A stretch of DNA of 41,115 nucleotides from positions 1 through 41,115 of the forward strand of contig JADFWU010000025.1 of the NCBI GenBank assembly GCA_015234045.1, in the 5' to 3' direction. Origin of the DNA: Magnetococcales bacterium (lineage in GTDB: Bacteria > Pseudomonadota > Magnetococcia > Magnetococcales > JADFWU01). How positions within the stretch are numbered: position 1 is the stretch's first letter; the number at the start of each line of letters is the position of its first letter. Positions 1-41,115 of this stretch are shown here, piece after piece. The notes beneath the pieces are model-generated. The model was not told the DNA's origin. It made no database searches and worked only from the letters and a program-made list of their open reading frames with translations. Both the position numbers and the translations under genes were made by a program.

Positions 1-1
1 C

Positions 2-922
2 CATCCTTTGGCCTCCAGCCGTACGGCTGGTCAAAAGGTGAGCTGCCAGGGTAAAGAGTACACCATCAAGGACCTGTCCGAGTTTGATTTTAAAGGTGTC
101 CAGATTGGTTTGTTCTCACCGGGAGCCAGTGTTTCCAAGGAGTATGCACCCAAAGCTGCTGCTGCGGGTTGTGTGGTCATTGATAACACCTCCTTTTTCC
201 GCATGGACCCTGAGGTTCCTTTGGTGGTGCCTGAGGTCAATCCAGAGGCGATTGCTGAGTATACCCGCAAGGGCATCATCTCCAATCCCAACTGCTCAAC
301 CATTCAGATGATGGTTGCGTTGAAGCCGCTGCACGATGCTGCTGGTATTCGTCGTATTGTGGTTTCTACGTATCAGGCTGTTTCTGGTGCTGGTAAAGCG
401 GCCATGGATGAGCTGTTTGAACAGACTCGTGCCATGTATACCCAAGGTACGGAAGTAAAACCGAGTGCGTTTAGCAAAGAGATCGCTTTCAATCTCATTC
501 CACAGATTGATACTTTCTTAGAAAATGGTTACACCAAGGAAGAGATGAAAATGGTCAATGAGACCCATAAGATTCTCGACTCCAATATTATGGTGACAGC
601 CACGACTGTACGTGTACCGGTATTCAACAGTCATTCAGAGTCTATCAACATTGAGACTGACCGTAAGTTGACTGTAGAAGAGGCGCGGCGTTTGTTGGCC
701 AAGGCTCCGGGTGTGAAAGTTGTGGATGATCCAGCTAACTTTGCCTTTACCACGCCGCGTGATGCTTCTGGTACAGACGATACCTTTGTCTCGCGCATCC
801 GCGAGGATGACACGGTAAGCAATGGTTTGAACTTGTGGGTTGTTTCTGACAATCTACGCAAAGGTGCGGCGCTGAATGCGGTGCAGATTGCTGAAACCCT
901 GATCAAAAATCACCTGGGCTAG
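2..922 (+). CDS. asd: Aspartate-semialdehyde dehydrogenase, 5' end outside the window
   Basis: Reduces aspartyl phosphate to aspartate semialdehyde with NADPH, the branch point to lysine/diaminopimelate, threonine and methionine. The open frame enters from the left edge (codons from base 2). The family is usually about 340 residues, so roughly 35 N-terminal residues with the GxxGxxG nucleotide-binding loop lie upstream. The catalytic Cys is in NPNCSTIQ (codon 293-295). The substrate-binding Gln is in TYQAVSGAG, the Glu in VNETHKI, and the Arg and catalytic His in RVPVFNSHSES, all in family order. The C-terminal LWVVSDNLRKGAALNAVQIAE segment is also typical. A TTG at base 8 can be read as a start but encodes the Leu of the internal LASSRTAG motif. 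An intrinsic terminator follows. The identification is very secure. Confidence 0.97.
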   Translation, partial: HPLASSRTAGQKVSCQGKEYTIKDLSEFDFKGVQIGLFSPGASVSKEYAPKAAAAGCVVIDNTSFFRMDPEVPLVVPEVNPEAIAEYTRKGIISNPNCSTIQMMVALKPLHDAAGIRRIVVSTYQAVSGAGKAAMDELFEQTRAMYTQGTEVKPSAFSKEIAFNLIPQIDTFLENGYTKEEMKMVNETHKILDSNIMVTATTVRVPVFNSHSESINIETDRKLTVEEARRLLAKAPGVKVVDDPANFAFTTPRDASGTDDTFVSRIREDDTVSNGLNLWVVSDNLRKGAALNAVQIAETLIKNHLG

Positions 923-1008
923 TATTGCTCAGAGAGAGAAAATAGCGTTTTTGACACCTGTAAGAAGGTAATCTTCTCTGAGTGGTCAATAAGCGTAGAA
1001 AAATTGAC

Positions 1009-1045
1009 AGCGGCTCCTGATTTCATTCGGGAGCTGCTTTTTTTT
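1009..1045 (+). terminator. Rho-independent terminator after asd
   Basis: A 10-bp stem (left arm 1009-1018, right arm 1029-1038, one G-U and one wobble position) with a 10-nt loop is followed by eight T residues. It lies 87 bases after the asd stop and ends that transcript. The 200 bases from here to ecfT are AT-rich; no riboswitch or clear operator was recognised in them. Confidence 0.9.
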
Positions 1046-1243
1046 GGGCGAAATCAGGCCGATCTGTGTGCAAAATTGTGTACGGATCAAAAACAGACAA
1101 TTTAACGATAATCCTATTATATTCAAAAGAAAATCCTCTTGATCTTCTCCGCTTTTGTCTTTGCTGTTTCCAGTTTTTGCGCTTTTTTCAATAAAAAAAC
1201 CACTCAAATCAAAAGTTGGTCTCTAATGTGCTAATTAGAAGGT

Positions 1244-2014
1244 GTGACTGAAGAACCTTCTGAAAATGCACTGGTTTTTATGAACTACCATCCACGGGCC
1301 AAGCTGCTTTCGTTTTTGTTTTGGACACCGATATTGATGGTAGAGCCGCTGAGTTCTGTTTTCTGGATAACAGCGGCGTTGATTACGCTTTGTTTGATTC
1401 CGATAGCTGGTTTGCCGGTGTCTGAAGTGGTTGGTTTGATCAAGCGGATGCGTTGGTTGTGGTTAGGCATTGTTTTTCTGCATGGCTGGATGACACCAGG
1501 TCTGTTCGTTTGGGATGGATTTGGATCACCGACATGGCAGGGACTACAGCAAGGTGGTTCACAGGCGGTTCGTTTGGCGTTGTTAACCGTGTGTGCCTGG
1601 TTATTGATGCGTAGTACGTCGGTGCGGTTGTTGATTGGTGTGCTGGACATTCAGTTTCTTGGTTTGGGATGGCGTAGGATTTTGGGTTTGTTGGCTTTTA
1701 CTTTGGAGGGGTTGCCTTCATTACTTGCCAGAACCCGGCAGTTACGAGAAATCGCCCGATTGAGGAATCAGACAGGCAGACGTTTTAGCGTGTTTGGTAT
1801 CACTCGGATGGCTGAAGCGTATTTACTCATGCTGATGGGGCGGATGATTCGGCAAGAGTGGGCGTTACGGGCTCGGGGATATGCCGAGGGGTTGCCTTGG
1901 ATACCGATTAAACAGTTGGAATGGAAAATAGGTGATTCATTTATGGTTTTGATTCCGTTGGTGTTGTGGGTTGCCAGTTTATTCACTGATGTTGAGGTGT
2001 GGTGGCGGGGATGA
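1244..2014 (+). CDS. ECF-type transporter transmembrane component (EcfT/CbiQ family)
   Basis: An integral membrane protein of 256 residues with about five to six hydrophobic helices. It opens with the NYHPRAKLL motif typical of CbiQ/EcfT proteins and carries an ALRARGY motif near residue 213. That motif resembles the Arg-Gly coupling helices through which EcfT contacts its ATPases. It overlaps larC by four bases (ATGA), so the pair is translationally coupled. LarC handles nickel and Lactobacillus lar clusters encode an ECF nickel transporter (LarMNQO), so a nickel or cobalt role is inferred. No ATPase or substrate-binding subunit is adjacent and must be elsewhere. The start is uncertain: GTG 1244 is one base from AGAAGG, ATG 1280 lacks a Shine-Dalgarno, and an in-frame stop at 1232 excludes anything further upstream. 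Confidence 0.75.
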   Translation: MTEEPSENALVFMNYHPRAKLLSFLFWTPILMVEPLSSVFWITAALITLCLIPIAGLPVSEVVGLIKRMRWLWLGIVFLHGWMTPGLFVWDGFGSPTWQGLQQGGSQAVRLALLTVCAWLLMRSTSVRLLIGVLDIQFLGLGWRRILGLLAFTLEGLPSLLARTRQLREIARLRNQTGRRFSVFGITRMAEAYLLMLMGRMIRQEWALRARGYAEGLPWIPIKQLEWKIGDSFMVLIPLVLWVASLFTDVEVWWRG

Positions 2015-3225
2015 AAATCCATTTGGATCTTGATGCGGGCATTGCTGGAGATATGTTTCTGGCCGCTTGTCTTGATTTAGGGCTTGATCAAGATGAACTG
2101 ACATCCGCTTTAAAGACAATGAGTTTGCCTGCCTGGTCATTGGATGTACGCCGTCAGCATCAAGGTGGATTGAGTGGTCTTCAGCTTGATGTGGTTTTTC
2201 CAAAAGAGCATGTACACCGGCATTTGGGCGACATTTTAGGATTGATTCGTACCAGTGCGTTATCCAACCAGGTGAAGGTACGCGCTGAGGCAATTTTCCG
2301 CATTTTGGCGGAGGCGGAAGGGCAGGTACATGGTATTTCCCCTGAGAAGGTCCACTTTCACGAAGTGGGGGCGGTGGATGCCATTGTTGATATCTGCGGT
2401 GCGGCGTATGCGATTTGGAAGTTGGGCATTGAAGAAATTACGGCCACACCGCCGGTGGTTGGGAGTGGAACGGTTAGGTGTGCGCATGGTGTGATGCCGG
2501 TCCCGGTTCCGGCTGTTACAGAGATTATTAAGAAATTTCAGATTCCTATTCGTTCTGATTCAGTTGTTGGTGAGTTGGTTACACCGACAGGCGCGGCAAT
2601 TTTAGCCAATTTGGTGAATCAGTATGGTCCTTTGAAATTGGATCGGATTGATCGTGTTGGTTATGGATTAGGCCATCGTGATTTAGCGGATCGTGCCAAT
2701 GCTTTGCGGATTTTAGCGCAGCATACGGACGCGGCAGATCCAATTATTGATTATGCCTTGGAGCGTGTTTCGGTTTTGTCTGCCCATGTAGATGACATGA
2801 ATCCTGAGTGGTATGAGCCTTTGTGGACGCTTCTTTTTGAAGAAGGGGCGCTGGATGTGGCTTTGATACCGATCACTATGAAAAAGGGCAGGCCTGGGGT
2901 TCGGCTTGAGGTGGTTGTTAAGCAGGATGTTGAGGGTGTCATTGCTCGGAATATTTTGCGTCACACCACTTCGCTTGGGGTTCGGGTTGCTCGGATGGAC
3001 CGATGGGTTTTGGGGCGGAAGCAGCGGTCTGTTGTTACGCCTTGGGGCACTGTGAGGGTTATTGATGCTGGTGGGGTTTGGCGGCTTGAGCATGTGGATT
3101 TAGCGCGGGTTGCTGGGGATGAGGGTTGGTCGTTGCCTGAGGCGCGGCAGAGGTTGCAGCCGTTCTTGGATAAGGAGCGGGAGAAGATGGAGAAGATGGA
3201 GAAGATGGAGGAGGAGAGGGGATGA
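2011..3225 (+). CDS. larC: Nickel-pincer cofactor biosynthesis protein LarC
   Basis: A full-length LarC of 404 residues. LarC is the CTP-dependent nickel insertase (cyclometallase) that completes the nickel-pincer nucleotide used by lactate racemase and related enzymes. The N-terminal DAGIAGDMFLAACLDLG, the central HFHEVGAVDAIVDI and the ELVTPTGAAI segment are hallmarks. The C-terminal domain has the SAHVDDMNPE and MKKGRPG motifs. ATG 2011 is preferred over GTGs at 1999/2002 because it matches the family N-terminus, has GAGG upstream and forms an ATGA overlap with the ecfT-like gene. larA, larB and larE are not in the window. The extreme C-terminus is a low-complexity EKM triplet repeat coded by three perfect 9-bp copies (3181-3207), a slippage-prone tail. 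The repeat island begins about 35 bases downstream. Confidence 0.93.
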   Translation: MKIHLDLDAGIAGDMFLAACLDLGLDQDELTSALKTMSLPAWSLDVRRQHQGGLSGLQLDVVFPKEHVHRHLGDILGLIRTSALSNQVKVRAEAIFRILAEAEGQVHGISPEKVHFHEVGAVDAIVDICGAAYAIWKLGIEEITATPPVVGSGTVRCAHGVMPVPVPAVTEIIKKFQIPIRSDSVVGELVTPTGAAILANLVNQYGPLKLDRIDRVGYGLGHRDLADRANALRILAQHTDAADPIIDYALERVSVLSAHVDDMNPEWYEPLWTLLFEEGALDVALIPITMKKGRPGVRLEVVVKQDVEGVIARNILRHTTSLGVRVARMDRWVLGRKQRSVVTPWGTVRVIDAGGVWRLEHVDLARVAGDEGWSLPEARQRLQPFLDKEREKMEKMEKMEEERG

Positions 3226-3259
3226 TAGGAGTGAGCGGGAAGAAGTAACCGGGATAGGT

Positions 3260-3307
3260 CTGGAAAGGGACTAGTCCCTTTCCAGTGGGGTACGGGGCAA
3301 CGCCCCG
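3260..3307 (+). terminator. Double hairpin downstream of larC
   Basis: A perfect 26-bp palindrome (3260-3285, arms CTGGAAAGGGA/TCCCTTTCCAG around CTAG) is followed by a GC hairpin CGGGGC-AAC-GCCCCG (3293-3307). The same two-hairpin layout occurs in inverted orientation after gloB (4168-4214), so this looks like a 3' end element of convergent genes. There is no T-run, so Rho-independent termination is only a guess; it may instead protect the transcript end. Confidence 0.55.
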
Positions 3308-3393
3308 ATTAAAGCTAATAAAAGGCGCGTTGCTAAAAAGCATTTTTTGCCCAAAGGGCGAAAAATGCGTCAGCGCCGTGACCCGAAGGGTCA
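3290..3393 (+). repeat. Left arm of a ~100 bp imperfect inverted repeat
   Basis: This stretch matches the reverse complement of about 4083-4184 along its length. Shared in order are the GC hairpin with a CAA/AAA loop, an AT-rich spacer, the exact block GGCGCGTTGCT, and a hairpin with GCCCAAAGGGC at its tip flanked by A/T runs. A GCGCCGTG block and CCCGAAGGG follow. The two arms bracket the repeat island and each lies just downstream of a gene stop (larC on the left, gloB on the right). Confidence 0.75.
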
Positions 3394-3395
3394 CA

Positions 3396-3740
3396 CAATT
3401 AAAAAGGCCACAAAGTGGCCGTCCCGGGCCAAAGGCCCGGCCCGCCAAAGGCGTAGCCCCAAAGGGGCGTAAAAAAAGAGTACCCCAAAAGGGCAAAAGA
3501 GCAGCCAGAAAAAGCAATTAAAAAGGCCACAAAATGGCCATCCCGGGCCAAAGGCGCAACCCGCCAAAGGCGCAACCCGCCAAAGGCGCAGCCCCAAAGG
3601 GGCGTAAAAAAAGAGTACCCCAAAAGGGCAAAAGAGCAGCCAGAAAAAGCAATTAAAAAGGCCACAAAATGGCCGTCCCGGGCCAAAGGCGTACCCCCAA
3701 AGGGGCAAAAGCGCACCCCCAAAAGGGCAAAAGCGCAGCT
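3396..3740 (+). repeat. Imperfect tandem repeats built from CCAAAGG palindromes
   Basis: Three imperfect units start at CAATTAAAAAGGCC (3396, 3515 and 3650), giving unit lengths of 119 and 135 bp and a truncated third copy. About 80 bases are nearly identical between units 1 and 2 at an offset of 135. The length difference is an extra 16-bp sub-repeat, GCCAAAGGCGCAACCC, duplicated in unit 2. Nearly every motif is a small palindrome around AAA: GCCAAAGGC, CCCCAAAGGGG or GGGCCAAAGGCCC. Long minus-strand open frames cross the array but are low-complexity by-products of the repeat. Function unknown. Confidence 0.85.
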
Positions 3741-3815
3741 CTTGTAGGGTATGAAAGTAGGAAAATAGTAGGTGTTGTGCGGTTGCCAGCGGAGTACACA
3801 TGAGGACGTGCTAGA

Positions 3816-3882
3816 CATTCCTGCGAAGGCGGGAATCCAAGATGGACAGAGAGCAAACTGGATTCCCGCCGTCGCAGGAATG
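3816..3882. repeat. REPIN-like pair of inverted REP sequences
   Basis: Two 24-bp arms (3816-3839 and 3859-3882) are near-perfect inverted copies: CATTCCTGCGAAGGCGGGAA on the left and its complement, with GTCGCAGG replacing the equivalent bases, on the right. A 19-bp spacer separates them. The arms have the form of the common proteobacterial 'ATTCCCGC...GCGGGAAT' REP family, usually mobilised in trans by RAYT transposases. No such transposase lies in the window. Confidence 0.75.
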
Positions 3883-3940
3883 ACGGCTACGAAAATTCAT
3901 TTAACTGCTTAATAGAAAGAAATGGATTTGTGCTGGGATA

Positions 3941-4050
3941 TTTAGGTTGGTGTTTTTGGATGTTTGGGTTGGTGTTTTTGGATGTTTAGGTTGGTGTTTT
4001 TGGGTGTTTGGTTTGGTGTTTTTGGGTGTTTAGGGTGGTGTTTTTGGGTG
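3941..4050 (+). repeat. Five 22-bp tandem repeats, G/T-rich
   Basis: Five contiguous 22-bp units begin at 3941, 3963, 3985, 4007 and 4029. All have the pattern TTTRGGTTGGTGTTTTTGG plus RTG with few substitutions. The + strand of the array has no C, which is strong strand asymmetry with many GG pairs. The minus strand reads as a Pro/Lys/Thr/Asn/Gln low-complexity peptide that is probably not a protein. There are no spacers, so it is not a CRISPR array. The unit count probably varies between strains. Confidence 0.9.
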
Positions 4051-4082
4051 CTTGAAGTCGGCCCTTTGGGCCTCCGGTTGTG

Positions 4083-4184
4083 TGGCCCTTCGGGCCACGG
4101 CGCTCTACGCACTTTTCGCCCTTTGGGCAAAAAGTGCTCCTGAGCAACGCGCCTGGATTAAGTTAAATGTGGGCTTTGCCCACA
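4083..4184 (-). repeat. Right arm of the ~100 bp inverted repeat
   Basis: Reverse-complement counterpart of 3290-3393. It contains the CCCTTCGGG hairpin, a long hairpin whose tip is GCCCTTTGGGC (about 4109-4137), the block AGCAACGCGCC and the GTGGGC-TTT-GCCCAC hairpin at 4169-4183. It is in the orientation expected for the 3' side of gloB. Confidence 0.7.
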
Positions 4185-4214
4185 CCCAGCAGGGGCAGGC
4201 ACAGCCTCCCCTGC
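4168..4214 (-). terminator. Double hairpin downstream of gloB
   Basis: Read from gloB (minus strand), a GC-rich hairpin comes first (4189-4214, an 11-bp stem with one bulged base and a 3-nt loop). A TGTGGGC-AAA-GCCCACA stem follows (4168-4184). This mirrors the larC side (3260-3307). No T-run follows, so a terminator role is likely by position only. Confidence 0.5.
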
Positions 4215-4227
4215 ACCCCAACCGGTT

Positions 4228-5001
4228 TTAGTAACCGTTGCGCCGCTCTCGAATCGTGGCAAGAACCTCTTCAGGACTCTTCCCACTCAAGCCAATGGCT
4301 TGCAAAAATTCAGAATCGTCGCATCGAAAAAACGGATTAAACCGTTTCTCCAACCCAAAAAGGTTGGGAACAGTAGGTTTGCCAAGATCAGTACGATCAC
4401 AAGCCCAGTCAAATAGCTTGGAAAGGGATTGATTGTGAGGCTCAAGATCAGTGGCAAATCGTAAATTGGTGACAGTGTACTCATGCCCACAACATAAAAA
4501 TAGTGTGTCAGGCAAAGTACGAAGCCGTTTCAAAGTCCGCCACATCTGTGGTGGATCGCCCTCAAAAAGGCGACCTGAACCGTAGCTGAATAAGATGTCA
4601 CCAGAAAAAAGGCAGTCGCCAATACGGTAAACCACATGTCCAGTGGTGTGCCCAGGCGTATGCCAAACCTGGATGTTTTGTGAACCCAGGTTGAGTGAGT
4701 CACCATCGTTTACCGCATGAGTCAGTTTGGGAAGACGATACTGATCACCAGTAAAACCAATGAGTTCAACGTCAGGAAACTGTTCCAGAAGAGCCGGAAC
4801 ACCGTCTTGATGGTCGTAATGGTGATGGGTAAGCAGAATGTGTGAAAGTGAAAGCCTGTTTTCGTTCAAATAGTTGAGAACAGGTAACGCTTCACCAGGA
4901 TCAACAGCGGCAACCTGATTAGAACCGGTTGGAAACAGCCAAACATAGTTGTCCTGGCGAGCCAGTACAGGTGTTACGGACAAGGCGGGTTGAGTCGTCA
5001 T
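4228..5001 (-). CDS. gloB: Hydroxyacylglutathione hydrolase (glyoxalase II)
   Basis: Hydrolyses S-lactoylglutathione to lactate and glutathione, the second step of methylglyoxal detoxification. It is a metallo-beta-lactamase-fold enzyme of 257 residues. The binuclear metal motif THxHxDH is THHHYDH (residues 58-64). Further ligands lie in HTPGHTTGHV, SGDILF and the GloB-typical CGHEYT. The C-terminal half carries the NPFFRCDD segment of the glutathione-binding domain. The start at 5001 is chosen because GGAGG lies 6 bases upstream; a start 30 bases further out lacks one. The gene is divergent from the methyltransferase gene with a 35-bp gap, an arrangement common in Alphaproteobacteria. A shared regulatory region is inferred. 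Confidence 0.93.
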   Translation of the reverse strand: MTTQPALSVTPVLARQDNYVWLFPTGSNQVAAVDPGEALPVLNYLNENRLSLSHILLTHHHYDHQDGVPALLEQFPDVELIGFTGDQYRLPKLTHAVNDGDSLNLGSQNIQVWHTPGHTTGHVVYRIGDCLFSGDILFSYGSGRLFEGDPPQMWRTLKRLRTLPDTLFLCCGHEYTVTNLRFATDLEPHNQSLSKLFDWACDRTDLGKPTVPNLFGLEKRFNPFFRCDDSEFLQAIGLSGKSPEEVLATIRERRNGY

Positions 5002-5036
5002 ATCAGCCTCCAATAGAGGAACCAGGTCCACATATT

Positions 5037-5798
5037 ATGAGCTTTGAAGCCATACGATTGCAAAGTTGGTATGCCACTGCCCAAGGGCAAACGGTGACCC
5101 GACTGGTGGGAAAGGTTCTTAGAAGGTGGCTCTCTTTGCATAAGCCGGAAACATGTCTTGGGTACGGTTTTTCACAGCCATATCTGAGTCAAATTCAGGC
5201 GATGGGGAGCCAGGTTTGGGGCGCGTCACCCGCTGAAATGGGTGTGGCTTCCTGGCCAAGAGGCGAAGATAACCGGATTGCGTTGGTGCGTCCAGAAGCA
5301 CTTCCTTTTGCAGATGAAAGTTTTGATCAGGTAATCATGACCCATCTGTTGGAAGGAACACAGTCTCCAAGAGTGGCGCTTCGAGAGACTTGGCGGATTC
5401 TCAAACCTGGATGTCGTCTCTTTATTATGGTGCCCAACCGCGGTGGCGTGTGGGCACGACGGGATGGAACACCCTTTGGATGGGGTCGTCCCTTTTCACC
5501 AAGGCAGTTGAAGGAACAGTTGGAAGATTCGTTTTTCATTCCACGTCAATCCTGTTTTGCACTGTTTATGCCTCCTTTTTCAAGCAATTGGTTGCTGAAG
5601 GCGGCAGGTGCATGGGAAAAGGCCGGCACGCGCTGGTGTGCGCCATTAGGTGGTGTGATCGTGTGTGAGGCAGAAAAGGTGGTATACGCTTCAACACCTT
5701 TGGCACGGGACTTTGTCGGTGTCCGTTCGCGTGAAGGTATGGTGTTACCAGTTGCAAAAAATCAAGGATCCAGGGGATTGGATCGGAGGCGTTTATGA
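5037..5798 (+). CDS. SAM-dependent methyltransferase (type 11-like)
   Basis: Class I methyltransferase-like protein of 253 residues. The glycine loop (ETCLGYGFSQPYL) is a degenerate form of the usual D-G-x-G-x-G. An acidic residue follows, then ALPFADESFDQVIMTHLLE, the typical post-motif II segment, and the motif RETWRILKPGCRLFIMVPNRGG. The substrate is not recognisable. The homologue next to gloB in Alphaproteobacteria is also uncharacterised. The start at ATG 5037 fits the family; the frame is open further upstream but only inside gloB. The stop overlaps the xerD start (ATGA), so the two are translationally coupled. Confidence 0.82.
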   Translation: MSFEAIRLQSWYATAQGQTVTRLVGKVLRRWLSLHKPETCLGYGFSQPYLSQIQAMGSQVWGASPAEMGVASWPRGEDNRIALVRPEALPFADESFDQVIMTHLLEGTQSPRVALRETWRILKPGCRLFIMVPNRGGVWARRDGTPFGWGRPFSPRQLKEQLEDSFFIPRQSCFALFMPPFSSNWLLKAAGAWEKAGTRWCAPLGGVIVCEAEKVVYASTPLARDFVGVRSREGMVLPVAKNQGSRGLDRRRL

Positions 5799-6706
5799 CT
5801 AATGCGGTGTTGATTCGTCGCTTTCTAGATGACTTGTTGGTCGAGCATGGACTGTCAGCCAATACGTTGAATGCATACCGGACAGATCTGGAAGGATTGT
5901 CCAAATTTCTGAGCAAGCGGGGACGCGCTCTGGTGGAGACCTCGCGGGAAGACCTGCTGGCCTTTCTGTCTTATTTGACTGATCGACGGCAAGCATCATC
6001 AACCGTTGCACGGAAACTCTCTTCACTGCGCCGTTTTTTCCGCCACTTGGTGGAAAAGCGGGTCTGTGATATCGATCCTTCAAGACTGCTGGATAGTCCG
6101 AAACCACGCAGAAATCTGCCAAAGATTCTTAATGAAGAAGAGGTGGATGCACTGCTTTCAGCGCCAGATCGTACAACCGATATGGGGCTGCGTGATGCAG
6201 CCATGTTGGAAATGCTCTATGCAACCGGGTTGCGGGTGTCTGAGTTGGTCACACTGTCTGTGGATAGCTTGGATGAGGATATGGGCTTTATCCGTGTGGT
6301 GGGTAAAGGCAATAAAGAGCGGGTTGTGCCGATAGGTGAAAACGCCATAGAGTTGGTGCGCTACTATCGCCGCCGAGCACGCTGGGGTTTGCTGAAAGGT
6401 AAAAAGACCGCTGCGTTGTTTGTTTCAAATCGGTGTACTTGTATGACACGGCAGAATTTTTGGTACATGATCCGCCGTTATGCAAACATGGCAGGCATTG
6501 TTAAGCCGCTCTCACCGCATCTGTTGAGACACTCTTTTGCCTCACATTTGTTGGCACATGGCGCTGATTTACGAGCGGTTCAGATGATGTTGGGACATGC
6601 GGATATCTCTACTACAGAGATTTATACTCATGTTGCCAATGAACGGTTAAAGGCCATTCATAGCCAATATCATCCACGCGCCTCTGCCGTGGCTTCGCCA
6701 GCCTGA
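5795..6706 (+). CDS. xerD: Tyrosine recombinase XerD
   Basis: Site-specific recombinase acting with XerC at dif to resolve chromosome dimers at the septum with FtsK. Its 303 residues match the usual length. The N-terminal SAM-like core-binding domain spans residues 1-90. The catalytic set is complete: R147 (ATGLRVSE), K171 (VGKGNKER), H242 and R245 (HLLRHSFAS), H268 (LGH) and nucleophile Y277 (EIYTHV), within one or two positions of E. coli XerD numbering. It sits in a coupled operon between the methyltransferase gene (ATGA overlap) and the SDR gene (TGATG overlap). No phage or integron genes are adjacent, which supports a housekeeping recombinase. XerC is the alternative within the family. 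Confidence 0.93.
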   Translation: MTNAVLIRRFLDDLLVEHGLSANTLNAYRTDLEGLSKFLSKRGRALVETSREDLLAFLSYLTDRRQASSTVARKLSSLRRFFRHLVEKRVCDIDPSRLLDSPKPRRNLPKILNEEEVDALLSAPDRTTDMGLRDAAMLEMLYATGLRVSELVTLSVDSLDEDMGFIRVVGKGNKERVVPIGENAIELVRYYRRRARWGLLKGKKTAALFVSNRCTCMTRQNFWYMIRRYANMAGIVKPLSPHLLRHSFASHLLAHGADLRAVQMMLGHADISTTEIYTHVANERLKAIHSQYHPRASAVASPA

Positions 6707-7788
6707 TGTCTGAGGATTCTGAACAAACTGTCCATTCCAAGTTATTGCTTGGAATTAAGGCATCATTGATTTTACTGGTGGTTTCACCTTTCCTGGTGGC
6801 TTTGTTGCCGTTATGGGTGATCCATGCCAGCCGTGAAAAACGGTTGGGACGCAAACCGGTTATGCCCTTGCGGATGTTGATTCAATACATCCGCCGAGGG
6901 CGGCAAGAGCGTCCATTGTTCACCTATGAACCAGCCGAAGAGGGGGTGCCGCCGTCTGTGTCAACACCGGTTGAAATAAAGGCACAAGCGTCAGAATCCC
7001 TTTCTGAACAACCGATTGTAAAGAAAACAGATCAATTGGTAGAAACAACTTCACAAATAACCGGCCTGACCGGTGTGGCTTTGGTAACCGGTGGTTCGCA
7101 TCGTTTGGGTAGGATGATCTGTGAAACATTGGCGGAATCCGGTCTTGCTGTTGCCGTGGGCTACTATAATTCGAAAAAAGAAGCCGAATCAGTAGCCGCA
7201 GGGATTGAAAAACGGGGTGGTAAAGCGGCTGCATTTAAAATCGATCTGAATATGCCCGCGCTGTTGGAAAGTACGGTGAATGAGGTTGCACGCTCCCTCG
7301 GACCGATTACCGTATTGATTAATAATGCTTCTGTATTTTTACCAACGCCCATAGAAAATCCCAATTGGGAAGTGATGGAGCGTCAGTTCAGAATCAACCT
7401 GATGGCACCGCTATGGCTGGGTTTGAAAGTGGGTGGTTTGATGGGCGAGCAGGGCGGATGCATCGTAAATATCGGAGATATTTGGGGGCAGCGTCCTCTG
7501 AAAGATTACGCTACTTATAGTACTACGCAGGCAGGCATGACTATGGTCACGCAGACGTTGGCACGTGAGCTTGCGCCAGCAGTTCGGGTGAATGGTATCG
7601 CGCCGGGTGGTATCATTGCGCCAGATGATGTTAAAGGAGCAGAACGCTATCGGGTATTGCTATCACGCACGCCGCTGGCAGCTCAGGCCGGTCCTGATGA
7701 TGTGTTGGCACTTATCCGCACTTTTTTGACGACCTCTTATTTGACTGGCTGTATAATTCCTGTGGATGGTGGTCGGAGTCTGGTTTAG
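6706..7788 (+). CDS. Membrane-anchored SDR, pteridine-reductase-like, active-site Lys replaced
   Basis: 360 residues. One hydrophobic segment (about 15-38) and a polar linker precede a C-terminal short-chain dehydrogenase/reductase domain from about residue 118. The cofactor loop is TGGSHRLGR and NNAS is present. The active-site segment NIGDIWGQRPLKDY...TYSTTQAG follows the PTR1/FolM pattern, where Asp (D258) takes the place of the usual Ser and Tyr is Y271. Position 275, the invariant Lys of YxxxK, is Gln (codon CAG 7528-7530). Reduced or altered chemistry is therefore possible. A dihydropteridine-type substrate is an inference from the D-Y pattern. The N-terminal membrane anchor is unusual for FolM. 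The start overlaps the xerD stop (TGATG). Confidence 0.8.
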   Translation: MSEDSEQTVHSKLLLGIKASLILLVVSPFLVALLPLWVIHASREKRLGRKPVMPLRMLIQYIRRGRQERPLFTYEPAEEGVPPSVSTPVEIKAQASESLSEQPIVKKTDQLVETTSQITGLTGVALVTGGSHRLGRMICETLAESGLAVAVGYYNSKKEAESVAAGIEKRGGKAAAFKIDLNMPALLESTVNEVARSLGPITVLINNASVFLPTPIENPNWEVMERQFRINLMAPLWLGLKVGGLMGEQGGCIVNIGDIWGQRPLKDYATYSTTQAGMTMVTQTLARELAPAVRVNGIAPGGIIAPDDVKGAERYRVLLSRTPLAAQAGPDDVLALIRTFLTTSYLTGCIIPVDGGRSLV

Positions 7789-7976
7789 ATCAAACTCTGG
7801 CTATTTCGCGTTAACATGTTGAATCCTCTCTTTATTGTCCTATATCTATTCCCTCCTGAACTCTGAATGTTCTTTAATGGAACAATTTTTGCTTTTCAAT
7901 AATGCGTTATGACAAATTTCAGCTCTGGGCTGATTTTTTCTGACCTGTTGTACATTGAGGATTGGAAAGTGAAACC

Positions 7977-9950
7977 ATGTTTCAAGGAATGCGGGTTCAA
8001 AATCGTCTGACAATCATTGGAATTATCGCCACACTGGGATTGTTGATCATCGGTGCGCTTAGTTGTGTGCAGGAGAGCAACGGCCGAACATCGCGTTCCG
8101 ATCAACAGCAGTGGATGACCATTCATCACGTGTTAACCGATGTGCAATCCCGACAGCAGACTGCTCAGATTTGGTTTGATCGTGCATTTAGATTGGGTAT
8201 GGTGATGGGTAAAAACCCTTCGCTACGCCAAAACTATCAACAAGCGCGTGGTCGGTTTGTCGATAGCAGCAATCAAGGACTTCAACAGGTTCAAAATATA
8301 CCTCATCAGCAGATACAAGCGATGGGACTGAACATAAGATCAGAACAATTGCGTCAACAGTGGAATGATTGGCACCATGGTGCCCAATCTATTTTAACAT
8401 ATTTAGATCAAGGTGATGTGCGAGAAGCGCATAGGTTGGGTGATCAGGTTGAACGGGATGGCGATTCCGTTCATGATGAAATCACCAGCCGTATCCAACG
8501 TTTTATGGACCTTGGCAGTCATGTTAAACAAAAGAGTCAGGATGGTTCCGCCAATATTTGGTTGATGGCAGTTGGGTTGGTCATTATTGTCGGATTAATC
8601 TGGATAGTGATTATTGGTGTCAATCGTGGATTGATCAATCAGCTTGGCGGCGATCTGTTGGATCTTGAAACGTTGATTGAGCAGCTTTTGGATGCTCCTT
8701 CACAGGTTCAAATCCGGGATGGTCGGGGCCTGATCGGTCGGATTGGATTGCTTGCGGATCGGGTAAAGAACTCTCTGGATAGCGATAGGCAACAGAGTGA
8801 TTCCACTCGCCAACGTATTTCTGGAATGATGCAGTCACTCTCTGATCTGATGGATCAAGTCATTGCTATTACAGATACCGCTGAACAGACTAAACTGGAT
8901 AGCGATTTACTGAACCGCTCTATAAAAGAGATTGGATCAGTGATGGATCTGAAAGCAAATGCACTGACTGTGTTGACCGAGTCAGCCACAAACACGCTGC
9001 ATGAGTTTCGGTCAATATCCAATGCAGCGGAGTCGGTACACACAGCGCTGATTCCAGCTGCTACTACCAGTGAACAGACCGATAGCCATATGCAACAAGC
9101 GCTGGAAACCGTGGAAGGCACCAGCAGTCAGGTGGACTCTGTTTCCCGTTCACTGGGTGATATTACCAATTCAGTCAAAGAGGTTCGGGTTCAGTGTCAG
9201 AACGCGTCCAGTGAGTCAGAACTGGCCGATCAACTGGCCCGTAAGAATGCGGCAATCATGGAGCGCCTTTCTCTCTCTGGTCAGGAAATTGGCAAAGTGG
9301 TGGCCGTGATCAATACCATTGCTGAACAGACCAATATGCTGGCACTTAATGCTTCCATCGAAGCAGCAGGTGCTGGAGAGGCTGGTAAAGGGTTTGCCGT
9401 GGTGGCCAATGAGGTGAAAGATTTGGCACGTCAGACCGCCGATGCCACGCAGATGATCTCTACAAAAGTCGATGAAATCCGCTCAATTTCCGATGAAGTA
9501 TCCGAAGCCGCTGGGCAGGTGACCGAAACAATTGCCAGAATCAATGCATCCAACCAAGAGATTTTGTACGCTATTGATGCTCAGAGTGAAAATATAAAGA
9601 CAATCTCGGATGCCATGATTGAAGTCAGTGCAGGTAGCCAGGTATTGACAGACCAAGTTCGGCAATCTAGTGCTGGTGTTTCCGAAGTTCATGGAACTAT
9701 TAGACAGATTGCCATTCAAATATCAGATGTAAGTCAGTCTGTAGACTTGAGTGGATCAAACATGGATACCATTGCCAGTCGGTTGGATTCAGTCCATTCT
9801 GAAACAGATGATATGCGCTTGAGCATGGGTAAACTCATTGAATCCATGTCTAAAGTGACAGACTCTGTACAGTATCTACGCGATGGTGCTCGCGCTGCTC
9901 GTAAATCGGGCCAGTATCTGTTATCTCAGTTACAAATTAATTCTCAATGA
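7977..9950 (+). CDS. Methyl-accepting chemotaxis protein 1, four-helix-type periplasmic sensor
   Basis: Transmembrane chemoreceptor of 657 residues. TM1 is at about residues 8-28. A helical periplasmic domain rich in Gln and charged residues (about 29-190) resembles a four-helix-bundle ligand domain. TM2 (about 194-216) is followed by a divergent HAMP-like segment and a long cytoplasmic coiled coil. The kinase-control tip [20 protein letters not shown] is present, with Gly where most receptors have Arg (EAAGAGE rather than EAARAGE); the next gene shares this variant. ATG 7977 is chosen (GGAAAG 6 bases upstream) over TTG 7962. No C-terminal CheR-binding pentapeptide is evident. The ligand is unknown. 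Confidence 0.93.
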
Positions 9951-10010
9951 TTCACAGAGTCGCTATAATAATTATTAACTGTTAATAAACCAGGCAAGTA
10001 GGAGAACGTG

Positions 10011-12155
10011 ATGTCCGCTCTGAAGGATATGAACTTCGGGGTTAAGATCATCTTAGCTGTGATCTTAATCGTCATCATTGGGATGGCTTCAATCTTTGTA
10101 TTTGTTAAAAAACAGATTGAAGCAGAAGCATTTGCAGCCATGCTGGATGAGGCTCGGATGGTCACCATCCAGGCGGATGCCGCACGGGATTATGTTTCTG
10201 CAATGGGCCAAGACAAGGTGTTTGATAATACGCTTATCAAAGAGGCTCAGGCCCATATTCGTGCCAGCGGTGCCCGAACCACCGAAGAGATTATTAAGGC
10301 GGTTCGTTCAGCGCGAATCTATAAAACGATTCCCATCGTTGCCGGTTGGAGTGTCGCACAACAAAAAGCTGATGATGCGCTCTATGATTTCAGGGTGGTG
10401 CGTATTAATGCACGTAACCCAAAAAATGAAGCAACGCCTCTTGAGCGTAGCATGCTGGAAGAGATGAGTCAGAAGAATCTCGAAGAGTATTGGATTATTG
10501 ATGAAGAAGTCAATGCAATCCGCTATATGCGTCCTGTGGTTCTGGATAAAGCATGTATGATTTGCCATGGTACTAAGAAGGACTATCCGCCAGGAAATGG
10601 CTATGATCCACTCGGTATCAAGATGGAAGGTTGGCAGCAAGGTGAACAACGTGGTGCCTTTGAGATCATCTTCCACCTGGATCATATGCAGCACATTGTC
10701 AACACGACTTTGATACAGCTCTCTATTTTGGCTCTGGTTGTTTTGGTGGTAGTCGGCTGGTTGGTTTCCTTCCTGATCAATCGGTTGGCCATTCGGCCGG
10801 TGCGTCAGGTGCGCCATCTGTTAGGTCAAGTCGCTGAAGGTGATTTGACAGTTCAGATTCCCACTACCAACAGTACTGATGATATCGGGCAGATGGTTTA
10901 TGCGACTGGAGATATGGTCGCTAATCTAAGGGATATCATGACTCAAGTATCCGAAAATGCAGGCAAGTTGACTGCCGCTTCCGGTGAGTTGAGCAGTGTG
11001 TCTGGCAAAATGTCTGAAGGTGCTGGCTCCATGAGTTCAGAAGCTTCTCGTGTGGCGCAATCAGCAGGTGAGATGAGTGAGAATATGAACACCATCTCTG
11101 CCGCAGCTGAAGAGGCGAATGCCAATATGGCAACGATCTCCTCTTCTGCCGAACAGGCCAGTTCCAACATGACCACTATTTCAGCTGCCGCTGAAGAGGC
11201 AAGTATCAACCTTTCAACCGTTGCTGCGGCTTCTGAAGAGGCCAGTACCAGCATGAGTTATGTGGAACAGGCTGCCGAGCGTACCAGTGGCAGTGTGAAC
11301 CGGGTTGCCTCATCCATTGATGAGATGAACGCCTCCATTGCTCAAGTGCGCTCACAGTGTGAGACAGCCTCCAGTGAGTCTCAACAAGCCAGTCAGCATG
11401 CCATGAGCAATTCACAGGTCATGGCACGCCTGGCTAAGTCTGCACAGGAAATTGGTAATGTGGTTGAGATAATCAATAATATTGCTGAACAGACCAATAT
11501 GTTGGCGTTAAACGCCTCCATTGAGGCGGCTGGTGCTGGTGAAGCAGGCAAAGGATTCGCGGTGGTTGCCAATGAAGTTAAGGATCTGGCACGTCAGACT
11601 GGTGATGCCACTAACATGATCTCTGAGAAGATTGATGAAATTCAGAGTATATCAACAGAAGTGACACATGTCGCCGAGGAAGTAGCCAACATTATCAACC
11701 GCATCAATGACTCTAATCAGGAGATTCTGAGCGCCGTTGATAACCAGAATGATAATGTGTCCGAGGTGTCTCGCTCAATGGGTGAGGTTTCTGAAGAGAC
11801 CGGTGAGGTGACACGTCGGGTTAATGAATCAGCTGGTGGTATTGCTGAAGTTACACGGAACGTCAGTGAAATTTCAGCGGGTATTTCTGAAGTAACACGC
11901 AATGTGAGTGAAGCATCCATCGGCATCGAAGAGATGGCACGTAGTGTCCGTGAAGCGAGTCAGGGTAATGCTGAGATCACTCAGAATGTTTCAAATGCGG
12001 CACGTGCTTCTGATGAGATCGCAGGCTCAATCAACAGTGTTGAAGGCGCTGCTGGAGAGATTACCGGCCTGAGTCAAACAGTGTCTGACCGTGCTGGTGA
12101 TATGGCACGGGTTGCCGCAGAGTTGGATCAGATGTTGGCTAAGTTTCGGATTTGA
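10011..12155 (+). CDS. Methyl-accepting chemotaxis protein 2 with heme-binding DUF3365-like sensor
   Basis: Chemoreceptor of 714 residues. TM1 is at about 10-32. The periplasmic domain (about 35-225) is of the Tll0287/DUF3365 type, with one c-type heme motif C182-M-I-C185-H186 followed by the [14 protein letters not shown] stretch. TM2 (about 230-255), HAMP and a long signalling coiled coil follow. The tip centres on E511 ([18 protein letters not shown]). Four 14-residue repeats (358-413, NMxTISxxAEEAxx) on the descending helix are matched by four 14-residue repeats (610-665, [14 protein letters not shown]) on the ascending helix, symmetric about E511. GGAG lies 6 bases before ATG 10011. A redox, oxygen or nitric oxide signal is inferred from the heme site. 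The gene follows MCP1 by 60 bases. Confidence 0.93.
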
Positions 12156-12188
12156 TTTAGCCGAATAAGCAATAAGGGCCACGGAAAA

Positions 12189-12221
12189 AGCCGTCTATCA
12201 TTTGTTAGACGGCTTTTTTTT
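12189..12221 (+). terminator. Rho-independent terminator after MCP2
   Basis: A perfect 8-bp stem AGCCGTCT/AGACGGCT (12189-12196 and 12207-12214) has a 10-nt loop and a T8 tail. It ends the chemoreceptor transcript and abuts the first copy of the dispersed repeat. Confidence 0.93.
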
Positions 12222-12362
12222 GATGAAAATTCAACAGTCAGCCGTTCCGGCCCTGATGATGTTTTCGCTCTGATGATCTGATTCGCATATCAAAAGCGGT
12301 ACAAAAACATCACCAGGGCCTTCACTCAGGTTGGGCGTTGTTGTCTTATTTTGGGTCGAAGT
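12222..12362 (+). repeat. Dispersed ~145-bp inverted-repeat element, copy 1
   Basis: Homologous along its length to copies at 19556-19703 and 33888-34032. Shared blocks are AACAGTCAGCCGTTCC, GCTCTGATGATCTG, GCATATCAAAAGCGGT, AAAAACATCACCAGGGC and TTTTGGGTCGAA. The central inverted repeat is weaker here (CCCTGATGATGTTTTCGC against ACAAAAACATCACCAGGG). The left terminal repeat merges with the T-run of the preceding terminator. It ends about 10 bases from the rnpB 3' end. Confidence 0.85.
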
Positions 12363-12369
12363 CATTGTA

Positions 12370-12754
<385 letters not shown>

Positions 12755-12760
12755 GGAAAA

Positions 12761-12789
12761 ACTTTAGGCTACACCGTGCCGTATGGCAA
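12761..12789 (-). promoter_or_regulatory. Predicted rnpB promoter
   Basis: On the minus strand, -35 TTGCCA (12789-12784), a 17-bp spacer and -10 TAAAGT (12766-12761) place +1 at about 12754, exactly where the P1 stem begins. The agreement with the RNA 5' end supports the call. Confidence 0.65.
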
Positions 12790-12830
12790 GCTATCGTAAT
12801 CAATTAAATGGTACTGACAGAGGATTCATC

Positions 12831-13667
12831 ATGTCTGATCACAAGATTCAACAGGTAGCACAGTTGATTAGCGATGCCGATGCACTTCTGATAACCGCTG
12901 GTGCAGGTATGGGTGTGGACTCCGGTTTACCTGATTTTCGTGGTAATGAAGGGTTTTGGAACGCCTATCCACCCATGCGAAAACTAGGACTCTCTTTTGT
13001 GGATATGGCCAATCCCGGTTGGTTTGAACAAGATCCCGCGCTGGCTTGGGGCTTTTATGGTCATCGCATGGCTCTCTATCGCGCCACCCAGCCCCATGCA
13101 GGATTCGCGCTATTGAAGTCTTGGGGCTTGGCCAAAAAAGAGAGTTACTTTGTTTTTACTTCCAATGTAGATGGTCAATTCCAGCTGGCAGGATTTCCAG
13201 AGGGTCGTATAGAAGAGTGTCACGGCTCTATTCACCATCTCCAATGTGTCAAACCCTGTAGCAATGCCATATGGTCGGCTGAAGGAATTGATGTGTCAGT
13301 CAACCCGGAAACCTTTAGAGCAGAGGGTGACCTGCCACGATGTCCATCTTGTGGTGCGTTGGCGCGACCTAATATTCTGATGTTTGGTGATTGGGACTGG
13401 ATTGCAGAGCGCTCATCAGCACAAGCTGTCCGCCTGAAAAATTGGATTGCCACCGTGCACTCTCGCCAAGCCAAGCTGGCTGTTATAGAAATGGGGGCCG
13501 GTGGGGCGGTGCCAACTGTACGCCAATTTTCTGAACAGATGGCTCAACCTCAAGGAAATTATCTCATCCGTATTAATCCACGGGATACTGAGGTGCCTTT
13601 GTCGCGGCATATGGGATTGGCAATGGGGTCGGTAGAAGCACTGGAAAGAATATCAATAATTTATTAA
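12831..13667 (+). CDS. SIR2-family NAD-dependent protein deacetylase
   Basis: Sirtuin-like protein of 278 residues that would remove acyl groups from lysines using NAD. The Rossmann signature is ITAGAGMGVDSGLPDFRG (21-38). TSNVDGQFQ (110-118) replaces the usual TQNVDGLHQ. The catalytic His is H131 in ECHGSIHH. Four zinc-site cysteines are present: C139, C143, C171 and C174. GNYLIRINPRDTEVP near the C-terminus corresponds to the NAD-ribose segment. ATG 12831 has GAGGA 8 bases upstream and follows the rnpB promoter divergently. The NVD motif and zinc site are intact, so activity is plausible. The substrate is unknown. Confidence 0.88.
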   Translation: MSDHKIQQVAQLISDADALLITAGAGMGVDSGLPDFRGNEGFWNAYPPMRKLGLSFVDMANPGWFEQDPALAWGFYGHRMALYRATQPHAGFALLKSWGLAKKESYFVFTSNVDGQFQLAGFPEGRIEECHGSIHHLQCVKPCSNAIWSAEGIDVSVNPETFRAEGDLPRCPSCGALARPNILMFGDWDWIAERSSAQAVRLKNWIATVHSRQAKLAVIEMGAGGAVPTVRQFSEQMAQPQGNYLIRINPRDTEVPLSRHMGLAMGSVEALERISIIY

Positions 13668-13699
13668 CAATTATTCATTGACAATAAATATATAACATG

Positions 13700-13728
13700 T
13701 TGACCCTATTAATAAAGTTAAATAACAT
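13700..13728 (+). promoter_or_regulatory. Candidate promoter of the lysozyme gene
   Basis: The 90-bp gap after the sirtuin gene is strikingly AT-rich and contains TTGACC, a 17-bp spacer and TAACAT, 31 bases before the lysozyme start. A second TTGACA at 13678 has no well-spaced -10 box. Confidence 0.4.
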
Positions 13729-13758
13729 ATATGATAAATTAACTTTTAGGAGGGGTCG

Positions 13759-14193
13759 ATGGCGGAACTTAATATGCAACAAATGCTGAAACAGCTGGTT
13801 CTTCACGAAGGCATGAGAACAAAGCCCTATAAATGTACAGCGGGTAAATTAACCATTGGTGTGGGGCGTAATCTGGATGATGTGGGTATCTCAGAGGATG
13901 AGGCTCATTATTTGCTCGCCAATGATGTTGATAAAGCCGCACGTGAGGTCGAAGAGCGGATTCCTGCCTATGCCAGGCTTGATGAGGTACGCAAACGGGT
14001 ACTCGTTGATATGGCCTTTAACATGGGTGTCGGTGGCATGATGAATTTTAAAAACATGCTGGCTGCGCTGGAGCGTGGTGATTATGCCACAACCGCCAAA
14101 GAGATGTTGGATAGTCGTTGGGCGCGGCAGGTTGGAAATCGGTCACAACGTTTGGCGGTGATGATGGAGACCGGTATAGATCAAATAGCATAG
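13759..14193 (+). CDS. T4-type lysozyme (GH24 family)
   Basis: Muramidase-like protein of 144 residues that would cleave the MurNAc-GlcNAc bond in peptidoglycan. The catalytic pattern E-x8-(D/C)-x5-T is exact: E17 (HEG), C26 (YKC) and T32 (KLTIGVGRNL). Cys in place of the T4 Asp20 is a natural variant in many phage endolysins. The C-terminal half has the family segments DMAFNMGVGG and SRWARQVGNRSQRLA. There is no signal peptide and no holin or spanin next to it, so it is either a lone phage-derived gene or a domesticated cytoplasmic form. The Shine-Dalgarno AGGAGG sits 5 bases before ATG 13759, among the strongest in the window. Confidence 0.9.
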   Translation: MAELNMQQMLKQLVLHEGMRTKPYKCTAGKLTIGVGRNLDDVGISEDEAHYLLANDVDKAAREVEERIPAYARLDEVRKRVLVDMAFNMGVGGMMNFKNMLAALERGDYATTAKEMLDSRWARQVGNRSQRLAVMMETGIDQIA

Positions 14194-14205
14194 GGCGTGT
14201 TGTCT

Positions 14206-14239
14206 GGGAGAGGTCAGGCAACAGGTTCTGACCTCTCCC
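14206..14239. terminator. Bidirectional hairpin between lysozyme and M48 peptidase genes
   Basis: A perfect 12-bp stem GGGAGAGGTCAG/CTGACCTCTCCC with a 10-nt loop lies between two convergent genes, 13 bases from one stop and 7 from the other. No long T-run follows, but the position and stability favour termination in both directions. Confidence 0.75.
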
Positions 14240-14245
14240 GGGAAT

Positions 14246-15163
14246 TTATACGTTAATCGTTGGGAATTTTTCTTTTAATTCAGCCCAGCCCGGTGGATCA
14301 GTAGGTTTGACTGTTCGTGTTTCCACTTTGCGTCCAGCCTTCTCCAACTCTGTAATTCGATCAACGGTTCCTGGATGGGTAGAGAACAGTGATGTTGTCT
14401 GTTTGGAACTGCTTGGATAGATTTTCAACAGTGTCTTAAAGAAGTCTGCCGAGCGCATGGGATCAAGGCCCGTTTTGGTAAAGACCGAAATGATGTGCTG
14501 ATCTGCTTCAAACTCATGCGTACGTGAATAGCCTGCGGTCACCAGCCCAAACAGTGGTCCTTCCAGTGCTTTATAGATCTCATCGGTCAATCCACCACCA
14601 CCGCCCAGATAGTGTTCCAATACCATTTTTCCTGCACTGCCAGCCGCTTTCATGAAGGTTTTGGAGCGCATCTGTTTGATGCCATGACTCAACTCTGCAT
14701 GACCCACTTCATGGGCAATGACCGATCCCAATGCTGAAGGGTGATCAACATAGTGCAGCAGCTTGCTGTTGACCGCCATCTTGCCGCCCGGCAACGCCCA
14801 GGCATTGACTTGATCACTTTGGACCAGACGAATTTCCCAAGGCAGTTTTTTACGTTTACTGGTGGCGATGATCGGTTCGGAAAATTTGGCCAGTGCCTCT
14901 TGTGCTGTACGGTCTGGATAGAGGCCGCCACTCTGTTTCAGATAGGGTTCGAAATATTGCGTGCCGATCTGTATTTCCGACTCTTCCTTATTGAAATATG
15001 TCTTGGCCAAAGACATGGCGCCACCAAGCAGTTCCTTGGCGCTGTCGCTGGCCAGAAATTCAAATCCAGCCGATGCAGGAGAGGCGGCCAGGATGCCAAG
15101 TCCACCAGTTAAAGCCAATACTTTTCTGCGGGATACCTGTTTATTTAGAAGAGCGTCACTCAT
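14246..15163 (-). CDS. Tat-exported M48-family zinc metallopeptidase
   Basis: Periplasmic peptidase of 305 residues. The N-terminus has a twin-arginine signal (SRRKVLALTG, residues 11-20, then a hydrophobic stretch ending ASPASA). The zinc motif is HEVGH (H151, E152, H155) and the third ligand is E217 in EFEAD. This is the layout of the LoiP/BepA-like group of M48 enzymes, which degrade or chaperone misfolded outer-membrane proteins; that role is inferred. A poly-Gly stretch (residues 187-191) is probably a loop. No transmembrane helices or TPR repeats are visible. A weak AAGGTG precedes the ATG. The gene converges with the lysozyme gene. Confidence 0.9.
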   Translation of the reverse strand: MSDALLNKQVSRRKVLALTGGLGILAASPASAGFEFLASDSAKELLGGAMSLAKTYFNKEESEIQIGTQYFEPYLKQSGGLYPDRTAQEALAKFSEPIIATSKRKKLPWEIRLVQSDQVNAWALPGGKMAVNSKLLHYVDHPSALGSVIAHEVGHAELSHGIKQMRSKTFMKAAGSAGKMVLEHYLGGGGGLTDEIYKALEGPLFGLVTAGYSRTHEFEADQHIISVFTKTGLDPMRSADFFKTLLKIYPSSSKQTTSLFSTHPGTVDRITELEKAGRKVETRTVKPTDPPGWAELKEKFPTINV

Positions 15164-15402
15164 GATCGGTCACACCTTGTTAAATTGAGGGAGGATTTTA
15201 AAATTGTCATGGATAAGCTGTGTAAATGTCCATGCTGTTTGATCAATTTTTTCACCAAAAAAACACGATTCAAGATCTGTTGCTCACGTGAATTCGATAT
15301 TGGGTCGAAATCTTACTGCAAGATCAGTATAATGGAACCATCACTCGCAGCAAAGCAGAGATGTAACCTTTACTGATATCGGATTGTCGCCAGGAGTGAC
15401 TC

Positions 15403-15825
15403 ATGAATATAATAATCAAATACGTCATTATAGCCGCTATCGCTGTGTTCGGTCTTGTTATGAGTATGAATTTGTTGGGCAAGGATTCCGGTGATGGCTG
15501 GATCGGAGCGTTACTTGTTTTAGGCATGTGTGGCTTTGCCATCTACGGTATTCTTTTTCCTTCTTCCAAAAGGGGAGATGGAGATGAAGAAGATAATGAG
15601 CCTTTTGAGAGTGAATATGTTTCTGATCCAGATCGGATTACTCGCTCAACAAGTCGTGTTGATGAAATGGACGAGGTACTAGAGTCCCATCAAAATAAAG
15701 GTCATGATTCAGATCATGACCGCGACAGACGAAGTGGTGTTGGTGGTGGGGACAGTGCAGACAGAAATGATGACAGAGGCGGTGATGGTGGCGGCGGTGG
15801 TGATGGCGGTGGTGACGGTGATTGA
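15403..15825 (+). CDS. Small membrane protein with acidic Asp/Gly-rich tail, unknown
   Basis: No family recognised. It has 140 residues, with two hydrophobic helices (about 4-23 and 34-52) and a hydrophilic tail. The tail begins with an acidic DEEDNEPFESEY stretch, continues with many Arg/Asp/Ser, and ends with about 25 residues almost entirely of Gly and Asp. AGGAG lies 8 bases before ATG 15403. The clean start, the membrane pattern and consistent codon use support a real gene, although the 3' end is low-complexity DNA (GGTGATGGC-like triplets). It is divergent from the M48 gene across a 239-bp gap in which nothing else convincing was seen. A metal-binding or surface-charged tail is only a speculation. 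Confidence 0.6.
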   Translation: MNIIIKYVIIAAIAVFGLVMSMNLLGKDSGDGWIGALLVLGMCGFAIYGILFPSSKRGDGDEEDNEPFESEYVSDPDRITRSTSRVDEMDEVLESHQNKGHDSDHDRDRRSGVGGGDSADRNDDRGGDGGGGGDGGGDGD

Positions 15826-15960
15826 TTGAGCGTGGCGTTGTATTCTTGGCAGAGGGTCGCAAAAAAAAATGTCCAATAAGTTTACAAATGTGATCCAATA
15901 ACGGACTCTGTTATTTATAATAAATCGCACTGGTATGTAATTTGTGATCTGAGAGATATC

Positions 15961-16674
15961 ATGATATGCCTGAAAAAAGTAGTGCGCCTGGTGTTTCTTG
16001 TTGGACTTAGTGTCCTGGTAGTGCATCCGGCTGTACTCATGGCTGATGAAGGGGAAGGTGAGGGCGCATGGCCGGTTCGTATTCGGCCAGCACTGCCCTA
16101 TGTGGATCTGTCTGAAATTCATGATGGTAAGACCATCCGATTACAGCGTAATCAGGATGTGGATCACATGGTGGATTTTGATTTTGCTTATACTTCACGT
16201 AAATGTCCGCCGTTTTGCATCCAACCTATAAAGCTGAGTGCAGGCGTTGAGACCGTAGGCGAGTTGGAGATTATTGATTATCTTAAACGGCTCGGTTCCG
16301 GTGATTCTTCCATTCTGGTTATTGACTCACGCACGCTAGACTGGTTGGAAAAAGGCATGATTCCCGGTGCGATATCCATTCCTTGGAAAATGTTGCACTA
16401 TCAACATGCTGATCGTAAAAAACTTTTGGATATCATGGAATTCCAGTTTGGTGTCTCCAAAGAAGAAGGCAATTTCCTCAACTTTGAAAATGCTAAGACA
16501 CTGGTGCTTTACTGCAATGGAAACTGGTGTGGACAATCCGCAACAAATATTCGCTCATTGTTGATGTTAGGTTATCCAGCTCACAAGCTGAAGTGGTATC
16601 GTAGCGGCATGCAAGGCTGGAAAATGCTTGGGTTTACAACCGTGACACCATCCGGTGAAATCATTCAAGAGTGA
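15961..16674 (+). CDS. Periplasmic rhodanese-domain protein
   Basis: 237 residues with an N-terminal signal peptide (about 1-28, ending VLMADE). The C-terminal rhodanese domain (about 98-225) has the nucleotide-like active loop C185-N-G-N-W-C190-G-Q-S, in which the first Cys would carry the persulfide, and the upstream VIDSRT...GMIPGAISIPW (CH2A-like) segment. An additional KCPPFC pair (C82, C86) in the N-terminal region could form a disulfide or bind a metal. The Trp-Cys-Gly-Gln-Ser loop is typical of periplasmic rhodaneses found near redox enzymes and sensors. It probably forms an operon with the GGDEF and hemerythrin genes downstream. The sulfur donor and acceptor are unknown. Confidence 0.88.
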   Translation: MICLKKVVRLVFLVGLSVLVVHPAVLMADEGEGEGAWPVRIRPALPYVDLSEIHDGKTIRLQRNQDVDHMVDFDFAYTSRKCPPFCIQPIKLSAGVETVGELEIIDYLKRLGSGDSSILVIDSRTLDWLEKGMIPGAISIPWKMLHYQHADRKKLLDIMEFQFGVSKEEGNFLNFENAKTLVLYCNGNWCGQSATNIRSLLMLGYPAHKLKWYRSGMQGWKMLGFTTVTPSGEIIQE

Positions 16675-16680
16675 TTGAAA

Positions 16681-16707
16681 ATCAGGGGAAAATATATTTT
16701 TCCTGAT
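16681..16707. other. Near-perfect palindrome between rhodanese and GGDEF genes
   Basis: A 27-base inverted repeat of ATCAGG...CCTGAT with an A/T core lies 7 bases after the rhodanese stop and 27 bases before the GGDEF start. It could be an operator, a weak attenuator or an RNA-processing hairpin. There is no T-run beyond the stem. Confidence 0.5.
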
Positions 16708-16733
16708 CCTTAGTGCCATATAGAGGCAAGATC

Positions 16734-18359
16734 ATGTGGAAGAACCGAAGTCTTATCTTTCCAGCGATTTCCGCCCTGGTTCTGGCGATATTTGCCACGC
16801 TATGTGTGGGATTCTTTGTCAATTACGCCATTCTCAAGGACGTGCTGCAAGAGCGGGTAATTGCTCAAGCCAGTGGTGTTACCTCCTCAATTGAGAAAGA
16901 TCTTGCCAATCGGGTTGACCATCTCTCAGGTTTCAAAAATTCCTGGATGGCCAATCTCTCTTGGGCCATGGCTGAGGCACCAGCATCCATTGATCGGGAT
17001 GCACAAGCCGGCGTTCCAACTATGGACCCGATGGTTTCTTCTTGGCAGAAGTTCCAGGATATTTTTCCGCTTTGGCAGCTGGATTTTCTTCTTGTGGCCA
17101 ATAGTCAAGGTGAAGTGGTGCGTTATCTGCCGGCTGATTGGCAGTTGGAAAAAAAGCTTGCCGATACTTTGCTTACAGATCTGACGGCGCATTCTGGCAA
17201 GATCAGAACCACCAAAGTTGGCGATGTCTGGACCATTCTTTTTTCTGATTTTTTGAAAAAAGGTGAGTCAGATCAATATCGTGTGATGTTTGGTTATCAT
17301 CTGAACACAGTGGTTCGCACACTGGCACATGAGCACACTAACCATCCGTTTATCTTAGCTGACGAAAACAGTTTGTTGGGTGATCAATCTGTCATCAATC
17401 CTGAAGCAGGCCATGTGAATATGGATCTGGTCCGCAACGTGTTGACCCATGGAGAATCTCTGGTTGATTTTGATAATAATCGGGATTGGAATCTCTATTA
17501 TGCATCGGTTTCCATTCTCAATACCCAATTCTGTTTAGTGATGCCGGTTAATTTGGCTACAGTTCGGGCGATCCTGGCTGATAGTCGGATTCGTTTGCTT
17601 GGGTCCATGGTATTCATCATCGGTATTTTGGTTCTGCTTGGTATAGCACTTCAGAGAACCATCTTGGCACCGTTGCATATATTGCGCGATAAAGCTGCCA
17701 CCATGGTCGCGGTGTGTTCTGGTAATGAACAGACACTGGAACTCAACCGGCAAATGAGCGGCAATGAAATTGATATGCTGACCGAGGCCTATGAAGCAGC
17801 AGCCATCAAACTGGTTACCCATGTTTCTCATTTGACCAATGCCAAAGACTTGTTGGAAAGTCTGAATCTGAAAGATCAACTGACCGAATTGGGTAATCGT
17901 CAGATGTTTGATGAGTTTCTCAATCGAGCGCTGAGTCAGTATGGTCGAAAAAACGCGCGCGTTGCCGTATTGGTGATGGATTTGGATCAGTTTGATGTCG
18001 TCAATCGTCAGTATAGTCGTGATCATGGTGATGCCATGCTCAAAGAGGTGGCGGATCGGTTTATCAATACGCTCCGCAGTGAAGATTTGGTCTTTCGCAT
18101 TGGTGAGGATGAGTTTGCCGCATTTATTCCCGAGTGCGGTGATGATAAAGAGATCATGATCGTTGGTCATCGACTCTATGATGCCCTTGCCGCGCCCTAT
18201 ATTGTGGATGATGAACGTATCACTATTGGCGTGAGTATCGGTATTTCCGTATTTCCTGACGTTGGAACCAATGTGGAAGATTTGATTACCGTGGCAGAAC
18301 AGACACTCAACGCCATTAAGCGACAAGGTGGAGATCACTGCCGGCTTTATTCAAAATAG
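16734..18359 (+). CDS. Membrane GGDEF-domain protein with altered GEDEF signature
   Basis: 541 residues. TM1 is at about 6-28. A periplasmic sensor region (about 30-285) contains the hydrophobic-polar alternation of a Cache-like domain. TM2 (about 287-307), a HAMP-like linker and a C-terminal GGDEF domain (about 380-541) follow. The GGDEF start DQLTELGNRQMF and the metal-binding MDLDQFDVVNRQ are recognisable. The signature itself reads RIGEDEF (G457-E458-D459-E460-F461), with Glu instead of the second Gly, which contacts GTP. Cyclase activity is therefore uncertain, and the protein may be a GTP or c-di-GMP sensor. ATG 16734 (AGAGG upstream) is chosen over GTG 16713. The hemerythrin gene follows by 31 bases, suggesting a shared role in oxygen or redox response. 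Confidence 0.87.
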   Translation: MWKNRSLIFPAISALVLAIFATLCVGFFVNYAILKDVLQERVIAQASGVTSSIEKDLANRVDHLSGFKNSWMANLSWAMAEAPASIDRDAQAGVPTMDPMVSSWQKFQDIFPLWQLDFLLVANSQGEVVRYLPADWQLEKKLADTLLTDLTAHSGKIRTTKVGDVWTILFSDFLKKGESDQYRVMFGYHLNTVVRTLAHEHTNHPFILADENSLLGDQSVINPEAGHVNMDLVRNVLTHGESLVDFDNNRDWNLYYASVSILNTQFCLVMPVNLATVRAILADSRIRLLGSMVFIIGILVLLGIALQRTILAPLHILRDKAATMVAVCSGNEQTLELNRQMSGNEIDMLTEAYEAAAIKLVTHVSHLTNAKDLLESLNLKDQLTELGNRQMFDEFLNRALSQYGRKNARVAVLVMDLDQFDVVNRQYSRDHGDAMLKEVADRFINTLRSEDLVFRIGEDEFAAFIPECGDDKEIMIVGHRLYDALAAPYIVDDERITIGVSIGISVFPDVGTNVEDLITVAEQTLNAIKRQGGDHCRLYSK

Positions 18360-18390
18360 TGTTTTCAGAGGGAAGGTGAAATACGATGCT

Positions 18391-18882
18391 ATGAGCGATT
18401 ACTCTCCGGTTAAAGTGTCAGGTTTTAAGGCCATTGATCAAGACCACAGAAGTCTGTTTGATCTGATCAATAAATTGATGCAGGATGATCCAGATCAACA
18501 GGATCTGTTTGATATTATCAAAGCGCTTCATGCTTATGCTGCTGAGCATTTTGATCGTGAATTTCAGTTAATGGTTGCCTGTGATTTTCCCGCAGAGATG
18601 AAACAGGAACATTTGTTGGATCATGCCCGTTTTTCCAATCGTATTTCCCAATTTACTGACCTGATCAATAGTGATTCGTCTCGCGCAGTTACTGAACTGG
18701 ATAAGCTGGTTCAGGCTGCCAAGGCAGAGGCTGGTATTGATCAGGTTGATCACGCTTCACCGGCGCGTCAGATTGCAGCCTATCTGACTCAGTGGCTGAT
18801 TCGTCATACAAATCAAATGGATCAGAAGTTATTTGACTTCATTAAACAGACCGGTTTCGATGCTTCCAAAGTGAATTTTTAG
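18391..18882 (+). CDS. Bacteriohemerythrin-like protein
   Basis: 163 residues with a hemerythrin four-helix domain that would bind a di-iron-oxo centre and reversibly bind oxygen. The ligand pattern is complete: H19 (DQDHRSLF), H53 and E57 (HFDRE), H74 and H78 (HLLDH), H139 and D144 (HTNQMD). No signal peptide or membrane helix is present, so it is cytoplasmic. The gap between H78 and H139 is longer than usual because of an inserted helix around residues 85-125. ATG 18391 fits the domain start; the frame is open upstream only because it overlaps the GGDEF gene. The gene follows the GGDEF gene by 31 bases. Confidence 0.88.
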   Translation: MSDYSPVKVSGFKAIDQDHRSLFDLINKLMQDDPDQQDLFDIIKALHAYAAEHFDREFQLMVACDFPAEMKQEHLLDHARFSNRISQFTDLINSDSSRAVTELDKLVQAAKAEAGIDQVDHASPARQIAAYLTQWLIRHTNQMDQKLFDFIKQTGFDASKVNF

Positions 18883-19093
18883 CAGTTACGCAGTTTTTTA
18901 ACAAATCCAGAAAAAAAATCATCCAATCCTCTTGCAGAAGTCGTCAGTCATGCATAGATAACAGATAACAAGAGAACAGCACGGTGGCCACCGTAAGTTC
19001 AGTGTATCTAACTGTTTATGAACCGATGTTCATGTGTGAACCGAAGTTGGTTTCCGTCATGAGAATATGCGGGTTCTACTTAGGAGGTTTATC

Positions 19094-19528
19094 ATGTCTG
19101 TCGCTATTTACGATCCTTTCCGCAGTGTGCGTGCCCTGCAAAACGAGATCAACCGTGTGTTTGATCAGGATTGGCAGGAGACCAATGTTGCCAGCCACTG
19201 GTCCATGCGTGTAGACATCAAAGAAGCTGGTGACGCTCTTGTCCTGAAAGCGGATCTGCCGGGTATGACACTGGAGGATATCAGGGTCAATGTGGAGGAT
19301 GGTCGGCTGACCATCTCTGGCGAACGTCAGTTCGAGAAAGATGAAAAGAAAGAGGATTATCATCGGGTTGAGTGTACTTATGGACAGTTCAGCCGCTCTT
19401 TCCAAATTCCTGCTTATACTGATGTGACAGGGATTTCAGCAGACTACAAAAATGGGGTGTTGACCATCACACTGCCGAAACGTGAAGATGCCAAACCAAG
19501 GCAGGTTGAGGTTAAAATCAACGGATGA
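19094..19528 (+). CDS. Small heat-shock protein, Hsp20/alpha-crystallin family
   Basis: ATP-independent holdase of 144 residues. The N-terminal arm MSVAIYDPFRSVRALQNEINRVF is typical. The alpha-crystallin domain (about 40-130) includes ADLPGMTLEDIRVNVEDG, LTISGERQ and the NGVLTITLPK motif. AGGAGG lies 6 bases before ATG 19094, so the nine additional upstream codons in frame are not used. The 200-bp leader contains small inverted repeats and a CTTGCAG box (from about 18935) that only loosely resembles a sigma-32 -35 element. Thermal regulation is expected for the family but not demonstrated by the sequence. The gene stands alone. Confidence 0.93.
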   Translation: MSVAIYDPFRSVRALQNEINRVFDQDWQETNVASHWSMRVDIKEAGDALVLKADLPGMTLEDIRVNVEDGRLTISGERQFEKDEKKEDYHRVECTYGQFSRSFQIPAYTDVTGISADYKNGVLTITLPKREDAKPRQVEVKING

Positions 19529-19555
19529 TACACTATGATTTCAATGTCTTATAGT

Positions 19556-19703
19556 GGTTTCGTCTAAAATTTGAACAGTCAGCCGTTCCATCCCTGGTGA
19601 TGTTTTTGCTCTGATGATCTGCTTAGCATATCAAAAGCGGTGCAAAAACATCACCAGGGCTTCCACTTAGGTTGTGATTCATTGTCTAATTTTGGATCGA
19701 AAT
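19556..19703 (+). repeat. Dispersed ~145-bp inverted-repeat element, copy 2
   Basis: The best-preserved copy. Imperfect terminal inverted repeats are TTTCGTCTAAAATT (from 19558) and, complementary at the right end, TTTCGATCCAAAATT. Inside is a perfect 18-bp inverted repeat CCCTGGTGATGTTTTTGC (19592-19609) and its complement (19642-19659). It has no coding capacity. The structure is that of a MITE or of a structured palindromic element. It lies between hsp20 and the 3' end of the restriction-modification pair. Confidence 0.88.
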
Positions 19704-19716
19704 GACTGTGTTAAGG

Positions 19717-21303
19717 TTATGCAGTTGCTTCTACAAACAGATTAGCCTGTTTTTTTTGCTGTGCAGATGCTAATAACAGCGTGGTTATCTCTTCAGCCGG
19801 GACATTGCCTAATTCCTTTGGTTCCAGCTTATACAGTCCACCGCCGTATACCCTGCCTTTTTCAAGCATTTTCTGAGGACAGATATTATTCAGGTATATC
19901 CAGATTTTTCGTTTTAAATTGGGATCTTCAGCCAATATTTTTGATGTTTTCTTGTTGGGGTAAAGCATCAAGTACACGTTTGCAGCAGTTGCTTTTGAGT
20001 TATTCAATATGAAGCGGAACTGTTGTTTGTTCTTTTTGTTGCTACGACCGAGATAAGTACATACAAATGGCGACGGCGGCCTGTGTTCCTGCATATACCA
20101 CCGTTTTCTATGTCGGCAGAGATAGCCTTCAGGGACTCCCAACGCTTTACCTTCTTCCAGATAAGACCAAAGCATTGGATAACGTTTTATGATTTCATTT
20201 TCTGTCCACGGACAATCAAGCAAAAATAAACTTTTTTTCAGTAATGGATTGCCATCTCTGTCCGCTGTAATTTCGTTATCTGGCAAATAGCGAGGGCTTG
20301 GTAGGATTGGTTTGAACGCTTCCATCGGCAGTCTACGTCGTTCAATTTCATTTGCCGATAGAATAAAATAGTTGTTGCTGCCAGTGGCCAATCCACGCTT
20401 AATCTTGAAGAAGTCGCTAAGAACTGGGCCTTCAACTGCTTTATAGGTCTTCTTCAGTGGGTAGTGTGTCCATTTCGGATCAAGGCGCAGTGTCTTGATT
20501 GGTACGATGCGTTCAAGTTTGGGATTGTTGAGAGATCCACTATAACTAAACCGCACTGAATGATCATTCGGTGGCGGGGCCTTACGAAACCACACCACAG
20601 CTGACGACACCAGCGCATCACCAAATTGCACATTGTTTGGATTAAATCGGTGAATGTGTAGGAGTGTCACCTTGTCTAACAGATAGTTTTTTAGCTCAAC
20701 CCCGTAATTTACATCCATAAACTCACTTGGGACTAGCCAACCAGCCAGTCCACCATCACTCATCCATGAGTGAGTTAGTCCTAAAAAATAGCAATATAAT
20801 CCGGCTAATCCGTTGATTTTAACGCCGCAAGATTCTTGGGTACGGTATTTCAACCGCTTTTTCTCATGATTATCGATGTGGTGATGTCTTACGTAAGGCG
20901 GATTGCATATCACTAAGTTAAATTTATCCGATGTTTCTGGTGCTTCGGCCTGTGTAAAGTCGACTAAGCGGATCTCAAGTCTAGTCTTATCCCATAACTT
21001 TATTGCTGGCGCACCATAATGGTGATCAATCTCATAGCCTATGGCAGCACTGATATGGCGATTCGAAAAGAGTTTGAGTAGAGCCGAATAGAATGCGCCA
21101 GTTCCGATAGCGGGATCAATAAAACGTATTTTTTCGCTTTGGCAAAACTGCGTTTTGGCGTAACGCAGCATGTCGGTTGCAAGTCCTGTTGGTGTGGCGA
21201 ATTGTCCCATCCGGTTGCGCTTTGTCGGCTCAATTTGTGCGTCCAGTTTATCCTGTAACGCCAGCCGTTGTATCTCAAATTCTGCAATCGCTCGTTTTGG
21301 CAT
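19717..21303 (-). CDS. DNA adenine methyltransferase of a XamI-like type II system
   Basis: N6-adenine methyltransferase of 528 residues that would protect host DNA at the partner nuclease's site. GQFATPTGLATDM precedes motif I DPAIGTGAF (63-71). The catalytic motif IV is NPPY (134-137). A long C-terminal target-recognition region contains FFKIKRGLATGSNNYFIL and the YGGGLYKLEPKELGNVP segment typical of TaqI/Eco57I-type enzymes. The start immediately follows the nuclease stop (TAG then ATG with no gap), so the two are coupled, with the nuclease gene first. A GTCGAC, the expected site if the partner is a true XamI homologue, occurs inside this gene at 20959. No controller (C) protein gene is visible. 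Confidence 0.88.
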   Translation of the reverse strand: MPKRAIAEFEIQRLALQDKLDAQIEPTKRNRMGQFATPTGLATDMLRYAKTQFCQSEKIRFIDPAIGTGAFYSALLKLFSNRHISAAIGYEIDHHYGAPAIKLWDKTRLEIRLVDFTQAEAPETSDKFNLVICNPPYVRHHHIDNHEKKRLKYRTQESCGVKINGLAGLYCYFLGLTHSWMSDGGLAGWLVPSEFMDVNYGVELKNYLLDKVTLLHIHRFNPNNVQFGDALVSSAVVWFRKAPPPNDHSVRFSYSGSLNNPKLERIVPIKTLRLDPKWTHYPLKKTYKAVEGPVLSDFFKIKRGLATGSNNYFILSANEIERRRLPMEAFKPILPSPRYLPDNEITADRDGNPLLKKSLFLLDCPWTENEIIKRYPMLWSYLEEGKALGVPEGYLCRHRKRWYMQEHRPPSPFVCTYLGRSNKKNKQQFRFILNNSKATAANVYLMLYPNKKTSKILAEDPNLKRKIWIYLNNICPQKMLEKGRVYGGGLYKLEPKELGNVPAEEITTLLLASAQQKKQANLFVEATA

Positions 21304-22266
21304 CTATAGTCCAAACTCTCCAAGATCGTTGATGCGGTGCTCCCAAACCCAGTCGATCCCTTCAGCTGCTCCATATCCGAGATAGCCACTATCGAAATAT
21401 CCGCAAAGAAATAATATGAACTGTACGTCTTGACCATAGGTCCGGCGTAATTGGTTCATTTTAGTTGCTTCTTCTTTGCGTCTCTTGTTCACATTCGTAA
21501 AATCGCCTGCTGATTTTGCCTCAATAAGCAATGGCAAATTTCCAGCTTGTGTGATTTTCGGCATAACCACCGCATCCACTGGAATATTGACAGTCTTACT
21601 CGTGTTGTCTTGTTTCACTGGAATATTCAGCCTGAAAGAGAATGTTCCAGGACGCATTTTTTGGTATGTTAATCCCTTTCCTGATGGCAGATATTCGTAC
21701 CCTAAAGCTGATAGCCATTGACTCATTACAGTGAGCTGACGCTGTTCCTGTGCGTTACGGATAATTGGATTGGCGACTGCGCCACAGAGGCGGTCGGCTA
21801 CGATTGTTGCAGCACGATACAGCTCCCGTTCGCATGGATTATCACCGCGTTCCAGCCAAACAAAGATATCAGGGTCAGCCATCTGCTCAATTGTCTTTGC
21901 AATTTTTGCAAGATCTGCTTCCAGTTCATGTTGGGGCATGCGTGGTGGCAGCCTGCTATCTTTTTCCATCACTTTAACAAGATTCTTAGACACGCCAGCT
22001 AAACCGATTAGTCTGTCCACTGCAATGGGTGGACAGGTAGACATGCGTAATGAAGGAAGCGCTGACGGGTTTGATTTCAGTGATGCTACGCTAACGTCAG
22101 TCAGATTATTCGTTGCTTTAAGCGTTGCTTCCACATTTTTTGTCGTTTGGATTCGCGTTGTTCGATATGCATTTGGTGCAAAATGAATGAACCAATTGTT
22201 GTACATGTCTACTGATTGCGCGATATCCTCTTTCCATCGGTGCGGTTTGTTCTTGTTGACTGCCAT
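21304..22266 (-). CDS. Restriction endonuclease, XamI family
   Basis: 320 residues, recognised as XamI-like from the conserved N-terminal WKEDIAQSVDMYNNWF block, the RAATIVADRLCGA segment and the C-terminal SGYLGYGAAEGIDWVWEHRI. A PD-(D/E)XK-type centre is likely formed by D in NIPVDAVVMPK and E-A-K in LLIEAKSAGDFTN. XamI cuts GTCGAC (a SalI isoschizomer); specificity here is inferred from similarity. The gene precedes the methyltransferase in the same transcript, so regulation must delay nuclease expression by other means. The pair interrupts the space between hsp20 and the Anbu operon, next to a dispersed repeat, which suggests horizontal gain. Confidence 0.87.
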   Translation of the reverse strand: MAVNKNKPHRWKEDIAQSVDMYNNWFIHFAPNAYRTTRIQTTKNVEATLKATNNLTDVSVASLKSNPSALPSLRMSTCPPIAVDRLIGLAGVSKNLVKVMEKDSRLPPRMPQHELEADLAKIAKTIEQMADPDIFVWLERGDNPCERELYRAATIVADRLCGAVANPIIRNAQEQRQLTVMSQWLSALGYEYLPSGKGLTYQKMRPGTFSFRLNIPVKQDNTSKTVNIPVDAVVMPKITQAGNLPLLIEAKSAGDFTNVNKRRKEEATKMNQLRRTYGQDVQFILFLCGYFDSGYLGYGAAEGIDWVWEHRINDLGEFGL

Positions 22267-22396
22267 TACCTGTTTTCCTACGGGTTGATTTTATGGCCGT
22301 TTTTTACATCAAAAAGGCAGTCTACGTCTAGCAGTGCTATAAAATGCCCATTTTCATGGTCTCAGAATAGCGTGTATAAATCCAATCATCTATGGG

Positions 22397-23254
22397 TTAC
22401 GCGGTGATTCTTTCCAGTCGGCTTTCGTGGGAAAGCTCAGAGTGGCATGGTTCGGTGGAGCCTTCCACAGGTGACGTGGTCATTGGCACTGCACCACGAG
22501 CCAGTGGAATATGGTTTTGTGCCGTTAATAAACCAGAGGTGGCATCCAGACCGATCCAGCCGGGGCCGGGCAGATAGACTTCAACCCACGCATGAAGATC
22601 CACCTTGTCTTTGTCGGGTCGTTGTTTCTCCAAGTGGAGCAGATAACCGGATACAAAGCGGGCTGCCAGTTTGGCGCGGCGAAGGAGATTGACCAGTAGC
22701 CATGCACTGTCTCGGCAGGAACCAGCGCTTCGGGTCAAGGTGTCGGATGGATTACGCACACCGGGACGAATGCGCTCATGGTAGGTGATGGCGTCGGCCA
22801 GAGCCTGATTGAGATCTGTAATAAAGGTAATGGTATCATTGCCATCATCAGGGCGCGGCAAATTGTTTGGCCAATTATTAAGCAAAGGTGTGTCAGGAGA
22901 TACTGTCCGATAGGGTGATAACAACACCTGCTGATTAGGTGAGTAACTCCAGGGAAAGTGCTGTGCTGCCGGGTCCACTAGAAAGTTGAATGGATTAGAG
23001 GGATTGATCTCTTTTTCCATTGTTACTTCAAGTAGTAGAGCGTTTATGCTTTCGGGAAACAGAGCGCGTGCCACACGGTTTCCGCCTGCATCCAGAAGCC
23101 AGAACAGTTGATGCGAATCGGGTTGAATCGTCAAAGCATACCGATCAGTGCCATTGATGACATCATTGGCTGGGCACAAACGAATCCAGTGTGGTGACAG
23201 CTGAACGGATCGGTCATAGTGATAGTGGGTTGTATGGGTAATTCTAACACGCAC
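22397..23254 (-). CDS. Transglutaminase-like cysteine protease of the Anbu operon
   Basis: 285 residues: an N-terminal beta-sandwich domain (HTTHYHYDRSVQLSPH...RLCP) and a transglutaminase core. The catalytic triad is visible: Cys in SAGSCRDSAWLLV, His in DLHAWVEVYLPG and Asp in GLDATSG. In this conserved operon the protein is thought to cleave or transfer peptide tags made by the ATP-grasp and alpha-E partners. The start is GTG 23254, with GGAGA 7 bases upstream and a one-base overlap with the Anbu stop (TAGTG). The frame is open for 23 more codons, but those lie inside the Anbu gene. The C-terminal tail after LARGAVPM is polar and unconserved-looking. Confidence 0.88.
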   Translation of the reverse strand: MRVRITHTTHYHYDRSVQLSPHWIRLCPANDVINGTDRYALTIQPDSHQLFWLLDAGGNRVARALFPESINALLLEVTMEKEINPSNPFNFLVDPAAQHFPWSYSPNQQVLLSPYRTVSPDTPLLNNWPNNLPRPDDGNDTITFITDLNQALADAITYHERIRPGVRNPSDTLTRSAGSCRDSAWLLVNLLRRAKLAARFVSGYLLHLEKQRPDKDKVDLHAWVEVYLPGPGWIGLDATSGLLTAQNHIPLARGAVPMTTSPVEGSTEPCHSELSHESRLERITA

Positions 23255-23991
23255 TATCGGTCTCCTGATTCCCAATCGAACTTGGGTAGATTTTTGAATA
23301 GATTGACCAGTCCTTCCGCCCATTGTGAGCGAAGTTCTCGAAGAAATCCGGTCTCTTTGGCAAAGGTTTCTCGTCGGTTTATAGAGAGTTTTTCCGACTC
23401 ATAAATGGCCAGGTCAATGGGTGGTCCAACGGATAGATTCGAACGCATGGTGGAGTCGATGGAAACCAACGCACAGCGGCAGGCATCGGCCATATTCATG
23501 GATGGTCGAATGATTCTATCCAGGATGGGTTTGCCATATTTGATTTCACCGATTTGCAAAAACGGGCTGTAGGGTGAAGGGGATATGTGGTTGCCTTCGG
23601 GATAGATCAAAAACATCTCCATAGGTGCACCTGCGATTTGACCGCCAAGGATGAACGATGCGGTGAAATTGGCGCTGGATTGACATAACCCGGACTGTTT
23701 ACTCTGAATTGAGACGCTGACATCACCAACATAATCTGCTGCGGCCATCATGTTTGGCACGCTTTTCAGGCTGGTGATATTCTCCTGGCTGTTTTCCAAA
23801 TGAAGGCGGCGCACCAGAGCTTGTGTGGTAGCCAGATTGCCGGATGAAAGCAGAATAAAAACACGTTCACCAGGCCACTCAAATAGATGCATCTTTGGAT
23901 AGGCGCATACCTGATCCACACCGGCATTGGTGCGTGAATCTGAGGCAAACACCATTCCTTTATCAAGCGTTATTCCAACGCAATAGGTCAT
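23254..23991 (-). CDS. Anbu, proteasome-type peptidase
   Basis: 245 residues, Anbu (ancestral beta subunit), a self-compartmentalising NTN hydrolase related to HslV and the proteasome. Thr2, in MTYCVGI, would be the N-terminal nucleophile after Met removal. SDSRTNAGVD supplies the Asp of the active site and YPKMHLFEW the Lys. No propeptide is present, as expected for Anbu. AAAGGAGG precedes ATG 23991 and the alpha-E stop is 15 bases upstream. It lies in the four-gene set ATP-grasp, alpha-E, Anbu, transglutaminase. No unfoldase is encoded nearby. Confidence 0.93.
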   Translation of the reverse strand: MTYCVGITLDKGMVFASDSRTNAGVDQVCAYPKMHLFEWPGERVFILLSSGNLATTQALVRRLHLENSQENITSLKSVPNMMAAADYVGDVSVSIQSKQSGLCQSSANFTASFILGGQIAGAPMEMFLIYPEGNHISPSPYSPFLQIGEIKYGKPILDRIIRPSMNMADACRCALVSIDSTMRSNLSVGPPIDLAIYESEKLSINRRETFAKETGFLRELRSQWAEGLVNLFKNLPKFDWESGDR

Positions 23992-24006
23992 GACGTACGG
24001 CCTCCT

Positions 24007-25032
24007 TTAAGCAATGCTGAATTGATTAGTCATTGTTGTGGTTGGGTTCTGTTTGTGATTCATTCTGAAGCTGGTTTGCGTCTGTTGTTGACTGGGTAGT
24101 TGCACGGCAATATCAAAATAGGTGGTATGGATTGTGTTGTGCAGTTTTGCCAGTTCTTTTTGCAGATGATCCAGATAGTTGTGCAGACTGTCTGCAACCA
24201 ACTCTGAATAATCCACAGCAAACAATTTTTCCTCAAGCTGTCGAATATGTTGACGAACAGACGCAGAACGCGCCAAATCAACCAAACAGCTATCCATATT
24301 GAGCAGACAGTAGCGTACAGAACGTGGAAATCTGTTGTGCCGTAGTAGAAACTCCAGCGTGGGTTCCGCATTGACGCGCGGTGAAACCGATTGACGATAC
24401 ATTTGAAGGCCGTTAACTGCGGTAAGAACCATGCGCCATTGGCTGTTTTCAAAGGAGGACAGCAGTGCGTCACCGCTGGTTCGCATCAGCTGAACGCCGC
24501 GTACATCCAGAATACGGGTCAGCATATCCGCCTGTTCCAGATTGCGACCGAGTTGAAAAAAATCGAGGGCCACATCTTTGCTCATGCTACCCATCAGCAG
24601 TCCGGTGATTTTTTCACACTGTTGGATGACTGCATCGAACCGTGAAACAAGGTCATCTTTTGGGTCAGGATTCTCCATCTGGGCGCTCATATGGCTGAGA
24701 TATTGCCAAATTCGGGAAGGAAATACACCGCGTGTGATGCGCAGATTGATCTTGGCCGCAGCCAAAGAAGCGCGGATTGATCCGGGATTGTCGTGATCAT
24801 CCAGCAAAAATGACAGTACAGACACGCGATCAGCCTGTTTATTCTGTTTCTGAAACACTTCTTCAGAACCGGTTATTATTGGGAGTTGTTCCCAGCCACC
24901 GGATAGACTGATGATATGTTTCGGCATATCCAAAAACAGGCGGTTGGCGGCTTTGACCAATCGTGCTGTGCTTTCAGCCCGCTCCAGATAGCGGGCCATC
25001 CAGTATATGTTTTCAGCGATTCGTGAGAGCAT
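24007..25032 (-). CDS. Alpha-E domain protein
   Basis: 341 residues with the all-helical alpha-E fold. The start MLSRIAENIYWMARYLERAESTARL is its hallmark, with conserved Arg and Glu residues, and EQADMLTRILDVR lies in the second half. The fold always occurs with circularly permuted ATP-grasp proteins and is thought to bind or present the peptide substrate. Its own catalytic function is not established. The last 35 residues are Gln/Thr/Asn-rich and probably disordered. Third in coding order it precedes Anbu by 15 bases, and it follows the ATP-grasp gene by 119 bases. Confidence 0.9.
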   Translation of the reverse strand: MLSRIAENIYWMARYLERAESTARLVKAANRLFLDMPKHIISLSGGWEQLPIITGSEEVFQKQNKQADRVSVLSFLLDDHDNPGSIRASLAAAKINLRITRGVFPSRIWQYLSHMSAQMENPDPKDDLVSRFDAVIQQCEKITGLLMGSMSKDVALDFFQLGRNLEQADMLTRILDVRGVQLMRTSGDALLSSFENSQWRMVLTAVNGLQMYRQSVSPRVNAEPTLEFLLRHNRFPRSVRYCLLNMDSCLVDLARSASVRQHIRQLEEKLFAVDYSELVADSLHNYLDHLQKELAKLHNTIHTTYFDIAVQLPSQQQTQTSFRMNHKQNPTTTMTNQFSIA

Positions 25033-25151
25033 TATTGTTTGCCTTTTCGAAAAGGTCTCATTTCACTGGTCATGGACGGGATCTGCCGTCATTGATGATC
25101 GTTTATGAGATTTTCAGTACTTATTTCTGTTTACCTGTTTAAACCGGTTTG

Positions 25152-26600
25152 TCAGGGCGTGTCCTGAATGATCCAGGTATCCTTACTACCGCCACCTTGG
25201 CTTGAGTTCACCACCAAGGAACCTTTCCGCATTGCCACACGGGTCAGTCCACCGGGCGTGACATAGGGTCGCGCACCTTGCAGAATGAAAGGGCGTAGAT
25301 CCACATGTCTCGGTTCCAGGGTGTCGTTGACCACTGTCGGAACAGTTGAAAGGGTCAGAGTCGGTTGAGCGATGTAGTTGCGCGGATCTTTTTGGATCAG
25401 TCCGGCAAATTGATCTCGTTCGGCCTGGGTCGAATGTGGACCGATGAGCATGCCGTATCCACCGGATTCATTCGCGGGTTTGACCACCAATTTATCAAGA
25501 TTTTTCAATACATGGTCACGCTCTGACGGGATCATGCATTTATAGGTTGGTACATTGGGAATCAGCGGATCTTGTTTGAGATAGTAGTTGATGATTTCAG
25601 GTACAAAGGCGTAAACAACCTTGTCATCCGCCACACCGGCACCGGGTGCATTGACCAGCGCAACGGTGCCTTTTTTCCATGCGCGGATCAGTCCGTTAAC
25701 GCCCAAGGTGGAGTTCGGATTGAATGCTTCAGGATCAAGGAAGAGATCATCCACGCGCCGATAGATGACATCCACACGGCGCGGACCGAATACGGTTTTC
25801 ATATAGACACAATCATCAGAACCGACGATCAAATCTTTGCCTTCCACCAGATCAACGCCCATCTGTCGGGCCAGGTAGGCGTGTTCGAAGTAGGCGGAAT
25901 TATAGATGCCAGGTGTTAGCACCACCATGCTCGGCTTGACCTGAGTACGTGGCGAGAGTGACATCATCATGTCGTGCAGTTCAGCGGGATAGTTATCTAC
26001 TGGCAAGATGTTGTGATTATGGAACAGATCGGGAAACACCCGTTTGGTAATCATCCTGTTTTCCAGCATATAGGAGACACCGGATGGTACGCGCAGGTTA
26101 TCTTCCAGCACATATATGGTGCCGCTGTCATCGCGTACCAGGTCGGAGCCACAGATATGCGCCCAGATATTATATTTGGGTATCGCGCCTATGCACTGTT
26201 GGCGGAAGTTGACTGATTTTGCCAATACGTCAGCGGGAAAGATGCCATCCTTAATAATCTTCTGATCGTGATAAAGATCATGGATAAAGAGATTGAGGGC
26301 GCAGACGCGTTGAACCAATCCTTCTTCAATCCGCTGCCACTCACTATAGGGAATGGTGCGCGGAATGATATCAAACGGCCAGGCGCGGTCGATATTCTCA
26401 CCTTGGGAATAGATGGTGAAAGTGATACCCAGGTTCTGAATGGTGTGTTCGGCGGCGGTTTGTCGATGTCGCAGGCCGTCTTGATTCAGGGTTGCCAGGA
26501 AGTTAAACAGCGTTTCAGTGCCTAATCGAGGCGCATGTGCGCTATTGACCAGCTCGTCGTAGGCATGACCGCCTTCATAAGTGGACCAATCAATGGACAT
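25152..26600 (-). CDS. Circularly permuted ATP-grasp type 2 protein
   Basis: 482 residues, first gene of the operon. It is a predicted peptide or amino-acid ligase using ATP to form an amide bond. Recognisable segments are DIIPRTIPYSEWQRIEEGLVQR, VLEDNLRVPSGVSYMLENR, GVADDKVVYAFVPEIINYYL, LDKLVVKPANESGGYGM (nucleotide-binding Lys and Gly loop) and LRPFILQG near the end. The circularly permuted ATP-grasp/alpha-E pair is associated with peptide tagging systems processed by transglutaminase and Anbu. A promoter with a perfect -10 lies about 110 bases upstream. Substrate unknown. Confidence 0.92.
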   Translation of the reverse strand: MSIDWSTYEGGHAYDELVNSAHAPRLGTETLFNFLATLNQDGLRHRQTAAEHTIQNLGITFTIYSQGENIDRAWPFDIIPRTIPYSEWQRIEEGLVQRVCALNLFIHDLYHDQKIIKDGIFPADVLAKSVNFRQQCIGAIPKYNIWAHICGSDLVRDDSGTIYVLEDNLRVPSGVSYMLENRMITKRVFPDLFHNHNILPVDNYPAELHDMMMSLSPRTQVKPSMVVLTPGIYNSAYFEHAYLARQMGVDLVEGKDLIVGSDDCVYMKTVFGPRRVDVIYRRVDDLFLDPEAFNPNSTLGVNGLIRAWKKGTVALVNAPGAGVADDKVVYAFVPEIINYYLKQDPLIPNVPTYKCMIPSERDHVLKNLDKLVVKPANESGGYGMLIGPHSTQAERDQFAGLIQKDPRNYIAQPTLTLSTVPTVVNDTLEPRHVDLRPFILQGARPYVTPGGLTRVAMRKGSLVVNSSQGGGSKDTWIIQDTP

Positions 26601-26710
26601 GGGGGGAGCCTTTCTGTATCCGCGAAACTGTGTCCAAGTGTGATGCTATCCAGCCTTGATATGCATGATTTGACTGCTGTCAGGTTATGCATGGTGATCA
26701 TTGATCAGTC

Positions 26711-26739
26711 ATTATAGGAGTCTATTGCCTATAATTTAA
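26711..26739 (-). promoter_or_regulatory. Candidate promoter of the Anbu operon
   Basis: On the minus strand, TTAAAT (26739-26734), a 17-bp spacer and a perfect TATAAT (26716-26711) lie about 110 bases before the ATP-grasp start. The -35 box is poor, so the call is tentative. Confidence 0.4.
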
Positions 26740-26836
26740 TCTAATCACTCAAAACAGGGGCTGTTAAGGGTATATACAGCAAGAGGGGCACCAATTTGGA
26801 AGTTTGGTGAATAGATTTGGCGAGAGGGTGTTAACT

Positions 26837-27316
26837 TTATTGGCAGTACTTACACAAACCGGGCACTTCAACAATGGGTTGTTTGGCATTGAATCCGGTT
26901 TTTTCAGCGCAGGTAGTGATTACATCATTAATGTCGAGATCAATCAACTCAGCCACAACGCCGCACTTTTCGCAAATGAGGAATTGACCGCCGTGGTTAT
27001 TGTCTTTATGAGAGCAGACCATAAAGGCGTTGAGGCTGGCTATTCGGTGGATCAGGTTGTTTTCGAGTAGAAAATCGAGCTGACGGTAGACAGAGATAGG
27101 TGCCAGATGGATATCCTGTTGTTCGAGGATATCACGGATCTCATAGGCTCCGAGGGCTTTGTGGCTGTTGGCCAATACATCCAGAACTTGTAGTCGTTGT
27201 TTGGTCAGTCTGAGACCACGCGTCTTGCATAGCTGCCTGGCGCGTTGCATGATGGCCGAGTGGCAGCGCTGATGATCGTGATTTGGCTCTGGAAATGGGT
27301 TGATCCGGGTGAGCAT
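26837..27316 (-). CDS. zur: Fur-family regulator, probably Zur
   Basis: 159 residues. A winged-helix DNA-binding domain (about 22-95, RGLRLTKQRLQVLDVLANS...SVYRQLDFLLENNLIHRI) is followed by a dimerisation domain. The metal ligands are of the Zur type: the HGGQFLICEKCG pair and a C-terminal CKYC pair forming the structural zinc site. There is a His-rich N-terminal stretch. It is divergent from a COG0523 GTPase gene across a 129-bp gap with a palindromic operator candidate, the classic genomic context of Zur. AGGG precedes ATG 27316. The alternative is another Fur subfamily such as Mur or PerR; context and cysteines favour Zur. Confidence 0.87.
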   Translation of the reverse strand: MLTRINPFPEPNHDHQRCHSAIMQRARQLCKTRGLRLTKQRLQVLDVLANSHKALGAYEIRDILEQQDIHLAPISVYRQLDFLLENNLIHRIASLNAFMVCSHKDNNHGGQFLICEKCGVVAELIDLDINDVITTCAEKTGFNAKQPIVEVPGLCKYCQ

Positions 27317-27377
27317 GGTGGTTTCCCTGATATTTTTCCGAATATTCGAGCATGCTGTCTTTTAATCATAATCACAC

Positions 27378-27401
27378 TGTAATACTATTTCAATATTATC
27401 A
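27378..27401. promoter_or_regulatory. Candidate Zur operator
   Basis: A 24-bp imperfect dyad: left half TGTAATAC and right half (complement) TGATAATAT, separated by an AT-rich core. It lies between the divergent zur and COG0523 genes, 45 bases before the COG0523 start. The AT-rich inverted layout resembles Zur/Fur-family boxes. The sequence was matched by eye only. Confidence 0.5.
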
Positions 27402-27445
27402 CGTTTTTTTGTCATGGCGCAGTTTTGAAGAGGATCGTTTTTTCC

Positions 27446-28495
27446 ATGAGTCGTACACCTGTAACCGTTCTAACCGGCTATCTTGGAACCGGTAAAACCA
27501 CACTGCTCAATCGGATTCTCACTGAAGAGCACGGAAAAAAATACGCTGTTATTGTCAACGAGTTTGGCGAAATCGGTATTGATAACGATTTGGTGGTGGA
27601 TGCCGATGAAGAGATCTTCGAAATGAACAACGGCTGTATCTGTTGTACAGTGCGCGGTGATTTGATTCGAATCATTGCCACGCTATTACGCCGTAAACGC
27701 GGTTTTGATGCGATTTTGGTGGAAACCACGGGATTGGCCAATCCTGGACCGGTGATCCAGACCTTTTATATGGATGATGCTGTTCAAGCCAAAACGCGCC
27801 TGGATGCGGTGGTCACTGTTGTGGATGCCGCGCATATTGAAAAGCGTCTCAATGATAGCCCGGAAGCCATGAGCCAGATCGCTTTTGCTGATGTCCTACT
27901 ATTAAATAAAACTGACTTGGTGGATGCCGAAAAGTTGCCTGCCCTGGAGCAGCGAATCCATGCCATCAACCCGCATTGTGAGATTCATAGAACAGAAAAA
28001 TGTACCATTGATCTGAACCTGATTTTGGATCGACGGGCCTTTGATTTGGAGCGGATCACGGTTCAAGATCCAGAGTTCATGCAAGTGGAACAGGATCATC
28101 ACCATCATCATGAAGATCATCACCATCATCATCATCACCATGATGCGGATGAAGCGTGTGATGATCCAATCTGTAATTTGCATGATGTCAAACATGATGA
28201 TGAAATTACCAGCGTGGGCATGAGGACCGATAAACCGTTGCAGGCAGAGAAGTTGTTTACCTGGCTTCAGACACTGTTGGCGGATAAAGGTCAGGATCTG
28301 TTACGTACCAAAGGAATTCTGGTCATTGACGGTGATCCGCGTAAGTTGGTGGTTCAGGGTGTGCACATGATGTTGGATGTGGACTATGTATCAGAATGGA
28401 AAGAGGGTGAGTTAAAAGAGAGCCGTCTTGTGTTCATTGGTCGTGAGATGGATAAAGAATTTTTACACAAGGGCTTCGAACTCTGCATTGCATGA
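27446..28495 (+). CDS. COG0523-family GTPase, putative zinc metallochaperone
   Basis: 349 residues. G3E-family P-loop GTPase with Walker A GYLGTGKTT (11-19), the CxCC metal site NNGCICC (C64, C66, C67), ETTGLANPG switch and NKTD guanine specificity motif. A His-rich loop (HHHHHEDHHHHHHHHD) lies between the GTPase and the C-terminal CobW_C domain and would bind or store zinc. In Zur regulons such proteins load zinc onto client enzymes during scarcity. A TTG start at 27425 is possible; ATG 27446 matches the family. The stop overlaps an ATG of the next frame (ATGA at 28492). Confidence 0.92.
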   Translation: MSRTPVTVLTGYLGTGKTTLLNRILTEEHGKKYAVIVNEFGEIGIDNDLVVDADEEIFEMNNGCICCTVRGDLIRIIATLLRRKRGFDAILVETTGLANPGPVIQTFYMDDAVQAKTRLDAVVTVVDAAHIEKRLNDSPEAMSQIAFADVLLLNKTDLVDAEKLPALEQRIHAINPHCEIHRTEKCTIDLNLILDRRAFDLERITVQDPEFMQVEQDHHHHHEDHHHHHHHHDADEACDDPICNLHDVKHDDEITSVGMRTDKPLQAEKLFTWLQTLLADKGQDLLRTKGILVIDGDPRKLVVQGVHMMLDVDYVSEWKEGELKESRLVFIGREMDKEFLHKGFELCIA

Positions 28496-28512
28496 AAGGC
28501 CAAGTGAATACT

Positions 28513-29520
28513 ATGAGTAACCAGACCCAACATTATGATCTGGATGAATATATTGTTTCTGCACTGTTTAGTCGTGATGGACACCGTGTTGCATTGGCAT
28601 TGGGTGATGGCACTGTCGCATTGATTGATTGCCAAGATCTGGATGCAGAGATCAAGCGTGTTAGAGCGCATAAATCAAGCTGTCTCTCATTGGCACAGGA
28701 TGGCAGTAGCGATTTTCTAACCGGTGGTGATGATGGCTGTATTAAACGGATCAAAGCCGATGGTACAGTGGAGATGGTGGCTGAACTTGGCCGTTCCTGG
28801 ATTGAACGTGTCATCAGCCATCCCGAAAGTGGTGTGATTGCCTGCGGTGCTGGCAGGGATGTGGTGATTATGAACAGTGCAGGCGAGGAGATCGCCCGTC
28901 ATACCCATGAAAGCACGGTTGCGGATCTGACGTTCTCGCCTGCGGTGCCCGTGTTGGCCTCAGCACACTATAACGCTGTAACGTTGATACCGCTGGAGCC
29001 GGGCAGTATGGAAAATGCCCGTTTGGAGTGGAGTGGTTCGCACACTTTGATCACTTGGTCACCGGATAGCAAAACAATCGTGACCGCCATGCAGGAAAGC
29101 GCACTCCACGTGCTTAATCTGGATCAAGAATTCCATTTCGGCATGCAGGGCTATCCTTCCAAAGTAACGTCCATGGGTTGGATCAATGCACCGGATCTCC
29201 ATTTGGTCACCAGTGGTGCCACTGGTGTCGTGGCATGGCCATGGACTGGTCCTGAAGGTCCACAGCAGGGCGAGCCGAAAGTGTTTCACGATACTGAAGA
29301 GGTGTTGGTGATGCAGGTAGCCTGTTCACCTATTGATGATCGCATTGCTGCTGGATTTGAGGATGGTGTGGTTGTGATGATTTCAGCCGAGCAAGGTTTT
29401 TCCAACATTATCCACGCCAGTGATGATATGGAAATTACCGCGCTGGCTTGGTCCGATGATGGTACCGGTCTGATTATTGGTGATGAAAATGGCACTGCCT
29501 GTGTGATGCTCGATCTGTAG
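28513..29520 (+). CDS. WD40-repeat protein downstream of the COG0523 GTPase
   Basis: 335 residues forming about seven WD40-like blades (LFSRDGHRVALALGDGTVALID, SSDFLTGGDDGCIKRI, SWSPDSKTIVTAMQESALHVL-type units). It is a beta-propeller scaffold with no signal peptide. The partner is inferred to be the zinc GTPase because the two are co-transcribed; the same pair occurs with Zur in Alphaproteobacteria. ATG 28492 overlaps the GTPase stop (ATGA), and ATG 28513 is the family-like start with AAAGG upstream. The two cannot be decided with confidence. It converges with the ClpP-like membrane protein gene with one base between stops. Confidence 0.87.
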   Translation: MSNQTQHYDLDEYIVSALFSRDGHRVALALGDGTVALIDCQDLDAEIKRVRAHKSSCLSLAQDGSSDFLTGGDDGCIKRIKADGTVEMVAELGRSWIERVISHPESGVIACGAGRDVVIMNSAGEEIARHTHESTVADLTFSPAVPVLASAHYNAVTLIPLEPGSMENARLEWSGSHTLITWSPDSKTIVTAMQESALHVLNLDQEFHFGMQGYPSKVTSMGWINAPDLHLVTSGATGVVAWPWTGPEGPQQGEPKVFHDTEEVLVMQVACSPIDDRIAAGFEDGVVVMISAEQGFSNIIHASDDMEITALAWSDDGTGLIIGDENGTACVMLDL

Positions 29521-29521
29521 A

Positions 29522-30439
29522 TTATTGAGTTTGTTGTTGAGGTGGAATATCTATGATGCCGTGTAGGTATTTCGCCTCAATCAGGGTCTCAATGGATGGT
29601 GTCCAGAATTCTGGGAAGGCGACTGAGTAAGCCTGATTGAAAAAGTGTCTACTCAATTTCGCTTTGGCATAGTGACCTCGGTCGATTTCCCTTTCCCGTT
29701 CAATCTCCATTGCCGTTGAAACCGGATAGTATGGCGCATGAAATCGGATAGATGTGTCACTGGTGGCATATCTTTCTGGTGCAGCCAGCATTACCAAAGT
29801 GCAAGCGGAATCGCACTGTTGCCAAGCAACCATACGTTTGATGCCATGATTTCGGATTAAACGATGCAGTTCTCGTCCAGCCCACATATAGCCACCTTGA
29901 CTTCGGATCATGATGCTTTCGGTATTGGGGTGCTGTTTCAGACTTTTCTCTAAGTCTTCTTTAATGCCATAGCCAATATCTCCGTCAATCAAAATGGTCT
30001 TATTTTCAGGGCTGTGTTTGATCTGCCAAGTCTGATACTCACCCAATCCAAGTGCTACCTGTCCCAAAGCGTATAACGACGGTCCTACCAAAATCAGCTG
30101 CCAAAACAGCAATACCACGGCAAAACAGACAAACGCCTGAGCCAATGTGCTCCATAAAAGCCGTTTGGTCTCAATCCGATGTCGAATCGCCGACCGCCAA
30201 ACGCCCACAACCTGCCAAACGGTAAACGCCCAAGAGGAGAGTTGAAGCAACATGAAAATTCGAATCCAGAATAGTGTCTGGCCGAGTTGTGGTTGAACCG
30301 TATAGGTGACAAGGCGGAAAAGCAGTAGGAGAATGATGTTAAATACAATGAGATGCAGCCAGAAAGAGCGACCCAGCGAAAATCCACCCTGCCAGTGGCG
30401 GAGAAACAGACTCTTATTTGTATGAGATGCTGCGCTCAT
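29522..30439 (-). CDS. Membrane protein with ClpP/SppA-like serine protease domain
   Basis: 305 residues. Three to four hydrophobic helices (about 28-48, 60-82, 98-125) precede a soluble domain (about 150-300). That domain has the ClpP/crotonase-type pattern: LIDGDIGYGI, then IMIRSQGGYMWAGRELHRLI, then CDSACTLVMLAAPERYA with the probable catalytic Ser. It resembles COG3904-type predicted periplasmic proteases, but the catalytic partner residues cannot be fixed by eye. ATG 30439 is chosen because GGAG lies 6 bases upstream; the frame extends 12 codons further. It stands alone and converges with the WD40 gene. Confidence 0.72.
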   Translation of the reverse strand: MSAASHTNKSLFLRHWQGGFSLGRSFWLHLIVFNIILLLLFRLVTYTVQPQLGQTLFWIRIFMLLQLSSWAFTVWQVVGVWRSAIRHRIETKRLLWSTLAQAFVCFAVVLLFWQLILVGPSLYALGQVALGLGEYQTWQIKHSPENKTILIDGDIGYGIKEDLEKSLKQHPNTESIMIRSQGGYMWAGRELHRLIRNHGIKRMVAWQQCDSACTLVMLAAPERYATSDTSIRFHAPYYPVSTAMEIEREREIDRGHYAKAKLSRHFFNQAYSVAFPEFWTPSIETLIEAKYLHGIIDIPPQQQTQ

Positions 30440-30831
30440 GTGGGGCTCCGTAATGATATTTTGATCTGCTTTCATTGTGAGAGAAAAACCCGGTTGGTAT
30501 CAGAAAACGTACTAAAAGAACTCTATTAGGAGTTACACAGTTGAATGATGGTACACGCTATATTAAATCAAAATAGAGTTTTTTTGTATTCCAAAGAGGC
30601 TAGGGTGTGAATGTGGATTATGTGCCACTCAATTTGGATGTTTTAGATAAAATAATTTTATCATATGTTCTTGATTTAATATTCAATGTCAATATACTGG
30701 TGTAGTCCAGGAGTGTTGGTGCTAGGGTGTGTTTTTTTCGTCAACTTGAACAGAATATGATTGCATGATTCAGTCTGCATCCAGTCTGATCTGCTTATTG
30801 AAACAATAGTGGAAACATCAGGGGAATTATT
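30440..30831. other. 392-bp intergenic region with palindrome, divergent
   Basis: This gap separates divergent genes, so it should hold promoters for both. Visible are a perfect 17-bp palindrome GATAAAATAATTTTATC (30646-30662), two GCTAGGGTGTG direct repeats (about 30599 and 30721), and a stem AACTCTATT/AATAGAGTT with a T-run (30519-30584). No coding frame, known RNA or convincing -10/-35 pair was found. AGGGGA at the end is the MCP3 Shine-Dalgarno. Confidence 0.5.
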
Positions 30832-32637
30832 ATGGTTTGGACTATTGGGAGAAAGTTGACGTTGGGTTTTGGTGTCACCATTATTCTGATGTTGATAATG
30901 GCTTGGTTGGGGATTCGGTCAGCGAGCGATACGATCACAGGTGTTGGGGATGATATCCAACATGCCTGGATGGCAGCAGATGGTGCTATGGAAACCAGAA
31001 TCAACTATCTGGCTTTGATTTGGGGGGTTTCAGAAGCTTCCAGTAATTTTGATGAGTTAAGCCAGCAAGAGGGGTTGGAGCGAATCGCTGGTGCAACAAA
31101 ATCAGCAGATGAATCAATTGATTTATTAGCTAAATCCGGTTTTCTCAAACAAGGAGATATTGGAACCATTCGCTCTGTTTTTAGTAGTCTTAATGAGTAT
31201 GGAAATAAGCTTACAGGGTTGGCTCAAACTAAGGTCGCTCTGATGGATAAGTTGGATCGATCCACATCAGCAGCAGCCAAGACAGGAAATTTAGATGGTG
31301 CCACAGTTAATCTCCTTTGGGAGTTTACAATGGCAGCCAATGATTTGTCATATACAGGTATTGAAAAATACCAAAAAGATTACGATCAGGCACTCCGTGC
31401 CATTCAAGCTTTGGACACGCAGAACCCAAGTATTGCTACTGTGTTGAATAATGCCAGAGAGCTGATGGAAACCAATGCCCATATGAGCGCGTTGGCAGAT
31501 AAGTTTGATGATGCAGCTGAGGGACTTGATGAGCGTATGGAAGCCGTTGAAGGTGGTGGGCCTGGCATCGAAGGTGTAGATGCCTATGCGGATCGTATTG
31601 TTACTTCCTTGCTGGAAGATGCAGAGTTGACACGGACTGAGTTGTATATCTTTGCCGTTGTGGCCTTTATCTTCAGTATTCTTGCCTCCCAATTAATCAC
31701 CAGAAACATCACTGGTCCTTTGCTTCAGTGTAAAAGCATCTTTGGCCGTTTGGCTCAGGGTGATTTGAGTATCTCTTGTTCTATGGATCGTAAAGATGAG
31801 ATTGGTCAGCTGTTTGAGTCGGTTTCTGGTATGACCAGTACGCTGCGAAGTGTCATCAGTGAAGTTCAGGTTGCGTCACAAGCTGTTGATTCAGGCAGTA
31901 ATGAACTCTCTGTTTCGTCCAGGCAGGTTTCTGAAGGGGCTTCTCAACAAGCTGCTGCGGTAGAGCAGACTTCAGCGGCAATGGAACAGATGTCCGGTAA
32001 TATCCAACACAATACCGATAATGCCCAGCAAACTGAGAAAATTGCCTCATCCGCAGCTGTTGCTGCTCAAGAAGGTGGTGAGGCAGTGACTCAAGCGGTT
32101 GGCGCAATGAAAGATATTGCTGAGAAGATTTCAATCATCGAAGAGATTGCACGACAGACCAATCTATTGGCTTTGAATGCAGCGATTGAGGCGGCTCGGG
32201 CAGGAGAGCACGGTAAAGGGTTTGCCGTTGTGGCTGCTGAAGTACGTAAATTGGCTGAGAGAAGCCAAGGTGCCGCCGGAGAAATTAGTCAGCTATCTCA
32301 ATCCAGTGTAACAGTGGCAGAACGCGCTGGTAAGATCATCGAAAAGCTGGTGCCGGAAATCAAGAAAACTTCGGAACTGGTTCAGGAAATTTCTGCTTCC
32401 AGTGCCGAACAGAATCAAGGAGCAGACCAGATCAATCAAGCACTACAAAATCTGGATAGTACAATCCAACGAAATGCCAGTGCTTCCCAGGAAATGGCAT
32501 CCACCGCATCAGATTTGGCGATACACTCAGAAAATCTCCAGACTGAAATCAGTCGATTTAATATGGGAAATAGTGCGCCAGCACCTGTCCAAACGACATC
32601 AACTGCTGCGTCTAGTGCATTAATAGGTATGTCCTGA
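30832..32637 (+). CDS. Methyl-accepting chemotaxis protein 3
   Basis: Transmembrane chemoreceptor of 601 residues. TM1 is at about 8-28. A helical periplasmic domain (30-270) contains a repeated [12 protein letters not shown]-type helix. TM2 (about 272-292), HAMP (about 293-345) and the signalling domain follow. The tip is canonical: [20 protein letters not shown] followed by [20 protein letters not shown]. This differs from the [11 protein letters not shown] tip of MCP1 and MCP2. The C-terminus is a short Pro/Thr/Ser/Ala tail without a CheR-binding motif. AGGGGA precedes ATG 30832. The ligand is unknown. Confidence 0.93.
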
Positions 32638-32667
32638 TCTACAGTGTATACGAAAGTTAGTTAATAT

Positions 32668-32703
32668 TGGCAGCAAGTAGGTGTTGTATCCTACTTGTTG
32701 CCA
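32668..32703. terminator. Bidirectional hairpin between MCP3 and phoB1
   Basis: A 14-bp stem TGGCAGCAAGTAGG/CCTACTTGTTGCCA (one G-U pair) with an 8-nt loop lies 30 bases after the MCP3 stop and 10 bases before the phoB1 stop, between convergent genes. A long T-run is missing. Confidence 0.75.
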
Positions 32704-32713
32704 TTGATTAGCT

Positions 32714-33496
32714 CTATAATGCAGGACCAGTAGAGTGAGCAGATGGAGTGGAATTAGCGCTGTTTTTCAGTATGGATTCACATTCAGATGTTTCATCGGA
32801 TTTAGGATGGGCACAGAACCGATATCCCACGCCCCAGATGGTTTCCACATACTTTCCGGCATCACCCAACTTTTCACGCAGACATTTAACATGGGCATCC
32901 ACTGTGCGGGTTTGTACAAACGTGTCGGAACCCCATATTTCATTGAGTAATTTTTCCCGGCTTTTGACCTGGCCGGGGCGGGCCATGAATGTGCAGAGCA
33001 TTTTGAATTCGGTGTGGGTCAGAGAAACCTCTTGACCCTGAACCCATGTCTGATGCGCGTCATGATCAACCGTCAATAGACCAAACTTGATTTGGTGCTT
33101 CTCTATTTTTTTTTCTGGTTTTGTCCGGCGTAGAATGGCACGAATGCGTAGAAGCAGTTCACGGAGTTGGAACGGTTTGACAACATAATCATCTGCGCCT
33201 ACTTCAAAGCCGATCACTTTGTCAATCTCCTCACCTTTAGCCGTAAGGATTAAGACCGGAATGGCACTGGTATGGACATTTTCTCGTATGCGCCGACACA
33301 CTTCAACACCATAAATACCGGGTAACATCAGATCCAATAACACCAAGTCCGGGTATGGTTCCGTGAGTGCGTGTCTCAATCCGTCTTCTCCGGTGAGGGA
33401 CGAGGTGGTGTCATAGCCTTCGCGCTTAAGATTATACTCAAGTGTGGTGATGAGATCTTGCTCATCTTCAATAATAAGAATCCGGTCCTTGGTCAT
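32714..33496 (-). CDS. phoB1: PhoB-like response regulator, second copy
   Basis: OmpR/PhoB-type response regulator of 260 residues. The receiver domain (about 1-120) has acidic pocket E10/D11, phosphoacceptor D55 (LLDLMLPG), T85 and K107. The DNA-binding winged helix (about 135-230) contains HTEFKMLCTF and TRTVDAHVKCLREKLG. A Ser/Thr/Ala tail of about 25 residues is shared with phoB2. It is highly similar to phoB2 along its length. The gene has its own upstream block homologous to the pstS upstream block and a leader containing pstB remnants whose frame ends in the ATGA start overlap. No phoR kinase gene is nearby. Functional difference from phoB2 is unknown; the receiver and HTH residues look intact in both. 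Confidence 0.92.
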   Translation of the reverse strand: MTKDRILIIEDEQDLITTLEYNLKREGYDTTSSLTGEDGLRHALTEPYPDLVLLDLMLPGIYGVEVCRRIRENVHTSAIPVLILTAKGEEIDKVIGFEVGADDYVVKPFQLRELLLRIRAILRRTKPEKKIEKHQIKFGLLTVDHDAHQTWVQGQEVSLTHTEFKMLCTFMARPGQVKSREKLLNEIWGSDTFVQTRTVDAHVKCLREKLGDAGKYVETIWGVGYRFCAHPKSDETSECESILKNSANSTPSAHSTGPAL

Positions 33497-33627
33497 GATG
33501 CTATGCAGGTGACCTGCTTGGCATCATCTGGTCCATGTTCGGTTTTGCTCATGATCATTCCGTTGAGAGTTGTCAGAGAGCGGATCAAACAGAGATGTGT
33601 TGCTTCCTGGCAGAGTATGCGGGCAAT
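33493..33627 (-). pseudogene. pstB remnant upstream of phoB1
   Basis: An open frame on the minus strand encodes IARILCQEATHLCLIRSL, then TTLNGMIMSKTEHGPDDAK, ending CIAS and a stop that overlaps the phoB1 start (ATGA). The first part matches the post-signature TIARALSQEPA region of pstB1. The second matches the start and upstream bases of pstB2 (IRSLxxxNGxIMSNTEHGSDDAK). The nucleotide identity with 35751-35815 is obvious. The Shine-Dalgarno GGAG of pstB2 has become GGAA. It is a deletion scar fusing two pstB pieces. The last 19 codons from ATG 33552 could act as a coupled leader peptide. Confidence 0.85.
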
Positions 33628-33654
33628 GGAAGGAGGCTGTAGCTATCACCTGAT

Positions 33655-33878
33655 CCAGCTGGGAAAAAATTCAGCAATAAAATTTTCTTAAAAGTTACAA
33701 GAAACCCATATCCCATGACTAAATAATGTACACTTTCAAATGTGATGTTATTGTGACTTGTGCGAAAAATATTGATGTAATCATTTTTATGTATTGTTCA
33801 CATGGCTGATTATTTATGACAATTATTGTCATAATGTATTGTGTCTGCCACATAAAATCTCACTCAATGACAGCTTCT
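33655..33878 (-). repeat. Block homologous to the pstS upstream region, copy at phoB1
   Basis: Aligned by eye with 39834-40053 (224 versus 220 bases). Shared landmarks in order are CCAGCTGGGAAAAA, ATAATGTACACTTT, two TGTGA units 11 bp apart, GTGACTTG, AAAAT-TTGATG, TTCA-CAT, and CACTCAATGACAGCTTCT at the far end. Spacing is nearly conserved. It also holds a near-perfect 17-bp palindrome ATGACAATTATTGTCAT (about 33817-33833). Confidence 0.85.
33723..33760 (-). promoter_or_regulatory. Candidate Pho box and -10, phoB1
   Basis: On the minus strand, TCACA (33756-33752) and TCACA (33745-33741) are exactly 11 bp apart, the spacing of Pho-box half-sites. They are followed 12 bases later by CATTAT (33728-33723). 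The same arrangement and spacing recur in front of pstS. The half-sites differ from the E. coli consensus TGTCA, so the assignment rests on spacing and duplication. Confidence 0.5.
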
Positions 33879-33887
33879 TGTGTGGTG

Positions 33888-34032
33888 GTTTCGTCTAAAA
33901 TTGAATAGTCAGCTGTTCCAGCTTTGCTGATGTTTTTGCTCTGATGATCTGTCTCGCATATCAAGAGCGGCGCAAAAACATCACCAGGGCTTCCACTCAG
34001 GTTGTAAGACATTGTCTGATTTTGGGTCGAAC
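33888..34032 (+). repeat. Dispersed ~145-bp inverted-repeat element, copy 3
   Basis: It starts with GTTTCGTCTAAAATTG and ends with the partly complementary ATTTTGGGTCGAAC. Inside are GCTCTGATGATCTG and GCAAAAACATCACCAGGG, with a partly degraded left half of the central repeat (CTTTGCTGATGTTTTTGC). It sits between the 3' end of phoB2 and the block upstream of phoB1, separating the two transcription units. Confidence 0.88.
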
Positions 34033-34062
34033 TCACTATGCCAATAAACAAGGGCTATTACC

Positions 34063-34845
34063 CTATAGCTCGGTACCTGAAGAGTGGGCAGAGGTAGAGG
34101 CGTTGGCACTGTTATCAAGACTCTCTTCGGATTCAGGTGTTTCGTCTGGCTCAGGATCATTACAAAACCGATAGCCTACGCCCCAGATGGTTTCCACGTA
34201 CTTTCCAGCTTCACCCAGTTTTTCACGCAGGCATTTCACATGGGCATCCACTGTGCGGGTTTGCACAAACGAATTGACCCCCCAGATTTCACTGAGCAGC
34301 TTGTCCCGGCTTTTAACTTGTCCTCTACGGGCCAAGAATGTGCAGAGCATTTTGAACTCAGTATTGGTCAGAAAAACCTCTTTCTGCTGAACCCAAACTC
34401 GATGTGCGTCATGATCAACAGTCAAAAAGCCAAAATTGGTTGTACGATTTTCTGGACTATTGTCCGGCTTGGTGCGTCGCAGAATGGCGCGAATACGTAA
34501 AAGCAGTTCACGAATTTGGAATGGTTTGACAACGTAGTCATCGGCCCCCACTTCAAAGCCGATCACTTTATCAATCTCTTCACTCTTTGCGGTGAGGATT
34601 AGAACAGGAATGGAACGGGTTCGGGAATCATCACGAAGACGACGACACACCTCAATGCCATAAATACCGGGCAACATCAGATCCAATACAACCAAGTCCG
34701 GGTATGGTTCTTTAAGTGCGAGTCTTAAGCCGTCTTCTCCGGTGAGTGATGATATGGTGTCATAGCCTTCGCGCTTTAGATTGTACTCAAGCGTGGTGTT
34801 GAGATCTTCCTCATCTTCAATAATAAGAATGCGGTCCTTGGTCAT
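34063..34845 (-). CDS. phoB2: Phosphate regulon response regulator PhoB, copy in the pst operon
   Basis: Response regulator of 260 residues, the same length as phoB1. The receiver phosphoacceptor is in VVLDLMLPG (D55), with T85 and K107, and the C-terminal winged helix has TNTEFKMLCTF and TRTVDAHVKCLREKLG. PhoB activates pst and phosphate-scavenging genes when phosphorylated by PhoR. The start at ATG 34845 is preferred because ATCATGACCAAGGACC is shared with phoB1; a TTG at 34857 is the alternative. It lies 141 bases after pstB2. A hairpin (34932-34969) and an AT-rich stretch with TTGTAA-N17-TTTATA in that gap may give it a separate promoter. phoR and phoU are absent from the window. Confidence 0.93.
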   Translation of the reverse strand: MTKDRILIIEDEEDLNTTLEYNLKREGYDTISSLTGEDGLRLALKEPYPDLVVLDLMLPGIYGIEVCRRLRDDSRTRSIPVLILTAKSEEIDKVIGFEVGADDYVVKPFQIRELLLRIRAILRRTKPDNSPENRTTNFGFLTVDHDAHRVWVQQKEVFLTNTEFKMLCTFLARRGQVKSRDKLLSEIWGVNSFVQTRTVDAHVKCLREKLGEAGKYVETIWGVGYRFCNDPEPDETPESEESLDNSANASTSAHSSGTEL

Positions 34846-34931
34846 GATGCTACCCAATCATTTGTAAAGCGTTACATTTTGTTGTGTATAAAATAATAAA
34901 AACAATGCATTACAATAATTGGAAGAGGGCG

Positions 34932-34969
34932 TGGCCTTGAAGCCGAAAAACAATGTGACTTCAAGGCCA
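34932..34969 (-). other. Hairpin between pstB2 and phoB2
   Basis: An 11-bp perfect stem TGGCCTTGAAG/CTTCAAGGCCA with a 16-nt loop lies 18 bases after the pstB2 stop. It has no T-run in the direction of transcription, so it may be a processing or partial attenuation signal lowering phoB2 relative to pst mRNA. Confidence 0.6.
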
Positions 34970-34986
34970 TCGCTATCCGCTATAGA

Positions 34987-35784
34987 TCAGCCATAACGGC
35001 CTTCGATATAATCTGCGGTCTCTTTTTGTTGCGGATCGGAGAAGACTTTTTCAGTGCCACCATGTTCGATCATTTTGCCCATCAACATGAAAATGCACTC
35101 ATCACTGGCACGGCGGGCTTGGGCCATGTTGTGTGTTACGATCAGAATTGAATACTCACCGCGCAGACGCCAAATCAACTCTTCAACGGCTTCCGTTCCT
35201 TTTGGATCAAGTGCGGAACAGGGTTCATCCATCAACAGTACTTTCGGTTTGACCGGCAGAAGTCGGGCAATGCAAAGTTTCTGTTGCTCTTCCAGAGAAA
35301 GGAATGTTGCTTTGTCGTTGAGCCGGTCTTTAACCTTGTCCCACAACACCACCTCACGTAGCGATTTCTCAACAATGTCATTTTGCTCACTGCGAGAGAG
35401 TCGTTCCGATTTCTCATTGTGAATATGCCAACCAAACAGAACATTCTGTCTGATGGACAAGGGCAGTGGGTTGGGCCGTTGAAACACCATGCCCACCTGT
35501 TTGCGAAGTTGAGACAGTTCAACATCGCCGTCATAGATATTTTTATCAAAGATCTGGATAGAGCCATTGATGCGAACATAGCCGAGCCGTTCATTGATTC
35601 GGTTAAAGCTACGCAACAGCGTGGTTTTTCCACATCCAGAAGGACCAATCAAAGAGGTGATGATGCCCTCTTTGATGTTGGAATTAATGTCAAACAGCGC
35701 CTGAAAGGTGCCGTACCACAGGTTCATTTCTTCAGTGCGGATGACGTACTTGGCATCATCTGAGCCATGTTCGGTATTGCTCAT
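34987..35784 (-). CDS. pstB2: Phosphate ABC transporter ATPase with degenerate signature (PstB2)
   Basis: Pst-type ATPase of 265 residues. Walker A GPSGCGKTT (Lys 53), Q-loop VFQRPNPLP (Gln 102), Walker B LLMDEPCSALDP (Asp 186, Glu 187) and H-loop VTHNM (His 218) are all intact. The ABC signature, normally LSGGQQQR, reads LSLEEQQK (residues 162-169), so both signature glycines are lost. The DNA is an uninterrupted frame. It therefore has a good nucleotide-hydrolysing half but cannot offer a normal signature to its partner. ATG 35784 has GGAG 5-6 bases upstream; the frame extends 11 codons further. It lies 51 bases after pstB1. Heterodimerisation with PstB1 is inferred from the complementary losses. 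Confidence 0.92.
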   Translation of the reverse strand: MSNTEHGSDDAKYVIRTEEMNLWYGTFQALFDINSNIKEGIITSLIGPSGCGKTTLLRSFNRINERLGYVRINGSIQIFDKNIYDGDVELSQLRKQVGMVFQRPNPLPLSIRQNVLFGWHIHNEKSERLSRSEQNDIVEKSLREVVLWDKVKDRLNDKATFLSLEEQQKLCIARLLPVKPKVLLMDEPCSALDPKGTEAVEELIWRLRGEYSILIVTHNMAQARRASDECIFMLMGKMIEHGGTEKVFSDPQQKETADYIEGRYG

Positions 35785-35835
35785 GATCACTCCGTTGATT
35801 TGCAGAGAGCGGATCAAAAGGATGGGTTGATAGAC

Positions 35836-36606
35836 TCAACCAAAACGCCCTTCGATATAGTCATTGGTTTCTTGGTGTTTAACCCGGCCATTAAACAGAT
35901 CCTTGGTTTCACCAATCTCCACGCATCGGCCATTGAGGAAAAACGCAGTCCGATCCGCCAAGCGTTGTGCTTGTTGAACCAGATTAGTCACCAGAATGAT
36001 GGTCATGTCTTTCTTCAACTCCACCAACACATCTTCGATACGCATGGTGGTGATGGGATCAACAGCAATGGAGAACTCATCCAGCATTAGAAGCGCCGGT
36101 TCTTGAGAGAGTGCGCGGGCAATGGTCAGACGTTGTTGTTGTCCGCCGGAAAGCAGACTGCCAAGCGAGTTCAAGCGATCTTTTACTTCATCCCATAACG
36201 CTGCGCGACGCAGACACCGTTCAACAATTTCGTCCAGATCGTCATTATTGTTCACGCCATTCAGACGTGGTGCCATGGCAACGTTGTTGTAGACTGTCAA
36301 CGGCAGACCCACAGGCAAAGGAAACACAACACCGATCTGACGACGCAGGCCATAGGTGTTTTTCCATTTGCGTACATTGATACCGTCAAACAAAATATCA
36401 CCGGAAACATTCATGTTTTCGGTCATTTGATCCATACGGTTCAGCGCGGTTAAGAAAGATGTCTTGCCACTGTTGGCGGGTCCAATGATGCCGAATATCT
36501 CATTTTTTTGGACATTCAGATTGACACCTGAGATGGCAATGTCATTCCCATAACGAATTTCCAGATTACTCACAGACAGCTGGGAATTTTTCGTGGTATC
36601 TACCAT
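35836..36606 (-). CDS. pstB1: Phosphate ABC transporter ATPase with altered Q- and H-loops (PstB1)
   Basis: Pst-type ATPase of 256 residues. Walker A GPANSGKTS (Lys 48), signature LSGGQQQR (152-159) and Walker B LLMLDEF (Asp 176, Glu 177) are present. The Q-loop is VFPLPVGLP, with Pro 96 replacing Gln, and the H-loop is VTNLVQQA, with Asn 208 replacing the His that is needed for hydrolysis. The D-loop is also changed (SIAVDP for TSALDP). The C-terminal TNDYIEGRFG matches PstB proteins. The start overlaps the pstA stop by 7 bases. With PstB2 it could form a heterodimer with one canonical and one degenerate ATP site. A homodimer would lack a functional H-loop in both sites. Confidence 0.92.
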   Translation of the reverse strand: MVDTTKNSQLSVSNLEIRYGNDIAISGVNLNVQKNEIFGIIGPANSGKTSFLTALNRMDQMTENMNVSGDILFDGINVRKWKNTYGLRRQIGVVFPLPVGLPLTVYNNVAMAPRLNGVNNNDDLDEIVERCLRRAALWDEVKDRLNSLGSLLSGGQQQRLTIARALSQEPALLMLDEFSIAVDPITTMRIEDVLVELKKDMTIILVTNLVQQAQRLADRTAFFLNGRCVEIGETKDLFNGRVKHQETNDYIEGRFG

Positions 36607-37490
36607 TTCTTTGTGCCTCTCAAATACATGCGGAAGGCGATGGATACCGCATTGAGCAGCAATACCAAACCAATCAGCACCAGGGCTACGCCGTAGGGAA
36701 GAGCGTCCGGTACGCCGGGAACCTGTGTGGCAACCACAAACAGATGAAGAGAGAGCGCCATGGTCTGATCCATGATGCTTTCAGGTAAGAATGGCAGGAA
36801 AAAAGCCGCACCCGTGAACATGATGGGAGCTGTCTCACCGACAGTTCGAGACACTTCCAGAATGATACCGGTTAAAATACCGCTGGTAGCGTTCGGTAGA
36901 ACCACTTGGCGAATGGTTTGCCAACGGGTGGCACCCATATTCCAACAGGCGACCCGAAATGAATGTGGAACCGATTGAAGCGACTCTTTGGTGGCCACAA
37001 TCACAACCGGCATGGTCATGATGGCCAAGGTCAATGAGGCCGCTAAAATACTGGTGCCCATACCGGCAAAGATCACGAATGCACCAAACCCATGTAGCGC
37101 ATGCACAATGGAAGGCACGCCCGCCAGGTTGATGATGCAGAGATTGATCAAACGTGTGAACCAGTTGTCCGATGAGTACTCACTGAGATACAGCGCAGCC
37201 GCCACACCCAAAGGTACCGATACCAAAAGCGATACCGCCACCAACCAAATGGTGCCCAGCAGCGCAGGGAAAATACCGCCCTCGGTCATTCCATTTCTTG
37301 GAAATTCAAACAGAAATTCAGAGGACAGTATCGGCCCACCTTTGGCGATGAGTGTTATTAAAATGATGAGCACTGGAGCAATCAGCATCAATGTCATCAT
37401 CAAGAACAGTATTCGCAGAATTTTTTCGTTTTTTTGCTTACGGAGATTGAGGTCCGTAGCAGCATAGATATTGCTGGACATGGCGAGCAT
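36600..37490 (-). CDS. pstA: Phosphate ABC transporter permease PstA
   Basis: Inner-membrane permease of 296 residues with about six hydrophobic helices. It pairs with PstC to form the phosphate channel. The cytoplasmic coupling segment is the EAA-type loop FRVACWNMGATRWQTIRQVVLPNATSGI. The conserved Arg-Glu pair in SRTVGETAPIMFTG corresponds to the residues required for phosphate passage in E. coli PstA. The start overlaps the pstC stop by one base (TAATG); a second ATG three codons later is possible. The stop overlaps pstB1 by 7 bases. Confidence 0.95.
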   Translation of the reverse strand: MLAMSSNIYAATDLNLRKQKNEKILRILFLMMTLMLIAPVLIILITLIAKGGPILSSEFLFEFPRNGMTEGGIFPALLGTIWLVAVSLLVSVPLGVAAALYLSEYSSDNWFTRLINLCIINLAGVPSIVHALHGFGAFVIFAGMGTSILAASLTLAIMTMPVVIVATKESLQSVPHSFRVACWNMGATRWQTIRQVVLPNATSGILTGIILEVSRTVGETAPIMFTGAAFFLPFLPESIMDQTMALSLHLFVVATQVPGVPDALPYGVALVLIGLVLLLNAVSIAFRMYLRGTKKW

Positions 37491-38419
37491 TACCCTTTTC
37501 TGATGTCCCGAATGATCAGGTCAGCGGCCAAATTGATAAAGAATGTGACGATGAACAGAAAGATACCAATGGTGAATAAGGCACCATAATGTTCTGAACC
37601 CTGTGCGGTCTCACCCAATTCCGCCGCAATAGTGGCAGTCAAAGCCCGGACTGAATCAAAGATGCTTTCAGGAATGTGTACCGAATGACCCGAAGCCATC
37701 AACACCGCCATGGTTTCACCAAAGCCGCGTCCAAGTCCGAGCAATACCGCGCCTAAAAGGCCGTTTCGCGCCGCTGGCAAGACTACCTTGAACACCACTT
37801 CCCAACGAGATGCGCCCATGGCTTCAGCCGCTTCACGATAGCCATCTGGCACGGCTTTTAACGCATCTTCAGCGATGGATGTGATGATTGGTGCGGCCAT
37901 CAAACCCAAGATAAGGCCCGCATTGAGTACGCCCAATCCCACCGGAACATCAAACACATCAATCACGACTTTGTTCATGATTGACAGGCCGATAAAACCC
38001 CATACCACGGAGGGAATGGCCGCTAACAGTTCAACCAGGATTTTCAGGTATTCGCGGAATTTTCCATCAGCGAATTCAGCAATATAGATGGCAGTGCCCA
38101 GCGAAAATGGGATGGCAATCACCATGGCTAAACCAGTGACCGATGCCGTCCCCGCAATTAAAGCCAGAATACCGTATGTGGCGTTCCACTCGGATGTTGG
38201 TCGCCAGCGTGGCGAAAATAGAAACTCCTGGATGTCCATGGTTTCAAAGATAAAAACACCGCCTTGCTCAACAACAAAAACGATGATGCTGAGAATGAAT
38301 ACAATGGCAGATATGCCACCGATAAACATTACCAGCATGACAAATTTGTCGGTAAACCAGTCGGCATCCAATTGACTGCCAGGTGGCAGAGATGATGCAG
38401 CGTCTTGCTTTGTTGTCAT
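37490..38419 (-). CDS. pstC: Phosphate ABC transporter permease PstC
   Basis: Permease of 309 residues with about six helices. The periplasmic loop contains FLFSPRWRPTSEWNATYGIL, a PstC hallmark. The EAA-type coupling loop is YREAAEAMGASRWEVVFKVVLPAARNGL, and GRGFGETMAVLMASG holds the conserved Arg and Glu of the permeation path. ATG 38419 is chosen with GGGGA 6-7 bases upstream; an upstream in-frame TTG at 38431 is less likely. It follows the pstS terminator hairpin, so expression depends on read-through from pstS or an unseen internal promoter. Confidence 0.95.
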   Translation of the reverse strand: MTTKQDAASSLPPGSQLDADWFTDKFVMLVMFIGGISAIVFILSIIVFVVEQGGVFIFETMDIQEFLFSPRWRPTSEWNATYGILALIAGTASVTGLAMVIAIPFSLGTAIYIAEFADGKFREYLKILVELLAAIPSVVWGFIGLSIMNKVVIDVFDVPVGLGVLNAGLILGLMAAPIITSIAEDALKAVPDGYREAAEAMGASRWEVVFKVVLPAARNGLLGAVLLGLGRGFGETMAVLMASGHSVHIPESIFDSVRALTATIAAELGETAQGSEHYGALFTIGIFLFIVTFFINLAADLIIRDIRKG

Positions 38420-38527
38420 AATGATCCCCAAAACTACAGGGTTAATTCATGTGATTTTGATGTGGGCAACCAAATAAAAAGGTTGCTCAATAACATGAAT
38501 ATCACCAATAAATAGTCATGATAGATT

Positions 38528-38573
38528 AAAAAAGACCCTATGCTTTATAAAAGGGTGCATAGGGTCTTTTTAA
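38528..38573 (-). terminator. Attenuating terminator between pstS and pstC
   Basis: An inverted repeat with AGACCCTATGC/GCATAGGGTCT at its core and A/T-tract extensions (arms about 38528-38543 and 38557-38572) is followed by a T-run on the minus strand. It starts 10 bases after the pstS stop. Partial termination here would give more PstS than membrane components, the usual stoichiometry. Confidence 0.85.
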
Positions 38574-38582
38574 GCGTTTCTT

Positions 38583-39455
38583 TTAGTTACAGGTTACCGC
38601 ACGCGCAGGGGCATAGCCTTTTTTCAGAATGATACACTGGGCTTCGTCAGTCATGATCCAGTCCAGGTATTTTTTTGTTGCGCCTGTTGGTTCTCCGTTG
38701 GTGTACATAAACAGAGGTCGGGCGATGGGATAGCTGCGATCACTGGCTGTGGCAACACTTGGATCGGTGCATTTTTCACCTTCTGCCTTGTTAATACAGG
38801 CCATTTTTACATGGGGAGTGGCGTAGGCCAGACCGGAATATCCGATTGCACAGGGGGTATGCTCTACAAGATCAACCACATCTTTGGAGCCATGCATGTC
38901 CCGAGTGCCCAATTTGTAGTCCCGTTTTTTGCCGAGAACCGCTTTACGGAAGTAGGCGTAGGTACCAGAATTGTTCTGGCGGCTGACCAAGACCATTTTC
39001 TGGCTCTTGCATCCCGGGACTTCAAGACCCAACTGAGTCCACTTGCTGATCTGACCATCTTCACCGTAAATCTCAGCCAATTTGGCAAGGGAGATGGATT
39101 TCATAGGATTGTTTTTATGGACATAAACCGCCAGAGCATCATAGCCGACAATATGTTCCATTGGCTCAATGCCGCGTTTTTTGGCAAGTTTCAGCTCTTT
39201 TGCTTTAATGGAACGGCTTGCATTAGCAATATCAACAGTGCCGTTTACCAATGCTGCGATGCCGGTGCCTGAGCCTCCACCTGTCACCGCTACGGCCACT
39301 TTGGGCTCAACCTTTTGATACTCTTCAGCCCAGGCTTGAGCCACGTTAACCAGTGTGTCTGACCCTTTGTTCTGAATCATGACGCGGGCATCAGCAGCTG
39401 TGCTGAACCCAATGCTACCAGCCAACAATGCCATGGCTATTTTGAACTTTCTCAC
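38583..39455 (-). CDS. pstS: Periplasmic phosphate-binding protein PstS
   Basis: Substrate-binding protein of 290 residues. A signal peptide (about 1-22, cleavage after ADA) is followed by the PBP_like_2 fold. Phosphate contacts are likely at GSDT, GGGSGTG, ASRSI and the RQNNSGTYAYF segment. The start is GTG 39455, with AAGGAG 7 bases upstream and a family-like MRKFKIAMALLAG beginning; 41 additional upstream codons are open but would hide the signal peptide. The sequence contains four Cys residues near the C-terminal third (CAIG, CINK, CTDP, CIIL) plus others that could form disulfides. First gene of the pst-pho operon. Confidence 0.95.
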   Translation of the reverse strand: MRKFKIAMALLAGSIGFSTAADARVMIQNKGSDTLVNVAQAWAEEYQKVEPKVAVAVTGGGSGTGIAALVNGTVDIANASRSIKAKELKLAKKRGIEPMEHIVGYDALAVYVHKNNPMKSISLAKLAEIYGEDGQISKWTQLGLEVPGCKSQKMVLVSRQNNSGTYAYFRKAVLGKKRDYKLGTRDMHGSKDVVDLVEHTPCAIGYSGLAYATPHVKMACINKAEGEKCTDPSVATASDRSYPIARPLFMYTNGEPTGATKKYLDWIMTDEAQCIILKKGYAPARAVTCN

Positions 39456-39657
39456 GTTTAAACTCCTTATATTGATTGATATCGTCCATTCGAACATATT
39501 TAGCGTGCTTGTCTCGATATTTAATATCTTAAGATTGTAAAAAGCTAATATCTTGATCCTTTTCCAGACCTGTTTCATTATGCTAAAAGCTATGAGGATT
39601 CGCTGTATACCGTTGAGGTCAGAGCAAGCGACGGAGCAATGCTATTAATGAAATATT

Positions 39658-39686
39658 AAAAAAAATCGGGGGAAGGGGGTTCCCCC
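39658..39686 (-). terminator. Strong terminator in the pstS leader
   Basis: On the minus strand, a 7-bp stem GGGGGAA/TTCCCCC with a CCCCC loop is followed by GA and eight T residues. It lies about 200 bases before the pstS start and about 210 bases after the candidate Pho-type promoter. No minus-strand gene is visible between it and the promoter, so it ends a short RNA or attenuates pstS. Confidence 0.8.
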
Positions 39687-39833
39687 ATTCAGGCTGGAAA
39701 TTAACTGAGATTCGGCTATGCAACTCCTTTGCGAGCAGATAACTTGAACCCATGGGAACCGGTTGGGATCAAATTTACTCCTTTTGACAGCCGCCGTATC
39801 AATAAAAATAGAGCCGATTGTCACTCACCGAAA

Positions 39834-40053
39834 CCAGCTGGGAAAAATTCCAGCTAAAAAATTTATAGGTGCTGCATCCTCTGTTTTCTGATGTTAGATA
39901 ATGTACACTTTTAGGTGTGAGATTTGTGTGACTTGCACGGAAAATGTTGATGAGACCAAATGTATATATCGTTCATACATTTGATTGCTTGTTAAGATTT
40001 TTGTCACTTTTTATTCACGATTACAGCGTCTGGGTCACTCAATGACAGCTTCT
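39834..40053 (-). repeat. Upstream block of pstS, homologous to the phoB1 block
   Basis: Counterpart of 33655-33878 (see that entry for the shared landmarks). It holds the candidate Pho box and -10, and begins and ends with the same CCAGCTGGGAAAAA and CACTCAATGACAGCTTCT sequences. Conservation of such a long non-coding stretch suggests it contains more than a promoter. Confidence 0.85.
39898..39935 (-). promoter_or_regulatory. Candidate Pho box and -10 upstream of pstS
   Basis: On the minus strand, TCACA (39931-39927) and TCACA (39920-39916) with 11-bp spacing are followed after 12 bases by CATTAT (39903-39898). The predicted transcript starts near 39891. Identical spacing at phoB1 supports function. 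It is about 435 bases from the pstS start, with a terminator between, so a closer second promoter may exist. Confidence 0.5.
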
Positions 40054-40425
40054 ATCGTAATCTAATTCTGGTCTGATAATTGCAATGTAAATTTCAATTC
40101 TCTCTGCTTGAGTTGTATCCATGGTGGATTTGTGACTGGTGGAGATATTGTAACATGTTGTTATTGTTGTTACTTATTGTCTGTTTTCACTGTTGTTATC
40201 AATGGAAGCGGATCATGGTAACATCTTGACAGCACGGGTGATTATGTCGAAACAGGCAAAAATCTCCGTATTAATGACAAGAGCCGGTCGGCACTTATCA
40301 TTATCTGTTTGGCGAGAACATCAGACTATGCGCGCCTGACATCAAGCATCTCAAGTGAATATCGCTCAGCGATTATTACACCGATATGAATGCAGAGTCA
40401 GACGAACTTCAGGATGGATGAATTA
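40054..40425. other. 372-bp gap upstream of the RCC1-repeat gene
   Basis: AT-rich first half (many TTGTTAT stretches), then mixed sequence. A TTGACA occurs at about 40226 without a well-spaced -10 box. A 31-codon frame at 40244-40339 lacks a good ribosome-binding site. Nothing else was recognised. It presumably holds the + strand promoter of the RCC1-repeat gene. Confidence 0.4.
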
Positions 40426-41115
40426 ATGGTTCGCTCTTTTCGGAAATGGCTAAAACGCGGTGTGGCACTGGTGGCCGGTTTGACCTTAGTTGGTTCAGCC
40501 GTCAGTGAAGTCGGTGCCGCTGTGCCCCGGATTCAAGCGGGTTACGACTTCTCGGTGGGACTGCGATCAGATGGTGCAGTCATCACTTGGGGTTGGAACC
40601 GCAATAGTCAACTTGGTATTGATGACAGTGCCGATTATAAGGCGGTGCCATTGATCATACCTGATATGCCAGGCACGGTTGAAGATATCTCAGCCGGTTA
40701 CTACCATACTTTGGCAATCTCCGATCAAAATAGTGTGATTTCATGGGGTTATGATCTTCAAGGTCAACTTGGTCGTTCTGGAAACCATCTGCCTGCTGTT
40801 GTGTCAGGGCTTTCGGATATCACAGCTGTATCAGCGGGTGGCTATCACTCATTGGCGTTGGATAGCAGCGGTTCAGTTTGGTCCTGGGGCTATAACTTTG
40901 CCGGACAATTGGGTGCAGGGGATACTACCGATCGAAATAGACCCTATAAAATTGAAGGGTTAACCGGTGTTTCTGCTATTGCGGCAGGCCAATATCACAG
41001 CCTTGCCCTGAAGAGTAACGGCACTGTATGGGCTTGGGGTTATAACGCCCAAGGACAGGTGGGCAATGGTGATACCAGCAATGTGCTCACACCCGTACAG
41101 ATCACCGGGCTTTCT
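40426..41115 (+). CDS. Exported RCC1-repeat protein, 3' end outside the window
   Basis: The first 230 residues of a protein that runs off the right edge. A signal peptide (about 1-31: basic start, hydrophobic VALVAGLTLVGSAV, then SEVGAA) is followed by RCC1-type repeats of about 50 residues. Each repeat contains an AGxYHSLALxSxGxVWxWGYNxxGQLG-like unit; four are visible (starting near residues 37, 89, 138 and 188). RCC1 propellers are seven-bladed interaction scaffolds, and exported bacterial ones often belong to large surface proteins. Whether more domains follow is unknown. ATG 40426 and ATG 40414 are both in frame; AGGA precedes 40426 by 11 bases. Confidence 0.88.
   Translation, partial: MVRSFRKWLKRGVALVAGLTLVGSAVSEVGAAVPRIQAGYDFSVGLRSDGAVITWGWNRNSQLGIDDSADYKAVPLIIPDMPGTVEDISAGYYHTLAISDQNSVISWGYDLQGQLGRSGNHLPAVVSGLSDITAVSAGGYHSLALDSSGSVWSWGYNFAGQLGAGDTTDRNRPYKIEGLTGVSAIAAGQYHSLALKSNGTVWAWGYNAQGQVGNGDTSNVLTPVQITGLS

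Follow-up and report, generated by a model that had tools for sequence, protein, structure and literature searches.

The Pst system is a textbook phosphate importer and phosphate sensor, usually drawn with a homodimer of its ATPase, PstB. The window analyzed here (the whole stretch of 41,115 nucleotides from a Magnetococcales bacterium) carries a pst operon in which two PstB-like ATPases, PstB1 and PstB2 (B1 and B2), are encoded next to each other, each with substitutions in ATP-site motifs that the other retains. How could two ATPases with such complementary losses drive a phosphate importer?

Two PstB-like ATPases in one pst operon

Both ATPase genes share an operon with pstS, pstC and pstA, in a layout that is repeated in relatives. 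The features of the window that bear on the question are as follows.

32714-33496, minus strand: second PhoB-like response regulator (best NCBIfam match TIGR02154, PhoB, below cut-off)
34063-34857, minus strand: PhoB-like response regulator, directly downstream of PstB2 (best NCBIfam match TIGR02154, PhoB, below cut-off)
34987-35784, minus strand: PstB2, PstB-family ATPase, intact ORF; the frame extends to a TTG at 35817
35287-35301, minus strand: PstB2 signature LSLEE, degenerate, reading LSLEEQQK
35836-36606, minus strand: PstB1, PstB-family ATPase of 256 aa, intact ORF
35983-35985, minus strand: PstB1 H-loop codon, Asn for His (residue 208, in VTN)
36139-36153, minus strand: PstB1 signature LSGGQ, intact, reading LSGGQQQR
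36319-36321, minus strand: PstB1 Q-loop codon, Pro for Gln (residue 96, in VVFPLP)
36600-37490, minus strand: PstA permease (TIGR00974 above cut-off), whose coupling-helix region, RVACWNMGATRW, is typical of pair operons
37490-38431, minus strand: PstC permease (TIGR02138 above cut-off)
38583-39578, minus strand: PstS-family phosphate-binding protein (TIGR02136 above cut-off; PF12849)

For PstB2, the ATG at 35784 is a likelier start than the TTG at 35817. The two PhoB-like regulators are closely similar and lie in a row, probably through a local duplication.

Family scans ranked PstB first by a wide margin for both ATPases, with TIGR00972 (PstB) as the best family over the full length (316 bits for PstB2 and 281 bits for PstB1). 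Both scores lie below the curated cut-off of 343.2 bits; the two are divergent PstB-like proteins to which TIGR00972 would not give its NCBIfam name. In trees rooted on a single distant homolog (L167), with other ABC families left out, the B1 and B2 lineages are placed among or beside standard PstBs.

The preliminary description of this locus stated that PstB1 has Pro for the Q-loop Gln and Asn for the H-loop His while keeping LSGGQQQR, and that PstB2 keeps VFQ and VTH with LSLEEQQK as its signature. Both statements were confirmed by the ORFs and by alignments of the two proteins to E. coli PstB (9k3x), which run without gaps at the Q-loop, H-loop and signature positions. In the translated ORF, PstB1 has GPANSGKT as Walker A and LLMLDE as Walker B; the Pro that follows the catalytic Glu is replaced by Phe, and the D-loop is altered, with IAVD for SALD (DEFSIAVDP versus DEPCSALDP). 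The corresponding Walker A of PstB2 is GPSGCGKT, and its Walker B region reads LLMDEP. The catalytic Glu had also been described as retained in PstB1, and DE is indeed found in all complete B1 rows. A single-chain AlphaFold model of PstB1 shows a confidently predicted, intact ABC ATPase fold (pLDDT 87.6) with E. coli PstB (9k3s/9k3x) as its best PDB matches, while the single-chain model of PstB2 is poor and of such low confidence (pLDDT 65) as to be unusable.

Distribution and descent of the pair

Among the 48 genomes of the window's class, about half encode a B1-type protein at 70-77% identity, and a normal PstB at about 40% identity occurs in others. Scanning named genomes with the patterns RAALWDEV and GGQQQRLT, the latter biased toward B1s with an intact signature, yielded 80 further loci at 57-75% identity from Candidatus Thiodiazotropha, Thiotrichales, Accumulibacter, Dechloromonas, Magnetococcales, Planctomycetota, Gemmatimonadota, Acidobacteriota, Verrucomicrobiota, Poribacteria, Desulfobacteraceae and others. 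Profile searches, unlike the GGQQQRLT pattern, did not require an intact signature. By record title, pairs occur in Gamma- and Betaproteobacteria, Magnetococcales, Planctomycetota, Gemmatimonadota, Acidobacteriota, Verrucomicrobiota, Desulfobacterota, Poribacteria and Bacteroidota/Rhodothermota; within Planctomycetota, a B2-type protein was present in 17 of 149 sampled genomes. About 130 complete pairs, from bacteria assigned by label to seven or more phyla (individual labels could be mistaken, because most loci are metagenome assemblies), all divide the defects in the same way. The pair represents an old, widespread type of Pst and is not peculiar to the source organism.

The preliminary description had looked to relatives to reveal whether Q/H loss and signature loss co-occur in tandem PstBs or whether single lesions appear at random. 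Among the non-identical loci collected, 131 have one Q/H-defective and one signature-defective member, 16 have two intact tandem PstBs, 41 have a single intact PstB, and none has a defective PstB with an intact tandem partner; these counts are of loci and not of lineages, because the set includes near-identical loci and genomes that were read twice. All 124 complete full-type pairs have a B1 with Pro at the Q-loop, Asn at the H-loop and LSGGQ (or LSGG followed by an unread base), together with a B2 that keeps Q and H and has the signature L-x-L-E, and the GG of the signature is replaced in every complete B2 row. Milder pairs from Planctomycetota and Gemmatimonadota follow the full-type rule, with the two kinds of loss in separate members: one has Q to A (once S) and H to N, and the signature of the other reads LSGEQ, LSAEQ, LSPEQ, LSLEQ, LSGEA, LTPEQ or LLPDE. 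Six of the 131 pair loci also encode a third protein defective in both respects, and one has a normal PstB on the other strand.

Loci with a single member were ended by a contig or locus edge, with the exception of L032. This locus was considered as a case of B1 without B2 and rejected, as the same genome (G025) encodes a B2 with LSLEE intact on another contig, beside unrelated genes; both proteins have thus been kept, with their lesions, on different contigs. Two single rows with the signature LSAGQ (L167 and L190) belong to more distantly related ABC proteins that fall outside both lineages, and no natural fusion of B1 and B2 in one ORF was present among the collected loci. In Poribacteria, the pair is followed downstream by a third PstB-like ATPase that is defective at Q, at H and partly in its signature (LSIGQ, LPTGQ):

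L109:6605-7441, L111:6869-7690, L112:6486-7283, L114:6693-7496 and L120:6360-7145: third PstB-like ATPase of Poribacteria

Many Gemmatimonadota (L151-L163, L185-L187) encode tandem PstBs with intact motifs, the upstream copy usually having an altered D-loop (DEPTASLDP). Descent of the pair from these intact tandems was rejected, since they group apart from B1 and B2.

When the motif columns were removed before tree building, the Q/H-defective proteins formed one side of a branch (98/93) and the signature-defective proteins formed one clade (99/94). The trees favor a single origin, or nearly so, for each set of lesions, and an independent, repeated origin was rejected on the same grounds; with each lesion having arisen once, the 130 pairs would not represent 130 independent tests. 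Tree distances of B1 and B2 are correlated (r = 0.92 over 32 pairs, with none of 5000 permutations as high, and r = 0.84 within the full type), as would be expected if the two genes move as one, and co-transfer of the operon without physical contact can fit this correlation as well. An ancient duplication inside the PstB family would have given rise to B1 and B2, which would since have been both inherited and transferred together.

A second pst operon of the source genome, on contig C45, encodes a pair with identical lesion residues. Between the two operons, dN/dS of PstB1 is about 0.12, and PstB1 is therefore under purifying selection; dS of PstB2 is saturated in this comparison. A third, normal PstB serving the permeases had been named as a possible objection to the preliminary reading. 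A family search of the source genome, which is 93% complete, found no PstB above the TIGR00972 cut-off, and the pair is the only PstB found in two single chromosomes, CP070838.1 (Thiotrichales) and CP059264.1 (Dechloromonas), so that B1 and B2 must supply the Pst ATPase there. Some other genomes do have a normal PstB besides the pair (G402, G405, G408, G409 and G018). Within the order of the source organism, several relatives (G007-G012) had no PstB match at E<=1e-55 and may therefore lack Pst altogether; G007 and G012 are nearly complete.

Most pair operons also encode a PhoU upstream of pstC, beside pstS, which is fused at its C-terminus to an LMW-phosphotyrosine-phosphatase-like domain without the catalytic CX5R. 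This fusion may be a pseudophosphatase sensor. Examples are:

L226:7599-8714, minus strand: PhoU fusion gene
L228:3606-4667, plus strand: PhoU fusion gene
L229:4603-5703, plus strand: PhoU fusion gene
L225:5891-6976, minus strand: PhoU fusion gene
L235:4090-5268, plus strand: PhoU fusion gene

Neither pair operon of the source genome contains the fusion (window 38431-38583; L011:12445-12583), and no PhoU above the TIGR02135 cut-off was found in this genome. Its remaining PhoU-domain matches fall in reading frames of 602-644 aa that may encode Na/phosphate cotransporters. Loss of PhoU as the cause of the pair was rejected, because most pair genomes do have PhoU.

Proposed heterodimer and rival explanations

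In ABC dimers, each ATP site is built from Walker A/B, the Q-loop and the H-loop of one subunit together with its partner's signature (PMC7756269), which places the lesions of B1 and B2 on opposite sides of one composite site. We infer from the sequences, their conservation, the co-occurrence of the lesions, the phylogeny and the status of the pair as sole PstB in some genomes that a physical heterodimer is likely, namely, that PstB1 and PstB2 power this Pst importer as an obligate heterodimer on PstC:PstA, in which one ATP site is of the consensus type and the other is degenerate. The consensus site would combine Walker A/B, Q-loop and H-loop of PstB2 with the LSGGQ and D-loop of PstB1 and would hydrolyze ATP. 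The degenerate site would combine Walker A/B of PstB1, with Pro and Asn for Gln and His, and the LSLEE of PstB2; by analogy with exporters, it would probably bind ATP and hold the dimer together with little or no hydrolysis, and perhaps one ATP would be hydrolyzed per cycle. Homodimers of B1 or of B2 would contain no complete site. This arrangement of one full and one degenerate site was already suggested in the preliminary description, and the complementary lesions in about 130 pairs lend it support.

The pair shows features known from heterodimeric ABC proteins: the signature of one NBD has departed from LSGGQ (LSLEE in B2), and the other NBD has lost catalytic residues of that same composite site (Q to P and H to N in B1). 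Exporters commonly, though not universally, have a changed Walker B Glu at their degenerate site; B1 does not, and its site could therefore retain slow hydrolysis. The permeases offer a further indication. In pair operons, the coupling helix of PstA reads FREACWNMGATRW, as against LREAALALG beside normal PstBs, and the corresponding difference in PstC is smaller. The change in PstA suggests a fixed placement of both ATPases; perhaps, as a guess, B1 sits on PstA.

Other explanations were weighed against the heterodimer. PstB2 could act as a homodimer that tolerates its changed signature, with PstB1 as an accessory or regulatory paralog, which we consider quite improbable. There is precedent in the tandem PstBs of Enterococcus faecalis, of which PstB2 is needed, with PstB1 as an accessory for which excess PstB2 can substitute (PMC12096839), and the conformation of E. 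coli PstB signals through PhoU (PMC5775613). However, both E. faecalis proteins have intact motifs, unlike the pair described here, and a PstB2 homodimer would contain two LSLEE sites, whereas the E. coli signature mutant Q160K, with both homodimer sites altered, renders Pst nonfunctional (PMC5775613). An accessory PstB1 would also not be expected to hold LSGGQ, Pro and Asn all invariant, and B1 always accompanies B2, even where the two are unlinked, in G025. Least probable by far, to the point of being hardly credible, is that B1 and B2 are decaying duplicates, or pseudogenes in the making, beside a working PstB elsewhere: the lesions are invariant across phyla, the dN/dS of B1 is about 0.12, and no other PstB was found, above the family cut-off, in the source genome or at all in the two single-chromosome genomes, even though motif losses can mark decay and five genomes, named above, do encode a normal PstB too.

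The remaining two explanations retain a B1:B2 heterodimer. Both of its sites might hydrolyze ATP, with deviations that are tolerated or that tune the rate, and MRP1 does keep transport with some H-loop replacements, Asn included (PMC7756269). We nevertheless regard this as unlikely, given that Q, H and signature of one composite site are altered together, with no reversion in about 130 pairs. The degenerate site might otherwise serve mainly for signalling, the altered face of B1 docking the PhoU-fusion protein of the operon. Most pair operons encode this fusion and E. coli PhoU binds PstB (PMC5775613), but the source genome has the pair in two operons with no PhoU above cut-off, and two genomes with milder pairs (G545 and G450) have no PhoU match, so that a role mainly in signalling seems improbable to us, although it is compatible with the heterodimer.

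If the proposed obligate PstB1:PstB2 heterodimer is correct, the pair might further define an unrecognized, widespread class of high-affinity phosphate importers, found across phyla and including those of Candidatus Accumulibacter and Dechloromonas, which spends one ATP per transport cycle and not two and whose second site is structural or signalling; this broader proposal is tentative, and we hold it to be somewhat doubtful. An old Pst lineage with one consensus site would amount to a natural experiment on the need for two hydrolyzing sites in an importer, and the pair, with two small soluble subunits and one substrate, would offer a clean test of the role of degenerate sites, with the milder pairs showing stages of the change. 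Automated annotation names both genes "PstB" or leaves them below the family cut-off and thus hides possibly different energetics in wastewater, marine and symbiotic organisms.

Comparison with known ABC transporters

Among the closest known systems is E. coli PstSCAB (9k3s, 9k3x and 9k3y), which shares the family and the subunits PstS, PstC, PstA and PstB; its PstB is the closest PDB match to B1 and B2 by sequence and to B1 by predicted fold. In E. coli, however, there is a single PstB gene, and its product is modelled as a homodimer in which both sites are intact, whereas the operon described here encodes two divergent PstBs with complementary losses. Neighboring pstB genes that share a pst operon are also known from Enterococcus faecalis (PstB1/PstB2; PMC12096839) and B. 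subtilis (PstBA/PstBB; PMC11466899), but in the Firmicutes-type tandem both members have intact motifs, as seen in E. faecalis. B1 and B2 are each defective and are not of that type. In the freely accessible published literature, we found no description of a degenerate or heterodimeric PstB or of PstBs with complementary losses.

The combination of one consensus and one degenerate site is instead found in CFTR, TAP, MRP1, TM287/288, BmrCD and Pdr5, in which, as in the pair, the signature is lost in one NBD and the H-loop or other residues are lost in the other. The degenerate signature of Pdr5, LNVEQ with an altered H-loop, resembles the LSLEQ of milder pairs (PMC7756269). Unlike the Pst pair, these proteins act as exporters or channels, and their NBDs are fused to TMDs; most degenerate-site exporters also lose the Walker B Glu that PstB1 keeps. 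Among importers, RbsA and NupO, for sugars and nucleosides, are reported to have one degenerate ATP site (PMC11466899), as we propose for the pair, but they carry both NBDs in one polypeptide, have lost the Walker A Lys and belong to a different importer family. The type I peptide importers DppDF and OppDF are built with two different NBD subunits, each with its own permease (PMC12136057); unlike what we propose for PstB1 and PstB2, both subunits of E. coli DppDF can hydrolyze ATP (PMC12136057).
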